Below, piece by piece: positions 1-64,000 of a DNA stretch of 64,000 nucleotides. How positions within the stretch are numbered: the first letter of the stretch is position 1; every line of letters begins with the position of its first letter. Both the position numbers and the translations under genes were made by a program. The DNA lies in assembly GCF_016827605.1 (NCBI RefSeq), contig NZ_JAEPJQ010000008.1:62001-126000 (forward strand), in the 5' to 3' direction. Below the pieces are notes generated by a model. It was not told the DNA's origin, did not search any database, and saw nothing but the letters and a program-made list of their open reading frames with translations. This DNA comes from Hyunsoonleella ulvae (GTDB taxonomy: Bacteria > Bacteroidota > Bacteroidia > Flavobacteriales > Flavobacteriaceae).

Positions 1-131
1 CGCGTACCAATGGTTATAATATCATCACGAGTTAAAAACACGCCAAAGGGAATGTTTTGGATGGGAAAATCAGAGTTTTTATCTACGTGTAACCACGATG
101 TTCTATCTGGATTATTAGCTGACAAGGGCAT
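1..131 (-). CDS. fahA: Fumarylacetoacetase, N-terminal part only
   Basis: The reverse strand from an ATG at 131 reads into the window edge and gives about 43 residues beginning MPLSANNPDRTSW, then FPIQNIPFGVF and RDDIITIG. This matches the start of bacterial fumarylacetoacetases, which cleave fumarylacetoacetate to fumarate and acetoacetate in the last step of tyrosine degradation. The rest of the gene, including the catalytic domain, lies outside the window. It is divergent from glyA with 194 bp between them. A TAGGTTTG box on the minus strand (156-163) could be its -7 element, but I see no well placed -33 TTG. Recognition rests on the N-terminus alone. Confidence 0.8.
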   Translation of the reverse strand, partial: MPLSANNPDRTSWLHVDKNSDFPIQNIPFGVFLTRDDIITIGT

Positions 132-263
132 AGCGTTTTCTTAAAATTTGTTTCTCAAACCTACATAATTTTTTCATTTTAATGGAAAAAAAATCAATAA
201 AATATAGGTTTGGTTGTAAGGTTAATAAATCGGTGTATAACTTGGTTAGTAAATCTATAAAAT

Positions 264-297
264 TTGATGTTTTTAAGGCTTGTATTTGTTATTTTTG
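264..297 (+). promoter_or_regulatory. Bacteroidota-type promoter of glyA
   Basis: TTG at 264-266, a 23-bp spacer and TATTTTTG at 290-297 fit the TTG/TAnnTTTG promoter of this phylum. It lies 28 bp before the glyA start. The spacer is at the long end of the usual range. Confidence 0.5.
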
Positions 298-325
298 CGC
301 AATTATTTAAAGACAATTAAATTTT

Positions 326-1597
326 ATGCAACGCGACGAACAAATTTTTGAATTGATTCAGGCTGAAAAAGAACGCCAATTACATGGTATAGAGCTTATA
401 GCCTCAGAGAATTTTGTAAGCGAACAAGTTATGGAAGCTGCAGGTTCTGTTTTAACCAACAAATATGCTGAGGGTTACCCAGGCAAGCGTTACTATGGCG
501 GTTGTGAAGTAGTTGATGAAGTAGAGCAAATTGCTATAGATAGAGCTAAAACCTTGTTTAATGCGGAATATGTAAATGTACAGCCTCACTCAGGAAGTCA
601 AGCCAATACAGCGGTGTACCATGCGTGTATAAAACCAGGCGATACCATTTTAGGGTTTGATTTATCGCACGGCGGACATTTAACACACGGATCTCCAGTG
701 AATTTTTCAGGGAGACTATATAAACCTGTATTTTATGGTGTTGAAAAAGAAACAGGCGTTTTAAACTACGATAAAATACAAGAGATTGCTACCAAAGAGC
801 AACCAAAATTAATTATAGCAGGGGCATCTGCATACTCAAGGGATATAGATTTTAAACGTTTTAGAGAAATAGCAGATAGTGTTGGTGCTATTTTATTGGC
901 TGATATTTCTCATCCTGCAGGGTTAATAGCTAAAGGAATTTTAAACGATCCGTTACCACACTGCCACGTTGTAACTACTACAACGCACAAAACCTTAAGA
1001 GGACCAAGAGGTGGAATGATTATGATGGGGAAAGATTTTGATAATCCATTTGGTATTACTCTAAAGAGTGGCAAGCTTAGAAAAATGTCGTCGTTACTAG
1101 ATTCTGCCGTATTCCCAGGTAACCAAGGCGGACCTTTAGAACATGTTATAGCAGCAAAAGCAATTGCGTTTGGAGAGGCTTTAACTGATGATTTTTTACA
1201 ATACCAATTGCAAGTAAAAAAGAATGCAGCAGCAATGGCAGAGGCTTTAGTAGCTAAAGATTATCATATTATTTCTGGTGGTACAGATAACCACATGATG
1301 CTTATCGATCTAAGAAACAAAAATGTATCAGGTAAAGATGCAGAACAAGCTTTGGTAAAAGCTGATATTACTGCAAATAAAAACATGGTACCTTTTGATG
1401 ACAAGTCGCCATTTGTAACCTCTGGAATTCGTTTAGGAACCGCAGCAATTACTACCCGTGGATGTAAAGAAGACGATATGAAAGCCATTGTAGAACTTAT
1501 TGACGAGGTGGTTACGAATTATGATGACGAAGCAACTTTAGAATCTGTAAAAGCACGTGTAAATGCAATGATGAAGGATAAGCCTTTATTTGTGTAG
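326..1597 (+). CDS. glyA: Serine hydroxymethyltransferase
   Basis: This cytosolic PLP enzyme interconverts serine plus tetrahydrofolate with glycine plus 5,10-methylene-tetrahydrofolate and is the main source of one-carbon units. The 423-residue product has the expected length. It shows the ELIASENF motif near residue 25, [15 protein letters not shown] near 45, and the PLP segment [14 protein letters not shown] with the Schiff-base lysine at 222. The ATG at 326 fits the family N-terminus and follows an AT-rich leader with a Bacteroidota promoter box. The gene stands alone, divergent from fahA, and ends just before a clear hairpin terminator. Identification is secure. Confidence 0.97.
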
Positions 1598-1635
1598 TGG
1601 CTTTATGCTAAACACGGCTATCTTAAATATAGTAT

Positions 1636-1666
1636 AAAAATCCCGCCTTTTGGTGGGATTTTTTGT
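1636..1666 (+). terminator. Rho-independent terminator of glyA
   Basis: The stem ATCCCGCC / GGTGGGAT has one G-U pair and a TTTT loop, and is followed by a run of T. It starts about 40 bp after the glyA stop. Confidence 0.85.
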
Positions 1667-1670
1667 TTTT

Positions 1671-1743
1671 GGGCGTTTTAACACGCTTTCACTAGTCGCT
1701 CTCTTTGAGGAGCTCCAACATGCCGTTCAATCGTTAACGCAAA
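1671..1743 (+). repeat. GC-rich intergenic element of GGGCGTT...AACGCA form
   Basis: About 70 bp directly after the glyA terminator are close to 50% GC, clearly richer than the AT-rich flanks. The stretch begins GGGCGTT and ends TTAACGCAA. From memory, dispersed intergenic elements with this kind of start and end occur in many Flavobacteriaceae genomes. Only one copy is visible here, so calling it a repeat is inference. No ORF of note lies in it. Confidence 0.4.
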
Positions 1744-1832
1744 TCCAGTGTTTCAAGAAAATTTAAGATTTCCTTTAGTACTTCAAATATTATAAATCCT
1801 ATATTTAGACTTTAAAACTAACCATAAGCATT

Positions 1833-2156
1833 ATGTGGGAAGCACAGCTAAAACGTTATGATAACATAGTAGACAAATGCCCTAGGTTTGAACGTAAGGG
1901 AAAATCCATGATTTATACATCTGCTAATGGCTATATGTTTACATTATTAAATAAGGCAGGAGAAATAGGCGTGCGCTTTTCAAAAGAAGTACAAGAAAAG
2001 TACATAAAAACCTTTAATTCTTCACTTTATAAATCTTATGGCGCAGTAATGAAAGGCTATGTTTTAATACCAGAATCAATACTCAAAGACACTGAAAAAA
2101 TGGTAGCTCTTTTTAACGAAAGCTATGATTATGTTATGACTTTAGAGCCTAAATAA
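1833..2156 (+). CDS. TfoX/Sxy-like N-terminal domain protein
   Basis: This is a 107-residue soluble protein without signal peptide or membrane segment. The order GKSMIYTSANGYMF, then IGVRFSKE, YGAVMKGYV, and a C-terminal helix ending SYDYVMTLEPK matches small stand-alone proteins assigned to the TfoX N-terminal domain family. In gamma-proteobacteria TfoX/Sxy controls competence, but these short flavobacterial relatives lack the C-terminal domain and their role is unknown. The gene is followed 23 bp later by the secreted DinB-like gene on the same strand, so the two may be cotranscribed. Family recognition is moderate. Confidence 0.6.
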   Translation: MWEAQLKRYDNIVDKCPRFERKGKSMIYTSANGYMFTLLNKAGEIGVRFSKEVQEKYIKTFNSSLYKSYGAVMKGYVLIPESILKDTEKMVALFNESYDYVMTLEPK

Positions 2157-2179
2157 AACCTATAAACTTGAGGGAATTA

Positions 2180-2734
2180 ATGAAAACAATTACACTTACT
2201 TTTTCAATCTTATTATCTATACAGATGATGGCACAAGACCATACCAAACTACCTTATTACGAAATACCAGAAGCAGCAGAAAGTTACACGGCAGGAACAA
2301 CTGTCTCAAGAATGATTGATGGTTTAGGGTTTCGTTATTATTGGGCTACGGAAGGTTTAAGACCAGAAGATTTAGCCTATAAACCTAGTGATTCTGGGAG
2401 AACCTCAGGCGAAACCATAGACCATTTGTTTGGTTTGTCAAACTTTATATTAAGTTCTATTGTAAAAGATTTTAAGTCTGTTGATGGTAAAGCAATGGCT
2501 TTTGATGAAAAACGAAAACAAACCTTATTAAATTTTAAACAGGCTTCAGATATTTTGAGAACTACAGAAGATATTTCAAAATTTGATAATAACAGATATC
2601 CATTTTGGAATGTTATAAATGGGCCTATAGCAGATGCCTTATGGCATTGCGGACAAGTGGTAATGTTGCGTCGTGCATCAGGAAATCCATTTAATTCTAA
2701 AGTTAGTGTGTTTGCAGGAAAGCTTAGGGATTAA
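2180..2734 (+). CDS. Secreted DinB-like four-helix protein
   Basis: The product has 184 residues. I chose the ATG at 2180, preceded by AGGGAATTA, over an upstream in-frame TTG at 2168, because it places a normal signal peptide first (MKTITLTFSILL, cut near MMAQ). The mature part reads as a helical bundle with TVSRMIDGLGFRYYWATEGL, a central GETIDHLFGLSNFIL, and a late DALWHCGQVVMLRR. The two histidines sit where DinB/DfsB proteins carry metal ligands. DinB relatives include thiol-dependent metalloenzymes, but no substrate can be read here. Export to the periplasm is unusual for the fold as a whole, though known in Bacteroidota. The family call is moderately sure. Confidence 0.65.
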   Translation: MKTITLTFSILLSIQMMAQDHTKLPYYEIPEAAESYTAGTTVSRMIDGLGFRYYWATEGLRPEDLAYKPSDSGRTSGETIDHLFGLSNFILSSIVKDFKSVDGKAMAFDEKRKQTLLNFKQASDILRTTEDISKFDNNRYPFWNVINGPIADALWHCGQVVMLRRASGNPFNSKVSVFAGKLRD

Positions 2735-2744
2735 AAATTAACAC

Positions 2745-2775
2745 AAAAGTCTAGCAGTTATGCTAGACTTTTTTA
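2745..2775. terminator. Bidirectional terminator between convergent genes
   Basis: AAAAGTCTAGCA / TGCTAGACTTTT forms an almost perfect stem with flanking A and T runs, so it can serve the gene ending at 2734 and the minus-strand gene ending at 2796. Confidence 0.85.
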
Positions 2776-2795
2776 ATGCTATTTCTTTTTTGTGG

Positions 2796-3524
2796 TTAGT
2801 TAGAAAGTTTCTTTTGTAGCGTATAAATATAGGACCAATCTTTTGATAACGATGCTCTAAATTTATTTCTTAGCGCTTCTGTTTTTTCTTTGCCGTTGGC
2901 TTTTTCATATACTTTCCAAACCCCATCTTGTTCTACATCCAATCCAGCAAAATTATCAAATGGTACACTTATAAAATAATCTGCTACTTCAGGAGCACCA
3001 CCAACCACAGCATACCAATATCCTCTATTATCTTTTTCGGCGTTTTTAACAGCAGCAGCAATTTCTTTGACGCATTCCATGAATGTAGTAGAGTTTTTGA
3101 TTTTTACATTATACACCCAAACTAAACCAGTATCTTCAGAAAAAGGAGCTTTTCTACTTACATCTGGCATAAAACGGGCAATGTTGTAATGAAAGCTTTT
3201 TACATGGGGCATGATAAGATTAATAACCGCCATTCTACATGCTTTTCCGGCCTCGTCTCCATCTTCATCCATTTCTGCCCAATTGGCCATTCTACCTGTA
3301 ATAACGTAAACGTTGCCCTCGCCTTGGAGTCGCTTCCACATGTTCCATTTGTCTTTACCTTCATTTTTTAAATAGCACTCTTTCCATGCTTTTACGCCTG
3401 CAATAAACTGTGCATTATGACCCTGCTTTACTGTAACTTCCGAGAGTGTGAGTAAAAACGAGTCGTCGTTTTGAGAAATAATAAATAGGGGCATTAATAC
3501 AATAAGAAACAATAATTTTCTCAT
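2796..3524 (-). CDS. Secreted protein with internal duplication, function unknown
   Basis: I do not recognise this 242-residue protein. It starts with a signal peptide (MRKLLFLIVLMPLFIISQ). The remainder appears to hold two related halves. The first runs from VTVKQGHNAQFIAGVKAW to YVITGRMANWAEMDEDGD, and the second from VKIKNSTTFMECVKEIAA to YFISVPFDNFAGLDVEQDG. Each has a strand, a long helix, a strand near a W or Y, and an acidic turn. That pattern is reminiscent of a tandem ferredoxin-like or dimeric alpha/beta-barrel fold, which is inference. The gene is monocistronic, converging on the DinB-like gene across a shared terminator. Confidence 0.7.
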   Translation of the reverse strand: MRKLLFLIVLMPLFIISQNDDSFLLTLSEVTVKQGHNAQFIAGVKAWKECYLKNEGKDKWNMWKRLQGEGNVYVITGRMANWAEMDEDGDEAGKACRMAVINLIMPHVKSFHYNIARFMPDVSRKAPFSEDTGLVWVYNVKIKNSTTFMECVKEIAAAVKNAEKDNRGYWYAVVGGAPEVADYFISVPFDNFAGLDVEQDGVWKVYEKANGKEKTEALRNKFRASLSKDWSYIYTLQKKLSN

Positions 3525-3788
3525 AATTTTGATTGGTTTAAATTAATATATAAAATGCTGAAACTATTCCAGCACGGGTTATTAAATATTAATTTAGGGC
3601 AATGCTATTAAATTATTGTTGTTGGATTGAGAGATGAATTTACTGACTTTGCTAAGTGTCAGATTTTTAAATATAGTGTTTTTTGGGAATTAATTCAAAT
3701 TTAAAGATGTATGGAGTTTTGTGCTTACGTTTTTAAAGCGACTACTTAAGAAATGATATGAGGGTAAATTTTGTAACTAAAGCGTTAG

Positions 3789-4175
3789 TTACGACTCCAT
3801 CATATAATTTACTTTTTCTGGCGTAAGAGGTTTTGAAATGAGTTCTTTAATGCACTCGTATTGCTCTACTTTTTTGAGATCTCTATTATCGATGGTAGAG
3901 CTTACAATATAAATCCTTGAAGGTATTGGAAGGTTAAGCGTTATTAATTCATCTAAGAATTGCCAACCATCCATAACGGGCATGTTTAAATCCAAAAGTA
4001 TGGTATCAGGAATTTTACCTAATTCCACCATATTTTTATAACCCTCTATGGCATCCTTGCCATTATCAAATGTAACATATGCATTAGAGAATTTTACACT
4101 TTTCAATAATTTTTCGGCTAAAAGTGTGTATACTGGGTCATCATCAATTAAAAGGGTTAAATTATTTTTTTTCAC
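3789..4175 (-). CDS. Single-domain response regulator
   Basis: This 128-residue CheY-like receiver has no output domain. The acidic pocket is D11-D13, the phospho-acceptor is D62 in LLDLNMPVMDGW, the conserved Ser/Thr is at 92-93 and the conserved lysine is K115 in SKPLTP. Its start overlaps the stop of the upstream PAS kinase by four bases, so the two are translationally coupled and very likely partners. Output must go through protein contact or further phosphotransfer. Confidence 0.93.
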   Translation of the reverse strand: MKKNNLTLLIDDDPVYTLLAEKLLKSVKFSNAYVTFDNGKDAIEGYKNMVELGKIPDTILLDLNMPVMDGWQFLDELITLNLPIPSRIYIVSSTIDNRDLKKVEQYECIKELISKPLTPEKVNYMMES

Positions 4176-5653
4176 TTTTTTAATTTTATGTAAAAACTAG
4201 AGCCAACATCTACTTTACTTTCTACTGTGATGTCGCCTCCAAGGTAATCAATTTGATTTTTAGTAATGTAAAGCCCTAGACCATTAGCATTTTGCACATC
4301 ATGGAAAGTTTTATACATCCCAAAAATTTTATTTTTATGTAAATCCAAATCAATTCCTAAACCATTATCTCTAAATTGTACGATAACATATTCGTTTTCA
4401 ATTTTAGCATCTATGTCAATTACTAATTGTCTTTTTGGAGATTTGTATTTCACAGCATTATTTAAAATATTGAGAAAAATACTATCTATGTATGCTGGTA
4501 TAGAGCGTATTTCAATGGATTTATCCACATTTTGACGTATTATGGCATTAGATTGTTTAATAGATGGTTTAATGCTTATAATGGTATTGTCTATATGTTT
4601 TTTGATGTTTACGGTTTTAAGGCCATCAAGATGTTTAGTTGATAAATCTACAGTATCGTTTAAGTTGTGTATGGTCTCTCCCAAATTATCTATGGTCATT
4701 CTCATTAATTCAAATTGGCTGGTATTTGCCAATTTAGAATCATCTAATTTAATATCGTTAAGTAACATTTGTAGATTACTGTAATGAGATCTTAAATTAT
4801 GAGATACAATGTGAGCAAAATTTAAGAGCTTATCATTTTGTTTTCTCGAAATATCTAATAGCTTTTCTATTCTTATTTGTTGCAATTTGTCATCATTAAT
4901 ATTTTTTGCATGCAACACATAGTGGATAGTATTGCCAAGATTATCTTTAACAGCAGACCTTGTTATTAAAGTCCATATAGGGCCTCCGTTTTTATGGACA
5001 AACCTTTTCTGTATTGAAAATGATTGACTTTCTCCCTTAAGAAAAGCTGTAAACTCTTTTTTATTTCTTTCAAGATCTTCGGGGTAAACTAATTTGTAAT
5101 AAGGTAATTTTTTTAACTCATTTTCTGTATAACCCAACATATCACAGAAATGTTGATTTATTCTAAGCCACTTTTCATTAAGATCGATCAACGCAATACC
5201 AGTCTCTGAAAATTCGAAGATTTTTCTGAATTGCTCTTCACTTATAGAGATTTGTCTCGTGAAATTGGTTTTTTCAGTAACATCTTGAAAAGTACCATAA
5301 GCAACCCTAGTTGTAGACCCACGCCTGTAACCTATAACACCAATTGAACGTACCCACTTACGATTTCCTTTGGCGGTAATTATTTCAAACTCTTCATCAA
5401 AATAGGTGTTATGTTCAACGAGTTCTTTAAATAAGGATGAGATTCTTTCTCTATTTTCCCCTTCTTTATAAAATTCTATTCCAGACTTTACATTTGGTGT
5501 ATAATGCGATGGTACTTCATGAATTTTTTTAGTAACATCACTCCACATTAATTTATTGGTATTTAAGTCTACTTCCCAAGTACCAATGGTAGCTATCTCC
5601 TCCACCATTTTAGAGAGGTGAAGGGTTTCTTTTTTGGGTTGCAAGGAATACAT
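4172..5653 (-). CDS. PAS-domain sensor histidine kinase
   Basis: This 493-residue kinase is cytosolic: I see no membrane segment. There are two PAS domains (about 15-130 and 140-255), each ending in a PAC-like strand set. The dimerisation helix carries H285 in SHNLRSHYSNL. The ATPase domain has the N box around N395-N399, DNGLGID at 429-435 and GLGLYITK from 458, and the protein ends at the domain boundary. The downstream receiver overlaps by four bases. The signal is not readable from sequence. PAS sensors may bind small ligands or cofactors, and no specific cofactor residue is evident. Confidence 0.93.
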   Translation of the reverse strand: MYSLQPKKETLHLSKMVEEIATIGTWEVDLNTNKLMWSDVTKKIHEVPSHYTPNVKSGIEFYKEGENRERISSLFKELVEHNTYFDEEFEIITAKGNRKWVRSIGVIGYRRGSTTRVAYGTFQDVTEKTNFTRQISISEEQFRKIFEFSETGIALIDLNEKWLRINQHFCDMLGYTENELKKLPYYKLVYPEDLERNKKEFTAFLKGESQSFSIQKRFVHKNGGPIWTLITRSAVKDNLGNTIHYVLHAKNINDDKLQQIRIEKLLDISRKQNDKLLNFAHIVSHNLRSHYSNLQMLLNDIKLDDSKLANTSQFELMRMTIDNLGETIHNLNDTVDLSTKHLDGLKTVNIKKHIDNTIISIKPSIKQSNAIIRQNVDKSIEIRSIPAYIDSIFLNILNNAVKYKSPKRQLVIDIDAKIENEYVIVQFRDNGLGIDLDLHKNKIFGMYKTFHDVQNANGLGLYITKNQIDYLGGDITVESKVDVGSSFYIKLKK

Positions 5654-5823
5654 AACTGGGTCGGTTTTGGATTACAAATATATGTAAATTATCGTTAAAA
5701 CGAATATTTAGTCGATAAAAAGCTTTTTTGAAATAAAATGCTAGTTGTTTAAATTTTTAAATAGGTTAGTTTAACCCAACCTTTCCTTTTACAGATTCAA
5801 ACAATTTTTTAGAATTATTTTAT

Positions 5824-7002
5824 TTATAAGTAACTAAGCCACCATTTATCACGGTTGTTTACTTTATACCGCATGTAAGTTCTACTTGGAAAATATAGGA
5901 GTGTTACTACACCTATCCAAACAAGGTACACAACAAATAACGAGTAGCCATAATCTAAAAGTTTTGCATTTCTAAATACATCATTTGTTAAAATCATGTT
6001 TTCCCAGTCTCCACCAAAAATCAATATACCTACAATGGCTAATACATGAAGCACAACAATATGTAAGAAATAATAGAATAAGGGTACACGTCCAAAAACA
6101 AGCAATATATTGGTAACTTTATTTTTTACATTTTCAATAGCAACTAAAAACAGTAATGCTGGACCAATAGTTACTAACAGATAAGATAAAGAGGGAGGGT
6201 ATTTGGTAACATTAAAAAACGATAGTATTGTTTTGGTTGTAGTATCCTGAGCTGACCATGGTACTAAGTCTCCATACATATTTGTACCTCTAAAAATAAA
6301 AAATAATACAATACAGCTTACTCCAATTCTAACTAAATATTTTCTTCTTAAATCTGTATTAAAGTCTTTTTTGTATAGTGTCCCAAAACAATAACCTAAA
6401 CTGATGAGTCCAAACCATGGTATGATAGGATAAGCAAAAGCAAACATTCTACCATCTATCATTATAAATTGTGACTGATGGAGTATGTACCAAATTATGG
6501 AAGTAAAACTGGAGCCTTTCAATACGATACCATCTAATGTATTATGACCAGCAACTAACAGTACACCTATAGCTAGAATGGCTTTGATTGGTAAATAAAT
6601 AGTAAAGGATAATAATATCATACACAGGCCAATAGCCCATATTACTTGAAGAACTATAAAACCATAGGTAACATCAAATTTCCAAATAAAATTGTTAACT
6701 ATAATTGATAAAAAAATTAACCAAAACCCACGTGTAATTAAAAACTTAAATAATTGTGATTTACTTTTTTTAGTACCGTATAAAAAAGCAGAAGTTCCAG
6801 CCAAAAAGATAAATACAGGTGCACAATAATGCGTTATAAACCTAGTAAAGAATAAAGATGGGGTAGTAGTGTCTAAGTTTGTAGGGTCAGAAAAAAATGA
6901 GCCATAATGAAAGTAGTCCCTCGTGTGGTCTAATGCCATCAGTAGCATTACTAAACCTCTTAAAACATCTATGGATGTAATGCGTTTGGATTTGTTTTGC
7001 AA
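5824..7002 (-). CDS. DUF1624 / HGSNAT-like membrane acyltransferase
   Basis: This 392-residue polytopic membrane protein has roughly ten hydrophobic segments. The N-terminus ITSIDVLRGLVMLLMALDHTRDYFH is the DUF1624 (heparan-alpha-glucosaminide N-acetyltransferase catalytic domain) signature with its conserved Asp-His, followed by APVFIFLAGTSAF. Family members move acyl groups across the membrane to sugars, but the acceptor here is unknown. The gene is transcribed alone, divergent from the T9SS type A protein at 7160. The ATG at 7002 places the signature at residue 9, as in relatives. Confidence 0.8.
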   Translation of the reverse strand: MQNKSKRITSIDVLRGLVMLLMALDHTRDYFHYGSFFSDPTNLDTTTPSLFFTRFITHYCAPVFIFLAGTSAFLYGTKKSKSQLFKFLITRGFWLIFLSIIVNNFIWKFDVTYGFIVLQVIWAIGLCMILLSFTIYLPIKAILAIGVLLVAGHNTLDGIVLKGSSFTSIIWYILHQSQFIMIDGRMFAFAYPIIPWFGLISLGYCFGTLYKKDFNTDLRRKYLVRIGVSCIVLFFIFRGTNMYGDLVPWSAQDTTTKTILSFFNVTKYPPSLSYLLVTIGPALLFLVAIENVKNKVTNILLVFGRVPLFYYFLHIVVLHVLAIVGILIFGGDWENMILTNDVFRNAKLLDYGYSLFVVYLVWIGVVTLLYFPSRTYMRYKVNNRDKWWLSYL

Positions 7003-7159
7003 AATATATTTGGTTGATTGCCTTGAATTTAGATAAATATGAGGGAAGTAACAAACTTTAGTTTTAAAATGTACTGTTTATCCATTATTTATGTATTTAA
7101 CGTTAGATTTAAAAAAAACCAACGCCATTGTTATATTTTTATAAAAAAAGCTACTGCAA

Positions 7160-8116
7160 ATGAAAACAAAACTACTTTTAATATCTTTTTTGAGTGTTAC
7201 CATTGGTTTTTCGCAAACTGATATAGAACAATTACATAGTGCAACTGGATCAGAATATACTGTAATGAGTGGAACAATAGATCAATCTGTAACGGGAGCA
7301 AATATTTTATGGGATTTTACAAATTTAACTCCTACATCTACGATACTTGATGATACGTATACGGACGCAGGAACAACGGCCACGATAGAAACTTTTGAGG
7401 GAGCAACTTTACAAAATAGAATTGATTTGGCATTTAACTCAGGTGTAGCTTCTATAATAGGGGTATTGTCTCAAGGTATTGATGCTGTATATACTGATGC
7501 TGCTCTACTTGGTAGTTTTCCTTTAAGTTTTGGATATACAAATTCAGATCAAGTTGAAGGAACCTACACAAGTACCTCAGCTAGTGGTAATATACGTGAT
7601 AATAGTACTGTTGATATTAGTGTAGATGCATGGGGCAATTTACAGGTGGGTACTTTTAATGGAGAGGTAACAAGACTTAAGCTGGTACAAAACTTAACCC
7701 TTGATGTGTTAAATGTGCCTTTTCCAGCAACAATCACTTCTTATTTTTATTATGATGCTAATACTGATGATCTTGTTTTTAGATACTCTAGGGTACAAGC
7801 AGATCCTCCTTTAGTTGCGGCTATTGATGAGACGGTATTAGAGAGCTTATCGGTCTACACACTATCTACGGTTGATAAGACGTTGGCAAGTTCGCAAATA
7901 CAATTGCTTAATCCAGTTAAAGATGACCTAAGGTTTAGTTTAGAGGATGACATACGTATTGAGAAAATTAAAATTTATGATATTTCTGGTAGGGTTGTTT
8001 TACTAAAAACAGTTACAAATGATGTTTTAAATGTAGGTTTTTTAAGTTCAGGAATGTATGTAGCTTCCATTGAAACTAACCAAGGTATAGTTTTAAAAAA
8101 GTTTGTAAAAGAGTAA
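7160..8116 (+). CDS. T9SS type A sorting-domain secreted protein
   Basis: The 318-residue product has a signal peptide (MKTKLLLISFLSVTIGFSQ), a central beta-rich region of about 220 residues that I cannot assign, and a C-terminal type A sorting domain of about 70 residues. That domain shows IYDISGRVVLLKTV, then the SSGMYVASIET turn and the terminal VLKKFVKE. Such domains direct export by the type IX system and removal or attachment at the outer membrane. The gene stands alone and ends before a strong hairpin. A longer upstream ORF in another frame is not credible. The function of the mature protein is unknown. Confidence 0.85.
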   Translation: MKTKLLLISFLSVTIGFSQTDIEQLHSATGSEYTVMSGTIDQSVTGANILWDFTNLTPTSTILDDTYTDAGTTATIETFEGATLQNRIDLAFNSGVASIIGVLSQGIDAVYTDAALLGSFPLSFGYTNSDQVEGTYTSTSASGNIRDNSTVDISVDAWGNLQVGTFNGEVTRLKLVQNLTLDVLNVPFPATITSYFYYDANTDDLVFRYSRVQADPPLVAAIDETVLESLSVYTLSTVDKTLASSQIQLLNPVKDDLRFSLEDDIRIEKIKIYDISGRVVLLKTVTNDVLNVGFLSSGMYVASIETNQGIVLKKFVKE

Positions 8117-8136
8117 TGGCCAGTAAAGGAATTAAA

Positions 8137-8166
8137 AAAAGCGTTTCATTTTGAAACGCTTTTTTG
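8137..8166. terminator. Bidirectional terminator
   Basis: The perfect stem AAAGCGTTTCA / TGAAACGCTTT is flanked by A and T runs. It lies between the convergent T9SS protein gene and lysA and abuts the lysA stop. Confidence 0.9.
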
Positions 8167-9402
8167 TTATACCGATGTAGCTTTTTCTTTTTTAATCGAA
8201 AAGTCTACTTCTATCTGATTATGCAAAATATCATCAAACGTTTCACGTTTTCTAATTAAATGCGCTTTGTTTTTATACCATAACACTTCTGCAGGCCTGT
8301 ATCTTGAGTTATAATTACTGGTCATAGAGAAACAATATGCCCCAGCATTTTTAAAACGCAAAATATCTCCTTCGTTAATTTCGTTGATGCGCCTGTTGTT
8401 TCCAAAGGTATCTGTTTCACATATATACCCTACAACCGAATAAAAACGTTCGCGACCATTTGGGTTAGATATATTATCAATATCATGATGCGATCCATAA
8501 AACATAGGTCTTATTAAATGATTAAACCCAGAATTTACCTGAGCAAAAACAGTAGAGGTCGTTTGTTTTACTGCATTAACTTCTGTTAAAAAATGACCAG
8601 ATTCGCTCACTAAAAACTTACCTGGCTCAAAAGCTAAAGTTAAATCTTTACCATATTCTTTACAAAATGCATTAAACTTACTAGATAGCTTTTTACCTAA
8701 TTCTTCAATATTGGTTTCAATATCTCCAACTTTATATGGCACTTTAAAACCAGAGCCAAAATCAATAAACTCCAGATTCTCAAAGTTTTTAGCAGTTTCA
8801 AACAAAATTTCGCTGGCATATAAAAACACATCAATATCTAAAATATCACTTCCGGTATGCATATGGATACCGTTAATGTTCATTTTAGTATTTTCTACTA
8901 TACGTAATAAGTGAGGTATTTGATGAATTGAAATTCCGAATTTAGAATCAATATGTCCCACAGAAATGTTGGCATTACCACCAGCCATTACATGAGGGTT
9001 TATACGTATACAAACAGGAGTTTTTGGATGCTTTGTACCAAATTGTTCTAAAATAGATAGATTGTCTATATTAATCTTTACACCAAGTTTAGCAGCAGTT
9101 TCAATTTCATCTAAAGATACACCGTTTGGAGTATAGATAATCTGCTCAGGCTTAAAACCTGCAGCTAAACCTAATTGTACTTCTTGTATGGAAACGGTAT
9201 CAATACCTGCACCCAAATTTTTAAATAATTTGAGTATAGAGATATTAGATAATGCCTTAACAGCATAATTAATCTTTAATTTTTTAACTGATTTAAAGGC
9301 ACTGGTTAATTTATGATATTGGGATTCAATTTTTTCTCCATCATACACATATAAAGGATTTCCAAACTCTTTTACAATTTTTAATAACTGAGTGTTTTCC
9401 AT
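8167..9402 (-). CDS. lysA: Diaminopimelate decarboxylase
   Basis: This PLP enzyme converts meso-diaminopimelate to lysine plus CO2, the last lysine step. I use the ATG at 9402 (411 residues, MENTQLLKIVKEFG). The open frame extends to a TTG at 9426, but that adds only eight poorly conserved residues. PLP lysine K49 lies in INYAVKAL. Also visible are HIGSK-like GHIDSKFGI, the HMHTGSDI loop, GSGFKVPY, the EPGKFLVSESG phosphate region, and CETDTFG, which supplies the catalytic cysteine in trans at the dimer interface. dapD of the same pathway lies at 44.4-45.2 kb and is not linked. Confidence 0.93.
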   Translation of the reverse strand: MENTQLLKIVKEFGNPLYVYDGEKIESQYHKLTSAFKSVKKLKINYAVKALSNISILKLFKNLGAGIDTVSIQEVQLGLAAGFKPEQIIYTPNGVSLDEIETAAKLGVKINIDNLSILEQFGTKHPKTPVCIRINPHVMAGGNANISVGHIDSKFGISIHQIPHLLRIVENTKMNINGIHMHTGSDILDIDVFLYASEILFETAKNFENLEFIDFGSGFKVPYKVGDIETNIEELGKKLSSKFNAFCKEYGKDLTLAFEPGKFLVSESGHFLTEVNAVKQTTSTVFAQVNSGFNHLIRPMFYGSHHDIDNISNPNGRERFYSVVGYICETDTFGNNRRINEINEGDILRFKNAGAYCFSMTSNYNSRYRPAEVLWYKNKAHLIRKRETFDDILHNQIEVDFSIKKEKATSV

Positions 9403-9575
9403 TGGTGTTTTTTTAATTTCAGGCAAAGATATTTTTTTAGCACCAAAAACAAATCAAATAACTAAAAATTATACAAATTAAACATTTTGTTATTTATTTA
9501 ACATTTTGATTTTAAACATCATTATTTTTAAAGGCAATACTGGCTCAAATATTAGAATAATTACAAGTGATTATT

Positions 9576-9583
9576 TACTTTTG
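9576..9583 (+). promoter_or_regulatory. -7 promoter box of sucC
   Basis: TACTTTTG matches TAnnTTTG and lies 27 bp before the sucC ATG. No clear -33 TTG at the usual distance. Confidence 0.4.
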
Positions 9584-9610
9584 CTTTTCTTAAAAACCAT
9601 AGAGGAAATT

Positions 9611-10801
9611 ATGAACTTACACGAATATCAAGGAAAGGAAATCTTAAGCAATTTTGGTGTACGCATTCAACGAGGAATTGTGGCTCAAAACAAACATGAA
9701 GCTGTAGCAGCTGCAAAACAGTTAACTTCTGAAACAGGAACAAGCTGGCATGTTATAAAGGCCCAAGTTCATGCTGGTGGGCGTGGTAAAGGCGGTGGCG
9801 TAAAGTTAGCCAAGAACTTACAAGAAGTAGAAGATATTGCAGGACAGATTATAGGAATGAATTTGGTAACACCACAAACATCTGCTGAAGGTAAAAAGGT
9901 ACACCAAGTATTAGTTGCAGAGGATGTATACTATCCTGGAGAAAGTGAAACAGATGAGTTCTACATGTCTGTACTTTTAAATCGTGGTACAGGTAGAAAC
10001 ATGATTATGTATTCTACCGAGGGTGGTATGGATATTGAAACTGTAGCAGAAGAAACGCCACATTTAATCTTTACAGAGGAAATTGATCCTGCAGTTGGAC
10101 TATTGCCATTTCAAGCGAGACGTGTAGCGTTTAATTTAGGGTTATCTGGTACTGCATTTAAAGAGATGACCAAGTTTGTTACAGCATTATATACTGCTTA
10201 TGTAAAGTCGGACTCTTCTTTATTTGAAATTAATCCTGTTTTAAAAACAAGCGATAATAAGATTATGGCAGTGGATGCTAAAGTTACTATTGATGACAAT
10301 GCACTTTATAGACATAAAGATTATGTTGATTTAAGAGATTTACGTGAAGAAAACCCTATTGAGGTTGAAGCTAAAGAAGTAGGCTTAAATTATGTAGATT
10401 TAGATGGTAACGTAGGATGTATGGTAAATGGTGCTGGTTTAGCAATGGCTACCATGGATTTAATTAAACAGGCCGGAGGTGAGCCTGCAAACTTTTTAGA
10501 TGTAGGTGGAACAGCAGATGCTGCTAGAGTAGAAGCTGCTTTTAAAATTATTTTAAAAGATCCTGCTGTAAAAGCCATCTTGATAAATATTTTTGGAGGT
10601 ATTGTACGTTGTGACCGTGTAGCACAGGGTGTAATTGATGCTTATAAAAATATGGGGAATATTAATGTTCCTATTATCGTTAGACTTCAAGGAACAAACG
10701 CCGACATTGCAAAAGAATTAATTGACAATTCTGGACTTGATGTTTTAAGTGCTACTGAGTTTCAAGAAGCAGCTGATAAGGTTCAAGACGTTTTGTCTTA
10801 A
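9611..10801 (+). CDS. sucC: Succinyl-CoA synthetase (ADP-forming) subunit beta
   Basis: This TCA-cycle enzyme subunit carries the ATP-grasp domain and pairs with SucD, which is not adjacent here; I recall the two genes being unlinked in many Flavobacteriaceae. I start at the ATG at 9611 (396 residues, MNLHEYQGKEIL), preceded by GAGGAAATT. The open frame extends further upstream, but the extra residues match nothing in the family. Visible are KAQVHAGGRGKGGGVK near 50, EINPV with the metal-binding region near 200, LDGNVGCMVNGAGLAMATMD, and the GGxxR-like INIFGGIVRCD. The gene is followed at once by a terminator. Confidence 0.95.
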   Translation: MNLHEYQGKEILSNFGVRIQRGIVAQNKHEAVAAAKQLTSETGTSWHVIKAQVHAGGRGKGGGVKLAKNLQEVEDIAGQIIGMNLVTPQTSAEGKKVHQVLVAEDVYYPGESETDEFYMSVLLNRGTGRNMIMYSTEGGMDIETVAEETPHLIFTEEIDPAVGLLPFQARRVAFNLGLSGTAFKEMTKFVTALYTAYVKSDSSLFEINPVLKTSDNKIMAVDAKVTIDDNALYRHKDYVDLRDLREENPIEVEAKEVGLNYVDLDGNVGCMVNGAGLAMATMDLIKQAGGEPANFLDVGGTADAARVEAAFKIILKDPAVKAILINIFGGIVRCDRVAQGVIDAYKNMGNINVPIIVRLQGTNADIAKELIDNSGLDVLSATEFQEAADKVQDVLS

Positions 10802-10823
10802 AATATTTTTAGTACATTATAGA

Positions 10824-10857
10824 GAGAGCGATTATTTTAATGATCGCTCTTTTTTTG
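10824..10857. terminator. Terminator of sucC, overlapping the end of the convergent gene
   Basis: AGAGCGAT / ATCGCTCT stem followed by a run of T on the plus strand, with a purine and A-rich mirror on the minus strand. The minus-strand DUF1456 gene stops at 10837, inside the hairpin, so its last codons are part of the stem. Confidence 0.8.
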
Positions 10858-11115
10858 TTTTCTATTGTCTCCTTTTGGTGTTGATTTTTGTTTGGGAGGC
10901 ATAGGTCCTCTTAAATGAATTACCAAACCATTTAAAAAATTCCTGAGTATTTGGTCACCGCATTCCATATATTTAGGATGGTCTTCCCTTCTAAAAAAAG
11001 CTCCCAATTCACTTTTGGAGATTCTAAAGTCTACCAAAGCAAGAATGCTTACAATATCATCATCACGTAGTTTTAAGGCTACTCTTAATTTTTTTAAAAT
11101 ATCATTATTGGTCAT
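10837..11115 (-). CDS. Single-repeat DUF1456 (YehS-like) protein
   Basis: The 92-residue product matches the second of the two repeats of the YehS/DUF1456 family: ILKKLRVALKLRDDDI, then DFRISKSELGAFFRREDH, YMECGDQILRNFLNGL and a basic tail. Family members are usually about 150 residues with two repeats, so this is a half-length version. The frame is clean and complete with its own ATG, which argues against simple decay. The function of the family is unknown. It converges on sucC, and its stop lies inside the sucC terminator. Confidence 0.8.
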   Translation of the reverse strand: MTNNDILKKLRVALKLRDDDIVSILALVDFRISKSELGAFFRREDHPKYMECGDQILRNFLNGLVIHLRGPMPPKQKSTPKGDNRKQKKSDH

Positions 11116-11484
11116 ATCTAATGTTTAGGGTACAATTCGGTAATGCATTTCATCGATTTTGAAACTTGAGTCATACCTTTTTAGCGTTTTGTTACATTTT
11201 CAAAGGTAATTTAAAATTTAAAACATAAAATCAATAATTTTCAGATTTAAATAGAGTTTAAAATATTGATTTTCAATTAGTTAAAATATTTTGTTTGTTT
11301 TTTGGCAAATATCGATGAAATGTTGATGTGCGTTTATTTTAGACTAAAAAAAAAGTAACTTGATAAAACCTCATAAATCCCCGATAAATAACGCTATGTT
11401 TTTCGATGAGAGGTATTATATCCACGATTAGCAAAAAACCTTTCTATGTAAATTTATACTATCAATAAAAATTACCCTCATAGA
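11116..11484. other. Divergent AT-rich intergenic region
   Basis: These 369 bp separate the divergent DUF1456 and TerB-like genes. They are very AT-rich with several poly-T/A tracts. I find no convincing ORF, RNA gene or full TAnnTTTG match, though promoters for both flanking genes must lie here. Confidence 0.5.
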
Positions 11485-11898
11485 ATGATTAATAGAATGG
11501 AAAAATTAAGTCTTTTATCAGAAATGATTGCTTTTGCACAGTATGATAAAGACATTCAAGATATAGAGTATAACTTTTTACTGGGAGTAGCTAAACAATT
11601 AGATATTTCTCGTGAAGATTTTGATTATTTAATCAATCACCCTGTTAACTATTCGCACTTAAAATCGCATAGTGAACGTATAGTTCAGTTCCATAGATTG
11701 GTTTTATTAATGAATATTGAACAAGAACATGGAAGCAATACGGCATCTGCAGGTGTTATAAAACTTTACAATTTTGGGTTGCGCATGGGCTTGAGTCACG
11801 AATCCATTTCGAAAGTATTGTACTTAATGGAGAGTTTCCCTAACAAAATAGTCCCTCCTGATGTTTTAATAGATATTTTTAAAACACAGTATAACTAG
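11485..11898 (+). CDS. TerB-like small helical protein
   Basis: This 137-residue all-alpha soluble protein has MEKLSLLSEMIAFAQYDKDI, then IEYNFLLGVAKQLDIS, a middle FHRLVLLMNIEQEHG, and a final amphipathic LRMGLSHESISKVLYLME. The layout resembles TerB-type helical proteins. Close relatives in Flavobacteriaceae sit next to uvrB and have often been named 'excinuclease ABC subunit B' by neighbourhood only; there is no UvrB sequence in it. An internal ATG at 11497 could be the true start. The gene converges on uvrB, sharing the 15-bp stem-loop at 11941-11980. Confidence 0.7.
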   Translation: MINRMEKLSLLSEMIAFAQYDKDIQDIEYNFLLGVAKQLDISREDFDYLINHPVNYSHLKSHSERIVQFHRLVLLMNIEQEHGSNTASAGVIKLYNFGLRMGLSHESISKVLYLMESFPNKIVPPDVLIDIFKTQYN

Positions 11899-11940
11899 TA
11901 AATGTTGACAAAAGTAGGTCGTTAATCGGCTGATATTCAT

Positions 11941-11980
11941 GAAAAGCTAAAAGTTATATCCCTTAAACTTTTAGCTTTTC
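11941..11980. terminator. 15-bp perfect inverted repeat at the uvrB 3' end
   Basis: GAAAAGCTAAAAGTT (11941-11955) and its exact complement (11966-11980) enclose a 10-base loop. The right arm encodes the last five uvrB codons and the loop holds its stop. The plus-strand side is followed only by a weak TTTTCTAATTTA. It probably terminates or protects the 3' ends of one or both convergent transcripts. Confidence 0.65.
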
Positions 11981-13966
11981 TAATTTATCTTGATACGTTT
12001 TTATTTCATCCCTTAATTGTGCTGCTACAATAAAATCTAGAGCTTTAGCGGCTTCTTCCATAAGTTTGCGTTTCTCCCTTATTTTCTTTTCTAACTCAGG
12101 TTTGGTTAAATATTCGCTCTCGGGTTCGGCTGCTATTGCGGCCTCTAATTCATAACTATAAGTACTTACAGAGTTTTTTGCCAATGCATTATCTAAACTT
12201 TTATTTAAAGCCTTAGGTTTAACATTGTGTTTTGTGTTGTAAGCTATTTGTTTTTCACGACGGTAGTTCGTCTCGTCAATTGTTTTTTGCATGCTATTGG
12301 TAATTTTATCAGCATACATGATAGCTTTTCCATTTAAGTTTCTAGCTGCTCTTCCCACGGTTTGGGTTAAGGATCTGTTAGAACGTAAAAATCCTTCTTT
12401 ATCTGCGTCTAGAATGGCTACCAAGGATACTTCTGGTAAATCCAACCCCTCACGTAGCAGGTTTACACCAACAAGCACATCAAATAGCCCTTTTCTTAAG
12501 TCTTGCATAATTTCAACACGCTCTAATGTATCCACATCACTATGGATATAACGGCAACGTATTTGTATACGGTCTAGGTATTTTGTGAGTTCTTCTGCCA
12601 TTCTTTTGGTTAAAGTTGTTACCAATGTACGCTCATCTTTTTCAACACGAATCTGTATTTCTTCTATTAAGTCATCAATCTGATTTAAACTCGGCCTAAC
12701 TTCAATAATAGGGTCTAATAACCCTGTAGGGCGAATAATTTGCTCAACATAAATACCATCGGTTTTTTGCAATTCATAATCAGCGGGTGTAGCACTTACA
12801 TATATAACTTGGTTTTGTAACGACTCAAATTCTTCAAACTTTAAGGGGCGATTATCCATAGCTGCTGGCAGCCTAAAGCCATATTCTACTAAGTTTTCTT
12901 TTCTGCTTCTGTCTCCACCATACATGGCATGTACTTGCGATATGGTAACATGACTTTCATCTACTACCATTAAATAATCATCTGGAAAATAATCCAATAA
13001 ACAGAATGGCCGTGTTCCTGGAGCTCTTCCGTCTAAATATCTAGAGTAGTTTTCAATACCAGAGCAATAGCCTAATTCTCTAATCATTTCTAAGTCAAAT
13101 TCAGTACGTTCTTTAAGCCTTTTCGCCTCTAAATGTTTCCCTATTTCTTTAAAATAATCGTGTTGTTTTACTAAATCATCTTGAATATCTTTAATGGCTC
13201 CCTGTAGTATTTCGGGAGAAGTCACAAACATATTTGCAGGATATATATTCAAGCGGTCATATTTTTCAACCACAGTATTGGTTTGGATATTAAAAGACTC
13301 TATATCCTCGATCTCATCTCCAAAAAAGTGAATGCGATAGGCATCATCAGCATAGCTAGGGAAAATATCCACTGTATCTCCTTTTATTCTGAAATTCCCA
13401 TGGCGAAAGTCGGCTTCTGTTCTAGAATACAAGCTCTGTACTAATTGATGTAATAATTGGGTTCTGGAGATAACTTGATCCCTTTTTAATGTGATAACAT
13501 TTTTTTGAAACTCAACAGGGTTACCAATACCATACAGGCAGGATACTGACGCTACTACCAATACATCACGTCTACCGGAGAGTAGGGAAGAGGTGGTGCT
13601 GAGACGCATCTTTTCTATTTCCTCATTGATAGATAGATCTTTTTCTATGTATACCCCAGAAACTGGGATATAAGCTTCAGGTTGGTAATAGTCATAATAC
13701 GATACAAAATACTCTACGGCATTATTTGGGAAAAACTGTTTAAACTCAGAATATAACTGTGCAGCTAGTGTCTTGTTGTGCGCTAAAACCAATGTTGGGC
13801 GTTGTACTTCTTCAATGACATTGGCTACGGTAAATGTTTTACCAGAACCTGTTACACCCAAAAGTGTTTGGTACTTTTCGTTAGAACTTATACCATCAGC
13901 AAGTTGCTGAATTGCCTGAGGTTGGTCTCCTGTGGGTTTAAATTCTGATTCAATTTTAAATTTCAT
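11963..13966 (-). CDS. uvrB: UvrABC system protein B
   Basis: UvrB is the DNA-damage verification helicase of nucleotide excision repair; it receives the lesion from UvrA and recruits UvrC. The 667 residues match the family length. Walker A is GVTGSGKT at 37-44, the beta-hairpin region SYYDYYQPEAYIP follows near 92, DESHVTISQ is the DEAD-box-like motif, and QTVGRAARN is motif VI. The C-terminal UVR domain (EKKIREKRKLMEEAAKALDF) is present for UvrC contact. The gene is transcribed alone, convergent with the TerB-like gene. Confidence 0.97.
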   Translation of the reverse strand: MKFKIESEFKPTGDQPQAIQQLADGISSNEKYQTLLGVTGSGKTFTVANVIEEVQRPTLVLAHNKTLAAQLYSEFKQFFPNNAVEYFVSYYDYYQPEAYIPVSGVYIEKDLSINEEIEKMRLSTTSSLLSGRRDVLVVASVSCLYGIGNPVEFQKNVITLKRDQVISRTQLLHQLVQSLYSRTEADFRHGNFRIKGDTVDIFPSYADDAYRIHFFGDEIEDIESFNIQTNTVVEKYDRLNIYPANMFVTSPEILQGAIKDIQDDLVKQHDYFKEIGKHLEAKRLKERTEFDLEMIRELGYCSGIENYSRYLDGRAPGTRPFCLLDYFPDDYLMVVDESHVTISQVHAMYGGDRSRKENLVEYGFRLPAAMDNRPLKFEEFESLQNQVIYVSATPADYELQKTDGIYVEQIIRPTGLLDPIIEVRPSLNQIDDLIEEIQIRVEKDERTLVTTLTKRMAEELTKYLDRIQIRCRYIHSDVDTLERVEIMQDLRKGLFDVLVGVNLLREGLDLPEVSLVAILDADKEGFLRSNRSLTQTVGRAARNLNGKAIMYADKITNSMQKTIDETNYRREKQIAYNTKHNVKPKALNKSLDNALAKNSVSTYSYELEAAIAAEPESEYLTKPELEKKIREKRKLMEEAAKALDFIVAAQLRDEIKTYQDKLEKLKV

Positions 13967-14049
13967 AGCAGGTAATTCATGTTGTAATTACAATGCTTCT
14001 AAATTACTTAATATAGATGGGAATAAGAATTTAACCAGTGAAATTTTTA

Positions 14050-17000
14050 CTAACGTTTTAGGGTAAAATGTCCCATAAAAGTTCTACCGTCTTCAAGAAG
14101 TACTTTAAACCAATAATCATCGGTAGGCATAAGTTGACCATTGTAAGTACCGTCCCAACCATCAGCAGAGGTTAATAATTGCTTCATGAGTTTTCCATAG
14201 CGGTTGTAAATATAAATTACGCTATTAGCTTGAGTATTTTCGTCTACACCTCTTATTTGCCATATATCATTTGTACCATCATTGTTTGGTGTGAAAAATT
14301 TTGAATACCCTATTACCGAAATGGGAATATTTATTTCTCCGCAAATACTTTCTCTAATAAATAGTGTGTAGAATCCTGCTCTAACATTAGTGAAAACAGG
14401 TTCGGTTTGGTAATTTATAAAATTTGAGTCTTCCTCAACTAAAGCAAATTCATAAGTACCACGCCCAATATCAGTAATATCTATAGTAACACTATTGTTT
14501 TCAGAGATATCTACAATGTCTATATCTTCGATTGTAATATTTGCGATCTCTGAGGATTCAACACTTACTTCTCTGGTTCTAGAACAGCCGGTACCATCTG
14601 TTTTTGTTAACGTTATGGAGTAAATGCCTGGTGTGGATACATTATTTAAAACCGCATTATTGGATACTACACTGCCTTCAAAACGCCATTCATAAGAAAA
14701 TGTTTCGTTAGTATTTACATCAAGAGGCTCTAAACTAATATTGAATGAAGGATTTGAAGAACATACTATCCTTGGACTCTCTACTTCAAACTCAGGAAGC
14801 GGATTTACTGTAAAATCAACGGAGGTTGATACAAAACAAGATGGGTTTATGGTATTAAATACTTCTATGGTAATGGTTTGATTACCAGAAATAAAGGGGT
14901 CTGGAAGGCTTGGGCTATTTGTGATACTATTTCCATTTTCATCAATATAGTTATATGCTATCTGCCTATTGCTTTGATTGCCTATTATTGTATTTGTAAA
15001 TGAAGTAGTAGGGAATGGGTATATACCATCATCATCAATATCTCCTGCACTACCATCACATACTACTTGGGCTGGGATAGTATTGGCTATCACTGGTTGC
15101 TCATCTACGGTAAAGTTTATTAATGTTTCGTCAAAACAAGGGCCGTCAGGGTCTTGAGTGTTGTTGTTTGTAACTCTTACCGTGATGGTTTGGTTTTCAG
15201 TTAAAAATGTAGGTTGTATTGGGCTTGTAACTGGGGTGCCATCATTATAAAGCAATGAGTCTCCATTAGCATTAAAATAAGTAATGGTTACATCAGTACT
15301 ATTTTGTCCACTTAAAATTTGGTTCTCTAGTTGAGAGGTATCAAAAGGAAAGCTCAACACAGCATCTGTTGTATCAATATCACATTGTCTACTAAACGTT
15401 ACTGGGTTTGCTACAGGTAATTCCTCAACATTTAATAAGTTGGCAAATTCTTTTATCCCTAAGCAATCATTCCCTAAATTACTTTTTACTCGTACCCAAA
15501 TGGTTTGCATATTTGGTGAGCTTGTATTTTCATGATTATCTATGTCTGTAATCTCATTGGTTTCTAATTCAGCATCCATCAAGGCTTCATAGAAATGAGC
15601 TGTTACCGTAACGGTAGTGAAAATGTTATTTTCAATTTCATTTTTAATATCTGTTACATCAAAAGTAGCTATGCCATCGCGACTATCTATACCATCATCA
15701 CATTGAAATTTGGGTTGCGGATTGTAGTTATTTAAAGCTGTACTACTTGGATTAACTTGAAGTGTTAACGGAACCACGCTATGGCATCCATTTGTGTCCT
15801 CAACTCTAATCCACACAGTTTCAGTTGTGAAGCCTGGGTCATCTTGATATGCTTCTGGGGTAAGTATAGGGTTCGAATTACTATCTGCTTCTACTTCTGT
15901 CTCAAAATAGGTAAACACTAAGTTTTCAGCAATAAAATTTGGATTGATTTCTGCTTTAATACTATCTAAAGTTAAGTTGAAAAAGGATTGTCCATCGTTG
16001 CTGTCATCATCACATTGTTGGAAAGTATTTGGGGTATTAGCTATCGGCAAAGCATTTATTTCTAAAATCGCCGGATCGGAATAAATACCACAACTATTTC
16101 CACTACGATCTAATTTTACACGATATTGAAAATTATTGAAACTTAACGGAATATTGGTAATTGTAAGCTGATCGGTTTGAGTTCCTGAATAGGTAGCGTT
16201 ATCTGTAATTATATTCCAATTAGTACCACCGTCTGTACTAGTTTCCCATTGATAGGTTTCTGCTTCAGGAGAGATAACCATAAAGCTATCTGTCGAGTTT
16301 TCACAGACTGTGGTTGTTGCTGGTTGTTCTGTAATTGTAATAGGGGCGGCAGTTAAGTAGTTAGCGTCTGGCAAAGTATACCCATCAACGGCATTGGTAA
16401 CGAGACCTAAACCTGTGGAGGCATCTGCAACTAAATCTACTAAAACGGTACCGTCACCTAAATAGGTATCCATATTACCATCAGAAAAGCCAGCTTCAAT
16501 GACATCGGTACAATCATCGCCATCACTATCTTCATCGATGTAGCTAAAAACGCCATCGGTATCTAAGTCATTTAATGTATATCCAATCTCATTGCTGTCA
16601 GGTGTAGTTTCTGCTACGTCTATCCAGCCATTGGTTCCAAAACCTGGGCCGTCAACAATTCCATTTAAATCTGTATCAGAAAGTAAGCCTAGTTCCCCGG
16701 TTTCTATCAAATCTGTAATACCATCATTGTCGCTATCCAAATCATAAAAGTCTGGAACGGTGTCTCCATCGGTATCAACAGGAGGCATTCCATTATAAAT
16801 ATCGTCTAAACCATCATTATTTGCATCTATTCCTGATAAGGGTGTTAAAACACCTTGATTTTCAATAAAATCAGGAATGCCATCATTATCACTATCTAAA
16901 TCAAATGCATCTTTAACACCATCAAAATCTGTATCTTTTTGATAACATGACAATGATAAAACCCCATTAAATGTAGAAGACGAGGTTCCGTTTTCTAAAA

Positions 17001-19215
17001 TATGAACAAATGAAAAACCATCAACTTGATTTGCGAGAAATTCATAAGGTGTATTTCCACTAGGTGAAGGGTTAAACTTGAAGCGTATTTCTGAGCCAGA
17101 TAATATAGTAACTCCAGTTTCAAAAATGCCATCAAAATTTGAATCTACTAAAAGTCTGTTGTCAGGATCTACTAATGTAATGTTTTTATCTACGGGTAAT
17201 ATTCTAACTATAAAAAATTCGCCATTAGCTTCAATATGTGTTATAGTATTGTTTTCTGAGAATTTGATATCTACAGCTTCGGTAAAATTCAAAGTATAGT
17301 TGTTTTGGGCAGAAGTTGCAGGCATAACTACACTACTAATATTACCTGTAGCGTTTCCATTGAATGTATTGGTACCCCCATCACTATTAGTCTGTGTAAA
17401 GTTACCCGTTGCAATAGTTGTATTTGTACTTCCATCTTGAAATACTAATTCAGGTGTGTTTAAATTTGTAGTATTTAGTGTAACGTCTCCTCTAGATTCT
17501 GTACAATCAGGGATACCATCATTGTCATTATCTATGTCTATATTATCGATTATCCCATCGTTATCTCTATCATCTGGACAAATACTAACAGGAATTTCCA
17601 CAGACTCTAGCTCATCATTAGTACATGCTATAATACCTACTAATTTATATGTTCCTGGATTATTAGGTGTTATACTGGAATTTGTTTCCAAGATATCAAC
17701 GAAACCTGCTCCAGAGCCATCATCAAAAAGCCACCTAAAACTATCAAAGTTTTGAGCATTTGCAGCTTCTAAAGTAACATTAGGAATACAGTTCCCTAAG
17801 GCAGTAAATGTTACATCAAAATTAATTTCTGGTGGTGAAGGGAACCCTGAATAGAAGCTTCCAGATGTAGCTTGCCCACTATAATTGAAATATGCACAAT
17901 ATAACTCATCATCACTTTCTACCGTAATGTTGCCTGTGATACCTTTAACTTTATATGTAACATAATCTGTTTTTTCAGTTACAGCATTTGGAGTACCTAG
18001 GGGAATATTGCCTGTTGTAGACGATATTGCGGTAACATTAGCAGTACTTTTTGTTACTATGGTAATTCCTCCTTCATAGTTATTGCCACCAATACGATTA
18101 ATATTGGCTATATTATCCAGGTTACCACGTGTTTCACAACTTAGTGGAGGCACAAAAAACATCCCTTGGTTAGCCTCAGAAGGAGAACCGTTATTACTTA
18201 AACCACCAACGCCTTGATATGCGAAAACAGGTTGTGATGTTTCAACATACATGTTGTCGTTACTACTATAGTTATTACCTTCTATAATGAAGTATTCCCC
18301 AGCATTAATGGTAATACCAGAGGCATTTCCATTGATATTGATTGAGGTGTTATTAGTATGAGCTACTAGTAAAATGTTTTCCCAACTATTTGAGCCATCT
18401 CCTCTTACAAATATATATTCTGTACCTATTTTACTTTCTCCAACAATTTGATCTATACCATAATCTCTGGCTCCGCCACCACCAAAAGTACCATTTGCAG
18501 ATCCACAATTAACAACGATTGGTTTATTTGATTCTACAAGAGCGCCTATTAAGCCATCTTCATTAACTAAACTTCTAGCGCTATTGGTAGCTATAGTGTA
18601 GCTCTCTCCTTCATTTAATATTACCGATATCGGAGTAGCTCCACTGTAATTTTCAATTATAAGTCCTGTAGGTAAGTTGCTAAAGGTAACCTGTGTATCA
18701 TCCTCCGAAGCCATTACCGAAACAAAATTCAAATAGTTATCACGAGAATTAGCAAAAGCTCCTTCATTGTTATAACTACCAATTCGAAATGAGGTGTCAA
18801 GTGCAGATAAACCTTTGCTTACAAGAGCACCTGCTTGTGAACCAGCATTCATTCTTACCGATACATATATCACATCTTCAGCTTCTATTATATAACCCTT
18901 ATTTGTTGTGATTACACTTGAAGTTGATGGTGGTATAAACAGTTGGGTATTACCACCACTGCCTACTGAGATTTCTGCTGGATTATTATTGCTCACAGTA
19001 CCTGTTATATAATTAGCTTCAGGTTGTCCTATGGGCTTTATAGTATATGGAACGTCAGAATTTCTAGGAGTTGAAAGATATATATACTGGTCTTGTGGTG
19101 TAGAACTACCCGATTCAGCATACGTTAAGGGCGGGATATAGTGTGTTTTACTTAATTGGGAAAAACCTTGATAGCCTACTAAAACGATAAGGCAAAAAAT
19201 GAGGTTCCGTAACAT
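14050..19215 (-). CDS. Giant T9SS type B surface protein, IgGFc-binding-like head
   Basis: This 1721-residue exported protein has a signal peptide (1-19). Residues about 24-460 form a beta-rich head resembling the IgGFc-binding N-terminal domain of bacterial adhesins. A PKD-like segment follows, then thrombospondin type 3 calcium repeats (about 545-915) with many DSDNDGIPD motifs. Next come an Ig-like domain and four copies of the two-cysteine ~95-residue repeat shared by the next three proteins (about 1055-1470). The C-terminus is a type B sorting domain from KFFTPNNDGTNDIW (about 1638) to GHFTLKR. It is likely anchored at or released from the outer membrane as an adhesin or structural protein. 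The ligand is not predictable. Start is ATG. Confidence 0.88.
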   Translation of the reverse strand: MLRNLIFCLIVLVGYQGFSQLSKTHYIPPLTYAESGSSTPQDQYIYLSTPRNSDVPYTIKPIGQPEANYITGTVSNNNPAEISVGSGGNTQLFIPPSTSSVITTNKGYIIEAEDVIYVSVRMNAGSQAGALVSKGLSALDTSFRIGSYNNEGAFANSRDNYLNFVSVMASEDDTQVTFSNLPTGLIIENYSGATPISVILNEGESYTIATNSARSLVNEDGLIGALVESNKPIVVNCGSANGTFGGGGARDYGIDQIVGESKIGTEYIFVRGDGSNSWENILLVAHTNNTSININGNASGITINAGEYFIIEGNNYSSNDNMYVETSQPVFAYQGVGGLSNNGSPSEANQGMFFVPPLSCETRGNLDNIANINRIGGNNYEGGITIVTKSTANVTAISSTTGNIPLGTPNAVTEKTDYVTYKVKGITGNITVESDDELYCAYFNYSGQATSGSFYSGFPSPPEINFDVTFTALGNCIPNVTLEAANAQNFDSFRWLFDDGSGAGFVDILETNSSITPNNPGTYKLVGIIACTNDELESVEIPVSICPDDRDNDGIIDNIDIDNDNDGIPDCTESRGDVTLNTTNLNTPELVFQDGSTNTTIATGNFTQTNSDGGTNTFNGNATGNISSVVMPATSAQNNYTLNFTEAVDIKFSENNTITHIEANGEFFIVRILPVDKNITLVDPDNRLLVDSNFDGIFETGVTILSGSEIRFKFNPSPSGNTPYEFLANQVDGFSFVHILENGTSSSTFNGVLSLSCYQKDTDFDGVKDAFDLDSDNDGIPDFIENQGVLTPLSGIDANNDGLDDIYNGMPPVDTDGDTVPDFYDLDSDNDGITDLIETGELGLLSDTDLNGIVDGPGFGTNGWIDVAETTPDSNEIGYTLNDLDTDGVFSYIDEDSDGDDCTDVIEAGFSDGNMDTYLGDGTVLVDLVADASTGLGLVTNAVDGYTLPDANYLTAAPITITEQPATTTVCENSTDSFMVISPEAETYQWETSTDGGTNWNIITDNATYSGTQTDQLTITNIPLSFNNFQYRVKLDRSGNSCGIYSDPAILEINALPIANTPNTFQQCDDDSNDGQSFFNLTLDSIKAEINPNFIAENLVFTYFETEVEADSNSNPILTPEAYQDDPGFTTETVWIRVEDTNGCHSVVPLTLQVNPSSTALNNYNPQPKFQCDDGIDSRDGIATFDVTDIKNEIENNIFTTVTVTAHFYEALMDAELETNEITDIDNHENTSSPNMQTIWVRVKSNLGNDCLGIKEFANLLNVEELPVANPVTFSRQCDIDTTDAVLSFPFDTSQLENQILSGQNSTDVTITYFNANGDSLLYNDGTPVTSPIQPTFLTENQTITVRVTNNNTQDPDGPCFDETLINFTVDEQPVIANTIPAQVVCDGSAGDIDDDGIYPFPTTSFTNTIIGNQSNRQIAYNYIDENGNSITNSPSLPDPFISGNQTITIEVFNTINPSCFVSTSVDFTVNPLPEFEVESPRIVCSSNPSFNISLEPLDVNTNETFSYEWRFEGSVVSNNAVLNNVSTPGIYSITLTKTDGTGCSRTREVSVESSEIANITIEDIDIVDISENNSVTIDITDIGRGTYEFALVEEDSNFINYQTEPVFTNVRAGFYTLFIRESICGEINIPISVIGYSKFFTPNNDGTNDIWQIRGVDENTQANSVIYIYNRYGKLMKQLLTSADGWDGTYNGQLMPTDDYWFKVLLEDGRTFMGHFTLKR

Positions 19216-19376
19216 AGCTATTAATTATTTAGTATAGGTAGATATTAAGCTTAAAGCTATAAATATATAGCATTTAAGCTTTTTAGACTTAAATAAACGC
19301 TTAAGGTTTAATTTTTAGTGTTAAATAACTAAATGTTGATAGAGATTTTTCTAAAAAACCAAAAAAAATGAATTTA

Positions 19377-22300
19377 CTACCTCTTTAAAGCAAAATGCCC
19401 TCTTATATTAAAGCTTTCCCCTTCATGAACAATATTTGCAGAGAACCAATAGTCGTCTGCTGGCATATGCTGACCGTTATATGTGCCATCCCAGCCAGGA
19501 GATGTGTGGGATAGCATTTTTAAAAGTTTGCCATGCCTGTTATATATATATACTAAAGTTCCAGGGAGTTGGTTTGCACCTGTAACATGCCAGGTATCAA
19601 AAAAACCATCATTGTTGGGCGTTACAAATTTTGGGATATCAAATATGAAAACAACATCATAAGCAGGATTACAACCATTTAAATCTATTACTGTAATGTC
19701 ATGACGACCAATAGGAACATTATCAAAAACATTAGAAGTTTGTGGCTCTCCATCATCCAGAATAAACCTGTAATCACCAGTTGCAGTTGCATCAATATTT
19801 ACTGTAATCCTATTAGGATCGGTAAAATTAACAGTTGTACTCGGGTTTAGTGGAGCCTGTTGTGATTCTATAACCGTAAACTCTTTTGTGAAATCACATC
19901 CCGTATTTTTAGTAACTGTAACAGTGTAATCTCCAATTTCTGAGATGTTATTTAATGTTATTATTGATGTGGTCGCACCATTGGACCATGAATATGTGTC
20001 GTTATCATCTCCTGTATATGCACTTATAACTAAAGGTAAATCATCAGTACAAAATGCTACAACATCATCAATAGAAATTACGGGTAGCGGTAAAACAATT
20101 GCGTTAAATTCAGTAATATCATAACATCCAGTGTTTGTGTTTTCTAATCTAGCATAAATTGTTTCGTTTAGATTGACCTCATGAGAATTATCCAAGGCAG
20201 CTGTACCATTTTCAGCATCATTAAATGTCGTATAATAGGTAATTTCATGTTCTGCTGGGTTTTGTGTATCTAAAATATCATTTCTGGTTTCCAGCAGATT
20301 AAATCTAAATATACCATCAAAATCATCATCACACTCTACCAAATCTTGAGGCGGATTTGCGACTGGATTTTGATTGATTTGTAATGTAAAGCTTCCATAT
20401 GTAATACATCCTGTAGTTGAATCTTCCATTCTGGTATAGATAATATGACTATTTGAGGTGTAGTCAAACGGATTGGTAAATTCACCTGAGTTATTTCGCG
20501 CATCAATTTCAGTTGCATGATAACTTATGGATACGGTACTTAAATCTTCAACAATGATGTCGTCCATTACAGATAGATCAAACGTATTGGTTTCGTTATC
20601 GCATATTGGGTAAGTACCGCTAAATTGTATTGGAGGTAATGGTATTACAACCAGTTCTAGAGGCAATACTGTATAACAGGTGGTTAGTGTATTTAAAACT
20701 TTTATAAATACGGTTTTAGAATTTGAAGAATAATTATTTGGATCTGCTATAGCAAGAGCATCGTTATCTACATCTTCTGAATTTTCAAAATAGCTAACAA
20801 CAGTACCTGTTTGTATTCTGTCAAAGTTTTCATATTGCGCATCATCTAAATCAAATATAGTAAAGCCATCATAATCATCGTCGCATAGTCTGAATACTTC
20901 TGCCTCTGATAAATCTGGAGCTGCAACTACATTAATACCAAAATCCTCAATAACAAAACAATCTGAATCTTGATTATCTATCCTTACAAATAGTGATTGT
21001 GGGTTTCGGGTATTTGTAAATTCTAATGGAATAGGAGTATCATTGTCAATAGCTTCCTGTTCGCTTGTAAAGAAGTTAATATCCAAGTTGGTGGTAGAGC
21101 CTTGTGAAATCTCATCAATTTTTTCATTTAAATCAAAAGTTCCAAAACCATCATTACTGGCGTCGTCACATACTAAAAATGGAGTAGGGGTATTATATAC
21201 AGGGTTTGCTCCAACTTCAATTATAAAGGATGATGTGGCATTACAATTGGCATGCGTTATGTTTTGTACTCGCACATATATGGTTTGAGGGCTGGAGGTA
21301 TTGGTATATGGTGTATTTTTATCTATGGGATCAGTATATGCAGCGTCTTCAAAATAAAATACCTCTTTTCCAACTTGTCCGTTTAAAATTTCAGAATCCC
21401 AATCTGTAAATAAAAACTCTGTGCGTTCATCATTATCGTCTTCGCATAACTGAAAATTATTGATAGACGTTAATATAGGAATGGTATTCACGATAATTTC
21501 AAGGGTTGCTATGTCAAAACAGTTTGAAGAAGCACTCTCTACTCTAACATATATATCTTGCGTACCAGTTTCATAATTGATAACATCTTGATTAATAATA
21601 GCATTAACGTTATTGTTGGCATCATCAATTGTTGTAAAAAATTGTATATCTAATCCCGCTGTACTGGAAACTATTTCTGGTATTTTGTCTTCTAGGTTTA
21701 AAATAGTTAGACCATCGCCATCTGTATCACAAATAAACCAAGGTGTTGGTTGTGTTATGGGAGGAGCAGGCCGAATTTCTATATCAAAAGATTCAATTGT
21801 AAAACAACCTGTATCATTGTTTTGTATTCTGGCATATATGGTTTCAGTAGGTAGCGAATTAGTATAAAATGGGGGTAATGGAGAGTCGTTGTTATCTGCA
21901 TCTGTTTGGTTTCCAAAGTAAGATACTATAAAATCGGTATTCCCACCAGTTACAATATCATCAAAACTTGCTAACTCTATACTTACCACACCATCATCAT
22001 CATCATCACAATAGGGGATTGGGTCAATGGGGTTAAAAACTAAAACTGGATTTATTACCAAATTTATATCGGAGACTTCTGTACAATTTCCATTTTCTAT
22101 ACGAATTATTAAATTCGTTGTATCTGTAACTGTGTATACTTGACTTTTGTTAAGAGGGGTATTATTATCAAAATCTGTTTGAGTTTCATAAAACGTTACT
22201 GTAATGTCCGGGAGTTCATTAGCAATGTAGGTTTCAACAACAAATAAGTTAAAATCTTCAACACCATCATTAGACCCATCGTCACACAAAGCAAATTCTC

Positions 22301-24224
22301 CGGTATCTGTTCCTGTCAATAACAGATTTGTATGGATTTCTAGGGGTACCACAGATGCACAACCTGTAGTATTGTCCTCCACCCTAACAAAAACCGTTTG
22401 TACATCTGGAGTAATGTTTTGATAGTTTGTTTCATTGGCAATAGGGTCACTACCAGTATTGGCATCATCAAAATTTTCATGAAATGTAGTTGTAACCCCT
22501 GTTAAACCTTGTAAAATATCATTTATCGCTTCTGTTAGGTCAAAATTATCGATACCATCCCGTTCTACATCACATCCATCAAGCGGTACTGGTTCTCTAT
22601 TCACTATTGGACCATTAGTAACGTCTACAGTTAATGTGCTTGTTGTATAACAACCTGTAGTGGCATTTATAACCCTTACAAATAATGGTTCAGTAGAATT
22701 ATTGTTTATATATGGTATTGGTATTGGGTTATTTCCATTATCTGCATCTAAAGTATTGTAATGGTAGGTAACTACTAAATTTGTGTCTCCAGATGTTATT
22801 TCATCATTTTTGACGCTAAGGTCTATTGTAGTAATACCATCACTGGGGTCGTTATCACTATCACAGATAGGGAGATTGGTTGGATCTGTGATATCTGGAA
22901 TAGTATTTACCGTTATATTGAATGCAGTATAGGCTACACAACCAGAATCTAAATCATCTATTCTAACAAAAATAGGTTGCGTAAGCGATGTGTTTTGTAT
23001 GGGACTTGTAATAGGGTTACTATTAGATCGTGCATCAGCATCTGATAAATGATAGCTAAACGTGTAGTTTGTAAAAGTAATGATGCTAGACACTTCGCTA
23101 TCTTTTGTGGATAAATCAAAAGTTTCCACTTCATCGCCACTCAAATCATCACAAAGTTGGTAATCTGTTATAGAAGTTAAAGTGATCTCATTTTGTATGG
23201 AAACTACAATTGCATCTTCTTCAACACAGCTAGAAGATCCTAACGGTGTAGTGATTTCTACACGGTAATTTCCAGACTGTGTAGTGGTTAAAGTAGGGTT
23301 GGTTTCCCCTGAAATTGGTGTAGTACTTCCATTTAAAAACCATTCATACGTAGATGAAGGGTTTTGTATGTCTGCATCTATGGTAACTGAACTAGCACAG
23401 GTGGTTATATCTTCTCCTAAATCAAGTATTCTAAAACTATCACCTTCTATAAAAACTGCTGAGTCAAATCTTTGGTCGGCTTGATCGGCAATTACTAATT
23501 TAATATGGTATTGTACATAAGGTGTAATTGTAGCTACAGCTGTAAGTACTTCTGTTCTTCCGTTATAGTTTGTGTCACCAAGACCTTGGCCTGCAAAATA
23601 TTCCTCGTTTAAGGCGGGGCATACACCTGGAACTTCCTCTCTTACTGTATTAGTACTCACAGGTGTATTTGTACCTGGTATAACAGCTATATTTTGATAA
23701 GGAGCTGTTGAGCCAGCTTCTCTTATAAGAAACGCAAAACCATCAGAAAATTGGCAGGGATTAATACCGGAGTATTCTTCTGAAGCTAAGAGATAATTAA
23801 ATTGTACTTGATTTGATATGGACACAAAATCAAACTCTATGGAAGTAGCATTTAAAAAATTATTATTTCCCAATGCAGTTTCTAAATCGGGATCTGTGCC
23901 CCAAGTGGTTGATCCCTCGCTCAAATCTGTGGTAATTAAAGTATTACCTCCAGACTCAGCATTCCCGGTCGAAAGCATTATTCCGTTTTCAAAAGGAAAA
24001 TTAGAGCTACCTCTACTGAATTCAGCAAAACTCCTAAACCCATTAGAATCCCCATTAACGGTAGATACTACATTTGAAACCTCAACACATCCATCGACTA
24101 AATTATCCTGTATGAGTTGATTAGCTGTAACATTTCCATTTACATTAATTTGTTGTGCTACAACGAGGTATGTGCTCAATAAGAACGCAATTAATATAAA
24201 ATTGAAATGTAGGGGCTTTTTCAA
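19377..24224 (-). CDS. Giant T9SS type B protein, choice-of-anchor L head, 11 repeats
   Basis: The protein has 1615 residues. The start is a TTG at 24224 (MKKPLHFNFILIAFLLSTYLVVAQQ), the only start that precedes the signal peptide. Residues about 24-270 match the choice-of-anchor L domain (VEVSNVVSTVNGDSNG, MLSTGNAESGG, YLLASEEYSGINPC). From about 350 to 1378 lie 11 tandem repeats of about 93 residues. Each has CDDDxDG...F(D/N)L near its start and a second cysteine in a TGC-like turn, suggesting one disulfide per unit and acidic ion-binding loops. The sorting domain begins at KFVTPNNDGFFDTW (about 1528) and ends RGHFALKR. It is probably a long rod on the cell surface. Confidence 0.88.
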   Translation of the reverse strand: MKKPLHFNFILIAFLLSTYLVVAQQINVNGNVTANQLIQDNLVDGCVEVSNVVSTVNGDSNGFRSFAEFSRGSSNFPFENGIMLSTGNAESGGNTLITTDLSEGSTTWGTDPDLETALGNNNFLNATSIEFDFVSISNQVQFNYLLASEEYSGINPCQFSDGFAFLIREAGSTAPYQNIAVIPGTNTPVSTNTVREEVPGVCPALNEEYFAGQGLGDTNYNGRTEVLTAVATITPYVQYHIKLVIADQADQRFDSAVFIEGDSFRILDLGEDITTCASSVTIDADIQNPSSTYEWFLNGSTTPISGETNPTLTTTQSGNYRVEITTPLGSSSCVEEDAIVVSIQNEITLTSITDYQLCDDLSGDEVETFDLSTKDSEVSSIITFTNYTFSYHLSDADARSNSNPITSPIQNTSLTQPIFVRIDDLDSGCVAYTAFNITVNTIPDITDPTNLPICDSDNDPSDGITTIDLSVKNDEITSGDTNLVVTYHYNTLDADNGNNPIPIPYINNNSTEPLFVRVINATTGCYTTSTLTVDVTNGPIVNREPVPLDGCDVERDGIDNFDLTEAINDILQGLTGVTTTFHENFDDANTGSDPIANETNYQNITPDVQTVFVRVEDNTTGCASVVPLEIHTNLLLTGTDTGEFALCDDGSNDGVEDFNLFVVETYIANELPDITVTFYETQTDFDNNTPLNKSQVYTVTDTTNLIIRIENGNCTEVSDINLVINPVLVFNPIDPIPYCDDDDDGVVSIELASFDDIVTGGNTDFIVSYFGNQTDADNNDSPLPPFYTNSLPTETIYARIQNNDTGCFTIESFDIEIRPAPPITQPTPWFICDTDGDGLTILNLEDKIPEIVSSTAGLDIQFFTTIDDANNNVNAIINQDVINYETGTQDIYVRVESASSNCFDIATLEIIVNTIPILTSINNFQLCEDDNDERTEFLFTDWDSEILNGQVGKEVFYFEDAAYTDPIDKNTPYTNTSSPQTIYVRVQNITHANCNATSSFIIEVGANPVYNTPTPFLVCDDASNDGFGTFDLNEKIDEISQGSTTNLDINFFTSEQEAIDNDTPIPLEFTNTRNPQSLFVRIDNQDSDCFVIEDFGINVVAAPDLSEAEVFRLCDDDYDGFTIFDLDDAQYENFDRIQTGTVVSYFENSEDVDNDALAIADPNNYSSNSKTVFIKVLNTLTTCYTVLPLELVVIPLPPIQFSGTYPICDNETNTFDLSVMDDIIVEDLSTVSISYHATEIDARNNSGEFTNPFDYTSNSHIIYTRMEDSTTGCITYGSFTLQINQNPVANPPQDLVECDDDFDGIFRFNLLETRNDILDTQNPAEHEITYYTTFNDAENGTAALDNSHEVNLNETIYARLENTNTGCYDITEFNAIVLPLPVISIDDVVAFCTDDLPLVISAYTGDDNDTYSWSNGATTSIITLNNISEIGDYTVTVTKNTGCDFTKEFTVIESQQAPLNPSTTVNFTDPNRITVNIDATATGDYRFILDDGEPQTSNVFDNVPIGRHDITVIDLNGCNPAYDVVFIFDIPKFVTPNNDGFFDTWHVTGANQLPGTLVYIYNRHGKLLKMLSHTSPGWDGTYNGQHMPADDYWFSANIVHEGESFNIRGHFALKR

Positions 24225-24341
24225 TGTGTTAAATTTGATGATATTACAATTTATATATAGATAATATATGACGACGAAAGTAAATATATTTTAGACGAAA
24301 CGCAAAAAAAACCGATGAAATACATATTATCGTCTATCTAA

Positions 24342-26795
24342 CTAATATTTCAAAGTAAAATGATCTTTAAAAACTCTTCCATCTTCTAATTTTATTGAAA
24401 ACCAATAGTCATCTGTTGGTAAGATTTGTCCGTTAAACAAACCATCCCATCCTTCTTCTAGAGGCGACAATTCCTTTAATAGCTTACCATATCTATTATA
24501 GATTAATATTTTAGTTTGTGACTGAAATGCATCAGATATGCCATACACTTGCCAAGTGTCATGTTCTCCATCATTATTAGGTGTAAAAAACTTAGGGAAG
24601 CCTATAACTGATATATCTTGTTGCTCTGTACCACAATTGTTTTCTACATCTTTAATTAAAACGGTATATAACCCTGGTGTAACATTTTCGAACGTATTGC
24701 TTTCTTGAAAATTATAGATGATGCCCTCAGTATTTACTAGGCTATATTCATATTTTCCTTCTCCAGTTACATTTACAATTACTATATTGTTTTCAGAGGC
24801 ATCATCGATATCAATAGATTCAATGGTAGCAATGTTAGAAGGTTCAACAATTACTAGCCTTTCTTTTTCACAATTAGTGACTATATTAGATACCCTAACG
24901 GTAAAATTACCTGTTTCGTTTACTTGTATGACATAATCCTGATCGCCAGTAGACCAATTGTATAAAAAATCTGTGATATTACCATTGTTTAAACCTGCAT
25001 CTATAAAAATGGGTTTTGGGAAAAAATTTAGGCAATAACTTGTTTGGGTCTCTATTTCTATATCTGGTAATTCGTTTACAATAAGTTGTACTTCACTAAT
25101 GCCATAACAATTGTTGTTGTTTTCTACACGGGCATAGATAGTTTGAAAATCAGGTGTTTCGTTGGTAAATGTATTATTTAAATTGTTTCGTTCTCGCAAA
25201 GCATTATCATAATTCTCATAGTAAGATATGGTTAAACCAACTGGTAAACCATCAGTAATACCTCCGTCAGCTTCATTTAAGTTAAAAGTGTAAAAGCCAT
25301 CTTCAATACCATCATTATCACATTTTACTATACTATTATTAAATACGTTTGTTGTACTGACACTTAACACTAGTTCAGCATTGGTAACACAGTTTGTGTC
25401 ATCATTTATAATTTCTACATAAATAGGTTGTGGGTTAGAAATGTTAGGGTAGTTATTAGGAGCAATGATTTCATCCGTTCTTGCATGGTCAGAATAAAAT
25501 GTGGTAGATAAATTATCTACATTATTTGTTAGTGTGGTATTAGCTTCATTTAAATTAAATATGGTCAATCCATCTGAAATACCATCTTCATCACATTGAA
25601 GTATAGTATGATCAATTCTTTGAGGTAGGACATTTACCATTAGTATTAGAGAGGATGTACTTGCGCAGTCTGGATTAGAAATATCTTCAATACGAAAATA
25701 TATTTCTTCATTAAAGGCGGTAGTGTTGTAATAGGAGTCTGGTAACAGTGTGCTTACATCATTTTGTTCTGCACCAGCAAGTGTGTTATGATACGTAATA
25801 GTAACATCTGATGGATTAAGTCCATTTAGGATTTCATCGTTTTTTGAAGATAATGTAAATGTATTTCTACCGTTTCTATCATCTCCATCACTTAAATCAT
25901 CACAAATAGTATATGGTGTAGGTAATGTGAAATTTGGTCCAGATTCTACACTAAGCCTAAATTGTGTAATGTCAAAGCAATCAGTAATATCATTTGTTAT
26001 TCTGGCATGGATGATTTGCTGATTGGATGTATTGGTATAACGGTCTGGAATTGCATTTATACCAATATTTGCATCACTCTCAGAAGTGTGGTAGGTAATG
26101 GTAACATCAGTTTGACTTCCTCTTATAGCATCTCTATTTGGTGTTAAATCAAATTCTGTAATACCATCATTGAAAGGTGCTGTAACATCACAACTTTGTA
26201 GATTTAGGGGTGTTCCTGATGTAACAGCCTGATTTGTTGGTGGAGGGGAAAAAGTAGCACTTCCTGTCCATTCTAGAGAAAACCCACTATTGCCTATGGG
26301 GCGATCAATTACTATTAGATAGGTTTCTCCTGCCTGAACGTCTAGCCATCTTACAAAACTATCTCCGCCATTTCCTGGTTGTTCTGATATATCAATGGAG
26401 GTACCATTCATTCCAGTTAAATTATTGCCTTGAGACGATTGAAGTGGATTATTGGCTGAACATCTAATGGCTTGACCGATATTGTCACATAAAGTATTAG
26501 GTCCGAAAACAAAAAAATCATAATCTTCATCTATTGATGTACTATTGGGTCTTAGGGTAAAGCCTAAAGTACCTGATGTAGCAGGAGTTACTTTAAACCA
26601 AACACTGTGATTCTCCCTTATGCCACAAGCATTACTTCCGATTAACTCTTGATTTCCAAAGCCATTTACATTTAGATTAATAACAGAATTTCCACAAGCT
26701 ACAACTGCATTTATGCAATCGTTCGGTGCTTGTCCGTATACCATAATATTAAATAGGGTAAAACTTGCTAAAGCTAGTATTTTTAAAGGTTTCAA
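24342..26795 (-). CDS. T9SS type B surface protein, PPC-like head, four repeats
   Basis: I place the start at the TTG at 26795 (817 residues; signal peptide KPLKILALASFTLFNIMVYGQ), four bases after the upstream stop. Its context CACATTGAAA is the same as that of the next gene's TTG start. An ATG at 26840 (832 residues) is possible but overlaps the upstream gene by 41 bp. The head (about 22-190) resembles PPC-like domains (NHSVWFKVTPATSGTLGF, DYDFFVFG, AGETYLIVID). Four ~95-residue two-cysteine repeats follow (195-575), then a pre-sorting domain and the type B sorting domain (KFFTPNNDGEHDTW). The last two repeats onward are very similar to the upstream 922-residue protein. Confidence 0.85.
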   Translation of the reverse strand: MKPLKILALASFTLFNIMVYGQAPNDCINAVVACGNSVINLNVNGFGNQELIGSNACGIRENHSVWFKVTPATSGTLGFTLRPNSTSIDEDYDFFVFGPNTLCDNIGQAIRCSANNPLQSSQGNNLTGMNGTSIDISEQPGNGGDSFVRWLDVQAGETYLIVIDRPIGNSGFSLEWTGSATFSPPPTNQAVTSGTPLNLQSCDVTAPFNDGITEFDLTPNRDAIRGSQTDVTITYHTSESDANIGINAIPDRYTNTSNQQIIHARITNDITDCFDITQFRLSVESGPNFTLPTPYTICDDLSDGDDRNGRNTFTLSSKNDEILNGLNPSDVTITYHNTLAGAEQNDVSTLLPDSYYNTTAFNEEIYFRIEDISNPDCASTSSLILMVNVLPQRIDHTILQCDEDGISDGLTIFNLNEANTTLTNNVDNLSTTFYSDHARTDEIIAPNNYPNISNPQPIYVEIINDDTNCVTNAELVLSVSTTNVFNNSIVKCDNDGIEDGFYTFNLNEADGGITDGLPVGLTISYYENYDNALRERNNLNNTFTNETPDFQTIYARVENNNNCYGISEVQLIVNELPDIEIETQTSYCLNFFPKPIFIDAGLNNGNITDFLYNWSTGDQDYVIQVNETGNFTVRVSNIVTNCEKERLVIVEPSNIATIESIDIDDASENNIVIVNVTGEGKYEYSLVNTEGIIYNFQESNTFENVTPGLYTVLIKDVENNCGTEQQDISVIGFPKFFTPNNDGEHDTWQVYGISDAFQSQTKILIYNRYGKLLKELSPLEEGWDGLFNGQILPTDDYWFSIKLEDGRVFKDHFTLKY

Positions 26796-26799
26796 TGTG

Positions 26800-29568
26800 C
26801 TAGTTTTTAAGTGTAAAATGGTCTTTAAAAACCCTACCATCTTGTAAAATTACAGAAAACCAATAGTCATCTGCAGGTAATATTTGTCCATTTAAGATAC
26901 CATCCCAACCTTCTCCTAAAGGAGTTATTTCCTTGAGTAGCTTGCCATACCTATTAAAAATCATAATTTTAGTATTTGGCTGAAACATTTCTGAAACACC
27001 ATAGACTTGCCATGTATCATTTTTTCCATCATTGTTAGGGGTAAAAAACTTGGGAAAACTTATAACAGAAACTTTACTTTGTACTGTGCCACAGTTATTT
27101 TTTATGTCTTTCACAAATACAGTATAGATACCCCCTTTTACATTATCAAAAACATTACTATCTTGAAATGGATACTCAAAATTTCCCTCTGTATCTACTA
27201 ATCTATATTGATAAATACCGTCCCCAGTAACATTTACAGCAACTGTATTGTTAGAAGTAGCATCGCTTACCGTAAAAGGATTTGGTTGAACAAATGCGGC
27301 ATCGCTAGATGGCTCTACGGTTACGGTTCTTGTTGAAGTACATTCGGTAGTAACACTGGTAATGTCTACAGTATAAATACCTGTGCTGTTGATATTAATA
27401 TCGTGTGTAGTTTCTCCTGTAGACCATAAATAGGTATAATTATTTTGATCAGCTAGAGGGATATCGGCATTTATACTTATGGGATCGGGAAATAGATTAA
27501 TGCAGTAATAGGTAGAGAATGTATCTTGAATAGTAGGTAATGGATTCACAATGAGCTCTAGTTCGCTTATGCCATAACAATTGTTTTCGTTTTCAGCCCT
27601 GACAAAAATAGTTTGCACAAATGGTTGTGTATTTATGTAATTTTCAAGCAAATCATTTTGTTCTAAAAGTGCATCTTCATATGTTTCATAGTATGATACA
27701 ATAAGATCAGAAGGAAGGCCACTGATAATATTTTTACCTGCTTCACTTAAGTTAAAAGCATAAAAACCATCTTCATTACCATCATCATCGCACTTTGTAA
27801 TTCCAGTGTTAACTATACTTGTTGTACTTACAGTTAAGGTTAATTCGGCATTTACACTACATAATGTATCTGGGTTATAAACCTCAACATAGATTATTTG
27901 ATTATTGCTTGTATTTGGGTATCTAGAAGGATCAACTATAGCAGTGGTTCTCGCTGGGTCTGTATAATATCTTATACCCAATTCAGTATTGTTATTTGTT
28001 AATGTCTCAGTTGCCTCTTCTAGGTTAAATACTGTTAAACCGTCAGGAATTCCATCTTCATCACATTGTAATAAACTAGTATCTGATGCTATAGGATTAG
28101 GAGAGAAACTTACCCTAGCTGCTCCTTCAAACCTGTCTTCACAGCGACCTGTATTAAGATCAATTAAAACAGAATATAGCCCATCTAGATTATTTCGTAC
28201 CTCGTAAGTATTTCCACTATTGGTAAGATTATTTCCATTTCTTGTCCATGTGTATGTGGCACCAAGAAAATCAGGTGCTCTTAAAACGAAACGCTCTCCC
28301 TCACATAATTTTAAGTCTGTACTAGAAGCATTATTTCCAATAATATCTATTTTTTGTGTAAAGAAGGAGGTAATAAAAGGGGGAAGGCCTTGCGTGGAAT
28401 TTCTACTTAATGCTATTTTATTGTGTTGGTAATCACAACTTAACCCTCTGGTATTTGGAGCGTTTACCACAGAAAGGTTAGGTAAACCTTGGGAAAAGGT
28501 TCTACTCATAGCTCTATATATCCTACCATCTATACCAAGTTGAAGACCTCCTCTAAAACCTATGCGTTCATCAATAATAACGGCACTTGCTGAAACATTA
28601 GGAACTGTTAAATCATACTGGATTAGAGATGTATACTGTGCACTAGGGGTATTAAATTCAATAGGGTCTGGGGCATCATAATATGCCGTAACATATAGAA
28701 GTTCGTTATTTTGGGAAAATTCTAGACCATAAGGGGATTGCGGCTTACTTGGAAGCGAGGTATCTACAGTTATTCGAGATTGATTAGTAACTTGCCCAGT
28801 GTTTACATCAAAATCAAAAAGAAACAAGCCTGAAGTTACATTGGCACAGGCTACTTTAGTACCATCGGGTGATAATTTTAGATATCCTCTAGGATCTGTA
28901 ATTTCTAGAGAAGGAAAGCTTGATATTACTGGTGTGGTGTTAATGCCAGTATCTGTAATTTCATAGGCATAAAAGGTATCATGAAAAATAACATCGTTAA
29001 TAATCCTGGTAGAAGGACCAAAAGTAATGACCCATAGTTCTTTAGATTCACAATCTTTTACAACCGCACTTATTTTTTCGGAACTATCACTGCGTAAGTT
29101 TATATTTTTTGATGTAGGCACAACATCTCCAAACCCTCCGTTTAATCGCATATCTACAGTAGAGTAATTAAAACCAAAGTCGATTGGATCGTTAGGTCCA
29201 GTGGTGTCTACTGTAAAGATATAGTATATGTTATCATCGTTTGGTTTGGGTATCACTATAGCAGATTGCGTACTTGAAGGGTCTCCAAACAAACCGCCGC
29301 TAGCTGGATTTGCATTTGGCATGGGTCTATGTAGTCTATCCCAAACAGTTATGCCATCTGTGTAGAAAAGTAAGTTTCCGTTTATATCAGAGATTGTTGT
29401 ACAACCTTCATTGGTACTCAACATACCATCCGTAAGTTCTGAAATTGAACCGTCTACATTAAACGTAAGACCTGCATTGTTACCAAAATACCAGTTTGCA
29501 GCTTGTCTTTGGGAATACAAGTTTAGAGCAAACATCCATAGTAATAGGAATACAGTGTTTTTTTTCAT
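26800..29568 (-). CDS. T9SS type B surface protein, beta-propeller-like head, two repeats
   Basis: This 922-residue protein has a signal peptide (MKKNTVFLLLWMFALNLYS). Residues about 22-400 read as a seven-bladed-propeller-like head with LKLSPDGTKVA, YGLEFSQNNELLYVTA and LQLGIDGRIYRA blades, a set-up common in flavobacterial gliding-type proteins. A PKD/Ig-like segment follows (about 415-485), then two ~95-residue two-cysteine repeats (489-678), a further domain with YLWSTGETT, and the type B sorting domain from KFFTPNNDGKNDTW to DHFTLKN. It starts 29 bp after the ABC permease gene on the same strand, so cotranscription is possible. Its C-terminal half is duplicated in the next gene. Confidence 0.87.
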   Translation of the reverse strand: MKKNTVFLLLWMFALNLYSQRQAANWYFGNNAGLTFNVDGSISELTDGMLSTNEGCTTISDINGNLLFYTDGITVWDRLHRPMPNANPASGGLFGDPSSTQSAIVIPKPNDDNIYYIFTVDTTGPNDPIDFGFNYSTVDMRLNGGFGDVVPTSKNINLRSDSSEKISAVVKDCESKELWVITFGPSTRIINDVIFHDTFYAYEITDTGINTTPVISSFPSLEITDPRGYLKLSPDGTKVACANVTSGLFLFDFDVNTGQVTNQSRITVDTSLPSKPQSPYGLEFSQNNELLYVTAYYDAPDPIEFNTPSAQYTSLIQYDLTVPNVSASAVIIDERIGFRGGLQLGIDGRIYRAMSRTFSQGLPNLSVVNAPNTRGLSCDYQHNKIALSRNSTQGLPPFITSFFTQKIDIIGNNASSTDLKLCEGERFVLRAPDFLGATYTWTRNGNNLTNSGNTYEVRNNLDGLYSVLIDLNTGRCEDRFEGAARVSFSPNPIASDTSLLQCDEDGIPDGLTVFNLEEATETLTNNNTELGIRYYTDPARTTAIVDPSRYPNTSNNQIIYVEVYNPDTLCSVNAELTLTVSTTSIVNTGITKCDDDGNEDGFYAFNLSEAGKNIISGLPSDLIVSYYETYEDALLEQNDLLENYINTQPFVQTIFVRAENENNCYGISELELIVNPLPTIQDTFSTYYCINLFPDPISINADIPLADQNNYTYLWSTGETTHDININSTGIYTVDITSVTTECTSTRTVTVEPSSDAAFVQPNPFTVSDATSNNTVAVNVTGDGIYQYRLVDTEGNFEYPFQDSNVFDNVKGGIYTVFVKDIKNNCGTVQSKVSVISFPKFFTPNNDGKNDTWQVYGVSEMFQPNTKIMIFNRYGKLLKEITPLGEGWDGILNGQILPADDYWFSVILQDGRVFKDHFTLKN

Positions 29569-29597
29569 CTTTTACATAGCAAATGCTATCAAAGATA

Positions 29598-30431
29598 TTA
29601 TAAATCCCGCTTTTTTAATAATCTATACGATAAAAAGATAAATAGGGCTGTCCAACCTAATACTATTGCTATTTCGTACCAGTGTACAGAGTAATCGTAA
29701 GTAAGGTTTTCTCCTACTTGAGCAGCCACTTCTTTTACGGCTGATAGTCTAGAACCAGGTTCATCTATTAAATTCCATAATGCTTTGAATGGTAAAAATT
29801 GATATATATTATCAGCTATATCTGTACCTCTATAATAGCCTGAAATAAATAAGTAACTGATGAATTCAATTAGAAAATAAACAATCATCGTAGCTACAGC
29901 AAATGCAGAACGCTTTATTAGTATTCCGAGAAAAAAACCAAAAGAAAAAAAACCGAGTAGTTTAATAAAAAAAGCTAGTAAATATTCTAGATCTGAAAAA
30001 ATGATAGACATTTCATTATAGCTTGAATATATAAGACCTAAAATCAATGAGACAAGAAAAACAAAAATAGTAGATATTAATGATAAGGTAGTGATCATGT
30101 AAAATTTAGAAAGGATAAATTCTTTTTTACTCAATCCATCAATTAGGTTCTGTTTAATTGTTTTATTACTGTATTCGTTGGCTATCATAGATACTATAAC
30201 GAGCAATAAGAAAAACTTTAATAAAGCAGCAACGAATGTATTAAAGTGCCAGATATATGGAAAGTTAAATATTCCGAGTTCGGCAAAATGAAATTTGATA
30301 GGTCCAATATCAAACTTGATTATGGCTACTAAAGAAATTAAACTTAGCAAAGCAAAGTAAATTACAATTAATGTTTTACTTGCTCTATTGTGAATTAATT
30401 TGTGATATTCTATACTAAGTAGTCTTATCAT
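29598..30431 (-). CDS. ABC-2 type transporter permease
   Basis: This 277-residue integral membrane protein has about six hydrophobic segments. It opens MIRLLSIEYHKLIHNRASK, shows the ABC-2 permease pattern IANEYSNKTIKQNLIDGLSKKEFILSK in the first cytosolic loop, and ends with a cluster of basic residues (RLLKKRDL). It follows the ATPase gene by five bases, so the two form one exporter. The substrate is unknown. Similar pairs in Bacteroidota are linked to lipid, peptide or bacteriocin-type export, and no neighbouring gene decides between these. Confidence 0.85.
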   Translation of the reverse strand: MIRLLSIEYHKLIHNRASKTLIVIYFALLSLISLVAIIKFDIGPIKFHFAELGIFNFPYIWHFNTFVAALLKFFLLLVIVSMIANEYSNKTIKQNLIDGLSKKEFILSKFYMITTLSLISTIFVFLVSLILGLIYSSYNEMSIIFSDLEYLLAFFIKLLGFFSFGFFLGILIKRSAFAVATMIVYFLIEFISYLFISGYYRGTDIADNIYQFLPFKALWNLIDEPGSRLSAVKEVAAQVGENLTYDYSVHWYEIAIVLGWTALFIFLSYRLLKKRDL

Positions 30432-30436
30432 TATTA

Positions 30437-31333
30437 TTAATTTTTATCAGTTAGTTGTAAAAATTGTTCCTCCAAACTTTCTTTGCGCTGTACCAAATGG
30501 GTAAGTACTATACCCTCTTTGAACAATTGCTTGTTAAAATCCTCAGAGCTTAGTGGTTCATTTAAAAAAGCTGTAATTAGGTCTTCTTCAACTTTTACCT
30601 TTCCAAATGCTTTGTCTTTTTTGATAACTTCAATAAGTGCTTCATGATTGTTGCATTTTAATTCAAAAAAGCCGTGGCTAGATATCATTTCATCTACACG
30701 CCCAGCATATAATTTTACACCTTTGCGCAATACCACAACATGCGAACATACTTTTTCAACTTCATCCAATAGATGGGAGGCCAAAAGGATTGTTGTGCCT
30801 TGATTTGCAATGTCTTTAATGATCTGTCGGATTTGATGTATACCTTGAGGGTCTAAGCCATTGGTAGGTTCATCTAATATTAAAATTTCTGGATCATTCA
30901 ATAAAGCTGAAGCGATAGCTAAACGCTGTTTCATCCCTAAAGAATAGGTTTTAAACTTACTATTTTTACGTTCTAGTAAACCAACAACTTCTAGTTTTTC
31001 ATCTATTTTAGATAAATCTACATCCTTTATCTTACACACTAGTTTTAAGTTTTGATAAGCCGTCATGTATGGATAAAAGTTTGGTCGCTCAATAATGGCA
31101 CCAACTTTTTTCAAGGCATTATGCGTAGAAATGCTACCATCAAACCATTTAAAATCGCCAGATGTTTTATTAACCACATTTAGCACTATGCCTAGCGTTG
31201 TGGATTTGCCACTGCCATTAGGGCCTAAAATTCCATATACATTCCCTTTATTTATAGTAAATGAGAGGTCTTTTACAGCAGTTAAAAAACCAAACTTTTT
31301 GGTAAGATTATTAATTGTTAAAATTGGTTCCAA
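30437..31333 (-). CDS. ABC transporter ATP-binding protein
   Basis: This 298-residue ATPase partners the permease just downstream. Walker A is GPNGSGKST at 37-45, the signature is SLGMKQ at 131-136, Walker B is LILDEP at 151-156 followed by the D-loop NGLDP, and H187 is the switch histidine. The C-terminal 80 residues form the extension typical of drug/bacitracin-type exporters. A 17-bp palindrome lies 16 bp before the start. Confidence 0.93.
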   Translation of the reverse strand: MEPILTINNLTKKFGFLTAVKDLSFTINKGNVYGILGPNGSGKSTTLGIVLNVVNKTSGDFKWFDGSISTHNALKKVGAIIERPNFYPYMTAYQNLKLVCKIKDVDLSKIDEKLEVVGLLERKNSKFKTYSLGMKQRLAIASALLNDPEILILDEPTNGLDPQGIHQIRQIIKDIANQGTTILLASHLLDEVEKVCSHVVVLRKGVKLYAGRVDEMISSHGFFELKCNNHEALIEVIKKDKAFGKVKVEEDLITAFLNEPLSSEDFNKQLFKEGIVLTHLVQRKESLEEQFLQLTDKN

Positions 31334-31348
31334 ACGTGAATATTTTAG

Positions 31349-31365
31349 ACTGAAATAAATTCAGT
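31349..31365. promoter_or_regulatory. 17-bp palindrome upstream of the ABC transporter
   Basis: ACTGAAATAAATTCAGT has perfect 6-bp arms around a 5-bp centre, 16 bp before the ATPase start. It may be an operator or a small 5' leader hairpin. Confidence 0.4.
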
Positions 31366-31467
31366 GGTTTATTAGTTATAGTTTTAAGACGAGGCTTGTG
31401 AATTTTTGTTACATTAATATCAAAAGAAATCTTTCTGTAATCCAAATTAAATTGCCGGAGCAGGTAG

Positions 31468-31496
31468 TTGAGTATGTACAGAAAAGCTTAAATTTG
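31468..31496 (+). promoter_or_regulatory. Bacteroidota promoter with short leader
   Basis: TTG at 31468-31470, an 18-bp spacer and TAAATTTG at 31489-31496 match the phylum consensus. The start codon follows only 16 bp later, so the mRNA would have almost no leader. Confidence 0.6.
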
Positions 31497-31512
31497 AATA
31501 ATGACATGATTT

Positions 31513-32586
31513 ATGGAGGATTTAAAAATTTCAAAAAAGAAGCCATCTTATCCAATTTCTAAAAAATTGGATAATTATCTTTCTGAATACAGTAGGAATA
31601 TAAAGCTTCCCATTTTTTATGAAGATTTATTAAGGTTTCAAGGAGGTGTTGAAGTTCTTGATGAAGATGATGAGGATACACTTTGGATAAGGGTGTATTA
31701 TAATGAATTTGATAGGCAGGAGATTGATGCTTCCTTAAAAAAAGTTTACACTATTTTACATTCTGATGGTAATGAAGATATTTTCCCCTTTTTAAGTGTT
31801 GATGCTATTGATTATTGTACGTTTGGAAACTCTAAACCCTTCAGGATAAAAATTAGAAATATTTTAAATGATAACTATACCTACTTTTACGTAAAAACAG
31901 CTGATGCCTCAAGAATTTATGGTTTAGAGTTAGAGCATATGTTGTCCCCATATAACCTAAACTTTTTGGTAAGTAACAATACTCTAATTGAAGAGCATAT
32001 TGCAGGTATTCCCGGGGACGTTTTTATTAAAGATATGCTACCTAACTGTACCAAAGGGGAAAAGGCGCAAATAGCCAAAGAGTTTGTGAAGTTTAACGAA
32101 CGTTGTATGATACGGCTTTTAGGGGATATGCGCTCTTATAATTATGTTATTGTACCTACTCACGATTTTGATAAGGTTGTTTATAAAATTAGAGCCATAG
32201 ATTTCGACCAACAATCTTACGAGGGTAAGTTTAATATTTACAGGCCACAGTTTTTTAAAGAGAATTTAGAGATGGTAAAAATAGTATCAGATTCTTTTCA
32301 AAAACTATCTATTGAGCAGTATAAAATTGAAGAGCGTTCTATATTGGTAAAACGGCTTAAGAGTTATAACAACCGTATTAATGAGCTTTTAGGTTGTATG
32401 ATTATAGATGATATTTCAAAAAAAGGGCACATAGATTTATTGAAGTTTAAAATCTTCGAATATACTCATGATGTAAAATTTAAAAAATGCAATACAATGG
32501 GGGATATATTAGAAAAGGCCTTAGAGTTTTTGGTGCATAATTATGAAAATGTTAACCCTCTAAATATTAATAAAAAGCGTCTTTAG
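31513..32586 (+). CDS. Conserved hypothetical protein, possible kinase-like fold
   Basis: I do not recognise this 357-residue soluble protein. An N-terminal part (about 1-130) contains an acidic patch (LDEDDEDTLW). The middle has IEEHIAGIPGDVFI, then FVKFNERCMIRLLGDMRSYNYVIV, and the segment IRAIDFDQQSYEG. The last two resemble the catalytic-loop and metal-binding (DFD) parts of kinase-like folds, but a clear nucleotide-binding lysine is not obvious, so this is a guess. The C-terminal 100 residues are helical and basic. It has its own promoter and overlaps the 3' end of the convergent pRiA4b-like gene by four bases. Confidence 0.6.
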   Translation: MEDLKISKKKPSYPISKKLDNYLSEYSRNIKLPIFYEDLLRFQGGVEVLDEDDEDTLWIRVYYNEFDRQEIDASLKKVYTILHSDGNEDIFPFLSVDAIDYCTFGNSKPFRIKIRNILNDNYTYFYVKTADASRIYGLELEHMLSPYNLNFLVSNNTLIEEHIAGIPGDVFIKDMLPNCTKGEKAQIAKEFVKFNERCMIRLLGDMRSYNYVIVPTHDFDKVVYKIRAIDFDQQSYEGKFNIYRPQFFKENLEMVKIVSDSFQKLSIEQYKIEERSILVKRLKSYNNRINELLGCMIIDDISKKGHIDLLKFKIFEYTHDVKFKKCNTMGDILEKALEFLVHNYENVNPLNINKKRL

Positions 32587-33095
32587 TTCCAGTTTTCGTT
32601 GAAGTCTAAATTATCATAATCTTCAATATCAATACCATCATCAAATTCGTTAAAATCATCATTGTCATCAGCTTCAAAAACTCGGTCTGGTGCAGTATCT
32701 GGTACTTGCCCTTGTACAAACATTAAGTTAGGGTAATCAAAGCCTTCTACAACTTCAACAATCTCGGCAAGTTCTACATAAAATGTCCACATGCTCAAAA
32801 AATCATACACATAGATAAGTTTGGTTTGAGCTTCGTGTACTACGTCACAAATTTCAGTTTCGTTCATCAAACGTGCAGAACCATCATCACTCAAGTCGAA
32901 AAGTGAAATCTCTTCACCTTGTTCCCATTGATCATTACTTACATAGAATGATGCCATTTCAGTGCCATCAAAACCAAAAGATTGCGTGATGATGTTGTGT
33001 AAGTCCTCTAAAGTATCGGTTTCACGAATTTCTAAATCGCGAAAAACATCTTCTTCGGTATCGTTATCTAAAATGACTCTGAATCTGTAAACCAT
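32583..33095 (-). CDS. Plasmid pRiA4b ORF-3-like (IS1096 TnpR-like) protein
   Basis: The 170-residue product fits the pRiA4b ORF-3 family: YRFRVILDNDTEEDVFRDLEI, TLEDLHNIITQSFGFDGTEMASFYV, and a middle FLSMWTFYVELAEIV. The last 35 residues are extremely acidic (DDNDDFNEFDDG and so on). Databases call some relatives 'IS1096 element passenger TnpR', but no transposase or element end is near, and orthologs are chromosomal in Flavobacteriaceae. The function is unknown. It is the last gene of the minus-strand run below ctaA, 29 bp after it. Confidence 0.8.
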   Translation of the reverse strand: MVYRFRVILDNDTEEDVFRDLEIRETDTLEDLHNIITQSFGFDGTEMASFYVSNDQWEQGEEISLFDLSDDGSARLMNETEICDVVHEAQTKLIYVYDFLSMWTFYVELAEIVEVVEGFDYPNLMFVQGQVPDTAPDRVFEADDNDDFNEFDDGIDIEDYDNLDFNENWN

Positions 33096-33124
33096 AATTA
33101 CAATTTGTAGTACAAAGATATATT

Positions 33125-34141
33125 TTATTTGCTAAATCTATGCAAGGAAAACACCATAGCAGATAATAAAAAGAATGCACCTATTTGGTGGGCTACACCT
33201 AACCAAACTGGCACTTGAAGTAATATGGTAAGTACGCCCAAAAGAAATTGTATGCCTACCATTATAAGTAAAGCGAGTATACCAATAACTTGATATTTTG
33301 AAAGTATAAGTTGCTTACTTTTTCGCCATATAATAATGACTATTAATACCACAATATAAGCTAAAATGCGATGTACAAATTGCACGCCACTTTTACCTTC
33401 TATAAAGTTTTTGTATAAAGGATTTTGCTCAATATAAACGGTTTCGTGCATAAACTTACCTTCACTCATCATTGGCCAATGGTTATGTATCCAACCGGCA
33501 TCTAAACCTGCGACAAATGCGCCATAAATTATTTGAACTATAAGTATAAATAGTCCAAAACGTACAAGGTTTCTAAATCTTATGTCAATTTCTTTTCTTT
33601 TGGAAAATATTAAATCTAGAGCTACCCAAAATGTATAGGCAAACGTTAAGAATGCCGTTGTTAAATGTGCGGCTAGCCTATAGTGGCTCACATCTGGCCT
33701 GTCTACCAAACCACTTTTTACCATATACCACCCTAAAAAGCCCTGGAAGCCCCCCATGAATAAAAGAATAATCGATTTTTTTATAGTTGACTTTGTAAGT
33801 TGCTTGGTAACTAAAAAATATAGAAAAGGGATAATAAAAACAATACCTATAAGGCGTCCCAATACCCGATGTAACCACTCCCAAAAGTAGATGTCTTTGA
33901 AATCTTTGAGAGTAAAATTATAATTAAGTTTTTGGTACTCTGGGTATTGTTTATACAAATCAAAGGCTTCTTGCCATTCTATATCGTTCATTGGAGGAAT
34001 GGTTCCTGATATCAATTTATAATTTGATATAGATAAACCAGAATGTGTTAACCTGGTAATACCTCCAACAATTACCATAATAAAAATAAGAACACACCCT
34101 GTTAGTAACCAGTAAATTACACGTTTATTATCTTTTTGCAT
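33125..34141 (-). CDS. ctaA: Heme A synthase (COX15/CtaA)
   Basis: This integral membrane enzyme oxidises heme O to heme A for aa3-type cytochrome oxidase. The 338 residues give eight membrane segments. It opens VIYWLLTGCVLIFIMVIVGGITRLTHSGLS, the family signature with its first conserved histidine. WEWLHRVLGRLIG, YRLAAHLTTAFLTF, VQFVHRILAYIVV and GVAHQIGAFFLL carry the remaining heme-ligand histidines. The start overlaps the GNAT gene by 14 bp. No other oxidase assembly gene lies in the window. Confidence 0.92.
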   Translation of the reverse strand: MQKDNKRVIYWLLTGCVLIFIMVIVGGITRLTHSGLSISNYKLISGTIPPMNDIEWQEAFDLYKQYPEYQKLNYNFTLKDFKDIYFWEWLHRVLGRLIGIVFIIPFLYFLVTKQLTKSTIKKSIILLFMGGFQGFLGWYMVKSGLVDRPDVSHYRLAAHLTTAFLTFAYTFWVALDLIFSKRKEIDIRFRNLVRFGLFILIVQIIYGAFVAGLDAGWIHNHWPMMSEGKFMHETVYIEQNPLYKNFIEGKSGVQFVHRILAYIVVLIVIIIWRKSKQLILSKYQVIGILALLIMVGIQFLLGVLTILLQVPVWLGVAHQIGAFFLLSAMVFSLHRFSK

Positions 34142-34589
34142 AGCTTAATTCTTTTTCAAAACAGATACTATTATCAACACCAATGTAGGGGTCAAAGTTT
34201 TCAACAATATGATAGTTGTTCTTTTTGTAAAATTTAACAGCTTCTAGTTGTCGTTTGCCAGTTTCTAAAATGCAAGTTTTAAAGCCTAATTCAGTAGCCC
34301 AAATTTCAAGTTCGTTTAAGATTTTAGAGGCTAATTGCTGCCCTCTATATTCGGGTAATGTGAACATTCGCTTTATTTCAACACTGTTTTTACCGTAGGA
34401 CTTAAAAGCACCACATGCCACAGGTATGTCTTTAATAAAAGCTACAACCACATGATTTAAAGTATCAATGCCATTGTATTGCATATAAAAATCATGATCA
34501 TTACCATCTACAGTTTTTAAATACTTATTAAGTTGTGATACTAAGTTCACAAATCCAGAATGCTCAGAATTAGTACGTACTATCTTCAT
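34128..34589 (-). CDS. GNAT-family N-acetyltransferase
   Basis: This 153-residue cytosolic GNAT protein has a beta-strand with VACGAFKSY, then [29 protein letters not shown], which contains the acetyl-CoA pyrophosphate-binding RGQQLA loop, and the C-terminal [20 protein letters not shown]. The substrate cannot be inferred. It overlaps the cca stop by four bases and ctaA by 14, so it is part of a coupled operon. Confidence 0.88.
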
Positions 34590-36010
34590 TCTTTAATGAT
34601 TTGTTTAAGTCCAAGTGCTTTTCCTTTTTCTATCATTAACTCATAGGCAGCATCATATTCATTAGGAATCTCTCCCTCTAAAATAGCTTCTTTTATCGCT
34701 TCTTTAATGATCCCAATTTCCCGAGATGGTTTTAAATTGAAAGTTTCCATTATTTCCTCTCCAGTTACTGGTGGTTGGAAATTTCTAACGTTATCTCGTT
34801 CTTCAACTTCAATAATTTTCTCCCTTACTATTTTAAAATTATTATGGTATTTATTGAATTTCTTTGGGTTTTTTGTGGTAATATCTGCTTCACAAAGTGT
34901 CATTAAATCATCTACATAATCGCCAGCATCAAATATCAATCGCCTAACTGCTGAATCAGTTACAATATCTTGGGCAAGTACAATTGGTCTTGAGCTCATT
35001 AATACCATTTTTTGTACAAACTTCATTTTATCATTTAAAGGCATTTTTAAGCGTTTAAATAAGCGATACACCATTTTGGAGCCCTCAAATTCGTGCCCAT
35101 GAAATGTCCACCCTACTTTTTTACTATACCTTTTAGTAGGAGCTTTTCCAATATCGTGCAATAATGCAGCCCAGCGTAACCATAAATTATCTGTATGTTT
35201 AGAAATATTATCTACCACTTCTAAGGTATGATAGAAGTTGTCTTTATGGCGTTGTCCGTCTATTTCATCAATACCTTTTAAAGCGGTAAGTTCTGGTAAA
35301 ATATAATTAAGTAAGCCTGTTTTTTCTAATAATAAAAAACCAATTGAAGGAATTTTGCTTTCTAAAATTTTATGGAGCTCTATTACAATGCGTTCATTGG
35401 TGATTATCTTAATACGTTCTGCATTTCTAGTTATGGCTTTAAGGCTTTCCGTTTCTATATTAAAGTTAAGTTGCGTTGCAAACCTAATGGCGCGCATCAT
35501 CCTTAATGGGTCGTCGCTATAGGTAATGTCAGGGTTTAAAGGGGTGCGAATTATTTTATTGTGTAGATCTTCAACACCATTAAAGGGGTCTAGTAAAGCA
35601 CCAAAATTGTTTGCTGATAAATTAAGAGCTAGGGCATTTATAGTGAAATCACGACGGTTTTGATCGTCTTGTAACGAACCGTTTTCTACAACAGGGTTCC
35701 TGCTATCCTCAGAATAAGATTCTTTTCTTGCACCTACAAATTCAACTTCTATGTCTTCATGTCGTAACATTGCCGTACCATAGGTTTTAAATATTTGTAC
35801 TTTGGGTTGTGTAGGTAAATTATCGGCAACCTTTTTGGCCAATTCTATACCGCTCCCAATAGCAACAACATCAATATCTTTTGCATTACCTCGTTGTAAC
35901 AGAAAATCTCTTACAAAACCTCCGATAACATAGCTTTCTAAATGGAGCTGGTTTGCAGATTTTGATATAACTTTAAATATGTCGTTTTGAAGTGCTTCTT
36001 TGTAATTCAT
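34586..36010 (-). CDS. cca: CCA tRNA nucleotidyltransferase with HD domain
   Basis: This enzyme adds or repairs the 3' CCA end of tRNAs. The 474 residues are in the class II order: nucleotidyltransferase core ([12 protein letters not shown], catalytic D45 and D47 in KDIDVVA), [11 protein letters not shown], the [13 protein letters not shown] template loop, and NERIVIEL. The HD domain ([13 protein letters not shown], then [10 protein letters not shown]) follows near 265, where it may act as a phosphatase/phosphodiesterase. Its ATG lies only 10 bp from the left inverted repeat of the GxxExxY cassette, so its original promoter or leader seems to have been displaced. Confidence 0.95.
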
Positions 36011-36020
36011 ATATTATACG

Positions 36021-36036
36021 CCACGAATTCACGAAT
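36021..36036. repeat. Left inverted repeat of the GxxExxY cassette
   Basis: CCACGAATTCACGAAT is the exact complement of 36486-36501. The unit is itself two copies of the 8-mer ATTCGTG(A/G) on the other strand. It lies in the leader of cca. Similarity continues outward, imperfectly (ATATTATACG against ATAATATAG). Confidence 0.85.
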
Positions 36037-36105
36037 TATCTAATAACTCAAAAAACTAAAACTTTTAATATCACTAAATTTTCTCTGTCTCATAGTTAGT
36101 AATTA

Positions 36106-36480
36106 TTAAAATATTATTCTTTTATATTTCAGTCCATCTTTATGAAAGTTTCCTAAAATAGCTAGTTTATTTTTACTTACTTTAAGATAGTTGAGGCATT
36201 GGGATATGTGTTTATCATGTAAGGATTCGGCACATTTCAATTCTAAGATTATTTTATTGTAAACAATAAAATCAGCGTAAAATTTGTGTGATAATACAGT
36301 GTCCTTGTAATTTACTGAATATTCTTTTTCTCTTTCAAAGGGAATATTCAGACTTTTAAACTCATACTCAATAGCATCTTTGTAGACGATTTCAGAAAAC
36401 CCACTACCTAAATTATTATATACTTCAAATAGCACACCTATAATACTATAACTCTCTTCTTTATACAGAATATTTGTCAT
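36106..36480 (-). CDS. GxxExxY protein, PD-(D/E)XK nuclease-like
   Basis: This 124-residue protein carries the family name motif G27-FS-E30-IV-Y33. The pattern E30, D70 (FYADFIV), E80-L-K82 and Q94 matches the PD-(D/E)XK nuclease fold assigned to this family (PDDEXK_3), with all acidic and lysine positions kept, so it looks catalytically intact. Family members are about 120-130 residues and have no known biological role. It lies alone on the minus strand inside an operon of housekeeping genes, enclosed by perfect 16-bp inverted repeats. Substrate and DNA binding are unproven. Confidence 0.9.
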   Translation of the reverse strand: MTNILYKEESYSIIGVLFEVYNNLGSGFSEIVYKDAIEYEFKSLNIPFEREKEYSVNYKDTVLSHKFYADFIVYNKIILELKCAESLHDKHISQCLNYLKVSKNKLAILGNFHKDGLKYKRIIF

Positions 36481-36485
36481 AAATT

Positions 36486-36501
36486 ATTCGTGAATTCGTG
36501 G
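36486..36501. repeat. Right inverted repeat of the GxxExxY cassette
   Basis: ATTCGTGAATTCGTGG is the exact complement of 36021-36036. It lies 5 bp after the last base of the GxxExxY start codon and 5 bp before the stop of the Sua5/YrdC gene. Confidence 0.85.
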
Positions 36502-36506
36502 CTATA

Positions 36507-37076
36507 TTATTTGTGTAAAACCTTAACAATTCCGTTATTCTTAATTTGGATAATGGAAGCAGGTTTATTACATGTTTTTTCGCGATGCAAATTTACGACA
36601 TAGTCCACACCTTTTAAAATGGAAGCATCTATTTCTTTATAGGATTTAGGGGTGGATTTTTTATCAATATGGGCTATACATGTGGCAATAGCTCCGTTTA
36701 AGCGCCTTGATAGCTGAAAACAGAACTCATGATTAGGGATTCTAATAGCTATTGTATTGTCTTGCGAAATAAGATTTGAAGCCAAATTACGTGGCGCATC
36801 ATAAATTATTGTAGTTGGGGCGTCTGTAACATCAATGATGTTTTGAGCAGCAAAAGGGATTTCTTTTACATATCTACTTAACATACGGTCGTCTGCAACA
36901 AAACAAGTTACTAATCCTAGATTTTTGCTTTGGCTTAGATTTAATAGTTGTTTGACTGCTGTTTCATTACCTGCATCACAGCCAATACTCCAAAATGTAT
37001 CTGTAGGAAATAAAATAATACCTCCATTTTTTAGAGCATCAACTGCATGCTTTACCTCTGTATAAATACTAGGCAT
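36507..37076 (-). CDS. Sua5/YciO/YrdC threonylcarbamoyl-AMP synthase-like protein
   Basis: The 189-residue YrdC-domain protein shows ALKNGGIILFPTDTFWSIGCDA near the start, SKNLG with the conserved lysine near 50, and IAIRIPNHEFC and CNKPASIIQI at the end. These enzymes make threonylcarbamoyl-AMP from threonine, bicarbonate and ATP for the t6A37 modification of tRNAs that read ANN codons. It lacks the extra Sua5 C-terminal domain. Its start overlaps the upstream glycosyltransferase stop by eight bases. Membership is clear, but whether it is the main TsaC/Sua5 or a YciO paralog is less so. Confidence 0.88.
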   Translation of the reverse strand: MPSIYTEVKHAVDALKNGGIILFPTDTFWSIGCDAGNETAVKQLLNLSQSKNLGLVTCFVADDRMLSRYVKEIPFAAQNIIDVTDAPTTIIYDAPRNLASNLISQDNTIAIRIPNHEFCFQLSRRLNGAIATCIAHIDKKSTPKSYKEIDASILKGVDYVVNLHREKTCNKPASIIQIKNNGIVKVLHK

Positions 37077-38178
37077 GTCCTAAAATAGATTTATATATTT
37101 CTACAGTTGCCTTTGTCATATTTTCAGTAGTAAATTTTTGTAGTAATTTCTCGTAACTTCTGGAAACAAATTGTTCCTTAAGTTCATTTGATTTATCAAG
37201 AAGCAGTAGATGTTTGCTTAAAGTTTCAGCATCATGCATCTTGGCAAGCAATCCGTTTTCTTTATGGGTAATTAATTCGGGAATACCACCAACATCAGTA
37301 GTGACAATGGGTGTTTTGTGGTACATAGATTCATAAATAAACTGAGGCATACCTTCACTCTGAGATGTCATTAAAGCGATATCAAACTGAGGTATAAAGT
37401 TAGAGGCTTGTGGTGTATACCCCATAAAAATTACATGTTCTTTCAATCCAAGTTCTTCTACCTTTTTTAAAAGTGACTCTGTACGCTCACTAAATGTACC
37501 AATTTGTACAAAACAAAAGTCCAAATGTTTTTCTATAAAAATAATACGGTAAGCAACCTCAATAAAAGTTTCTAGATGTTTAGCTTTAATATGGTTTCCT
37601 ATATGCCCAATTATGGTTTTGCTACTGGGAATTTCAAATTTTTCCCGTAATAAAAAAGGGGTGTCACTACTTTTGGTCTTTAGATTTGTGCCATGGTAAA
37701 CCGTAATAAGTTTACTTTTGTCCTGTATTGCCTTCTCAGAAATTTTTTTGGTTTCTTTTGATACGCATAATATTTTTTTAATTTTTGGATAATTGTATTT
37801 GTAAAGTGTTTTTTTACGTTGCTTTATGGGAAATGATGTTTTTTTACTTAGAATAAAAGGTGGTAAATTGTATATTTTATCAGCAATTATGCATAGTTGT
37901 AATGCACTGGGGTCATGAATATGTATCAAATCAATATTATACTTTCTACAAATTTTTCCAATTTTGAAAACAAAGCGTAAGTCTATTTTTATGCGTAAAG
38001 GTGCAGTGTGAAATTGAATATTACTCTTTTGTAACCTTTTTTCAAATGGTGATTCCTTTACACATAATACAGTGGTCTCAATAGCAGGATAGGTGTCTCC
38101 CAATTCATTACATAAGTTTTCAATATGGTACTCGCCACCGCCCCAATTTGTAACCGCCGAAACCTGTAATATATGCAT
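37069..38178 (-). CDS. GT4-family glycosyltransferase
   Basis: I use the ATG at 38178 (369 residues, MHILQVSAVTNWGGGEYHIENL), preceded by GAAGAAATT, instead of an upstream TTG at 38205. The GT-B layout is intact: a glycine-rich N-terminal loop, IIGHIGNHIKAKHLETFIEVA at the second domain start, then VIFMGYTP, FDIALMTSQSEGMPQFIYESM (the E-x7-E nucleotide-sugar site) and the G-G-x-PE motif VGGIPELI. The donor and acceptor are not readable. It heads the Sua5-cca-ctaA run but probably belongs with the glycan genes to its right. Confidence 0.9.
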   Translation of the reverse strand: MHILQVSAVTNWGGGEYHIENLCNELGDTYPAIETTVLCVKESPFEKRLQKSNIQFHTAPLRIKIDLRFVFKIGKICRKYNIDLIHIHDPSALQLCIIADKIYNLPPFILSKKTSFPIKQRKKTLYKYNYPKIKKILCVSKETKKISEKAIQDKSKLITVYHGTNLKTKSSDTPFLLREKFEIPSSKTIIGHIGNHIKAKHLETFIEVAYRIIFIEKHLDFCFVQIGTFSERTESLLKKVEELGLKEHVIFMGYTPQASNFIPQFDIALMTSQSEGMPQFIYESMYHKTPIVTTDVGGIPELITHKENGLLAKMHDAETLSKHLLLLDKSNELKEQFVSRSYEKLLQKFTTENMTKATVEIYKSILGHA

Positions 38179-38434
38179 CAAAATTTCTTCAAAAGTATGT
38201 ATCAAAAGTACATCTTGAACTGGTAATAGGCAAATGTGTTAACTCAATTATTAAATAGGGCATTACCATTGTTAGGCTTGTTAGTAGGGTTAAAGTATTA
38301 AATCCCAACACTATGGGTTATTCGTTAAGTGTTTGTTAATACTTTACACTGTTCTGTATTTGCCAGAGCGCTTTACTTTCACTCCATTTTATTTAGATAT
38401 ATTTGCAGCAATACCATATTACTATACACACTTA
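38179..38434. promoter_or_regulatory. Divergent promoter region of the glycan genes, -7 box at 38398
   Basis: These 256 bp separate two divergent genes. TATATTTG at 38398-38405 fits TAnnTTTG, 29 bp before the kinase-like gene start, but no TTG stands at the usual distance. I see no RNA gene or other ORF. Confidence 0.45.
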
Positions 38435-39235
38435 ATGAAAACAACTATAGTTGTAAATCCAAAACATGAGTCTTTAGAACGTAAAATAGAACACGCTATA
38501 TCTAATTTTGATGACTATAAAGATGTTTTGGGAGCAGCAGAACGTAATGTCATTAAGAATGTAATAATAGATGGGACAACCTATACTATAAAATCTTTTA
38601 AAATACCTAACTTCATTAATAAAGTAGTGTATAGATTTTTTAGAAAATCTAAAGCAGAACGCTCTTATACTTATGCTAATACACTTTTAGATTTAGGAAT
38701 AAACACTCCAGAACCCATAGCTTACCAAAAACAAACTGGGGCATTTTTCTTTTTACGGAGTTTTTACATTAGTGAGTTTATAGATTATGATTTAACATAC
38801 AGAGAACTTACTACAGATTTTACAATTAAAGATCATGAAGCTATTTTAAGAGCTTTTACTAGGTTTACGTATAAACTTCATGAGAATGGTGTTCATTTTT
38901 TGGACCATTCTCCTGGGAATACCTTAATAAAACGCAATGCCAAGGGCTATGATTTTTATTTGGTAGATTTAAATAGAATGAAATTTGGCAAGATGGACTT
39001 TGAAACTAGAGTTAAGAACTTTGCTAAACTTACCATACACAAATCCATGGTTACGGTAATGAGCAACGAATATGCTAAATGTACGGGAGAGGATGAAACT
39101 GAAATTTTTGATGCTATTTGGACGCATACAAAGACTTTTCAGGAAAAGTATTACCAAAAAATACGCCTAAAAAAGCGTATCTTTTTTTGGAAGAAGAAAT
39201 ATAAGAACCGTGTGGCTAAATCTCCAATTTCTTAA
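38435..39235 (+). CDS. Lipopolysaccharide kinase (Kdo/heptose kinase)-like protein
   Basis: I use the ATG at 38435 (266 residues, MKTTIVVNPKH); the frame extends upstream without similarity. The kinase-like core is clear: YTIKSF with the likely ATP lysine near 53, ERSYTYANTLLDLGI with the helix C glutamate, the catalytic loop HFLDHSPGNTLI with D157 and N162, and the metal site LVDLNRMKF with D178. This matches the Kdo/WaaP/InaA-like group that phosphorylates sugars of the lipid A inner core. A basic C-terminus suggests membrane association. It is followed five bases later by a glycosyltransferase, which supports an LPS role. Confidence 0.82.
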   Translation: MKTTIVVNPKHESLERKIEHAISNFDDYKDVLGAAERNVIKNVIIDGTTYTIKSFKIPNFINKVVYRFFRKSKAERSYTYANTLLDLGINTPEPIAYQKQTGAFFFLRSFYISEFIDYDLTYRELTTDFTIKDHEAILRAFTRFTYKLHENGVHFLDHSPGNTLIKRNAKGYDFYLVDLNRMKFGKMDFETRVKNFAKLTIHKSMVTVMSNEYAKCTGEDETEIFDAIWTHTKTFQEKYYQKIRLKKRIFFWKKKYKNRVAKSPIS

Positions 39236-39240
39236 CTTTT

Positions 39241-40239
39241 ATGGGAGAACAGCTTTATTTTATGATAATGCATAAGTGGAAGTACTTAATAGCTATTTTT
39301 AAGTCCAAATTTTATAGTGCTTCATCATCAGTAAAAAAAGTAGCTTATATAGCTCGAGAAAAAGATAAAGATTGGATTTTTGGAGCAAAAGTAAGGCGAC
39401 TGTCCCGTTATTCCTCATTGCTAACTATAACACATTATCATGATAAGCTCAGGAATTTACCTGATGCAGACGGTTATTTCTTTATTTATCAGAATTATTT
39501 TTGCCGTTGTATTCGCAGTACACCAAGCATTCTGAAGAAAAAAAATGTGGTAATGTTTACTCACCCCAATTGGTCAAAAAAATATTCTAAAACTCATGTT
39601 GTATGGTGTCTGAATATGGCTGATACTGTTATTTGTTTAAATTCAGAGATAAAAACATATTTGATTACATGTGGTGTTAAACCAGAACTTCTGCAAGTGC
39701 TTCATATAGGCACATCATCCTCTACGTTTTATCCACACAAAAGAGGCAAAGGGGATGTGGGGTTTTGTTCGAATTTTGGAATACGAAAAAACCCAGATTT
39801 AGTTTTAGATGTTATCAAAGGTATGCCCGATAAAACTTTTCATATTATAGGGAGAAATTGGGAAGATTATGACAGGTTTAACGAGTTACAGAAGTTATCA
39901 AACTTTAAATACCACAATAATGTACCTTATGAATCTTATCCAGAATTATACAACCAACTAGATGTTTTTGTATCGCCATCACTTCTGGAAGGTGGGCCAG
40001 TACCTATTCTTGAAGCTATGATGTGTAACTGTGTGCCAGTAGCCTCTAAAACCGGTTTTGCTCCAGATTTAATAAGACATGGAGAAAATGGGTATTTGTT
40101 TAATTTAGATGCTACTTACAAAGATGTAATACCTTTAATAGAAAACGCTTTTAAAATAGAGGGAGATATTAGGAAGTATGTATTACCGTTTACTTGGGAA
40201 AATTGCTCAAAAACAATTGATGGTTATTTTTTAGATTGA
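39241..40239 (+). CDS. Glycosyltransferase, GT4-like
   Basis: The 332-residue GT-B protein lacks an obvious N-terminal glycine-rich loop. The C-terminal domain is standard: DVGFCSNFGIRKNPDLVLDVI, KTFHIIGRNWEDYDR, YNQLDVFVSPSLLEGGPVPILEAM with the E-x7-E site, and VASKTGFAPDLIRHGENGYLF. It lies five bases after the lipopolysaccharide-kinase-like gene and should act on the same core oligosaccharide. Its 3' end overlaps the convergent GT2 gene by 16 bp. MHKWKYL a few codons in is an alternative start. Confidence 0.87.
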   Translation: MGEQLYFMIMHKWKYLIAIFKSKFYSASSSVKKVAYIAREKDKDWIFGAKVRRLSRYSSLLTITHYHDKLRNLPDADGYFFIYQNYFCRCIRSTPSILKKKNVVMFTHPNWSKKYSKTHVVWCLNMADTVICLNSEIKTYLITCGVKPELLQVLHIGTSSSTFYPHKRGKGDVGFCSNFGIRKNPDLVLDVIKGMPDKTFHIIGRNWEDYDRFNELQKLSNFKYHNNVPYESYPELYNQLDVFVSPSLLEGGPVPILEAMMCNCVPVASKTGFAPDLIRHGENGYLFNLDATYKDVIPLIENAFKIEGDIRKYVLPFTWENCSKTIDGYFLD

Positions 40240-40994
40240 TTTAGAATTTTTAATTGTTTATAACGATACCAAACGCCATAAGCACTTAAATAGCAAATAT
40301 TAAAACCTAGCTTACCATCTAAAAACCCAAGGCGAAAAATATAATTTGTTATGAATTTATAGGCTGGCCTAAACATAAAATGAAATAGGGTTGCTTTTTT
40401 ACCAGCATCGTTAAGTTCTTTTGCTTTTAAAGAGGCATAATGTTCCATTTTTAATTTATAATCCTCTAAATTGTTAAACGAAAAATGAAGCATATAGTTT
40501 TGCATTATTTTACTATTTCCTTGAATTAAAGGCATTTCATGAACAATTTTGCTTTCAATATACTTTACACAACCATTTTTAAATAACCTGTAAGTGGTAT
40601 CTGTTTGAAAACCACTGAAACGTACTCTTTTATTTTTAAAATAAAGTAACCTTTTAAACATGAACGCTGTGATGCCGTTAGGGGATGTAACGGTTTTTAA
40701 AATCTCATGTTTAAGAGCATTGGTTATCCTTTCATCAGCATCAATAAAAAGTAACCACTCATAGTTTGCTTGCGATATGGCAAAGTTGCGCTGGTCTGCA
40801 AAGTTTTTAAAAGGTCTAGATACCAATTTTACCTTTGGAATTTCTTTTAGAAGCGCAACAGTTTTGTCTGTACTCTCTCCGTCTATAACAATAATTTCGT
40901 CAGCAAACTCAATATTTTTTATAACATCAACAATGTGATGCTCTTCATTGTACGTTATAAGTAATGCTGAAATTTTTGTTTGAGCTTGAGCCAT
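40224..40994 (-). CDS. GT2-family glycosyltransferase (WaaE-like)
   Basis: This 256-residue GT-A protein opens KISALLITYNEEHHIVDVIKN, then EIIVIDGESTDKT and FADQRNFAISQANYEWLLFIDADERIT, which holds the DxD metal site. The pattern and length fit the group that includes WaaE/KdtX beta-1,4-glucosyltransferases of the LPS core. A C-terminal amphipathic or membrane-associated stretch (FHFMFRPAYKFITNYIFRLG) is typical. It is 20 bp downstream of glf on the same strand. Confidence 0.9.
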   Translation of the reverse strand: MAQAQTKISALLITYNEEHHIVDVIKNIEFADEIIVIDGESTDKTVALLKEIPKVKLVSRPFKNFADQRNFAISQANYEWLLFIDADERITNALKHEILKTVTSPNGITAFMFKRLLYFKNKRVRFSGFQTDTTYRLFKNGCVKYIESKIVHEMPLIQGNSKIMQNYMLHFSFNNLEDYKLKMEHYASLKAKELNDAGKKATLFHFMFRPAYKFITNYIFRLGFLDGKLGFNICYLSAYGVWYRYKQLKILNQSKK

Positions 40995-41014
40995 TAACTG
41001 TATAGAATTGTTAG

Positions 41015-42121
41015 CTATTTATTAAATTCTTTTCTGGTTTTAGCCAATGCTGAACCTATAACTTGATGCATATCGTAGTATTTATATTCAGCGAGTCTTC
41101 CTCCAAAAATCACATTGGTTTCATTAGATGCCAATGCTTTGTATTTTTGATACTTCTGTTGGTTTTCATTATTGTTTACAGGATAATATGCTTCTTTTTC
41201 AGGAGTCCAAGTTTCTGGGAATTCCTTGGTAATTACCGTGTGTTTTTGTTTGCCAAATTCAAAATGTTTGTGCTCTAAAATCCTCGTGTATGGAATTTCG
41301 GTATCATTATAATTAACCACAGCGTTTCCTTGGAAATTCTCCATATCTAGAACTTCATGTTCAAATCGCAAAGAGCGGTATTCTAACTTGCCAAATTTAT
41401 AGTTATAGTACTCATCGATATTACCAGTATATACGACTTTTTTTGCCAAGGCATTCAGTTCATTTTTGTTTTTCAAAAAATCAACATTGGTTTTTGTTTC
41501 AATACCATGAAGCAATCCCTCGGTAATCTTGTTATAACCTCCAATGGGAATACCTTGATACCTATCGTTAAAATAATTATTATCAAAAGTATATCTTACA
41601 GGTAATCTTTTGATAATGAAAGCAGGTAACTCGGTTGCCTTTTTACCCCATTGCTTTTCGGTATATTCTTTTATAAGTGCCTCGTAAATATCTTTTCCAA
41701 TTAACGAAAGTGCTTGTTCTTCAAGATTTTTAGGGTTTTTAAAACCATAAGTTTGTATTTGTCCTTCTATAATGTTTTTCGCTTCAATTGGTGTTTTTAC
41801 ACCCCATAGTTGATGAAACGTGTTCATGTTAAAGGGTAAATTATAAAGCTTTCCTTTTGATAAGGATAGGGGGGAATTCACATAATTATTAAATGTTGCA
41901 AATTGGTTAACGTAATTCCAAATTTCAGTATTATTAGTATGAAAAATATGAGCGCCATATTTGTGAACATTAATACCATCTATATTTTCGCAATAAACAT
42001 TACCGCCAAGATGTGTTCTCCTATCAACTACCAAGCATTTTTTGCCTTTTTTTGTAGCTTCGTGTGCAAATACAGCCCCAAATAATCCAGCTCCAACAAT
42101 TAAATAATCATACTTTTGCAT
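41015..42121 (-). CDS. glf: UDP-galactopyranose mutase
   Basis: This flavoenzyme converts UDP-galactopyranose to UDP-galactofuranose, the donor for galactofuranose in surface glycans. The 368 residues have the FAD-binding GAGLFG at 10-15, VVDRRTHLGGNVYCE, HKYGAHIFHTNN with the catalytic-site histidine, the EKQWGK segment, and the C-terminal GGRLAEYKYYDMHQVIGSAL. TAGTTTTG on the minus strand (42138-42145) is a plausible -7 box. It is divergent from a WbbI-like galactofuranosyltransferase, which gives the product a use next door. Confidence 0.97.
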   Translation of the reverse strand: MQKYDYLIVGAGLFGAVFAHEATKKGKKCLVVDRRTHLGGNVYCENIDGINVHKYGAHIFHTNNTEIWNYVNQFATFNNYVNSPLSLSKGKLYNLPFNMNTFHQLWGVKTPIEAKNIIEGQIQTYGFKNPKNLEEQALSLIGKDIYEALIKEYTEKQWGKKATELPAFIIKRLPVRYTFDNNYFNDRYQGIPIGGYNKITEGLLHGIETKTNVDFLKNKNELNALAKKVVYTGNIDEYYNYKFGKLEYRSLRFEHEVLDMENFQGNAVVNYNDTEIPYTRILEHKHFEFGKQKHTVITKEFPETWTPEKEAYYPVNNNENQQKYQKYKALASNETNVIFGGRLAEYKYYDMHQVIGSALAKTRKEFNK

Positions 42122-42180
42122 ACATTTATATTTTTAACAAAACTAGGCATATAATTAGCTAAATAAAAGATTTAACTTTA

Positions 42181-43221
42181 ATGTACTACATTTCAAGAAA
42201 TTATAAGTCATTATTCAATGCAGCAGGAAAAGCAAAGACAGATTGTGAATTTGTTTTCCAAAAAATGGGTTTTAAAAATTTAGGGTTTAAACAGTCCTCC
42301 ATTCCAAATTCTGCCATAGGTACTATAAAGAATTTCTTTGGAATTTTTTTAGCATTGTTAAAGTTACCAAGAAAGAGCACAATAATTACCCAATACCCAA
42401 ATAATAAGTTTCGGGGAATGATTATGTTTTTCTCAAAGCTGAAAAAATGCAAAATTATTACAGTTGTACATGATGTTAGAATTTTAAAAGGCAGAACTAA
42501 AGATGCAGCAACAGAACTCAAACAAATCATTACTTCTAATGTCATTATAGTTCATAATCCATCCATGAAACAATGGTTTCTAGAACAGGGAGTTACCATA
42601 CCCATAGTGGTCTTAGGTATTTTTGATTATGTGTCAGAGAAGAAGCCAATGCAAAATTCTAATAGAGTAGTAAATGATACATATAGTATAGCTTATGCCG
42701 GAGGTTTTGGAGATGGAAAAAACTCCTATATTTTTGATTTTGATATACTAGACAATAGCAATTACGATTTAAGACTTTATGGTATTGGTTTTGACCCTAA
42801 AAAGCGTAAGGTTGAAGAGCACATGAGTGTTGTACACTACGAGGGTGTTTTTAAATCTGATGAGGTAGCGTACAAAATTGAATCAGACTTTGGTTTAGTT
42901 TGGGATGGTATTTCAACTGAAACTTGCAGCGGTAACTACGGAGCGTATTTAAAATTTAATAATCCACATAAAACCTCATTATATTTATTGTGTGGTATGC
43001 CTGTAATAATATGGGATAAGGCGGCACTGGCAGGTTTTATAAAAGAACATAATGTAGGGATTACCGTTTCCAACTTAAAAGATTTGAATAAAATTTTAGG
43101 GGATATATCGGCAGAAGACTATAAGGAGATGAAACAAAATGTAGCCAATATTCAAACTAAAGTCATGGAGGGTTATTTTGTTGAAACAGCAGTAAATGAA
43201 GCTTTAAGTATTATCCAATAA
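42181..43221 (+). CDS. WbbI-like galactofuranosyltransferase
   Basis: This 346-residue protein closely follows the layout of E. coli WbbI, a beta-1,6-galactofuranosyltransferase of O-antigen synthesis. An N-terminal KKCKIITVVHDVRILKG corresponds to its HDIDELRG region. IVHNPSMKQWF and SIAYAGGF come next. The diagnostic stretch is LVWDGISTETCSG, YLKFNNPHKTSLYL, then VIIWDKAALAGFI. WbbI uses UDP-Galf, and the divergent neighbour is UDP-galactopyranose mutase, so use of galactofuranose is strongly suggested. The acceptor is unknown. Its 3' end overlaps the convergent GT9 gene by 11 bp. Confidence 0.9.
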   Translation: MYYISRNYKSLFNAAGKAKTDCEFVFQKMGFKNLGFKQSSIPNSAIGTIKNFFGIFLALLKLPRKSTIITQYPNNKFRGMIMFFSKLKKCKIITVVHDVRILKGRTKDAATELKQIITSNVIIVHNPSMKQWFLEQGVTIPIVVLGIFDYVSEKKPMQNSNRVVNDTYSIAYAGGFGDGKNSYIFDFDILDNSNYDLRLYGIGFDPKKRKVEEHMSVVHYEGVFKSDEVAYKIESDFGLVWDGISTETCSGNYGAYLKFNNPHKTSLYLLCGMPVIIWDKAALAGFIKEHNVGITVSNLKDLNKILGDISAEDYKEMKQNVANIQTKVMEGYFVETAVNEALSIIQ

Positions 43222-44272
43222 GGTTGTTGAGGAAGCTTTTTATTTTTTCAGAGAAAAATTCTGGTTTAAACTCAGTATAATAACTAACTACTTGTTTTTT
43301 TATCTGTTTGTTGCTTTTGTTTTTAAAAAGTTCAGGTTTATAATCTTTTAGATGTACTGAAATACTTGTGTTTTCATCTTCAAAAATATTCCAAGTATCT
43401 TTATCTATCCAAGGCGAAAATATTGCAAATGTTGGAATGTTGATGGCTTTAGAAATATTTATGGCACCACCTTCGTTTCCGATTAAGGCATTACAATGGT
43501 GGGTAATTGCTACAAATTCCCTAAGGCTTTTTCCAAAAACATTAAAATGGATTCTAGCTTGAGTCTCTGGCTTACACAGATTAAAAATAGCTTTGGCATC
43601 TTCCTTTTGTTTGGGGATATAGTTAAATAAAATATTTCCATTTGTGTATTCTACAACCATATCCACTATATTGGACATGTAGGAAAACGGATACGTTTTA
43701 CTTCCATCACTTCCTAATACACTTATCATAAATAAAGGTTGGGACAAATCAATCTTAAAATTTATGAGAAATGTTTTAGCATCCTTTATTTCCTTAGCGG
43801 ATAAGTATATTTTAGGTTTTACTTCAGACGAAGTTTTGCATATGGGATCTAAAAGTTGTAATCTGTTTTCTATAGCTAAGCCTTGATTGTTTTTAGATTG
43901 TTTTAGGCGCTTTACGGGTATATTATAGAAGAACTGGGTATACCACTTGTAATATCCAATTTTTGTGTTTGCTCCAGAAAAAAGAGTGATAAAATTGCTT
44001 GACCATTTGCCATATACATCTACTACTATATCGTAATTTTCTTTTCTTATCGCTTTAAGGAAGCTATAAAACAGTATGGAACTATCTTTAATTTCAGGAG
44101 TATAAACAATATGTTTATCAATATTTGGATGGTTTTTTACAACAGGAGTAGTATGAGCATCAATAAGATAATGCAACTCTGCATTGGGGTAAGATTGTCG
44201 TAATATTGGGAATAAAATAGTAGATGTTAAAACATCTCCTATCATTTTCTGTTGAATTACTAAAATCTTCAT
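43211..44272 (-). CDS. GT9-family (heptosyltransferase-like) glycosyltransferase
   Basis: I use the ATG at 44272 (353 residues, MKILVIQQKMIGDVLTST); an upstream TTG adds ten residues without support. The GT9 layout is visible: the N-terminal IGDVLTST loop, YDIVVDVYGKWSS, MISVLGSDGSKTYPFSYM in the donor-binding domain, and ALIGNEGGAINISKAINIPTFAIFSP with the conserved GxxGGAxxxAxA-like site. GT9 enzymes add heptose or related sugars to the LPS inner core, in line with the neighbouring kinase-like and GT2 genes. Confidence 0.88.
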   Translation of the reverse strand: MKILVIQQKMIGDVLTSTILFPILRQSYPNAELHYLIDAHTTPVVKNHPNIDKHIVYTPEIKDSSILFYSFLKAIRKENYDIVVDVYGKWSSNFITLFSGANTKIGYYKWYTQFFYNIPVKRLKQSKNNQGLAIENRLQLLDPICKTSSEVKPKIYLSAKEIKDAKTFLINFKIDLSQPLFMISVLGSDGSKTYPFSYMSNIVDMVVEYTNGNILFNYIPKQKEDAKAIFNLCKPETQARIHFNVFGKSLREFVAITHHCNALIGNEGGAINISKAINIPTFAIFSPWIDKDTWNIFEDENTSISVHLKDYKPELFKNKSNKQIKKQVVSYYTEFKPEFFSEKIKSFLNNLIG

Positions 44273-44282
44273 ACGGCTGAAA

Positions 44283-44340
44283 TTACAAATAAAAAATTCC
44301 AAATCCCAAGAGTAAAGTGTTGGAATTTGGAATTTGTTTT
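44283..44340 (-). terminator. dapD terminator, 11-bp perfect stem
   Basis: AAATTCCAAAT (44294-44304) and its exact complement (44325-44335) flank a 20-base loop. On the minus strand the stem is followed by a T-rich tract, so it terminates dapD before the GT9 gene. T-runs lie on both sides, so it could act in both directions. Confidence 0.7.
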
Positions 44341-44356
44341 TTGATATACTATTTGT

Positions 44357-45172
44357 TTAAACAGCTACATCATGCTCTCTTAAAGCATCATTAAGCGATG
44401 TTTTTTTATTGGTACTTTCTTTACGTTTACCTATTATTAAAGCACAGGGTACATTGTAACTCCCAGAAGGGAATTCTTTAGAGTAACTACCTGGAATTAC
44501 TACAGATCTCGCAGGTACTATACCTTTATACTCTTTTGGAGTGTCTCCAGTAACATCAATTATTTTTGTACTCATAGTTAACACAACACCAGCACCTAAA
44601 ACGGCTTCGGTTTCAACTTTTACACCTTCAACAACTATACATCTAGATCCAATAAAGGCATTGTCTTCTATAATCACTGGAGCAGCTTGTAATGGTTCTA
44701 ATACACCACCAATACCTACACCTCCTGATAAGTGCACATTTTTACCAATTTGCGCACAACTACCTACAGTGGCCCAAGTATCTACCATGGTGCCTTCGTC
44801 AACATAAGCACCAATATTCACATAACTTGGCATTAAAATAGTACCTGGAGATATATATGCACCATGTCTGGCAACAGCATTTGGCACAACTCTAATTCCT
44901 CTCTCAGCAAAATTTTTCTTTAATGGAATTTTGTCATGATACTCAAAAATACCAGCTTCTAAAGTTTCCATTTTTTGAATTGGGAAATATAAAACCACAG
45001 CCTTTTTTACCCATTCGTTTACTTGCCAACCTCCTTTAATAGGTTCTGCTACACGTAACTCCCCTTTATCTAACAAGTCGATAACAGTTCTTATGGCCTC
45101 AGTAGTTTTAGCATCTTTTAAAAGTTCTCGGTTGTCCCAAGCACTTTCTATAGTTTGTTGTAATTCTATCAT
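44357..45172 (-). CDS. dapD: 2,3,4,5-tetrahydropyridine-2,6-dicarboxylate N-succinyltransferase
   Basis: This trimeric left-handed beta-helix enzyme succinylates tetrahydrodipicolinate in the lysine/diaminopimelate pathway. I use the ATG at 45172 (271 residues); an upstream TTG adds only three. Visible are the N-terminal helical domain (IESAWDNRELL), the VVPNAVARHGAYISPG turn, YVNIGAYVDEGTMVDTWATVGSCAQIG, and the C-terminal KIIDVTGD and PGSYS segments. Upstream are a minus-strand TATATTTG box (45191-45198) and a 7-bp inverted repeat (45204-45225). Confidence 0.96.
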   Translation of the reverse strand: MIELQQTIESAWDNRELLKDAKTTEAIRTVIDLLDKGELRVAEPIKGGWQVNEWVKKAVVLYFPIQKMETLEAGIFEYHDKIPLKKNFAERGIRVVPNAVARHGAYISPGTILMPSYVNIGAYVDEGTMVDTWATVGSCAQIGKNVHLSGGVGIGGVLEPLQAAPVIIEDNAFIGSRCIVVEGVKVETEAVLGAGVVLTMSTKIIDVTGDTPKEYKGIVPARSVVIPGSYSKEFPSGSYNVPCALIIGKRKESTNKKTSLNDALREHDVAV

Positions 45173-45190
45173 TTGTATCAAAATTTAGCG

Positions 45191-45225
45191 CAAATATACT
45201 ATCTACAGCATAAAATAGTGCTGTA
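45191..45225 (-). promoter_or_regulatory. dapD promoter with adjacent inverted repeat
   Basis: TATATTTG reads on the minus strand at 45191-45198, about 18 bp before the dapD ATG. Immediately upstream, TACAGCA (45204-45210) and TGCTGTA (45219-45225) form a perfect 7-bp inverted repeat with an 8-bp centre, in the spacer where a repressor would block polymerase. This could be an operator; no regulator is known. Confidence 0.4.
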
Positions 45226-45424
45226 TTTCCTCTTAATTATTTTAAAATGTTTATCTAAAAAATTGAGCTTTTTTTAAGGTGTTAAAAGCTCTTTTATCCT
45301 TTGAAAAAATACTATTTCCAGATGAACTGCATTTTTGGTGTATTTCAACGTTAAAAAGCTGCATTTCCACTGTTTATCGATGAAACTTTTCAGATTTTCT
45401 AATAATCGAAAATTCATTGGAGTA
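45226..45424. other. Rest of the dapD to 45500 intergenic region
   Basis: The full gap (45173-45499, 327 bp) holds the dapD promoter at one end and the promoter of the small secreted protein at the other. The middle is AT-rich and I see no gene or RNA in it. Confidence 0.4.
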
Positions 45425-45468
45425 CAACTAATTTATTGTAGTTGAGCTACGTAACGGATATATATTTG
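45425..45468 (+). promoter_or_regulatory. Promoter with inverted repeat at the -33 region
   Basis: TATATTTG at 45461-45468 is preceded by TTG at 45436-45438 (22-bp spacer) and another at 45442-45444 (16 bp). CAACTA (45425-45430) and TAGTTG (45439-45444) form a perfect 6-bp inverted repeat that covers the -33 element. It drives the small secreted protein at 45500. Confidence 0.5.
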
Positions 45469-45499
45469 GAGTGTTGAAACAAATGAAACAACACAAATC

Positions 45500-45763
45500 A
45501 TGAAAACAAATTTTTACATCTTATTTATTTTATTACTTTCTTTCTCAGCTATGAGAGCTCAGAACGAGATTAAGACTAATAACGTAGAAAATCAAGTTAC
45601 TGTTTCTGAAACTGCTGAAGCTGCAGTGATTATTGATACTGTAAAAATTAAAGAAGCTATTGCAAAGAGTAGTAGTGATATTAGAATTTACTTAAACAGA
45701 GAAAGAAAAGTTGATAACATCAAATTAGTATTTCCAAAAATAAATAAAAGAAAATTATCCTAA
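45500..45763 (+). CDS. Small secreted protein, function unknown
   Basis: I do not recognise this 87-residue protein. It has a signal peptide (MKTNFYILFILLLSFSAMRAQ), then a short acidic and valine-rich stretch (VTVSETAEAAVIIDTVKIKEAIAK) and a basic end (NRERKVDNIKLVFPKINKRKLS). The mature part is about 66 residues. It has its own well formed promoter with an inverted repeat and is followed by a terminator, so it is a free-standing regulated unit. Confidence 0.7.
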   Translation: MKTNFYILFILLLSFSAMRAQNEIKTNNVENQVTVSETAEAAVIIDTVKIKEAIAKSSSDIRIYLNRERKVDNIKLVFPKINKRKLS

Positions 45764-45810
45764 AAAAACGATTAAGTATTCAAATTTAATAATAAGGTTA
45801 AACACGAAGA

Positions 45811-45838
45811 AGACTGTCTGAAAAAGGCAGTCTTTTTT
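45811..45838 (+). terminator. Terminator of the small secreted protein gene
   Basis: The stem AGACTG / CAGTCT with a 14-base loop is followed by TTTTTT, about 50 bp after the stop. Confidence 0.75.
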
Positions 45839-45850
45839 ATTTTAAAGAAT

Positions 45851-45858
45851 TACTTTTG
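45851..45858 (+). promoter_or_regulatory. -7 box of ruvX
   Basis: TACTTTTG lies 14 bp before the ruvX ATG, so the leader would be very short. No -33 TTG is evident. Confidence 0.4.
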
Positions 45859-45872
45859 CATAAAATTAGTAT

Positions 45873-46283
45873 ATGGGAAGAATTTTAGCGATAGATTATG
45901 GTAAAGTGAGAACAGGAATTGCTGTAACGGATGAGTTACAGATTATAGCTTCTGGCTTAACCACAGTGTCAACACATGAATTGATTCCTTTTTTAAAAGA
46001 CTATTTGTTAAAAGAAAACGTGGATTTGTTTTTGGTAGGAGAACCTAAACAGCTTGATAATACGCCTTCTGAAAGTGAAGTGTTAATCTTATCTTTTCTC
46101 CAAAAACTTCACAAAGCTTTTCCTAAAATACCTATTGAAAGGGTAGATGAACGTTTTACTTCAAAAATGGCATTTCAGACAATGATAGATAGTGGGCTTA
46201 AAAAAAAACAACGTAAAAATAAAGCTTTGATTGATGAAATTAGTGCTACGTTAATTTTACAAAGTTATTTGTACTCTAAATAG
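45873..46283 (+). CDS. ruvX: RuvX/YqgF family Holliday junction resolvase-like protein
   Basis: This 136-residue RNase H-like protein opens GRILAIDYGKVRTGIAVTD with the catalytic D8, then LFLVGEPKQLDN (metal-site glutamate), the ERVDERFTSKMA motif, and the C-terminal KALIDEISATLILQSYL with the last catalytic aspartate. Homologs act on 16S rRNA 5' maturation or Holliday junctions, with the former best supported in E. coli. It is the first of three closely spaced genes, ahead of def. Each appears to have its own promoter box. Confidence 0.93.
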   Translation: MGRILAIDYGKVRTGIAVTDELQIIASGLTTVSTHELIPFLKDYLLKENVDLFLVGEPKQLDNTPSESEVLILSFLQKLHKAFPKIPIERVDERFTSKMAFQTMIDSGLKKKQRKNKALIDEISATLILQSYLYSK

Positions 46284-46321
46284 TTTTTTATTCTATCTGC
46301 AATTATACCATGTAAGTATCG

Positions 46322-46329
46322 TACTTTTG
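46322..46329 (+). promoter_or_regulatory. -7 box of def
   Basis: TACTTTTG matches TAnnTTTG and lies 22 bp before the def ATG. Confidence 0.4.
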
Positions 46330-46351
46330 TGAAACTAATTTAATCCTAATA

Positions 46352-46942
46352 ATGATTTTACCAATAGTAGCTTACGGCGATCCTGTATTAAAGAAAAAAG
46401 GTACTGAAATATCTAAAGATTATCCTAATTTAAGTGAACTGTTAGATAATATGTTTGAAACCATGTATAATGCCATGGGAGTAGGTTTAGCAGCTCCACA
46501 AATAGGTTTGCCGATTCGTTTATTTTTGGTAGATACATCGCCATTTGCCGAGGATGATAATCTTTCTGAAGAAGAAAGAAAAGCCCTTAAAGATTTTAAA
46601 AAAGTATTTATTAATGCAACTATTTTAAAGGAAGAGGGCGATAAATGGGCTTTTAATGAAGGATGCTTAAGTATACCAGATGTACGTGAAGATGTATTTA
46701 GGCAACCTAAAATAACCATTGCGTATTACGATGAAAACTTCAAGGAGCATACACAAACTTTTGAGGGCTTAATTGCTCGAGTAATTCAGCACGAATACGA
46801 TCATATAGAAGGTGTTTTATTTACAGATAAGTTGTCCAGTTTTAAAAAACGCCTTATAAAGAGTAAACTTGCCAACATTTCAAAAGGCAAGATAAATGCT
46901 GAATATAGAATGCGTTTCCCTAATCAAAAAAAGAAGCGATAA
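46352..46942 (+). CDS. def: Peptide deformylase
   Basis: This metalloenzyme removes the N-formyl group from nascent proteins. The 196 residues carry the three motifs: GVGLAAPQIG at 43-52, EGCLSIP at 103-109 with metal ligand C105, and QHEYDH at 146-151 with ligands H147 and H151 and the catalytic E148. A 17-residue charged insert (AEDDNLSEEERKALKDF, about 66-82) occurs between the first two motifs, as in other Bacteroidota enzymes. The frame is complete. Confidence 0.97.
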   Translation: MILPIVAYGDPVLKKKGTEISKDYPNLSELLDNMFETMYNAMGVGLAAPQIGLPIRLFLVDTSPFAEDDNLSEEERKALKDFKKVFINATILKEEGDKWAFNEGCLSIPDVREDVFRQPKITIAYYDENFKEHTQTFEGLIARVIQHEYDHIEGVLFTDKLSSFKKRLIKSKLANISKGKINAEYRMRFPNQKKKR

Positions 46943-46946
46943 TGTT

Positions 46947-46975
46947 TTGCGTTATATTTAAAAATATGATATTTG
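46947..46975 (+). promoter_or_regulatory. Promoter of the DUF5606 gene
   Basis: TTG at 46947-46949, an 18-bp spacer and GATATTTG at 46968-46975 (7 of 8 positions of the box), 25 bp before the ATG. Confidence 0.45.
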
Positions 46976-47000
46976 CGCCTCTCTAAAAATAAAATAAATT

Positions 47001-47426
47001 ATGGGCTTAGAAAAAGTTTTAGCCATATCAGGAAAACCTGGACTTTATAAATTAGTAACACAAACTAGAGGAGGCTTTGTTGCCGAATCTTTAATAGATG
47101 GTAAACGCCTATCTATAAGTTTACAAAATAACGTTAGTGTTTTAAGTGAGATTGCTATTTACACGCTTACTGAAGAAGTACCATTATATGAGGTTTTAGG
47201 TAAAATTAATGCAAAAGAAGAAGGTAAGCCTTCTAGTGTTGGCCCAAAAGATGGTAAGGATAAACTTGAAGAATATTTCTTTGATGTATTACCTGATTAT
47301 GACGAAGACAGGGTATATGCTAGCGATATAAAAAAGGTAATACAATGGTATAATCTTTTACAGAAGCATGACATGCTAGGTTTACTTGATGAAGATGAAG
47401 AAACATCAAGTGACGAAGAAGAATAA
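47001..47426 (+). CDS. DUF5606 family protein
   Basis: The 141-residue protein has the conserved start EKVLAISGKPGLYKLVTQTRGGFVAESL, an SH3- or PilZ-like strand set, then IYTLTEEVPLYEVL and a helical part ending YASDIKKVIQWYNLLQKHDML. The last 12 residues are almost all acidic. I recall this family as restricted to Bacteroidota and often next to def. Function is unknown. A terminator follows directly. Confidence 0.85.
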   Translation: MGLEKVLAISGKPGLYKLVTQTRGGFVAESLIDGKRLSISLQNNVSVLSEIAIYTLTEEVPLYEVLGKINAKEEGKPSSVGPKDGKDKLEEYFFDVLPDYDEDRVYASDIKKVIQWYNLLQKHDMLGLLDEDEETSSDEEE

Positions 47427-47432
47427 CACTAC

Positions 47433-47459
47433 AACCTCCCTAAGATCGGAGGTTTTTTT
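47433..47459 (+). terminator. Terminator after the DUF5606 gene
   Basis: The stem AACCTCC / GGAGGTT with an 8-base loop is followed by a T-run, 7 bp after the stop. Confidence 0.88.
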
Positions 47460-47468
47460 ATGCGCTTA

Positions 47469-47483
47469 ATGTAAGTATTACAT
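47469..47483. promoter_or_regulatory. 15-bp palindrome before the Crp/Fnr gene
   Basis: ATGTAAGTATTACAT has perfect 6-bp arms and a 3-bp centre, 37 bp before the start codon. It is a good candidate operator for the regulator itself. Confidence 0.5.
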
Positions 47484-47521
47484 ATTGTTTACGACATCTT
47501 ACTCATAAAAGTGTAAACAAT
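47484..47521. promoter_or_regulatory. Second inverted repeat reaching the Crp/Fnr start codon
   Basis: ATTGTTTAC (47484-47492) and GTAAACAAT (47513-47521) are exact complements 20 bp apart. The right arm covers the first two bases of the ATG. In RNA it would form a stem occluding the start. A further GTAAACA half-site lies at 48204-48210 just after the gene. Confidence 0.5.
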
Positions 47522-48191
47522 GAAGTCCATTTGGTTTTTTGAAGACACTAACCTTTTCAAAGTTTTATGTCCGCATAAATTTAAAGCTTATAAAGTCGAT
47601 CATAATTTCGATGCTTATAAAAAACAAGATTATATCTATTTTGAAGAGGACTCTGCAAATAAAGTTTACCTTATTGAAAAAGGAAAGGTAAAGCTTGGGT
47701 ATTATAATGAAGATGGAGAAGAGGTGGTAAAAGCCATATTAACCCGAGGCGAATTGTTTGGAGAAACTGCAATTCTAGGCGAATCCAAACGAGAGGAATT
47801 TGCCATGTCTATTGACAATTCTACAAGTATATGCCCAATAGGAGTAGAGACTATGCACAACCTTATGAGGGATAATCAAACGTTTAGTTTTAAGGTCTAC
47901 AAATTCATAGGTTTTAAACTAAAGCGTTTAGAGAGAAGATTGCAACTACTTTTATTTAAAGATACTAAAACACGTCTAATGGAGTTTTTACATGAACTTT
48001 GTACTGATTATGGTTATGATTGTGAAAAAACAGGTGATAAAGTAATTCATCATCCCTATACACAAAAAGACCTCGCTTCATTGATTGGTACATCCAGACC
48101 CACTCTAAACACCCTTTTAAATGAATTAAAAGGAGAAAATATACTAGAGTTTAATAGAAAAGAAATTAGGATTTACGCACGATCAGCCTAA
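47520..48191 (+). CDS. Crp/Fnr family transcription regulator
   Basis: The 223-residue protein has a cyclic-nucleotide-binding fold (about 30-115) containing YLIEKGKVKLGYYNEDGEE and GELFGETAIL at 77-86, a long dimer helix (LKRLERRLQLLLF), and a winged HTH with TQKDLASLIGTSRPTLNTLLNELK at 181-204. GELFGETA resembles the cAMP-contact loop, but I see no RxS pair of classical CRP, so the ligand is uncertain. There is no N-terminal cysteine cluster, so it is not an Fnr oxygen sensor. Two inverted repeats overlap its promoter and start codon and suggest autoregulation. Confidence 0.92.
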   Translation: MKSIWFFEDTNLFKVLCPHKFKAYKVDHNFDAYKKQDYIYFEEDSANKVYLIEKGKVKLGYYNEDGEEVVKAILTRGELFGETAILGESKREEFAMSIDNSTSICPIGVETMHNLMRDNQTFSFKVYKFIGFKLKRLERRLQLLLFKDTKTRLMEFLHELCTDYGYDCEKTGDKVIHHPYTQKDLASLIGTSRPTLNTLLNELKGENILEFNRKEIRIYARSA

Positions 48192-48211
48192 GTGTAAGCT
48201 AAATGTAAACA

Positions 48212-50170
48212 CTAATACATCTTCTTTATCTTGCTTAGTTTTGTTTTCCAGAGTTCGAGCTCTTTTTTATGTTTGGTAATATTAGTATTTACTTCTTTTA
48301 CAAGAGGGTTGTCATCATCAACGTTCGTAAAAAATTGTAGATTGTTTTCTAGTTGATTGATCTTACTTTTTACCTCGTCTATCTTTTTGCGAATAAAAGA
48401 AAGTTCATTATCCAAACTTCTGTTGTTATCATCATTGTTGTGTAAAGTTTCAAGCTTGGTTTCAAACTTTATCATTTCTGCTTCGGTCTTATCAATATTT
48501 AATTTAGAAAATAGTTCATCGACAACTTTATTAAACTTTCCTTCAATAAAGCGTTTGTCATTAGGTACTCTTCCAAGTGTTTTCCAAGTATTAATATGGT
48601 CTTTAATAACCGTTAAATCTTTGTCCTTATCCTTAGATAGTTTAATATTTCTGAGTGTTTCGAGAAGTTCTTGTTTTTTGTTGTAAGCTTCAATAAATTC
48701 TTTATTAGCCTCATTACGTTTGCTGTGCAACCTATCAAAATAAGCATTACATGCAGTTTTGAATTGTTTCCAAATTTTATCACTTTCCTTTCTTGGTACA
48801 TGACCAATTTTTTTCCAGTCGCTCTGAATTTTTTTCATCAAAGGAGTAGTGGCATCAAAATCTTCACTGTCTTTATTGTCTTCAGCAATTTTAACAAGCT
48901 CTTTCTTCTTTTGTAGATTTTGGTATTGTTCCTTTTTCAGGTCTTTATAGAATGCATTTTTCTTTCTATTAAAACTTCTAACCGCTTCTTTAAATTTAGC
49001 CCAAGTAGCTTCATTTACTTTTATGGGGACTTTTCCAGCGTTAAAAAATTTTTCCCTTAATACCTCTATTTCCCTTATTTTCTTTTGCCAACCTCCGTGA
49101 GAGTTCGCAGGATTAGAGGTAATATCTATGATTTCAGAAATAATTTCTTCCTTTTTTTCTAGATTTTTTTCATAAACTTTATCAATTTCTTTAAAGTAGG
49201 CTTGCTTTTTATCGTTAACTACTTTTGTAGCAGCTTTAAAACGTTCCCATATGGTTTCTCGATGTTCTTTACCCACAGGTCCGAGTTCTTCTTTCCACAT
49301 TTTGTGCAATTCTTGTAACTCTCTAAATGCACGCATTGGGTCATCATACTTACCTAATTCTTCAGCAAGCTCGATAATTTTGAGTTTTTTTTCTAAATTG
49401 TGTTTAAAATCTAAATCGCGTAAGTCTCTATTTAGATGTAAAAAATCATAGAATATTTCTACATGGTGATGGTAGCTGTTCCACGCATTATTATATTTAT
49501 CCCTTGGGATCGGTCCTGTATTTCTCCAACGTTCTTGTAATTCTTTAAAGTGTTTGTAGGTAGTGTTGATGTTTTCTTCAACATTAATTAACCCCTTAAG
49601 TTCTTCAATAATATCAAGTTTTTTTTGAAGGTTTAGCTTTAAGTTTTGCTCAATATTTTTGTAATGATCGTTGAGTTTATTTCGGTAGTCCCTGTAAGCC
49701 GATTTGAACCGTTTTTGAACTGGGCTAGAATAATAGAAATCTATTTCGTTGCCCCCATCATTTATGAAATCTGCTTTTTTCTCATCAATAAGCGCGTTGA
49801 ATTTTGAATTAAATTCATTTTTTATAGCATCAACGTGACTTCTTATAGCTTGAACTTTTTCTTTTTTAAGTAACTTTTCTAGTTCGATGGCTAAGGCTTC
49901 CAAAGACATTTTATCATACTCTTTAAACTCTATGGTATGTCGCTCTTTGTTGCCTTCATCTTCTGCATCTTCTGCATTGGATTCCTCAATTTCCTCAATA
50001 CCGTCTTCTTCTTTTTCTGTGGAAGTGTTTTCGGTGCCATGTTTAACTATTTCCTCTTCAGAATTAGAATCGGTGGCATCTGTTTGTTCGCTATTAGTTT
50101 TTACTGCTTCAATAGCTTCGGCATTCTCTTTTTTTCCATCTGCTTCTTGCAGGTTATCTCGCTCAGACAT
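48212..50170 (-). CDS. DUF349 repeat protein
   Basis: This 652-residue, mostly helical, highly charged cytosolic protein begins with an acidic low-complexity tail (about 1-80). Six to seven DUF349-type units follow, each with the pattern of a W in FKxLQERWRNTGPIPR or WKxIGHVPRKESDKIW followed by a long charged helix, with a coiled coil at the end (about 590-652). The function of the family is unknown; it has been linked to nucleic-acid or ribosome-associated roles only by association. It lies convergent with and 20 bp from the Crp/Fnr gene. Orthologs near aroE and DUF368 genes are common in Flavobacteriaceae. Confidence 0.88.
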   Translation of the reverse strand: MSERDNLQEADGKKENAEAIEAVKTNSEQTDATDSNSEEEIVKHGTENTSTEKEEDGIEEIEESNAEDAEDEGNKERHTIEFKEYDKMSLEALAIELEKLLKKEKVQAIRSHVDAIKNEFNSKFNALIDEKKADFINDGGNEIDFYYSSPVQKRFKSAYRDYRNKLNDHYKNIEQNLKLNLQKKLDIIEELKGLINVEENINTTYKHFKELQERWRNTGPIPRDKYNNAWNSYHHHVEIFYDFLHLNRDLRDLDFKHNLEKKLKIIELAEELGKYDDPMRAFRELQELHKMWKEELGPVGKEHRETIWERFKAATKVVNDKKQAYFKEIDKVYEKNLEKKEEIISEIIDITSNPANSHGGWQKKIREIEVLREKFFNAGKVPIKVNEATWAKFKEAVRSFNRKKNAFYKDLKKEQYQNLQKKKELVKIAEDNKDSEDFDATTPLMKKIQSDWKKIGHVPRKESDKIWKQFKTACNAYFDRLHSKRNEANKEFIEAYNKKQELLETLRNIKLSKDKDKDLTVIKDHINTWKTLGRVPNDKRFIEGKFNKVVDELFSKLNIDKTEAEMIKFETKLETLHNNDDNNRSLDNELSFIRKKIDEVKSKINQLENNLQFFTNVDDDNPLVKEVNTNITKHKKELELWKTKLSKIKKMY

Positions 50171-50205
50171 TTTAACAAATGTTTAGGGTTTATACACTTT
50201 TTTTT

Positions 50206-50235
50206 TAAAGATACTAACAACTAAAGTATTTACAA
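50206..50235 (-). promoter_or_regulatory. Promoter of the DUF349 gene
   Basis: On the minus strand TTG (50233-50235), a 19-bp spacer and TATCTTTA (50206-50213, 7 of 8 box positions) precede the ATG at 50170. Confidence 0.4.
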
Positions 50236-50424
50236 AAAACGAGAGTGGTTTTAATCGAAAAGAATTTACCGATGCTTACATATGGGTTTTTAGCTGAAAT
50301 TGTTCTTTTTAAGAAAACGAGAACCCAAATGGTAAATTTTTAATTTTTTGCCCTTAGGTTAAAAAATACAACAAGCGAAATATTGCTATGATTTACTCCA
50401 GCGGTAGCTAGTTTCAAGAAATTT

Positions 50425-51168
50425 TTATTTATTTAAGTTCCAGATAGTCCATGCTTTTTCTGCTTGAAGTTTAAGCATGTTAAGTCCATTAATGATTGTA
50501 GCTCCTTTTTGTTTGCCCAATCGTAAAAACTTTGTTTCTTCAGGGTTGTAAATTAAATCGAATAAAATGTGCTTTTCCGTGATGGATTCGTAGGGGATTT
50601 TTGGGCAGTCTTCTACTTTAGGAAATGTACCCACAGGAGAGCAGTTTACTATAATTTGATATCCAGAGATAACCTTGTCATCTAAATCATCGTAAGTGTA
50701 TTTTACATTTTTTTTGGTTGATCTTGAAACATAATGGCAAATAATACCTTTTTCTCTTAATGTATAAATCACAGCTTTACTTGCGCCACCAGTCCCCAAT
50801 ATTAAAGCTTTTTTATGGTGTTTTTTTAAAAAAGGCTTTAAGGAGTTAATAAAACCATAGCAATCTGTATTGTAACCTACCAATTTGCCTTTTTTAGTAA
50901 TTTTTATGGTATTTACTGCACCAATGGCTTTAGCCTTTTTGTTTAGTTTATCTAGATAGGGAATAACTTCTTCCTTGTATGGTATGGTTACATTAAAACC
51001 CTTGATGCCTTTAGTTTCACTTATAATTTTGGGAAACTTCTCAATGGTATCAATATCAAAATTCTCATAACTAACACCTGTGATATTTTCTTTTTCAAAC
51101 TTGTTTTTAAAATAGTTTCGAGAAAACGAATATGATATGTTTTTACCTAAAAGTCCTAGTTTACACAT
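50425..51168 (-). CDS. aroE: Shikimate dehydrogenase
   Basis: This enzyme reduces 3-dehydroshikimate to shikimate with NADPH in aromatic amino-acid synthesis. I use the ATG at 51168 (247 residues, MCKLGLLGKNISYSFSRNYF); the frame extends to a TTG at 51204. Visible are the substrate loop ISYSFSRNYF, NVTIPYKEEV with the catalytic lysine, the Rossmann loop LGTGGASKAVIY, NCSPVG, and DLIYNPEETKFL near the end. It overlaps the upstream DUF368 gene by eight bases. Confidence 0.94.
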   Translation of the reverse strand: MCKLGLLGKNISYSFSRNYFKNKFEKENITGVSYENFDIDTIEKFPKIISETKGIKGFNVTIPYKEEVIPYLDKLNKKAKAIGAVNTIKITKKGKLVGYNTDCYGFINSLKPFLKKHHKKALILGTGGASKAVIYTLREKGIICHYVSRSTKKNVKYTYDDLDDKVISGYQIIVNCSPVGTFPKVEDCPKIPYESITEKHILFDLIYNPEETKFLRLGKQKGATIINGLNMLKLQAEKAWTIWNLNK

Positions 51169-52177
51169 GTTTTTTTTGTTTTTGTCCGTAGATTTCAAGT
51201 GCAATTACAATCATTAAACCCAGAAGTATAAAACCAATGGCAATATAAGTTTCAGTGGTTAATTCTGGTATGTAACGTTTGTAGTTTTCTATAATTTTTT
51301 CCCCTCTTGAATCTAACATTAACGCTCCATTGTCTAAATACTTATAAATGGTTTTTTTCCAAGGCCAAACAACACCTAGAGACCCAATGATGAATCCTAT
51401 TATTGATGCTGTAGTTATACTTTTGTAGTGTTTTAAAATATAGCTTAGCACATGGGAGAATGTAACAAGACCTGTAACTGAACCTAGAGTAAAAACTGCT
51501 AAAACCTTTAACATTCTTATACGAGTTTCGTTATAAATAAAATCGAAGTTGCCACTAAACGTATCAGATATTGTATCGTAAAGCGCATTCACGGAATCTA
51601 TTAATAGAAGCACATAATTTCCTAATAAAATTAAAATGAATGACCCCGAAAACCCTGGAAGCGTCATTCCTGATACACTAATAATGCCACAGAAAAAAAC
51701 GAATAATAAATTGTCATTTTCTTTAGCGGGGTTTAAAAAACTTATGCCTAAACCAATGGCTATTCCCAGGCAAATTGATAAAATTGTTTTATTATTCCAG
51801 TCGTTAAAATCTTTGTTTATGTAGTAGATAGATCCTATAATCATTCCAAAAAACACACTCCAAACATAAAGTTCGTAATGTAAAATAAGATAGTCAAGGA
51901 TTTTTGAAATGCTAAAGTAACTTATAATCATACCTAGGAAAAGTAGTCCTAGGAAGCGGCCATTAATGTAATTGAAAAAGCTCTTAAACCTTCCATTGAT
52001 TAAAAGCTTAAACGCTTTACCGTTTACTTTTTTTAAAGAATATATAAACTCTTGGTAAAACCCAGCAACAAATGCTACCACACCACCAGATACACCAGGC
52101 ACCTTGTTGGCAGCACCCATACCTAGTCCTTTTAATACTAGAAATAATTTATCATTGAAAGATCTAGTGTGATTCAT
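51161..52177 (-). CDS. DUF368 (PopT-like) membrane protein, second copy
   Basis: This 338-residue membrane protein has about nine hydrophobic segments. DUF368 proteins have been identified as undecaprenyl-phosphate translocases (PopT) that return the carrier lipid for wall and surface-glycan synthesis. The first motif is KGLGMGAANKVPGVSGG and the second MTLPGFSGSFILILLGNY; the repeat architecture with GFIIGSLGVVWPWK is typical. The first motif has N-K where the upstream paralog has D-V (AANK vs AADV), a difference worth noting. Its start shares one base with the stop of the upstream DUF368 gene, and it overlaps aroE by eight bases. Confidence 0.88.
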   Translation of the reverse strand: MNHTRSFNDKLFLVLKGLGMGAANKVPGVSGGVVAFVAGFYQEFIYSLKKVNGKAFKLLINGRFKSFFNYINGRFLGLLFLGMIISYFSISKILDYLILHYELYVWSVFFGMIIGSIYYINKDFNDWNNKTILSICLGIAIGLGISFLNPAKENDNLLFVFFCGIISVSGMTLPGFSGSFILILLGNYVLLLIDSVNALYDTISDTFSGNFDFIYNETRIRMLKVLAVFTLGSVTGLVTFSHVLSYILKHYKSITTASIIGFIIGSLGVVWPWKKTIYKYLDNGALMLDSRGEKIIENYKRYIPELTTETYIAIGFILLGLMIVIALEIYGQKQKKHV

Positions 52178-53097
52178 TATTGTTTTTTACTACCAACCTT
52201 TTCAAGAATAAAAATAGTTAAAAAACCTAGAATCATTAAAATAATAGCGTATGATAGAAAATTTTCTCCTTGGTAAGAAAAAGGTGATATACTTTCTTCT
52301 AAAAACGGAACTTTTACACCATGAGAATCCGTACGGTAGGTTAGTACGTTTTTCCATGGCCAAATTTTATTTAAAGACCCAATAATAAAACCTGTAAGTA
52401 CTGCTAGTGTAATATTTTGATAGCTGTTAAAAAGCCATTTTAGTAATTTTGAAAATGATAAGAGTCCAACAATAGCCCCACATCCCACTATAAAAATGGT
52501 TTTTATGTTAAAAGAGTCTACTGCCTCTAATATAGGCTTGTATGCCCCCAGTAGTACTAAAATAAATGCTCCTGAAATACCTGGTAAAATCATTGCACAA
52601 ACGGCCAAAGCACCTGCTAGAAATAAAAACCAGCTAGAGTTTGGGGAACTAATAGAGGGAATAGTGGTAATATAATATGCTACAATTGCGCCAGTAATTA
52701 AACCAATGATAATTGGTGCGCTCCATTTTTTAATTTGTTTTCCAACAAAAAGTATGCTTGCCAAGACTAACCCAAAGAAAAATGACCAAATAAATATAGG
52801 ATAGTGCTCCAGAATCCATTTTAAAATTTTAGCAAGAGATAATACACTTATTCCAATTCCTGTAAAGAGCGCCAATAAAAAATTTCCGTTTAACTGTGTC
52901 CAAGTGGTTTTAAAACCTTTGGTTTTTAGTGTTTTAAGTAAAGAAAAATTTATATTATTTAATGAGGTAATTATCTCCTCGTAGATTCCTGATATAAAAG
53001 CAATAGTTCCTCCAGAAACTCCTGGAACTACATCTGCAGCTCCCATGGCTACACCTTTTAAGGCAATAATTATATAATCGAATAATCGTCGTTGCAT
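52177..53097 (-). CDS. DUF368 (PopT-like) membrane protein, first copy
   Basis: This 306-residue polytopic membrane protein carries the canonical first motif KGVAMGAADVVPGVSGGTIAF and the second MILPGISGAFILVLLGAY, followed by GFIIGSLNKIWPWK. It belongs to the DUF368 undecaprenyl-phosphate translocase (PopT) family. It is the upstream member of a tandem pair of diverged paralogs and lies 42 bp downstream of a TPR protein. The two may form a heteromer or work under different conditions; this is inference. The operon order TPR, DUF368, DUF368, aroE looks conserved in the family as I recall it. Confidence 0.9.
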   Translation of the reverse strand: MQRRLFDYIIIALKGVAMGAADVVPGVSGGTIAFISGIYEEIITSLNNINFSLLKTLKTKGFKTTWTQLNGNFLLALFTGIGISVLSLAKILKWILEHYPIFIWSFFFGLVLASILFVGKQIKKWSAPIIIGLITGAIVAYYITTIPSISSPNSSWFLFLAGALAVCAMILPGISGAFILVLLGAYKPILEAVDSFNIKTIFIVGCGAIVGLLSFSKLLKWLFNSYQNITLAVLTGFIIGSLNKIWPWKNVLTYRTDSHGVKVPFLEESISPFSYQGENFLSYAIILMILGFLTIFILEKVGSKKQ

Positions 53098-53139
53098 ACC
53101 ATGATTTTAAAAAATCAAAGGTATATAATTTGAAGGAAT

Positions 53140-54528
53140 TTATGACTTGGAATTTATCAATGTCTTTACTTGGTCATTATCAAGTAGTTTAGGAAACAAT
53201 TCATCAATAATAAAGCTAAACTCATGATTGTTCTTTAAACCATTTTTGATGTAATACATGCCTTTACTTTTTTCATGAACTGTAAAGAATAAACCTCCTA
53301 AGCGATATTGGATCTCTGCATTATCAGGATAAAACTCTAAAGCTTGCTCAAAATTAAATATGGCCGCTTGTGCTTCTCCTAGTTTTAATAATAAATCGCC
53401 TCTGGCTATCCATGTATCTAGTTCGTAGTTACCTAACTCGAGTGTTTTCTTGTAACCTCGTTCTGCTTCTTCATAGAAATTCAAACAATAATTTATTTGC
53501 GCATACAACTTCCAGTAGTTAACGTTATCTGCATCTATATTTATAGCTTTATTTATATAGTATAGTGCTTTTTGAAAGTTTTTCTTTTTCTTGTAAAATT
53601 TAGTTATAGCAATCCAACCTTTATCTAACAATGGATCTTCATGCACTGTTTTGTAAAAATATTGAAGCGCTAAATCATATTTTTTTAATTTTTCATAACA
53701 ACTCCCTATTCTTAATAACGCAAATGATGTAGGATCATCCAGTTTAAGAGTAACATCATAGCTTTCAATAGCCTCATCATATTTGCCTTGTTTTTCTAAT
53801 ACCTTTCCACGTTCAAGATATGCTCCAATAAAGGTATCATCAGAGATTATTGCGAAATCAAAAGCAGCAAGAGCCTTTTGGTATTTTTGTAAAGTGATAT
53901 ATTGTTTTCCTAATTGGTGCCATGCCACTTCACAATAGGGGTTTTTATCTAAAAAGATATTTAGATAATCTATGGCTTCATCGTGTTGCTCTAAATAATC
54001 AAAGCAGTAAATAACATTGTATAGGGCAGAATAGTCATCAATATCTTGTTCAAGACATTTCATGAAATATGTTTTTGCATCATCAAAGGCATCTAAAAAC
54101 AAATATTCCATACCTATTAGAGAGTATATATCTACAACATCATCTGTTAAGTCGAGAGCAAGTTTAAGCACCTCAATAGCTTTTTCATGGTTATCTTCCT
54201 TAGAGAGGATATTAGCTTTTTGTATAAAGATTTCCTCATTGTGAGGCTCTAATAGATAGAGCTCATCTAAAAGATTGTTGGCAGTCTCAAGATTATTCTC
54301 AAACACATGAATTTCAACATTAAAAAGTTTAAGGTTTATGGAGGAGGGATGCTGTTCTAACCCAAGTTTTATCGCTTTTTTAGCTAAAGCTATTTTTCCT
54401 TGGTTAAGATAGTAATGAATGATGTTTTCAAATTCTTCAGAATCAAAAAACAAAACATGGTTTGTTTTTAACATCGATTCAAACTTAGTGAGAGGCAAAT
54501 TGTTGTTGTCGCTATGACTAAACTCCAT
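53140..54528 (-). CDS. Tetratricopeptide repeat protein
   Basis: I use the ATG at 54528 (462 residues, MEFSHSDNNNL), two codons after a GTG. There is no signal peptide. About eleven TPR or TPR-like units follow; clear ones are DDFDDAKTYFMKCLEQD, QKYQKALAAFDFAIIS, GKYDEAIESYDVTLK, KKYDLALQYFYKTVHED and GEAQAAIFNFEQALEFYP. It is a cytosolic scaffold without an enzymatic domain. It heads the DUF368-aroE run, so it may act with the undecaprenyl-phosphate translocases, but this is inference. Confidence 0.9.
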   Translation of the reverse strand: MEFSHSDNNNLPLTKFESMLKTNHVLFFDSEEFENIIHYYLNQGKIALAKKAIKLGLEQHPSSINLKLFNVEIHVFENNLETANNLLDELYLLEPHNEEIFIQKANILSKEDNHEKAIEVLKLALDLTDDVVDIYSLIGMEYLFLDAFDDAKTYFMKCLEQDIDDYSALYNVIYCFDYLEQHDEAIDYLNIFLDKNPYCEVAWHQLGKQYITLQKYQKALAAFDFAIISDDTFIGAYLERGKVLEKQGKYDEAIESYDVTLKLDDPTSFALLRIGSCYEKLKKYDLALQYFYKTVHEDPLLDKGWIAITKFYKKKKNFQKALYYINKAINIDADNVNYWKLYAQINYCLNFYEEAERGYKKTLELGNYELDTWIARGDLLLKLGEAQAAIFNFEQALEFYPDNAEIQYRLGGLFFTVHEKSKGMYYIKNGLKNNHEFSFIIDELFPKLLDNDQVKTLINSKS

Positions 54529-54679
54529 AAACACGCTTGTGTGTACTGTTCAACTAAGATAAAAATAATGTTCTCTCTTATGAAATCCAGAATCTAACAA
54601 TAAATGTTTTTAACAAAGTAATGAACAAATCATTATACTTTTGTAACGAAATAATCCAGAGGGTCTATGTATCAGACAA

Positions 54680-55873
54680 TTAAATGTTTTCTTTTACAGC
54701 TATTTTATCTAGAAGTGAGCATATAATATGGCACCCTTTGGTAATTTCTTGCTCTGAAATGGTAAGAGGAGGAGTGATTCTAACAGCTTTTGGCTCAAAT
54801 AACAGCCAAAAAAGTATTAAACCATGGTGTTGGCTTTCCAAAACTAAGGTATTTGCAATTTCAGGAGAGGGAAGTAGTATTGCAAGCATTAATCCTTTGC
54901 CCCTAATTTCTTTAATGAGTTTATGTTTAAGTAGTTTACGGAATAACTGTTCTTTGACTAATGTTTGCAGTATTAAATCTGTTTTTGTAATCTCTTTTAA
55001 AGTGGCTAGGGCAGATGCGGCAATAAGAGGGTGCCCTCCAAAAGTGGTAATATGTCCAAGTTTTGGATTGTCCATAAGTAAATCCATCAATTTAGCTGAA
55101 GCAGTGAAAGCTCCAATTGGTAACCCTCCACCAAGTCCTTTCCCAGTAACTAAAATGTCAGGAATACAATTATAATGTTCAAATCCAAAAAGTTTTCCAG
55201 TTCTACCTACGCCAGGTTGTATTTCGTCTAAAATTAAAAGCGTACCTGTAGTATTGCATTTTTTGCGAACCTTCTCAAGATAGTTGCCAGTAGGTTCAAT
55301 AAAACCAGCCCCTCCTTGAATAGTTTCCAGTATAACACAGGCGGTTTTGGATGTAATAAGATCTAAATTATCTTCATTGTTGAATTCAATAAATCTAACA
55401 TCTGGAAGTAATGGTCTAAAGGCTTGCTTACGTTCTTCAAATCCCATAACACTTAAAGCTCCCATGGTATTTCCATGGTATGCATGTTTTGCTGCAATAA
55501 TTTCGCTTCTTCCTGTTACACGTTTCGCTAGCTTTAATGCCCCCTCAATGGCTTCTGTTCCCGAATTTGTAAGGTAAGTTTTTTCTAATGGGTTAGGTAA
55601 ATTCTCAGCTAATAACCTTGTAAGTGCTACGGCTGGTTCTTGTATATATTCTCCATACACCATTACGTGTAAATATTTGTTTAACTGGCTTTGAATGGCG
55701 TTGTTAATCTTAGGGTGGTTGTGCCCTAGAGGACAGGCAGATACCCCAGCAACAAAATCAAGGTAGGCTTTATTATTGATGTCGTATATGTAACATCCAT
55801 CTGCATGGGAGACCTCCATAGCCAAAGGATGAGGGGTAGTTTGTGCTTGGTATTTTAAGAATTCACTTTTCAC
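54680..55873 (-). CDS. Class III aminotransferase (acetylornithine/ornithine type)
   Basis: This 397-residue fold-type I PLP enzyme shows LTNSGTEAIEGALKLAKR at 101-118, the KHAYHGNT segment, LDEIQPGVGRTG with D216 and Q219, and PLP lysine K245 in VTGKGLGGGLPIG. Length and motifs suit the ornithine/acetylornithine/4-aminobutyrate group, but the substrate cannot be set. No arginine-synthesis gene is near. It begins four bases after the OstA-like gene, so the two are coupled. That is an odd pairing for an amino-acid enzyme. Confidence 0.9.
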   Translation of the reverse strand: MKSEFLKYQAQTTPHPLAMEVSHADGCYIYDINNKAYLDFVAGVSACPLGHNHPKINNAIQSQLNKYLHVMVYGEYIQEPAVALTRLLAENLPNPLEKTYLTNSGTEAIEGALKLAKRVTGRSEIIAAKHAYHGNTMGALSVMGFEERKQAFRPLLPDVRFIEFNNEDNLDLITSKTACVILETIQGGAGFIEPTGNYLEKVRKKCNTTGTLLILDEIQPGVGRTGKLFGFEHYNCIPDILVTGKGLGGGLPIGAFTASAKLMDLLMDNPKLGHITTFGGHPLIAASALATLKEITKTDLILQTLVKEQLFRKLLKHKLIKEIRGKGLMLAILLPSPEIANTLVLESQHHGLILFWLLFEPKAVRITPPLTISEQEITKGCHIICSLLDKIAVKENI

Positions 55874-55876
55874 TAA

Positions 55877-58003
55877 TTATTGAGAGCTAATATTTTCCAA
55901 AGACGGGCTAAATAAATCTATACTGTTACCATTAAGAATTCCATTTACGACACATCTTATTTTTTCTCCGTCATCAGACTTTTTTGCAACTACTTCATAT
56001 AATTTCCAGGTATTGGTTAAGTCAATTTTCTTTTTTTCATAGTAAGAATAATTACCCCCTCCTTTTTGAAGTCCAATACTTATTGTCCCATTGCCTTTTG
56101 CCCAAATTGAGAATTTAAAGGTTCCTGATGTTTTGTTTACCTCTTGAATCAAGTATCCATCAAGTTTATTTCTAGACGTGCCAACAATGTTAGTGGCGTA
56201 TTTGTTTGATATTGGAGCAGAAACTTTTACTGGTGTAATTTTGATATTTCTTTTGGACCATTCACTATTGTTAAAACCATTGCTTTGTTTAAGAAGATTA
56301 TTCTCATTACTGATGTTGCTATTAATAGAACGCTTATGTTTGGATAAGTTAATTCTGTTTTCTGTTAATGCATCAAAAAAATCATCCTCTGGAATGTAAT
56401 CATCCAAACCTTTGATTACAGGTAATTGTAGAGGTGGGTCATCTTTAAATAAATCTTCTACACTATTGGGACGTTCTTCCTCTCGCCAGTCAAAACCTTT
56501 TAAAATTTTATCATTTTTAGGAAATTCTAATTCTGGATAAATATCGCCATCTACTTGGTTTATCTTTCTTACTTCTTCAATAGCGTTATCGTGGATTAAT
56601 ATATTAATTAAACCTGATTTTGATTTGTCTATACCTACCAATTCTCCATTTTCGTCTCTTAAGTAGTATATAGATTGTGCATTCTTTATGATATCTACAT
56701 GATAAAGTTCATTGTCTTCATTAAACAAACCAACCAATTTTTTACCGTTAATTTGATTAAACCCAGCACCCAAAGTATCCTTACTTATTAAAAACGCGTG
56801 GTTAAATACAATTAGCGAGTCTAGTTTGTCTCGTTCAGTATCTGATTGTAGATGTATGGTGTCGCCAGTCATTTGATTACCTAAATTCCATAAAATTGGT
56901 TTTCTGGCAGTAGAGAATGCCGCATTGGTTCCAGGGGCATTGATATTTATCAGTTGTGTTAAACCACTTTCATGGTTTACGTGAATGGAATCTGCTTTTC
57001 CACTTAAATCAGACTTGTAAAGTTTAACATTTCTAAAAACTCTGGTAATGCGTTTCTCTGGTTTTCCTGTAACCATAAGTGTATCCCCATGAATATATAA
57101 AGAGTCTCCTTCTTGTTCAGTTATAGCATAAGCACGTTTTGTAATGTAAATTGAATCTTTTGCTTTAAATACTTCTGCATGATGTCCTTTAACAACACTG
57201 TTGTTTAATGTATCTGTGATTTTTATATTATTTGTTGCAGACGAAAAATTCCTATTCTGATCAAAATACAAGCTATCCCCAACTATTTCTTTACCATCAT
57301 AATCAATTTTGGCATTTTTCATGGCATAACCTGTTTTGGCTTTGGTATCATAAAAGCCTTTTTCGCAATAAGTCACACTTTCTTCTGTAGTAATGGTAGA
57401 GGGGCCAAAGAGATAGGCGAGTCCTGTATCAGAATAAAAATCAAAATAATTTGTGACAATTTTTGCCTCAGGATTTGTAAGCACCACATCTTCAACAAAA
57501 CGGTACTTCTTATCTTGCATGTAATAACGACCTATTTTACTTGTAATGGTCCCAGAGGAGTCTTTAACTACTGTTCCATAACTCCTATAGAACGCTTGTT
57601 GGCGTTCCCTGTCAAAATACAAAGTATCAGTGGTTATGGTAGAGCTTGGGTCTGTTAAAATAACATCGCCACTTGCAAATGCGAATTGGCTTTCTCCGTT
57701 GTATTCAACATATTTTGAGGTCATGTTTATAGTATCTCCCTGTATCATCTTTACATTACCATAGGCTTCGATAAAATTATCATTGCCATAATAATAAGCT
57801 TTATCACACCACATATCCGTTCCTCCGTGAAATATGTGTACTTGTTCTGAATCGTCTCTGGTTAATATCCTTGCTCCTGGATATTGGTCTTCATCATAAG
57901 TTAGAAATCCTGAGTATTTTATTTCTATTTTCTGTTGTGCTTTGATGTTTATTGTGATTAAACACAAGAATGAACATAATAAGATACTAAAAAACGTCTT
58001 CAA
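55877..58003 (-). CDS. OstA/LptA-like protein with C-terminal jelly-roll-like domain
   Basis: The start is a TTG: I choose 58003 (708 residues, MKTFFSILLCSFLCLITINIKAQQ), because it gives a clean signal peptide. A TTG at 58024 is possible and there is no ATG nearby. Residues about 25-520 contain repeated OstA/LptA-type strands (GGTDMWCDKAYYYG, EAYGNVKMIQGDTINMTSKYVEY, FASGDVILTDPSSTITTDTLYFDR), the fold that carries LPS across the periplasm. After a linker with Asn/Ser-rich residues (about 555-580), the last 130 residues (WSKRNIKITPVKVSAPIS, FSIWAKGNGTISIGLQKG, WKLYEVVAKKSDDGEKIRC) read as a carbohydrate-binding jelly-roll. Other OstA-like proteins I recall end earlier. Confidence 0.8.
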   Translation of the reverse strand: MKTFFSILLCSFLCLITINIKAQQKIEIKYSGFLTYDEDQYPGARILTRDDSEQVHIFHGGTDMWCDKAYYYGNDNFIEAYGNVKMIQGDTINMTSKYVEYNGESQFAFASGDVILTDPSSTITTDTLYFDRERQQAFYRSYGTVVKDSSGTITSKIGRYYMQDKKYRFVEDVVLTNPEAKIVTNYFDFYSDTGLAYLFGPSTITTEESVTYCEKGFYDTKAKTGYAMKNAKIDYDGKEIVGDSLYFDQNRNFSSATNNIKITDTLNNSVVKGHHAEVFKAKDSIYITKRAYAITEQEGDSLYIHGDTLMVTGKPEKRITRVFRNVKLYKSDLSGKADSIHVNHESGLTQLININAPGTNAAFSTARKPILWNLGNQMTGDTIHLQSDTERDKLDSLIVFNHAFLISKDTLGAGFNQINGKKLVGLFNEDNELYHVDIIKNAQSIYYLRDENGELVGIDKSKSGLINILIHDNAIEEVRKINQVDGDIYPELEFPKNDKILKGFDWREEERPNSVEDLFKDDPPLQLPVIKGLDDYIPEDDFFDALTENRINLSKHKRSINSNISNENNLLKQSNGFNNSEWSKRNIKITPVKVSAPISNKYATNIVGTSRNKLDGYLIQEVNKTSGTFKFSIWAKGNGTISIGLQKGGGNYSYYEKKKIDLTNTWKLYEVVAKKSDDGEKIRCVVNGILNGNSIDLFSPSLENISSQ

Positions 58004-58119
58004 GATTATATAGGTTTGTGGCAAAAATAACGATTAAAATAATGTTTCTATTGTTAAAATAGTTATAAAGGTGTTCTAGTCTATCTTGCCATATTTTTTA
58101 GTAATGAAAAACTATAAAA

Positions 58120-58150
58120 CAAAAAACGCTTCAAGTATTTGAAGCGTTTC
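58120..58150 (-). terminator. Terminator of glnA
   Basis: AAACGCTTCAA / TTGAAGCGTTT perfect 11-bp stem followed by a T-run on the minus strand, 27 bp after the glnA stop. Confidence 0.88.
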
Positions 58151-58176
58151 CTGAGATTTAACTAATTTATTAAGAA

Positions 58177-59199
58177 TTAAACTTTTGCAGATTTAACTGT
58201 TTTAATAATTCTTCCGGCAATTTTGTATGGGTCTCCGTTAGAAGCTGGTCTTCTATCTTCTAACCAACCTTTCCAACCACTTTCTACTGTAGCAACAGGG
58301 ATACGGATTGAAGCACCTCTATCAGAAATTCCATAAGAGAATTCGTTGATAGATTGTGTTTCGTGCTCACCTGTTAAGCGTTGGTCGTTAAACTCTCCGT
58401 AAACTTCGATGTGCTCTTTTACCACTGGACGGAAAGCTTCACAAATAGCTTCGTAAGTTTCTTTTTTCCCTGCTGTTCTTAACGTAGTGTTAGAGAAGTT
58501 AGCGTGCATACCAGAACCATTCCAGTCCATATCTTTTCCTAATGGCTTTGGATGGTACTCAATGTAGTAACCGTACTTTTCAGTTAAACGGTCTAGTAAA
58601 TATCTTGCAACCCAAATTTCGTCACCTGCTTTTTTAGCTCCTTTAGCAAACAATTGGAATTCCCACTGTCCGCAAGCAACCTCTTGGTTGATACCTTCAA
58701 AGTTTAAGCCTGCATCTATACATAAATCTGCATGCTCTTCAACTAAATCTCTTCCGTGAGTATTTTTACCTCCAACAGAACAATAGTACATACCTTGTGG
58801 TGCAGGATATCCTCCAATAGGGAATCCTAAAGGTAATTGCGTATGAGTATCCATAATAAAGTACTCTTGCTCAAAACCAAACCAGAAATCATTATCATCA
58901 TCATCAATTGTGGCTCTACCGTTAGATTCGTGTGGTGTTCCATCTGCATTTAAAACCTCAGTCATTACCAGATATCCATTTCTTCTTTCTGGATCTGGAT
59001 AAATAGCAACAGGTTTTAGGATACAATCTGACGCTCCACCTTCAGCCTGTCTTGTTGAAGATCCATCAAAAGACCAGTTTCCTATTTCTTCTAATGTACC
59101 TTTGAAATCTTCGTGCTCTTCTACCTTAGTCTTACTTCTTAAATTTTGAGTTGGTTTATAACCATCTAACCAAAGGTATTCTAATTTAATTTTAGCCAT
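58177..59199 (-). CDS. glnA: Glutamine synthetase, GSII type
   Basis: This enzyme makes glutamine from glutamate, ammonia and ATP. At 340 residues it is of the short, eukaryote-like GSII class found in Bacteroidota. Visible are the beta-grasp N-terminus (YLWLDGYKPTQNLRSK), WSFDGSSTRQAEGGASD, FGFEQEYF with catalytic glutamates, GINQEVACGQWEFQ, the NGSGMHANFS ATP region and DRGASIRIP near the end. It has its own promoter and terminator and is divergent from glnN, a different class of glutamine synthetase. Confidence 0.95.
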   Translation of the reverse strand: MAKIKLEYLWLDGYKPTQNLRSKTKVEEHEDFKGTLEEIGNWSFDGSSTRQAEGGASDCILKPVAIYPDPERRNGYLVMTEVLNADGTPHESNGRATIDDDDNDFWFGFEQEYFIMDTHTQLPLGFPIGGYPAPQGMYYCSVGGKNTHGRDLVEEHADLCIDAGLNFEGINQEVACGQWEFQLFAKGAKKAGDEIWVARYLLDRLTEKYGYYIEYHPKPLGKDMDWNGSGMHANFSNTTLRTAGKKETYEAICEAFRPVVKEHIEVYGEFNDQRLTGEHETQSINEFSYGISDRGASIRIPVATVESGWKGWLEDRRPASNGDPYKIAGRIIKTVKSAKV

Positions 59200-59239
59200 A
59201 ATTATTGATTTATTGATGTGTATTTTTTATTAATCCGAA

Positions 59240-59247
59240 CAAATATA
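59240..59247 (-). promoter_or_regulatory. -7 box of glnA
   Basis: Minus-strand TATATTTG, 40 bp before the glnA ATG. No clear -33 TTG. Confidence 0.4.
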
Positions 59248-59348
59248 ATTTTTTATTAAGATACTTTGAATTATTAGGGGGGCTTTTCGTAAAAGACAAT
59301 GTTATTTTTATTTATACCCCATTTTTTTATGGTTTATTTTAAAAAAAG

Positions 59349-59388
59349 TATAGTTTTTTATATAAATATTGAAATATTGATAACTATA
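59349..59388. promoter_or_regulatory. Nested repeats between the glutamine synthetase genes
   Basis: TATAGTT (59349-59355) and AACTATA (59382-59388) form a perfect 7-bp inverted repeat. Inside it two overlapping copies of AAATATTGA (59364-59372 and 59372-59380) are in phase at 8 bp. It could be an operator for one or both genes. Confidence 0.35.
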
Positions 59389-59428
59389 AAAATTGTATTA
59401 TGGAGCTGTTATGTTTAACCATATACGT

Positions 59429-59436
59429 TATTTTTG
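59429..59436 (+). promoter_or_regulatory. -7 box of glnN
   Basis: TATTTTTG fits TAnnTTTG and lies 37 bp before the glnN ATG. A -33 TTG is not evident. Confidence 0.4.
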
Positions 59437-59473
59437 TATTTTCATTTTTTTGACAAACTAAACAAAATTTATA

Positions 59474-61660
59474 ATGGCTATTTTACGATTCCATGCACTT
59501 AAAAAATCCATAAGCTATAAACCTGTTACTTTTATTGAAGAAGGTAAAAGATCTGAGTTGTTTGGCGCCAATGTGTTTAATGAAAACACCATGCGCCAAT
59601 ATCTTACTAAAGATGCTTTTAAAGGTGTTAGTAGTGCAATTGAAGACGGAAAAAAAATAAGTAGGACTGTTGCGGATCAAGTGGCGTCTTCCATGAAAGA
59701 TTGGGCATTGTCTAAAGGGGTAACCCACTATACACACTGGTTTCAACCATTAACCGGTGCCACTGCAGAAAAGCATGATGCTTTTTTTGAAACTTTAGAG
59801 AATGGAGGTGCCATAGAAAAATTTGGAGGAAGTCAGTTAGTACAGCAAGAGCCAGACGCTTCCAGTTTTCCTAGCGGTGGTATTCGCAATACTTTTGAAG
59901 CTAGAGGATACACAGCTTGGGATCCTACCTCGCCAGCTTTTATTTATGAAACAACACTTTGTATCCCTACTATTTTTGTGGCGTATACAGGTGAGGCTTT
60001 AGATTATAAAACACCTTTGCTAAGGGCGCTTCATGCCATAGATGATGCAGCTACTAATGTGTGTAAGTATTTTGATAAAAATGTAAAAAAAGTAACTTCC
60101 TCAATGGGTTGGGAACAGGAGTATTTCTTGGTTGATAAAAACCTTGCGGCTTGCAGGCCAGATATTACTTTAACAGGTAGAACTTTGCTGGGGCATTCCT
60201 CTGCCAAAGGCCAACAGTTAGATGATCATTATTTTGGATCTATTCCTAACCGAGCATTGAATTTTATGCGAGATTTAGAAAACCAATGTATGCTTTTAGG
60301 CATACCAGCAAAAACACGACATAATGAAGTTGCACCAAATCAGTTTGAGATAGCTCCAATACACGAGGAAGCTAACTTAGCAGTAGATCACAATTCACTG
60401 CTTATGGATGTTATGGGGCGTGTGGCTTCCCGACATAATTTTAAGGTGTTATTACATGAAAAACCCTTTGCAAATATTAATGGATCAGGAAAACACAATA
60501 ATTGGTCTTTATTAACAGATACAGGTATAAACCTTTTAAAACCAGGTAAAACTCCAATGAGTAACCTTCAGTTTTTAACCTTTTTTATCAATACCATTAA
60601 AGCGGTATATGAAAATGAAGAATTATTAAGAGCCTCTATTGCATCAGCAAGTAACGACCATAGATTAGGTGCCAATGAAGCGCCTCCAGCAATAATATCT
60701 GTATTTATTGGAGAACAACTTACAAAGGTATTACAGGAATTGGAGGGTGTTACCAAAGGGAAATTATCGCCTCAGGAAAAAACAGATTTAAAACTAAATG
60801 TAGTTGGTAAAATTCCAGATGTATTATTGGATAATACCGATAGGAATAGAACATCGCCATTTGCATTTACGGGAAACAAATTTGAATTTAGAGCAGTAGG
60901 TTCCAAAGAAAATTGTGGTAACCCCATGATGGTTTTAAATACCATTGTAGCTAAACAGTTAAAAGAATTTAAAAAAGAAGCAGATGTATTGATTGATAAA
61001 AAGAATCTTAAAAAAGACGAGGCTGTCTTTAATGTTTTACGAGAATACATTAGTTCATCAAAAGATATTTTATTTGAAGGTAACGGTTATGGTGCAGCTT
61101 GGGAAGCTGAAGCCAAAAAGAGAGGTTTAAGTAACAATAAAACAACCCCGGAAGCCTTAAAAGTAAAATTGCATAAAAGCACAGTAAATTTATTTGAAGA
61201 AATGGGGGTAATGAGTAAAATAGAATCAGAAGCCCGATATGAAGTGGAAATGGAAGCTTATATTAACTACATTCAAATTGAAAGTAGGGTGCTTGGGGAT
61301 ATTGCTCGTAATCATGTTGTACCAACGGCGGTAAAGTATCAAAATATTTTAATTGATAACGTTAAAGGTCTAAAATCCATTTTTGATAAAAATTATGTTG
61401 AATTGGCTAAAGAACAAATGAATCTTATCAAAGCCATTTCAGAGCATATTGATGGGATAAATAAAAATGTTACCACTATGATTGATGCACGTAAAAGGGC
61501 AAATACAATAGAGGATGCTACAAAGAAAGCAGAAGCATATTGTGATAATGTAAAACCATTTTTAACAGATATAAGGTACCATTGCGACAAATTGGAACTT
61601 TTGGTTGATGATGAACTATGGCCCTTAACTAAGTACAGGGAGCTGCTATTTACCCGTTAA
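59474..61660 (+). CDS. glnN: Glutamine synthetase, GSIII type
   Basis: The 728-residue length, HALKKSISYKP start, FGANVFNENTMRQYL, the HWFQPLTGATAEKHDAF loop, WEQEYFLVD with catalytic glutamates, APNQFEIAPIHEEANLAVDHN and GSGKHNNWS all fit GSIII, the large hexameric or dodecameric glutamine synthetase typical of Bacteroidota. The C-terminal helical region (from about 560) is charged and GSIII-specific. It is divergent from GSII, and a sensor kinase starts 38 bp downstream with no terminator in between. Confidence 0.95.
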   Translation: MAILRFHALKKSISYKPVTFIEEGKRSELFGANVFNENTMRQYLTKDAFKGVSSAIEDGKKISRTVADQVASSMKDWALSKGVTHYTHWFQPLTGATAEKHDAFFETLENGGAIEKFGGSQLVQQEPDASSFPSGGIRNTFEARGYTAWDPTSPAFIYETTLCIPTIFVAYTGEALDYKTPLLRALHAIDDAATNVCKYFDKNVKKVTSSMGWEQEYFLVDKNLAACRPDITLTGRTLLGHSSAKGQQLDDHYFGSIPNRALNFMRDLENQCMLLGIPAKTRHNEVAPNQFEIAPIHEEANLAVDHNSLLMDVMGRVASRHNFKVLLHEKPFANINGSGKHNNWSLLTDTGINLLKPGKTPMSNLQFLTFFINTIKAVYENEELLRASIASASNDHRLGANEAPPAIISVFIGEQLTKVLQELEGVTKGKLSPQEKTDLKLNVVGKIPDVLLDNTDRNRTSPFAFTGNKFEFRAVGSKENCGNPMMVLNTIVAKQLKEFKKEADVLIDKKNLKKDEAVFNVLREYISSSKDILFEGNGYGAAWEAEAKKRGLSNNKTTPEALKVKLHKSTVNLFEEMGVMSKIESEARYEVEMEAYINYIQIESRVLGDIARNHVVPTAVKYQNILIDNVKGLKSIFDKNYVELAKEQMNLIKAISEHIDGINKNVTTMIDARKRANTIEDATKKAEAYCDNVKPFLTDIRYHCDKLELLVDDELWPLTKYRELLFTR

Positions 61661-61698
61661 AGTAGAATAACACAAAACAACATATTTTGATTGTTTAG

Positions 61699-63354
61699 AT
61701 GAGCATTAAAACATTAATACTAATACTAATTAATAGCTTAATTGCATTGGTTGTTGCCGTATTATCCTTGTCTTTCTACAAACAATTTTCAAGAGTTTTA
61801 AATGATCGGATTTTACTCCAATTAAACTCTATAAAAACATTAAAGCAGATTCAACTTGAAAATTTAATTGAGTCTGAATGGAATACATTTTTAGACTCTG
61901 ATTCAGGTTTTCAAAACGTAGATAGTAATTCCTTCATTTTTCCTGATACAATTAATGGTATGAATGGGGTTTATGATTTTACAGCAAATCACATACAAAA
62001 AAAAACGTCAATAGGTTTTGTGTCTAATTCTAAAGGCGCAACCAAGATTAAAATTTTAGACTACGATAAAATAAAAAAGGTATTATTAGAACGTACTGGA
62101 ATGGGTAAAAGTGGTGAGTCGTATATAGTGGGAGATGATTATTACATGCGCTCACAATCCCGTTTTTTTCCCAATAAAAATCCGTACACTATTAAAGTAA
62201 AAACCAAAGGAGTACTCAAGGCACTTAAAGGAGAGGATGGTAGAGGTACTTTTGGTGATTATCGTGGTATAGATGTTTACAGTGTGTATAGTCTAATAAA
62301 AATATCCAATCTCAAGTTGGTCATTCTTTCTGAAATTGATGTTGATGAGGTGGTAGAGCCATTAGAGCAATTAAAATCAAGACTTATCTGTTTAACATTG
62401 GGTATTCTCCTAGTGGCAGTTATTCTTTCTCTTTTATTAACTAGAATAATCACAAATCCTATACGTAATATGCAGCAAAGTTTAAAGGTTATGGCTAAGG
62501 GAGACTATAGCCAAGATATTGAGTTTTCAAAAAACTCAAATGAAATAAAGGATATGTTTGATGCCTTGGCAAACTTAAAAGCATCATTAAAAGGAGCGGT
62601 AAAGTTTTCTGATGATATAGGTAAAATGAATTTGGATACAGATTATAAACCAAAAAGTTCTGATGATCTTTTAGGGAAAAGTTTAATTGCAATGCGAGAT
62701 AAACTCAAAGAGTTTAGAAATAACGAAGTGCATACTAGAATAATGACTAAACGTATGTTGGTTGATGGTTTAGAAAATGAAAGGCGACGGCTTTCTAGAG
62801 AGCTACATGATGGTATAGGGCCTTATTTAACGTCATTAAAACACTATATAGAAAACAAGGTAGAGAATACTAACAGAAAAGCAGAAATGAAACGTATTGT
62901 TGATGATGCCATTTCTGAAATAAGGCTGATGTCCAATGCATTAATGCCCACTTCTATAGACGATTTTGGTATTGGAGTAGCTCTAACAAATTTTGTAGAT
63001 AGCTTAAAAACATCAACTACCGTAAACATAGCATATGAGGATTTAACCAAGCAAGAACATACAAAAATAACCAACCATCAAAGTATCAATCTTTTTAGGA
63101 TAAATCAAGAGTTGATTAACAATGCATTAAAGCATTCCAACGCAAAACATATCAGAATCACGCTTTCAGAGTTTGATGAGTTTATATCGCTCTTTTATTT
63201 TGATGATGGTGTAGGTTTTGATGTAAATAACGTTAAATTAGGATCTGGAATAATTAACATCAAAGAGCGCGTAGAAATTTGTAATGGTAAAATCGATATA
63301 AATTCTAGCAAAGGCAACACTACTTTTGAAATTGAACTGCCTGTAAATATATGA
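61699..63354 (+). CDS. Cache-HAMP sensor histidine kinase (HisKA_3)
   Basis: This 551-residue membrane kinase has a TM segment at about 5-26 and a periplasmic sensor of about 200 residues with the Cache signature GMGKSGESYIVGDDYYMRSQSRF around 134-156. TM2 lies at about 228-250, the HAMP at 250-303, the HisKA_3 H-box ERRRLSRELHDGIGPYL with H370, and the ATPase with NQELINNALKHSNAKH and GSGIINIKER. It is partnered by the NarL-type regulator, overlapping by four bases. Cache sensors bind small molecules; a nitrogen-related ligand is suggested only by glnN upstream. Confidence 0.93.
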   Translation: MSIKTLILILINSLIALVVAVLSLSFYKQFSRVLNDRILLQLNSIKTLKQIQLENLIESEWNTFLDSDSGFQNVDSNSFIFPDTINGMNGVYDFTANHIQKKTSIGFVSNSKGATKIKILDYDKIKKVLLERTGMGKSGESYIVGDDYYMRSQSRFFPNKNPYTIKVKTKGVLKALKGEDGRGTFGDYRGIDVYSVYSLIKISNLKLVILSEIDVDEVVEPLEQLKSRLICLTLGILLVAVILSLLLTRIITNPIRNMQQSLKVMAKGDYSQDIEFSKNSNEIKDMFDALANLKASLKGAVKFSDDIGKMNLDTDYKPKSSDDLLGKSLIAMRDKLKEFRNNEVHTRIMTKRMLVDGLENERRRLSRELHDGIGPYLTSLKHYIENKVENTNRKAEMKRIVDDAISEIRLMSNALMPTSIDDFGIGVALTNFVDSLKTSTTVNIAYEDLTKQEHTKITNHQSINLFRINQELINNALKHSNAKHIRITLSEFDEFISLFYFDDGVGFDVNNVKLGSGIINIKERVEICNGKIDINSSKGNTTFEIELPVNI

Positions 63355-63983
63355 ACAATATTAACATAGTAATAGCAGACGATCATGAGCTTTTCCGAAA
63401 AGGATTAGCCGAATTATTACGAAAACATGACGATATAAATATTGTTAAAAGCGTTGCCGATGGTAATGAGTTTATGGCGTTTATAAAAAGTAACTTGGAA
63501 GCAGATATTGCACTTTTAGATATTACTATGCCAAAAATGGATGGTTTTCAGGTGCTAAAAGAACTAAAAACTCTAAACTCCAATATAAAACCTATAATAA
63601 TCTCTATGCATAGTGATGGTAACTATATTGCCAAATGTGCTAAGAGTGGTGCCTATGGTTATTTATTAAAAAATACAGATGAAGATGAATTAATACTGGC
63701 TATTCGTACAGTTAATAAAGGAAAGAAATATTTTAGTGCTAAGATTTCTGAAAAGATGATAAATTTTATGTCTGACCAGAGCATTAGCGAAAACATCTTA
63801 TCTAATAAGGAAACAGAAGTATTAGGGTTAATTTCAGAAGGCCTAACCACAAAGGAGATTGCTGTAAAACTCTTTGTAAGTACTAGAACCATAGAAACGC
63901 ATAGAGCCAATATCTTAAAAAAGCTAGAGGTTAAAAATACTGCAGAACTTATCAAAAAAGCAGCAAAAATCAATCTTATATAA
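63351..63983 (+). CDS. NarL/FixJ-family response regulator
   Basis: This 210-residue regulator has a receiver with the acidic pair D10-D11, phospho-acceptor D57 in LLDITMPKMDG, S86 and K107, followed by a LuxR-type HTH (about 148-205: SNKETEVLGLISEGLTTKEIAVKLFVSTRTIETHRANILKKL). It is the DNA-binding output for the kinase that overlaps it. The gene is complete just before the window end. Confidence 0.95.
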   Translation: MNNINIVIADDHELFRKGLAELLRKHDDINIVKSVADGNEFMAFIKSNLEADIALLDITMPKMDGFQVLKELKTLNSNIKPIIISMHSDGNYIAKCAKSGAYGYLLKNTDEDELILAIRTVNKGKKYFSAKISEKMINFMSDQSISENILSNKETEVLGLISEGLTTKEIAVKLFVSTRTIETHRANILKKLEVKNTAELIKKAAKINLI

Positions 63984-64000
63984 CATGTTTTAGAACTACT

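Follow-up and report, generated by a model that had tools for sequence, protein, structure and literature searches.

A single gene for a GxxExxY protein, enclosed by a perfect inverted repeat, lies between two housekeeping genes in the window, by which we mean the whole 64,000-nucleotide stretch of Hyunsoonleella ulvae DNA that was analysed. The gene (36106..36480, minus strand) encodes 124 amino acids of the PD-(D/E)XK nuclease family. A Sua5/YciO/YrdC gene (36507..37076, minus strand) forms the upstream flank of the site and a gene for a cca-type tRNA nucleotidyltransferase (34586..36010, minus strand) the downstream flank. The genes around the unit overlap by 4-14 bp, which bears out the preliminary description of a unit set into a tightly overlapping Sua5-cca run. 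Arm, gene and arm together occupy 483 bp (36020..36502, minus strand). The arm on the gene's 5' side (36486..36502, minus strand) consists of two 8-mers with the core CRCNRAT, reads inward as GCCACGAATTCACGAAT and has homologous counterparts in relatives. Its exact inverted copy forms the arm on the 3' side (36020..36036, plus strand), and the non-coding stretch between the stop codon and this arm (36037..36105) is nearly identical in G006, a genome of the same genus.

The perfect inverted repeat, with GCCACGAATTCACGAAT at 36020-36036 and the reverse complement at 36486-36502, is found where it had been described, although its true length is 17 bp instead of 16 bp; an extended repeat (36020-36042/36480-36502) covers 23 bp at 91%. 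Shuffling the two 250-bp flanks 200 times never produced as high a score. With up to three mismatches allowed, the window contains the 16-mer at two places, both of them at this unit, but two or more such matches arose in 8 of 100 shuffles, so the loose count by itself is not decisive. Across the whole genome the arm 15-mer occurs exactly at this pair only, and with 2 mismatches at six further places (five for the reversed control). Elsewhere in the window, at 14472-28083, there are several diverged direct repeats as long as 300 nt (76%), in genes that may be repeat-rich.

The family assignment of the protein is well above the cut-offs of both TIGR04256 (GxxExxY; 127.9 bits against 35) and PF13366 (PDDEXK_3; 116.6 against 22). 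Among 53 aligned sequences, the window's included, E30, D70, K82, Q94 and Y98 are invariant and E80 is kept in at least 90%, in agreement with the earlier statement that the PD-(D/E)XK residues are retained. The AlphaFold model has a mean pLDDT of 95.7, and a search with this predicted fold placed SSO0001 (E 8e-6, TMq 0.60, rmsd 11.8), which we take to be a Cas4, and lambda exonuclease as the nearest solved structures; I-Bth0305I was a weak match (E 0.1). By sequence search, no solved structure was found up to E 1. The Q94xxxY98 arrangement resembles the QxxxY motif of RecB and Cas4. In 11 close pairs, dN/dS ranged from 0 to 0.28 (a twelfth was excluded for unequal length), indicating that the gene is under purifying selection.

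The gene is common: of 395 Bacteroidota genomes sampled, 186 have it, one with as many as 11 matches, fragments counted. A viral or phage reservoir was considered and rejected: phages gave no GxxExxY match, and viral contigs gave no confirmed match to a single-sequence query. Literature searches for GxxExxY turned up no described role in the partial records retrieved, where the name occurs as an annotated gene or domain, and the same was true of the records for TIGR04256, IPR026350 and PF13366. Searches with the arm sequences and with PDDEXK_3 returned nothing.

Arm architecture across Bacteroidota

Homologous arms accompany the gene far beyond the window. We examined 110 Bacteroidota loci with full flanks, comprising the 78 best-scoring copies per genome and 32 copies chosen from multi-copy genomes, a set in which weak or decayed copies are under-represented and from which incomplete loci and L030, L031, L402 and L403 were dropped before counting. 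The arms are built from 2-6 copies of a 7-mer core, CRCNRAK, spaced 8-14 bp apart and pointing inward. Thus, the preliminary account of each end as two 8-mers holds at this locus, but the general word is a heptamer that recurs up to six times elsewhere. A core arm is present on at least one side in 96 of the 110 loci and on both sides in 70, compared with 8 and 2 for the reversed pattern; no arm was detected in 14 loci by the core pattern used. Core clusters numbered 84 and 95 in the right orientation versus 20 and 20 in the wrong one, and the density of correctly oriented cores was 3.8-4.3 per kb near the gene versus 0.24 per kb in the rest of these loci. A motif-free inverted-repeat score of at least 24 was reached by 72% of the 78 loci, as against 0.6% of 312 shifted controls and 5.5% of 400 cross-locus pairs. 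The flank shuffles, the shifted and cross-locus controls and the reversed-pattern control led us to reject a chance inverted repeat.

The spacing of the cores recurs in a few sets (8,8; 9,11,9; 10,11,10; 10,12,10), and the outer spacings of the left and right arms are equal in 60 of 70 loci where 24.2 would be expected. Because this spacing is close to one helical turn, several protein subunits might lie on one face of the DNA. In the same 70 loci, with the element edge set approximately, target duplications showed no clear excess over shuffled pairs. In one locus (L072), the stretch between 1035 and 287 bp upstream of GxxExxY is a tandem array of ~130-bp units with an arm at the end of each (6 arms pointing inward), where its close relative L084 has one arm.

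The type of arm goes with the protein. When mapped onto a tree of 129 GxxExxY proteins, the last core base (G or T; 115 rows) requires 5 changes and the spacing class (105 rows) 18, compared with 53 for host family, a trait with many more classes that could be scored only in rows bearing a code or name. When the clade of copies at the cca site is removed, the core end still needs 5 changes versus 20.1 after shuffling and 19.2 after shuffling within host family, and spacing needs 17 versus 38.4 and 37.5. One genome may carry units of different type, as does G541 with spacings of 10, 8 and 9. Arm type therefore tracks the GxxExxY protein tree and not the host, across host families. Linked arms would also travel as passengers, but that an architecture is kept over such large protein divergence points to selection on the arms. 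Linkage alone is no proof that the gene product recognizes them. A search for covariation between residues and arms tied no residue to arm type, there being too few independent changes.

Some copies have no arms. The second GxxExxY gene of the window's genome (L001; G000:C22:3871-4212), ~94 kb from the unit, is armless and has a KilA-N gene on one side and a ResIII helicase gene on the other. It belongs to a clade without arms (with L021, L024, L026 and L175), and by Pfam each of these five members adjoins a restriction-modification gene (ResIII, N6_N4_Mtase, Methylase_S, Methylase_S and N6_Mtase). Beyond the Bacteroidota the evidence for arms is weak. Among 7 plasmid copies, the inverted arms exceed every shuffle only in Bacteroides and Bernardetia. 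The copies of Treponema, Fusobacteria and Prevotella have weak inverted scores that are reached by 2-4.5% of shuffles, the latter two having strong direct repeats instead, and those of Gemmatirosa and Persicobacter gave no arm signal.

The Sua5-cca site

To place the window copy in context, we surveyed the best 80 relatives found by searching genome contigs. The cca gene is present in 74 of their loci, and one further locus, at a contig end, has Sua5, so that 75 of 80 lie at the Sua5-cca site; L117, with only a weak and distant Sua5 match, was scored as elsewhere. Strict arms stand on both sides in 55 of the 75. Two loci of this kind (L057 and L114) lie on contigs labelled Rhizobium and Klebsiella pneumoniae, and because the loci are Flavobacterium-like, these bins look contaminated. 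Within the window's genus, the unit is present in the window's genome (G000) and in G006. Sua5 adjoins cca without a unit in G001, G003, G004, G007 and G009, in spacers too diverged for the join to be placed. G010 retains a right-arm remnant only, and G002, G005, G008 and G011 have no Sua5 beside cca. The shared position in the 75 relatives together with this pattern within the genus indicates that the site is old. The window copy is not a recent insertion, and losses of the unit within the genus are likely.

In the 55 strict loci, core base 2 (A or G) is the same in both arms in 54, where the shuffled maximum was 42. Base 5 is the same in 51, the N position less often (38), and the spacer base between units in 44 (shuffled mean 33.3). 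The two units within one arm also agree at the two purine positions (52-54 of 55), but at the N position in only 35 and 29. For the state of base 2, the GxxExxY tree (66 rows) needs one change and the cca tree (65 rows) six, and the well-supported branches of the cca tree alone require at least 4 changes. Forcing the 18 rows with G at this base into one clade of a 73-row cca tree was 253 log-likelihood units worse (p-AU 0.0002); the G set was named from the arms, with L092 added by eye. These trees came from quick searches and have many weak forks, and the long branches L171 and L363 were left out of later ones.

The two species represented by L109 and L115 illustrate where the histories part. 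Over the last 120 bp of Sua5 they are 86-93% identical to their host relatives versus 73-84% to G-type species of other branches, and over the first 120 bp of cca the corresponding ranges, which overlap, are 72-94% and 70-78%. For the GxxExxY gene between them the relation is reversed, with 70-71% identity to the A-type host relatives versus 79-88% to G-type species, values for L055 being excluded from this comparison. L118 has the same reversed pattern for the gene, with flanks that are not clear. By the trees and these sequence comparisons, in at least two species the gene and its arms were swapped together at the Sua5-cca site while the neighbouring genes stayed. The preliminary description had named the same gene and ends at this exact spot in all relatives, with normal vertical divergence, as an outcome that would speak against a mobile unit. 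The site is indeed shared by most of the nearest relatives, but a vertical history is contradicted at L109 and L115.

Gene-less hairpins

The same repeats also occur dispersed and without a gene. In 30 genomes with a cca-site gene, the CCRCNRATNCRCNRAT pattern occurs 2-101 times per genome, compared with 0-2 times for its reversed form (6 in one genome, which has 5 forward matches). The preliminary description held that repeats found mostly without GxxExxY genes would argue against its proposal. Taken literally this is the case in Flavobacterium, where F. nitrogenifigens alone has 127 matches (89% of the 53 tabulated are one 16-mer), but the additional matches there have the appearance of derivatives of these arms that lack the gene. 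Hairpins lay outside open reading frames in 27 of 28 cases, with open reading frames covering 81% of the sequence. F. nitrogenifigens also carries a dispersed element of another, unrelated kind, ~200 bp long with many TTCCGTAGGAA words (L295, ~15936-16137), that is absent from the same spot in G313 and G316.

Across 249 Flavobacteriaceae genomes, of which 57 have GxxExxY, the gene was found in 15 of the 18 with at least 8 repeat matches versus 42 of the remaining 231 (Fisher's test, p 2.4e-8, phylogeny ignored). These 42 gene-bearing genomes thus have fewer than 8 matches, and three repeat-rich genomes (G160, G161 and G289) lack the gene. In the genus coded g147, two genomes without the gene have no repeat match, and at least 21 other sampled genomes have the gene. 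We tabulated homogeneity for the 3 gene-free and for 13 gene-bearing genomes at listed places (53 of 100 for G312), most others having few matches. In the gene-free genomes, the modal 16-mer accounts for 13-38% of repeats, 0-26% have like units and none of 4 arm pairs is identical. With the gene, the modal 16-mer accounts for 18-89%, units are alike in 18-89% and at least one identical arm pair occurs in 9 of 13. The exceptions are G311, G030, G191 and G061, and G311 looks as decayed as the gene-free genomes. Genomes with and without the gene differ modestly in repeat decay; the tendency is real but blurred.

Hairpin content also varies at orthologous places among seven close Flavobacterium species, and at one such spot one species has CACGAATT-type arms and another CACAGATT-type arms. 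Among 362 flank comparisons there was one partial case and no clean empty hairpin site. The repeats sampled from F. flevense are mixed, with 10 of A type and 9 of G type, and 7 of these match its own arm exactly. The samples of G071, G075, G086 and G088 yielded 0-2 matches each, too few for typing these hosts.

A candidate class of arm-bounded units

Given these observations, we consider it somewhat probable that the locus belongs to a large class of selfish units, each made of one gene bounded by arms, in which the nuclease works the arms and the host copies them. The GxxExxY nuclease would itself act on the arms. Several subunits might attach to the cores along one DNA face or within an extruded hairpin, after which the protein would nick or trim the DNA there. 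Host repair or replication would copy the arms plus whatever sits between them. Such copying would often be directed into older arms of the same kind, resembling homing or conversion and not cut-and-paste into fresh sites, and the short hairpins would stand to these units as REPINs do to RAYT genes, as non-autonomous derivatives. The locus had initially been proposed to be a mobile unit. What stands of that claim is that gene and arms act as one and are exchanged in place; an insertion event, a target duplication and a clean empty site were not found.

The alternative with the most to recommend it, though we regard it as unlikely, is that the arms are those of a different transposase, such as a Y1/IS200 or RAYT enzyme, with GxxExxY as cargo or a passenger. 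A Y1_Tnp match is present in 27 of 31 genomes tested, and enzymes of the Y1/RAYT type are considered to move hairpin repeats elsewhere (PMC3116915). However, a core cluster lies near only 1 of 26 Y1 loci with full flanks, the repeat-rich G091, G272 and G297 have GxxExxY and no Y1_Tnp match, and arm architecture tracks the GxxExxY tree. With 25 of 26 Y1 loci lacking arms, a Y1 or RAYT partner is not supported. G161 has repeats and neither gene, so its enzyme may have been lost or a third may be involved. A sample of 1.38 Mb from Flavobacterium, its loci partly overlapping, is a weak test of cargo, since the same scan yielded no GxxExxY unit there. It yielded 2 long arm pairs, one of them around a long unrelated reading frame that we take to encode a beta-ketoacyl synthase.

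Three other explanations were considered. That the unit is a resident gene whose arms act in RNA, pairing around the reading frame or folding into hairpins to regulate how the operon is processed or expressed, would account for their inverted arrangement, for the agreement of the spacer base between arms and for the old site kept in 75 of the 80 nearest relatives. We find this quite improbable, as RNA pairing needs no agreement between units within one arm, yet the purine positions agree; same-genus genomes have Sua5 adjoining cca without a unit, the armless clade retains the gene, and the same arms are found as gene-less intergenic hairpins. A defence or restriction-like nuclease, with arms that label self DNA or provide hot spots at which defence genes are shuffled, would fit the restriction-modification genes (ResIII, DNA methylase, Methylase_S) beside L001 and its four nearest relatives, but the copies at the cca site stand alone between housekeeping genes within matching arms, and no PADLOC defence model matches the window protein; this we consider very unlikely. 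The conserved site and the agreement of arms within a locus could also reflect plain vertical inheritance, with mutual gene conversion keeping the arms alike. The cca tree nevertheless rejects a single G-type clade where the GxxExxY tree needs one change, and at L109 and L115 the identities break at the unit, which leaves vertical inheritance highly improbable.

Among known systems, the selfish-unit reading most resembles REPIN/RAYT (REPtron) pairs, in which the gene has copies of a short repeat on its flanks, these repeats also lie dispersed between genes as inverted hairpin doublets, and enzyme lineages are paired with repeat types (REPIN side from PMC3116915). The GxxExxY gene is likewise flanked by the repeats found elsewhere, and intergenic inverted doublets occur in other genomes, but not in the window's own, which has 4 repeat matches. 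REPIN/RAYT repeats bear a GTAG or CGTC tag at one end (PMC3733652). No such tag was found here, the arms being tandem CRCNRAK 7-mers at 8-14 bp spacing and not GTAG-tagged palindromes. Moreover, the partner is a PD-(D/E)XK protein (PF13366) instead of an HUH Y1 transposase, and the GxxExxY unit is exchanged together with its gene. Because both the enzyme and the repeat design differ, the system is not REPIN/RAYT by membership; by analogy, it looks like a similar partnership built on an unrelated Cas4-like nuclease. Among the papers listed on dispersed or palindromic repeats in this group, no title or abstract opening describes the arm-gene system.

Other comparisons are more partial. Insertion sequences and MITEs share terminal inverted arms and short gene-less relatives, but the sole gene here belongs to the PD-(D/E)XK family and no target duplication was found. 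Free-standing homing endonuclease genes, some of which encode PD-(D/E)XK enzymes such as I-Bth0305I, are likewise single nuclease genes at a conserved site that are replaced in situ, and the exchange at L109 and L115 would fit copying of a homing type. Unlike them, this unit is bounded by its own inverted arms, which are also dispersed, and no disrupted recognition site was identified. The closest solved fold, which is partly similar, and the QxxxY motif point to Cas4 and the casposons, although the unit has neither Cas1 nor a polymerase; Cas4 proteins are defined by a PD-(D/E)XK fold with a four-cysteine Fe-S cluster, and the GxxExxY protein, with two cysteines, does not have the four-cysteine set. 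Rpn (YhgA-like) nucleases are also PD-(D/E)XK enzymes, for which we know of no arm system, and they belong to PF04754, not to PF13366. They are described as recombination-promoting, DNA-mobilising proteins, which the title of PMC5350276 ties to RecA-independent transfer.

A more specific proposal, which we offer tentatively, is that GxxExxY alone is the mobilising, Cas4-like nuclease of widespread minimal elements. It would recognize, within its own arms, arrays of heptamers in helical phase and spread itself and the gene-less hairpins by copying from arm into arm, without a transposase and by a route distinct from those of DDE, HUH, serine and tyrosine enzymes. The natural arm variants (A or G at base 2, G or T at the core end, and spacing of 8, 9 or 10) make recognition directly testable. 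If GxxExxY does drive the arms, then a very common orphan family would gain a function, the abundant dispersed hairpins of Flavobacterium would be explained, and a second, unrelated class of enzyme would be found to have adopted the REPIN type of life.
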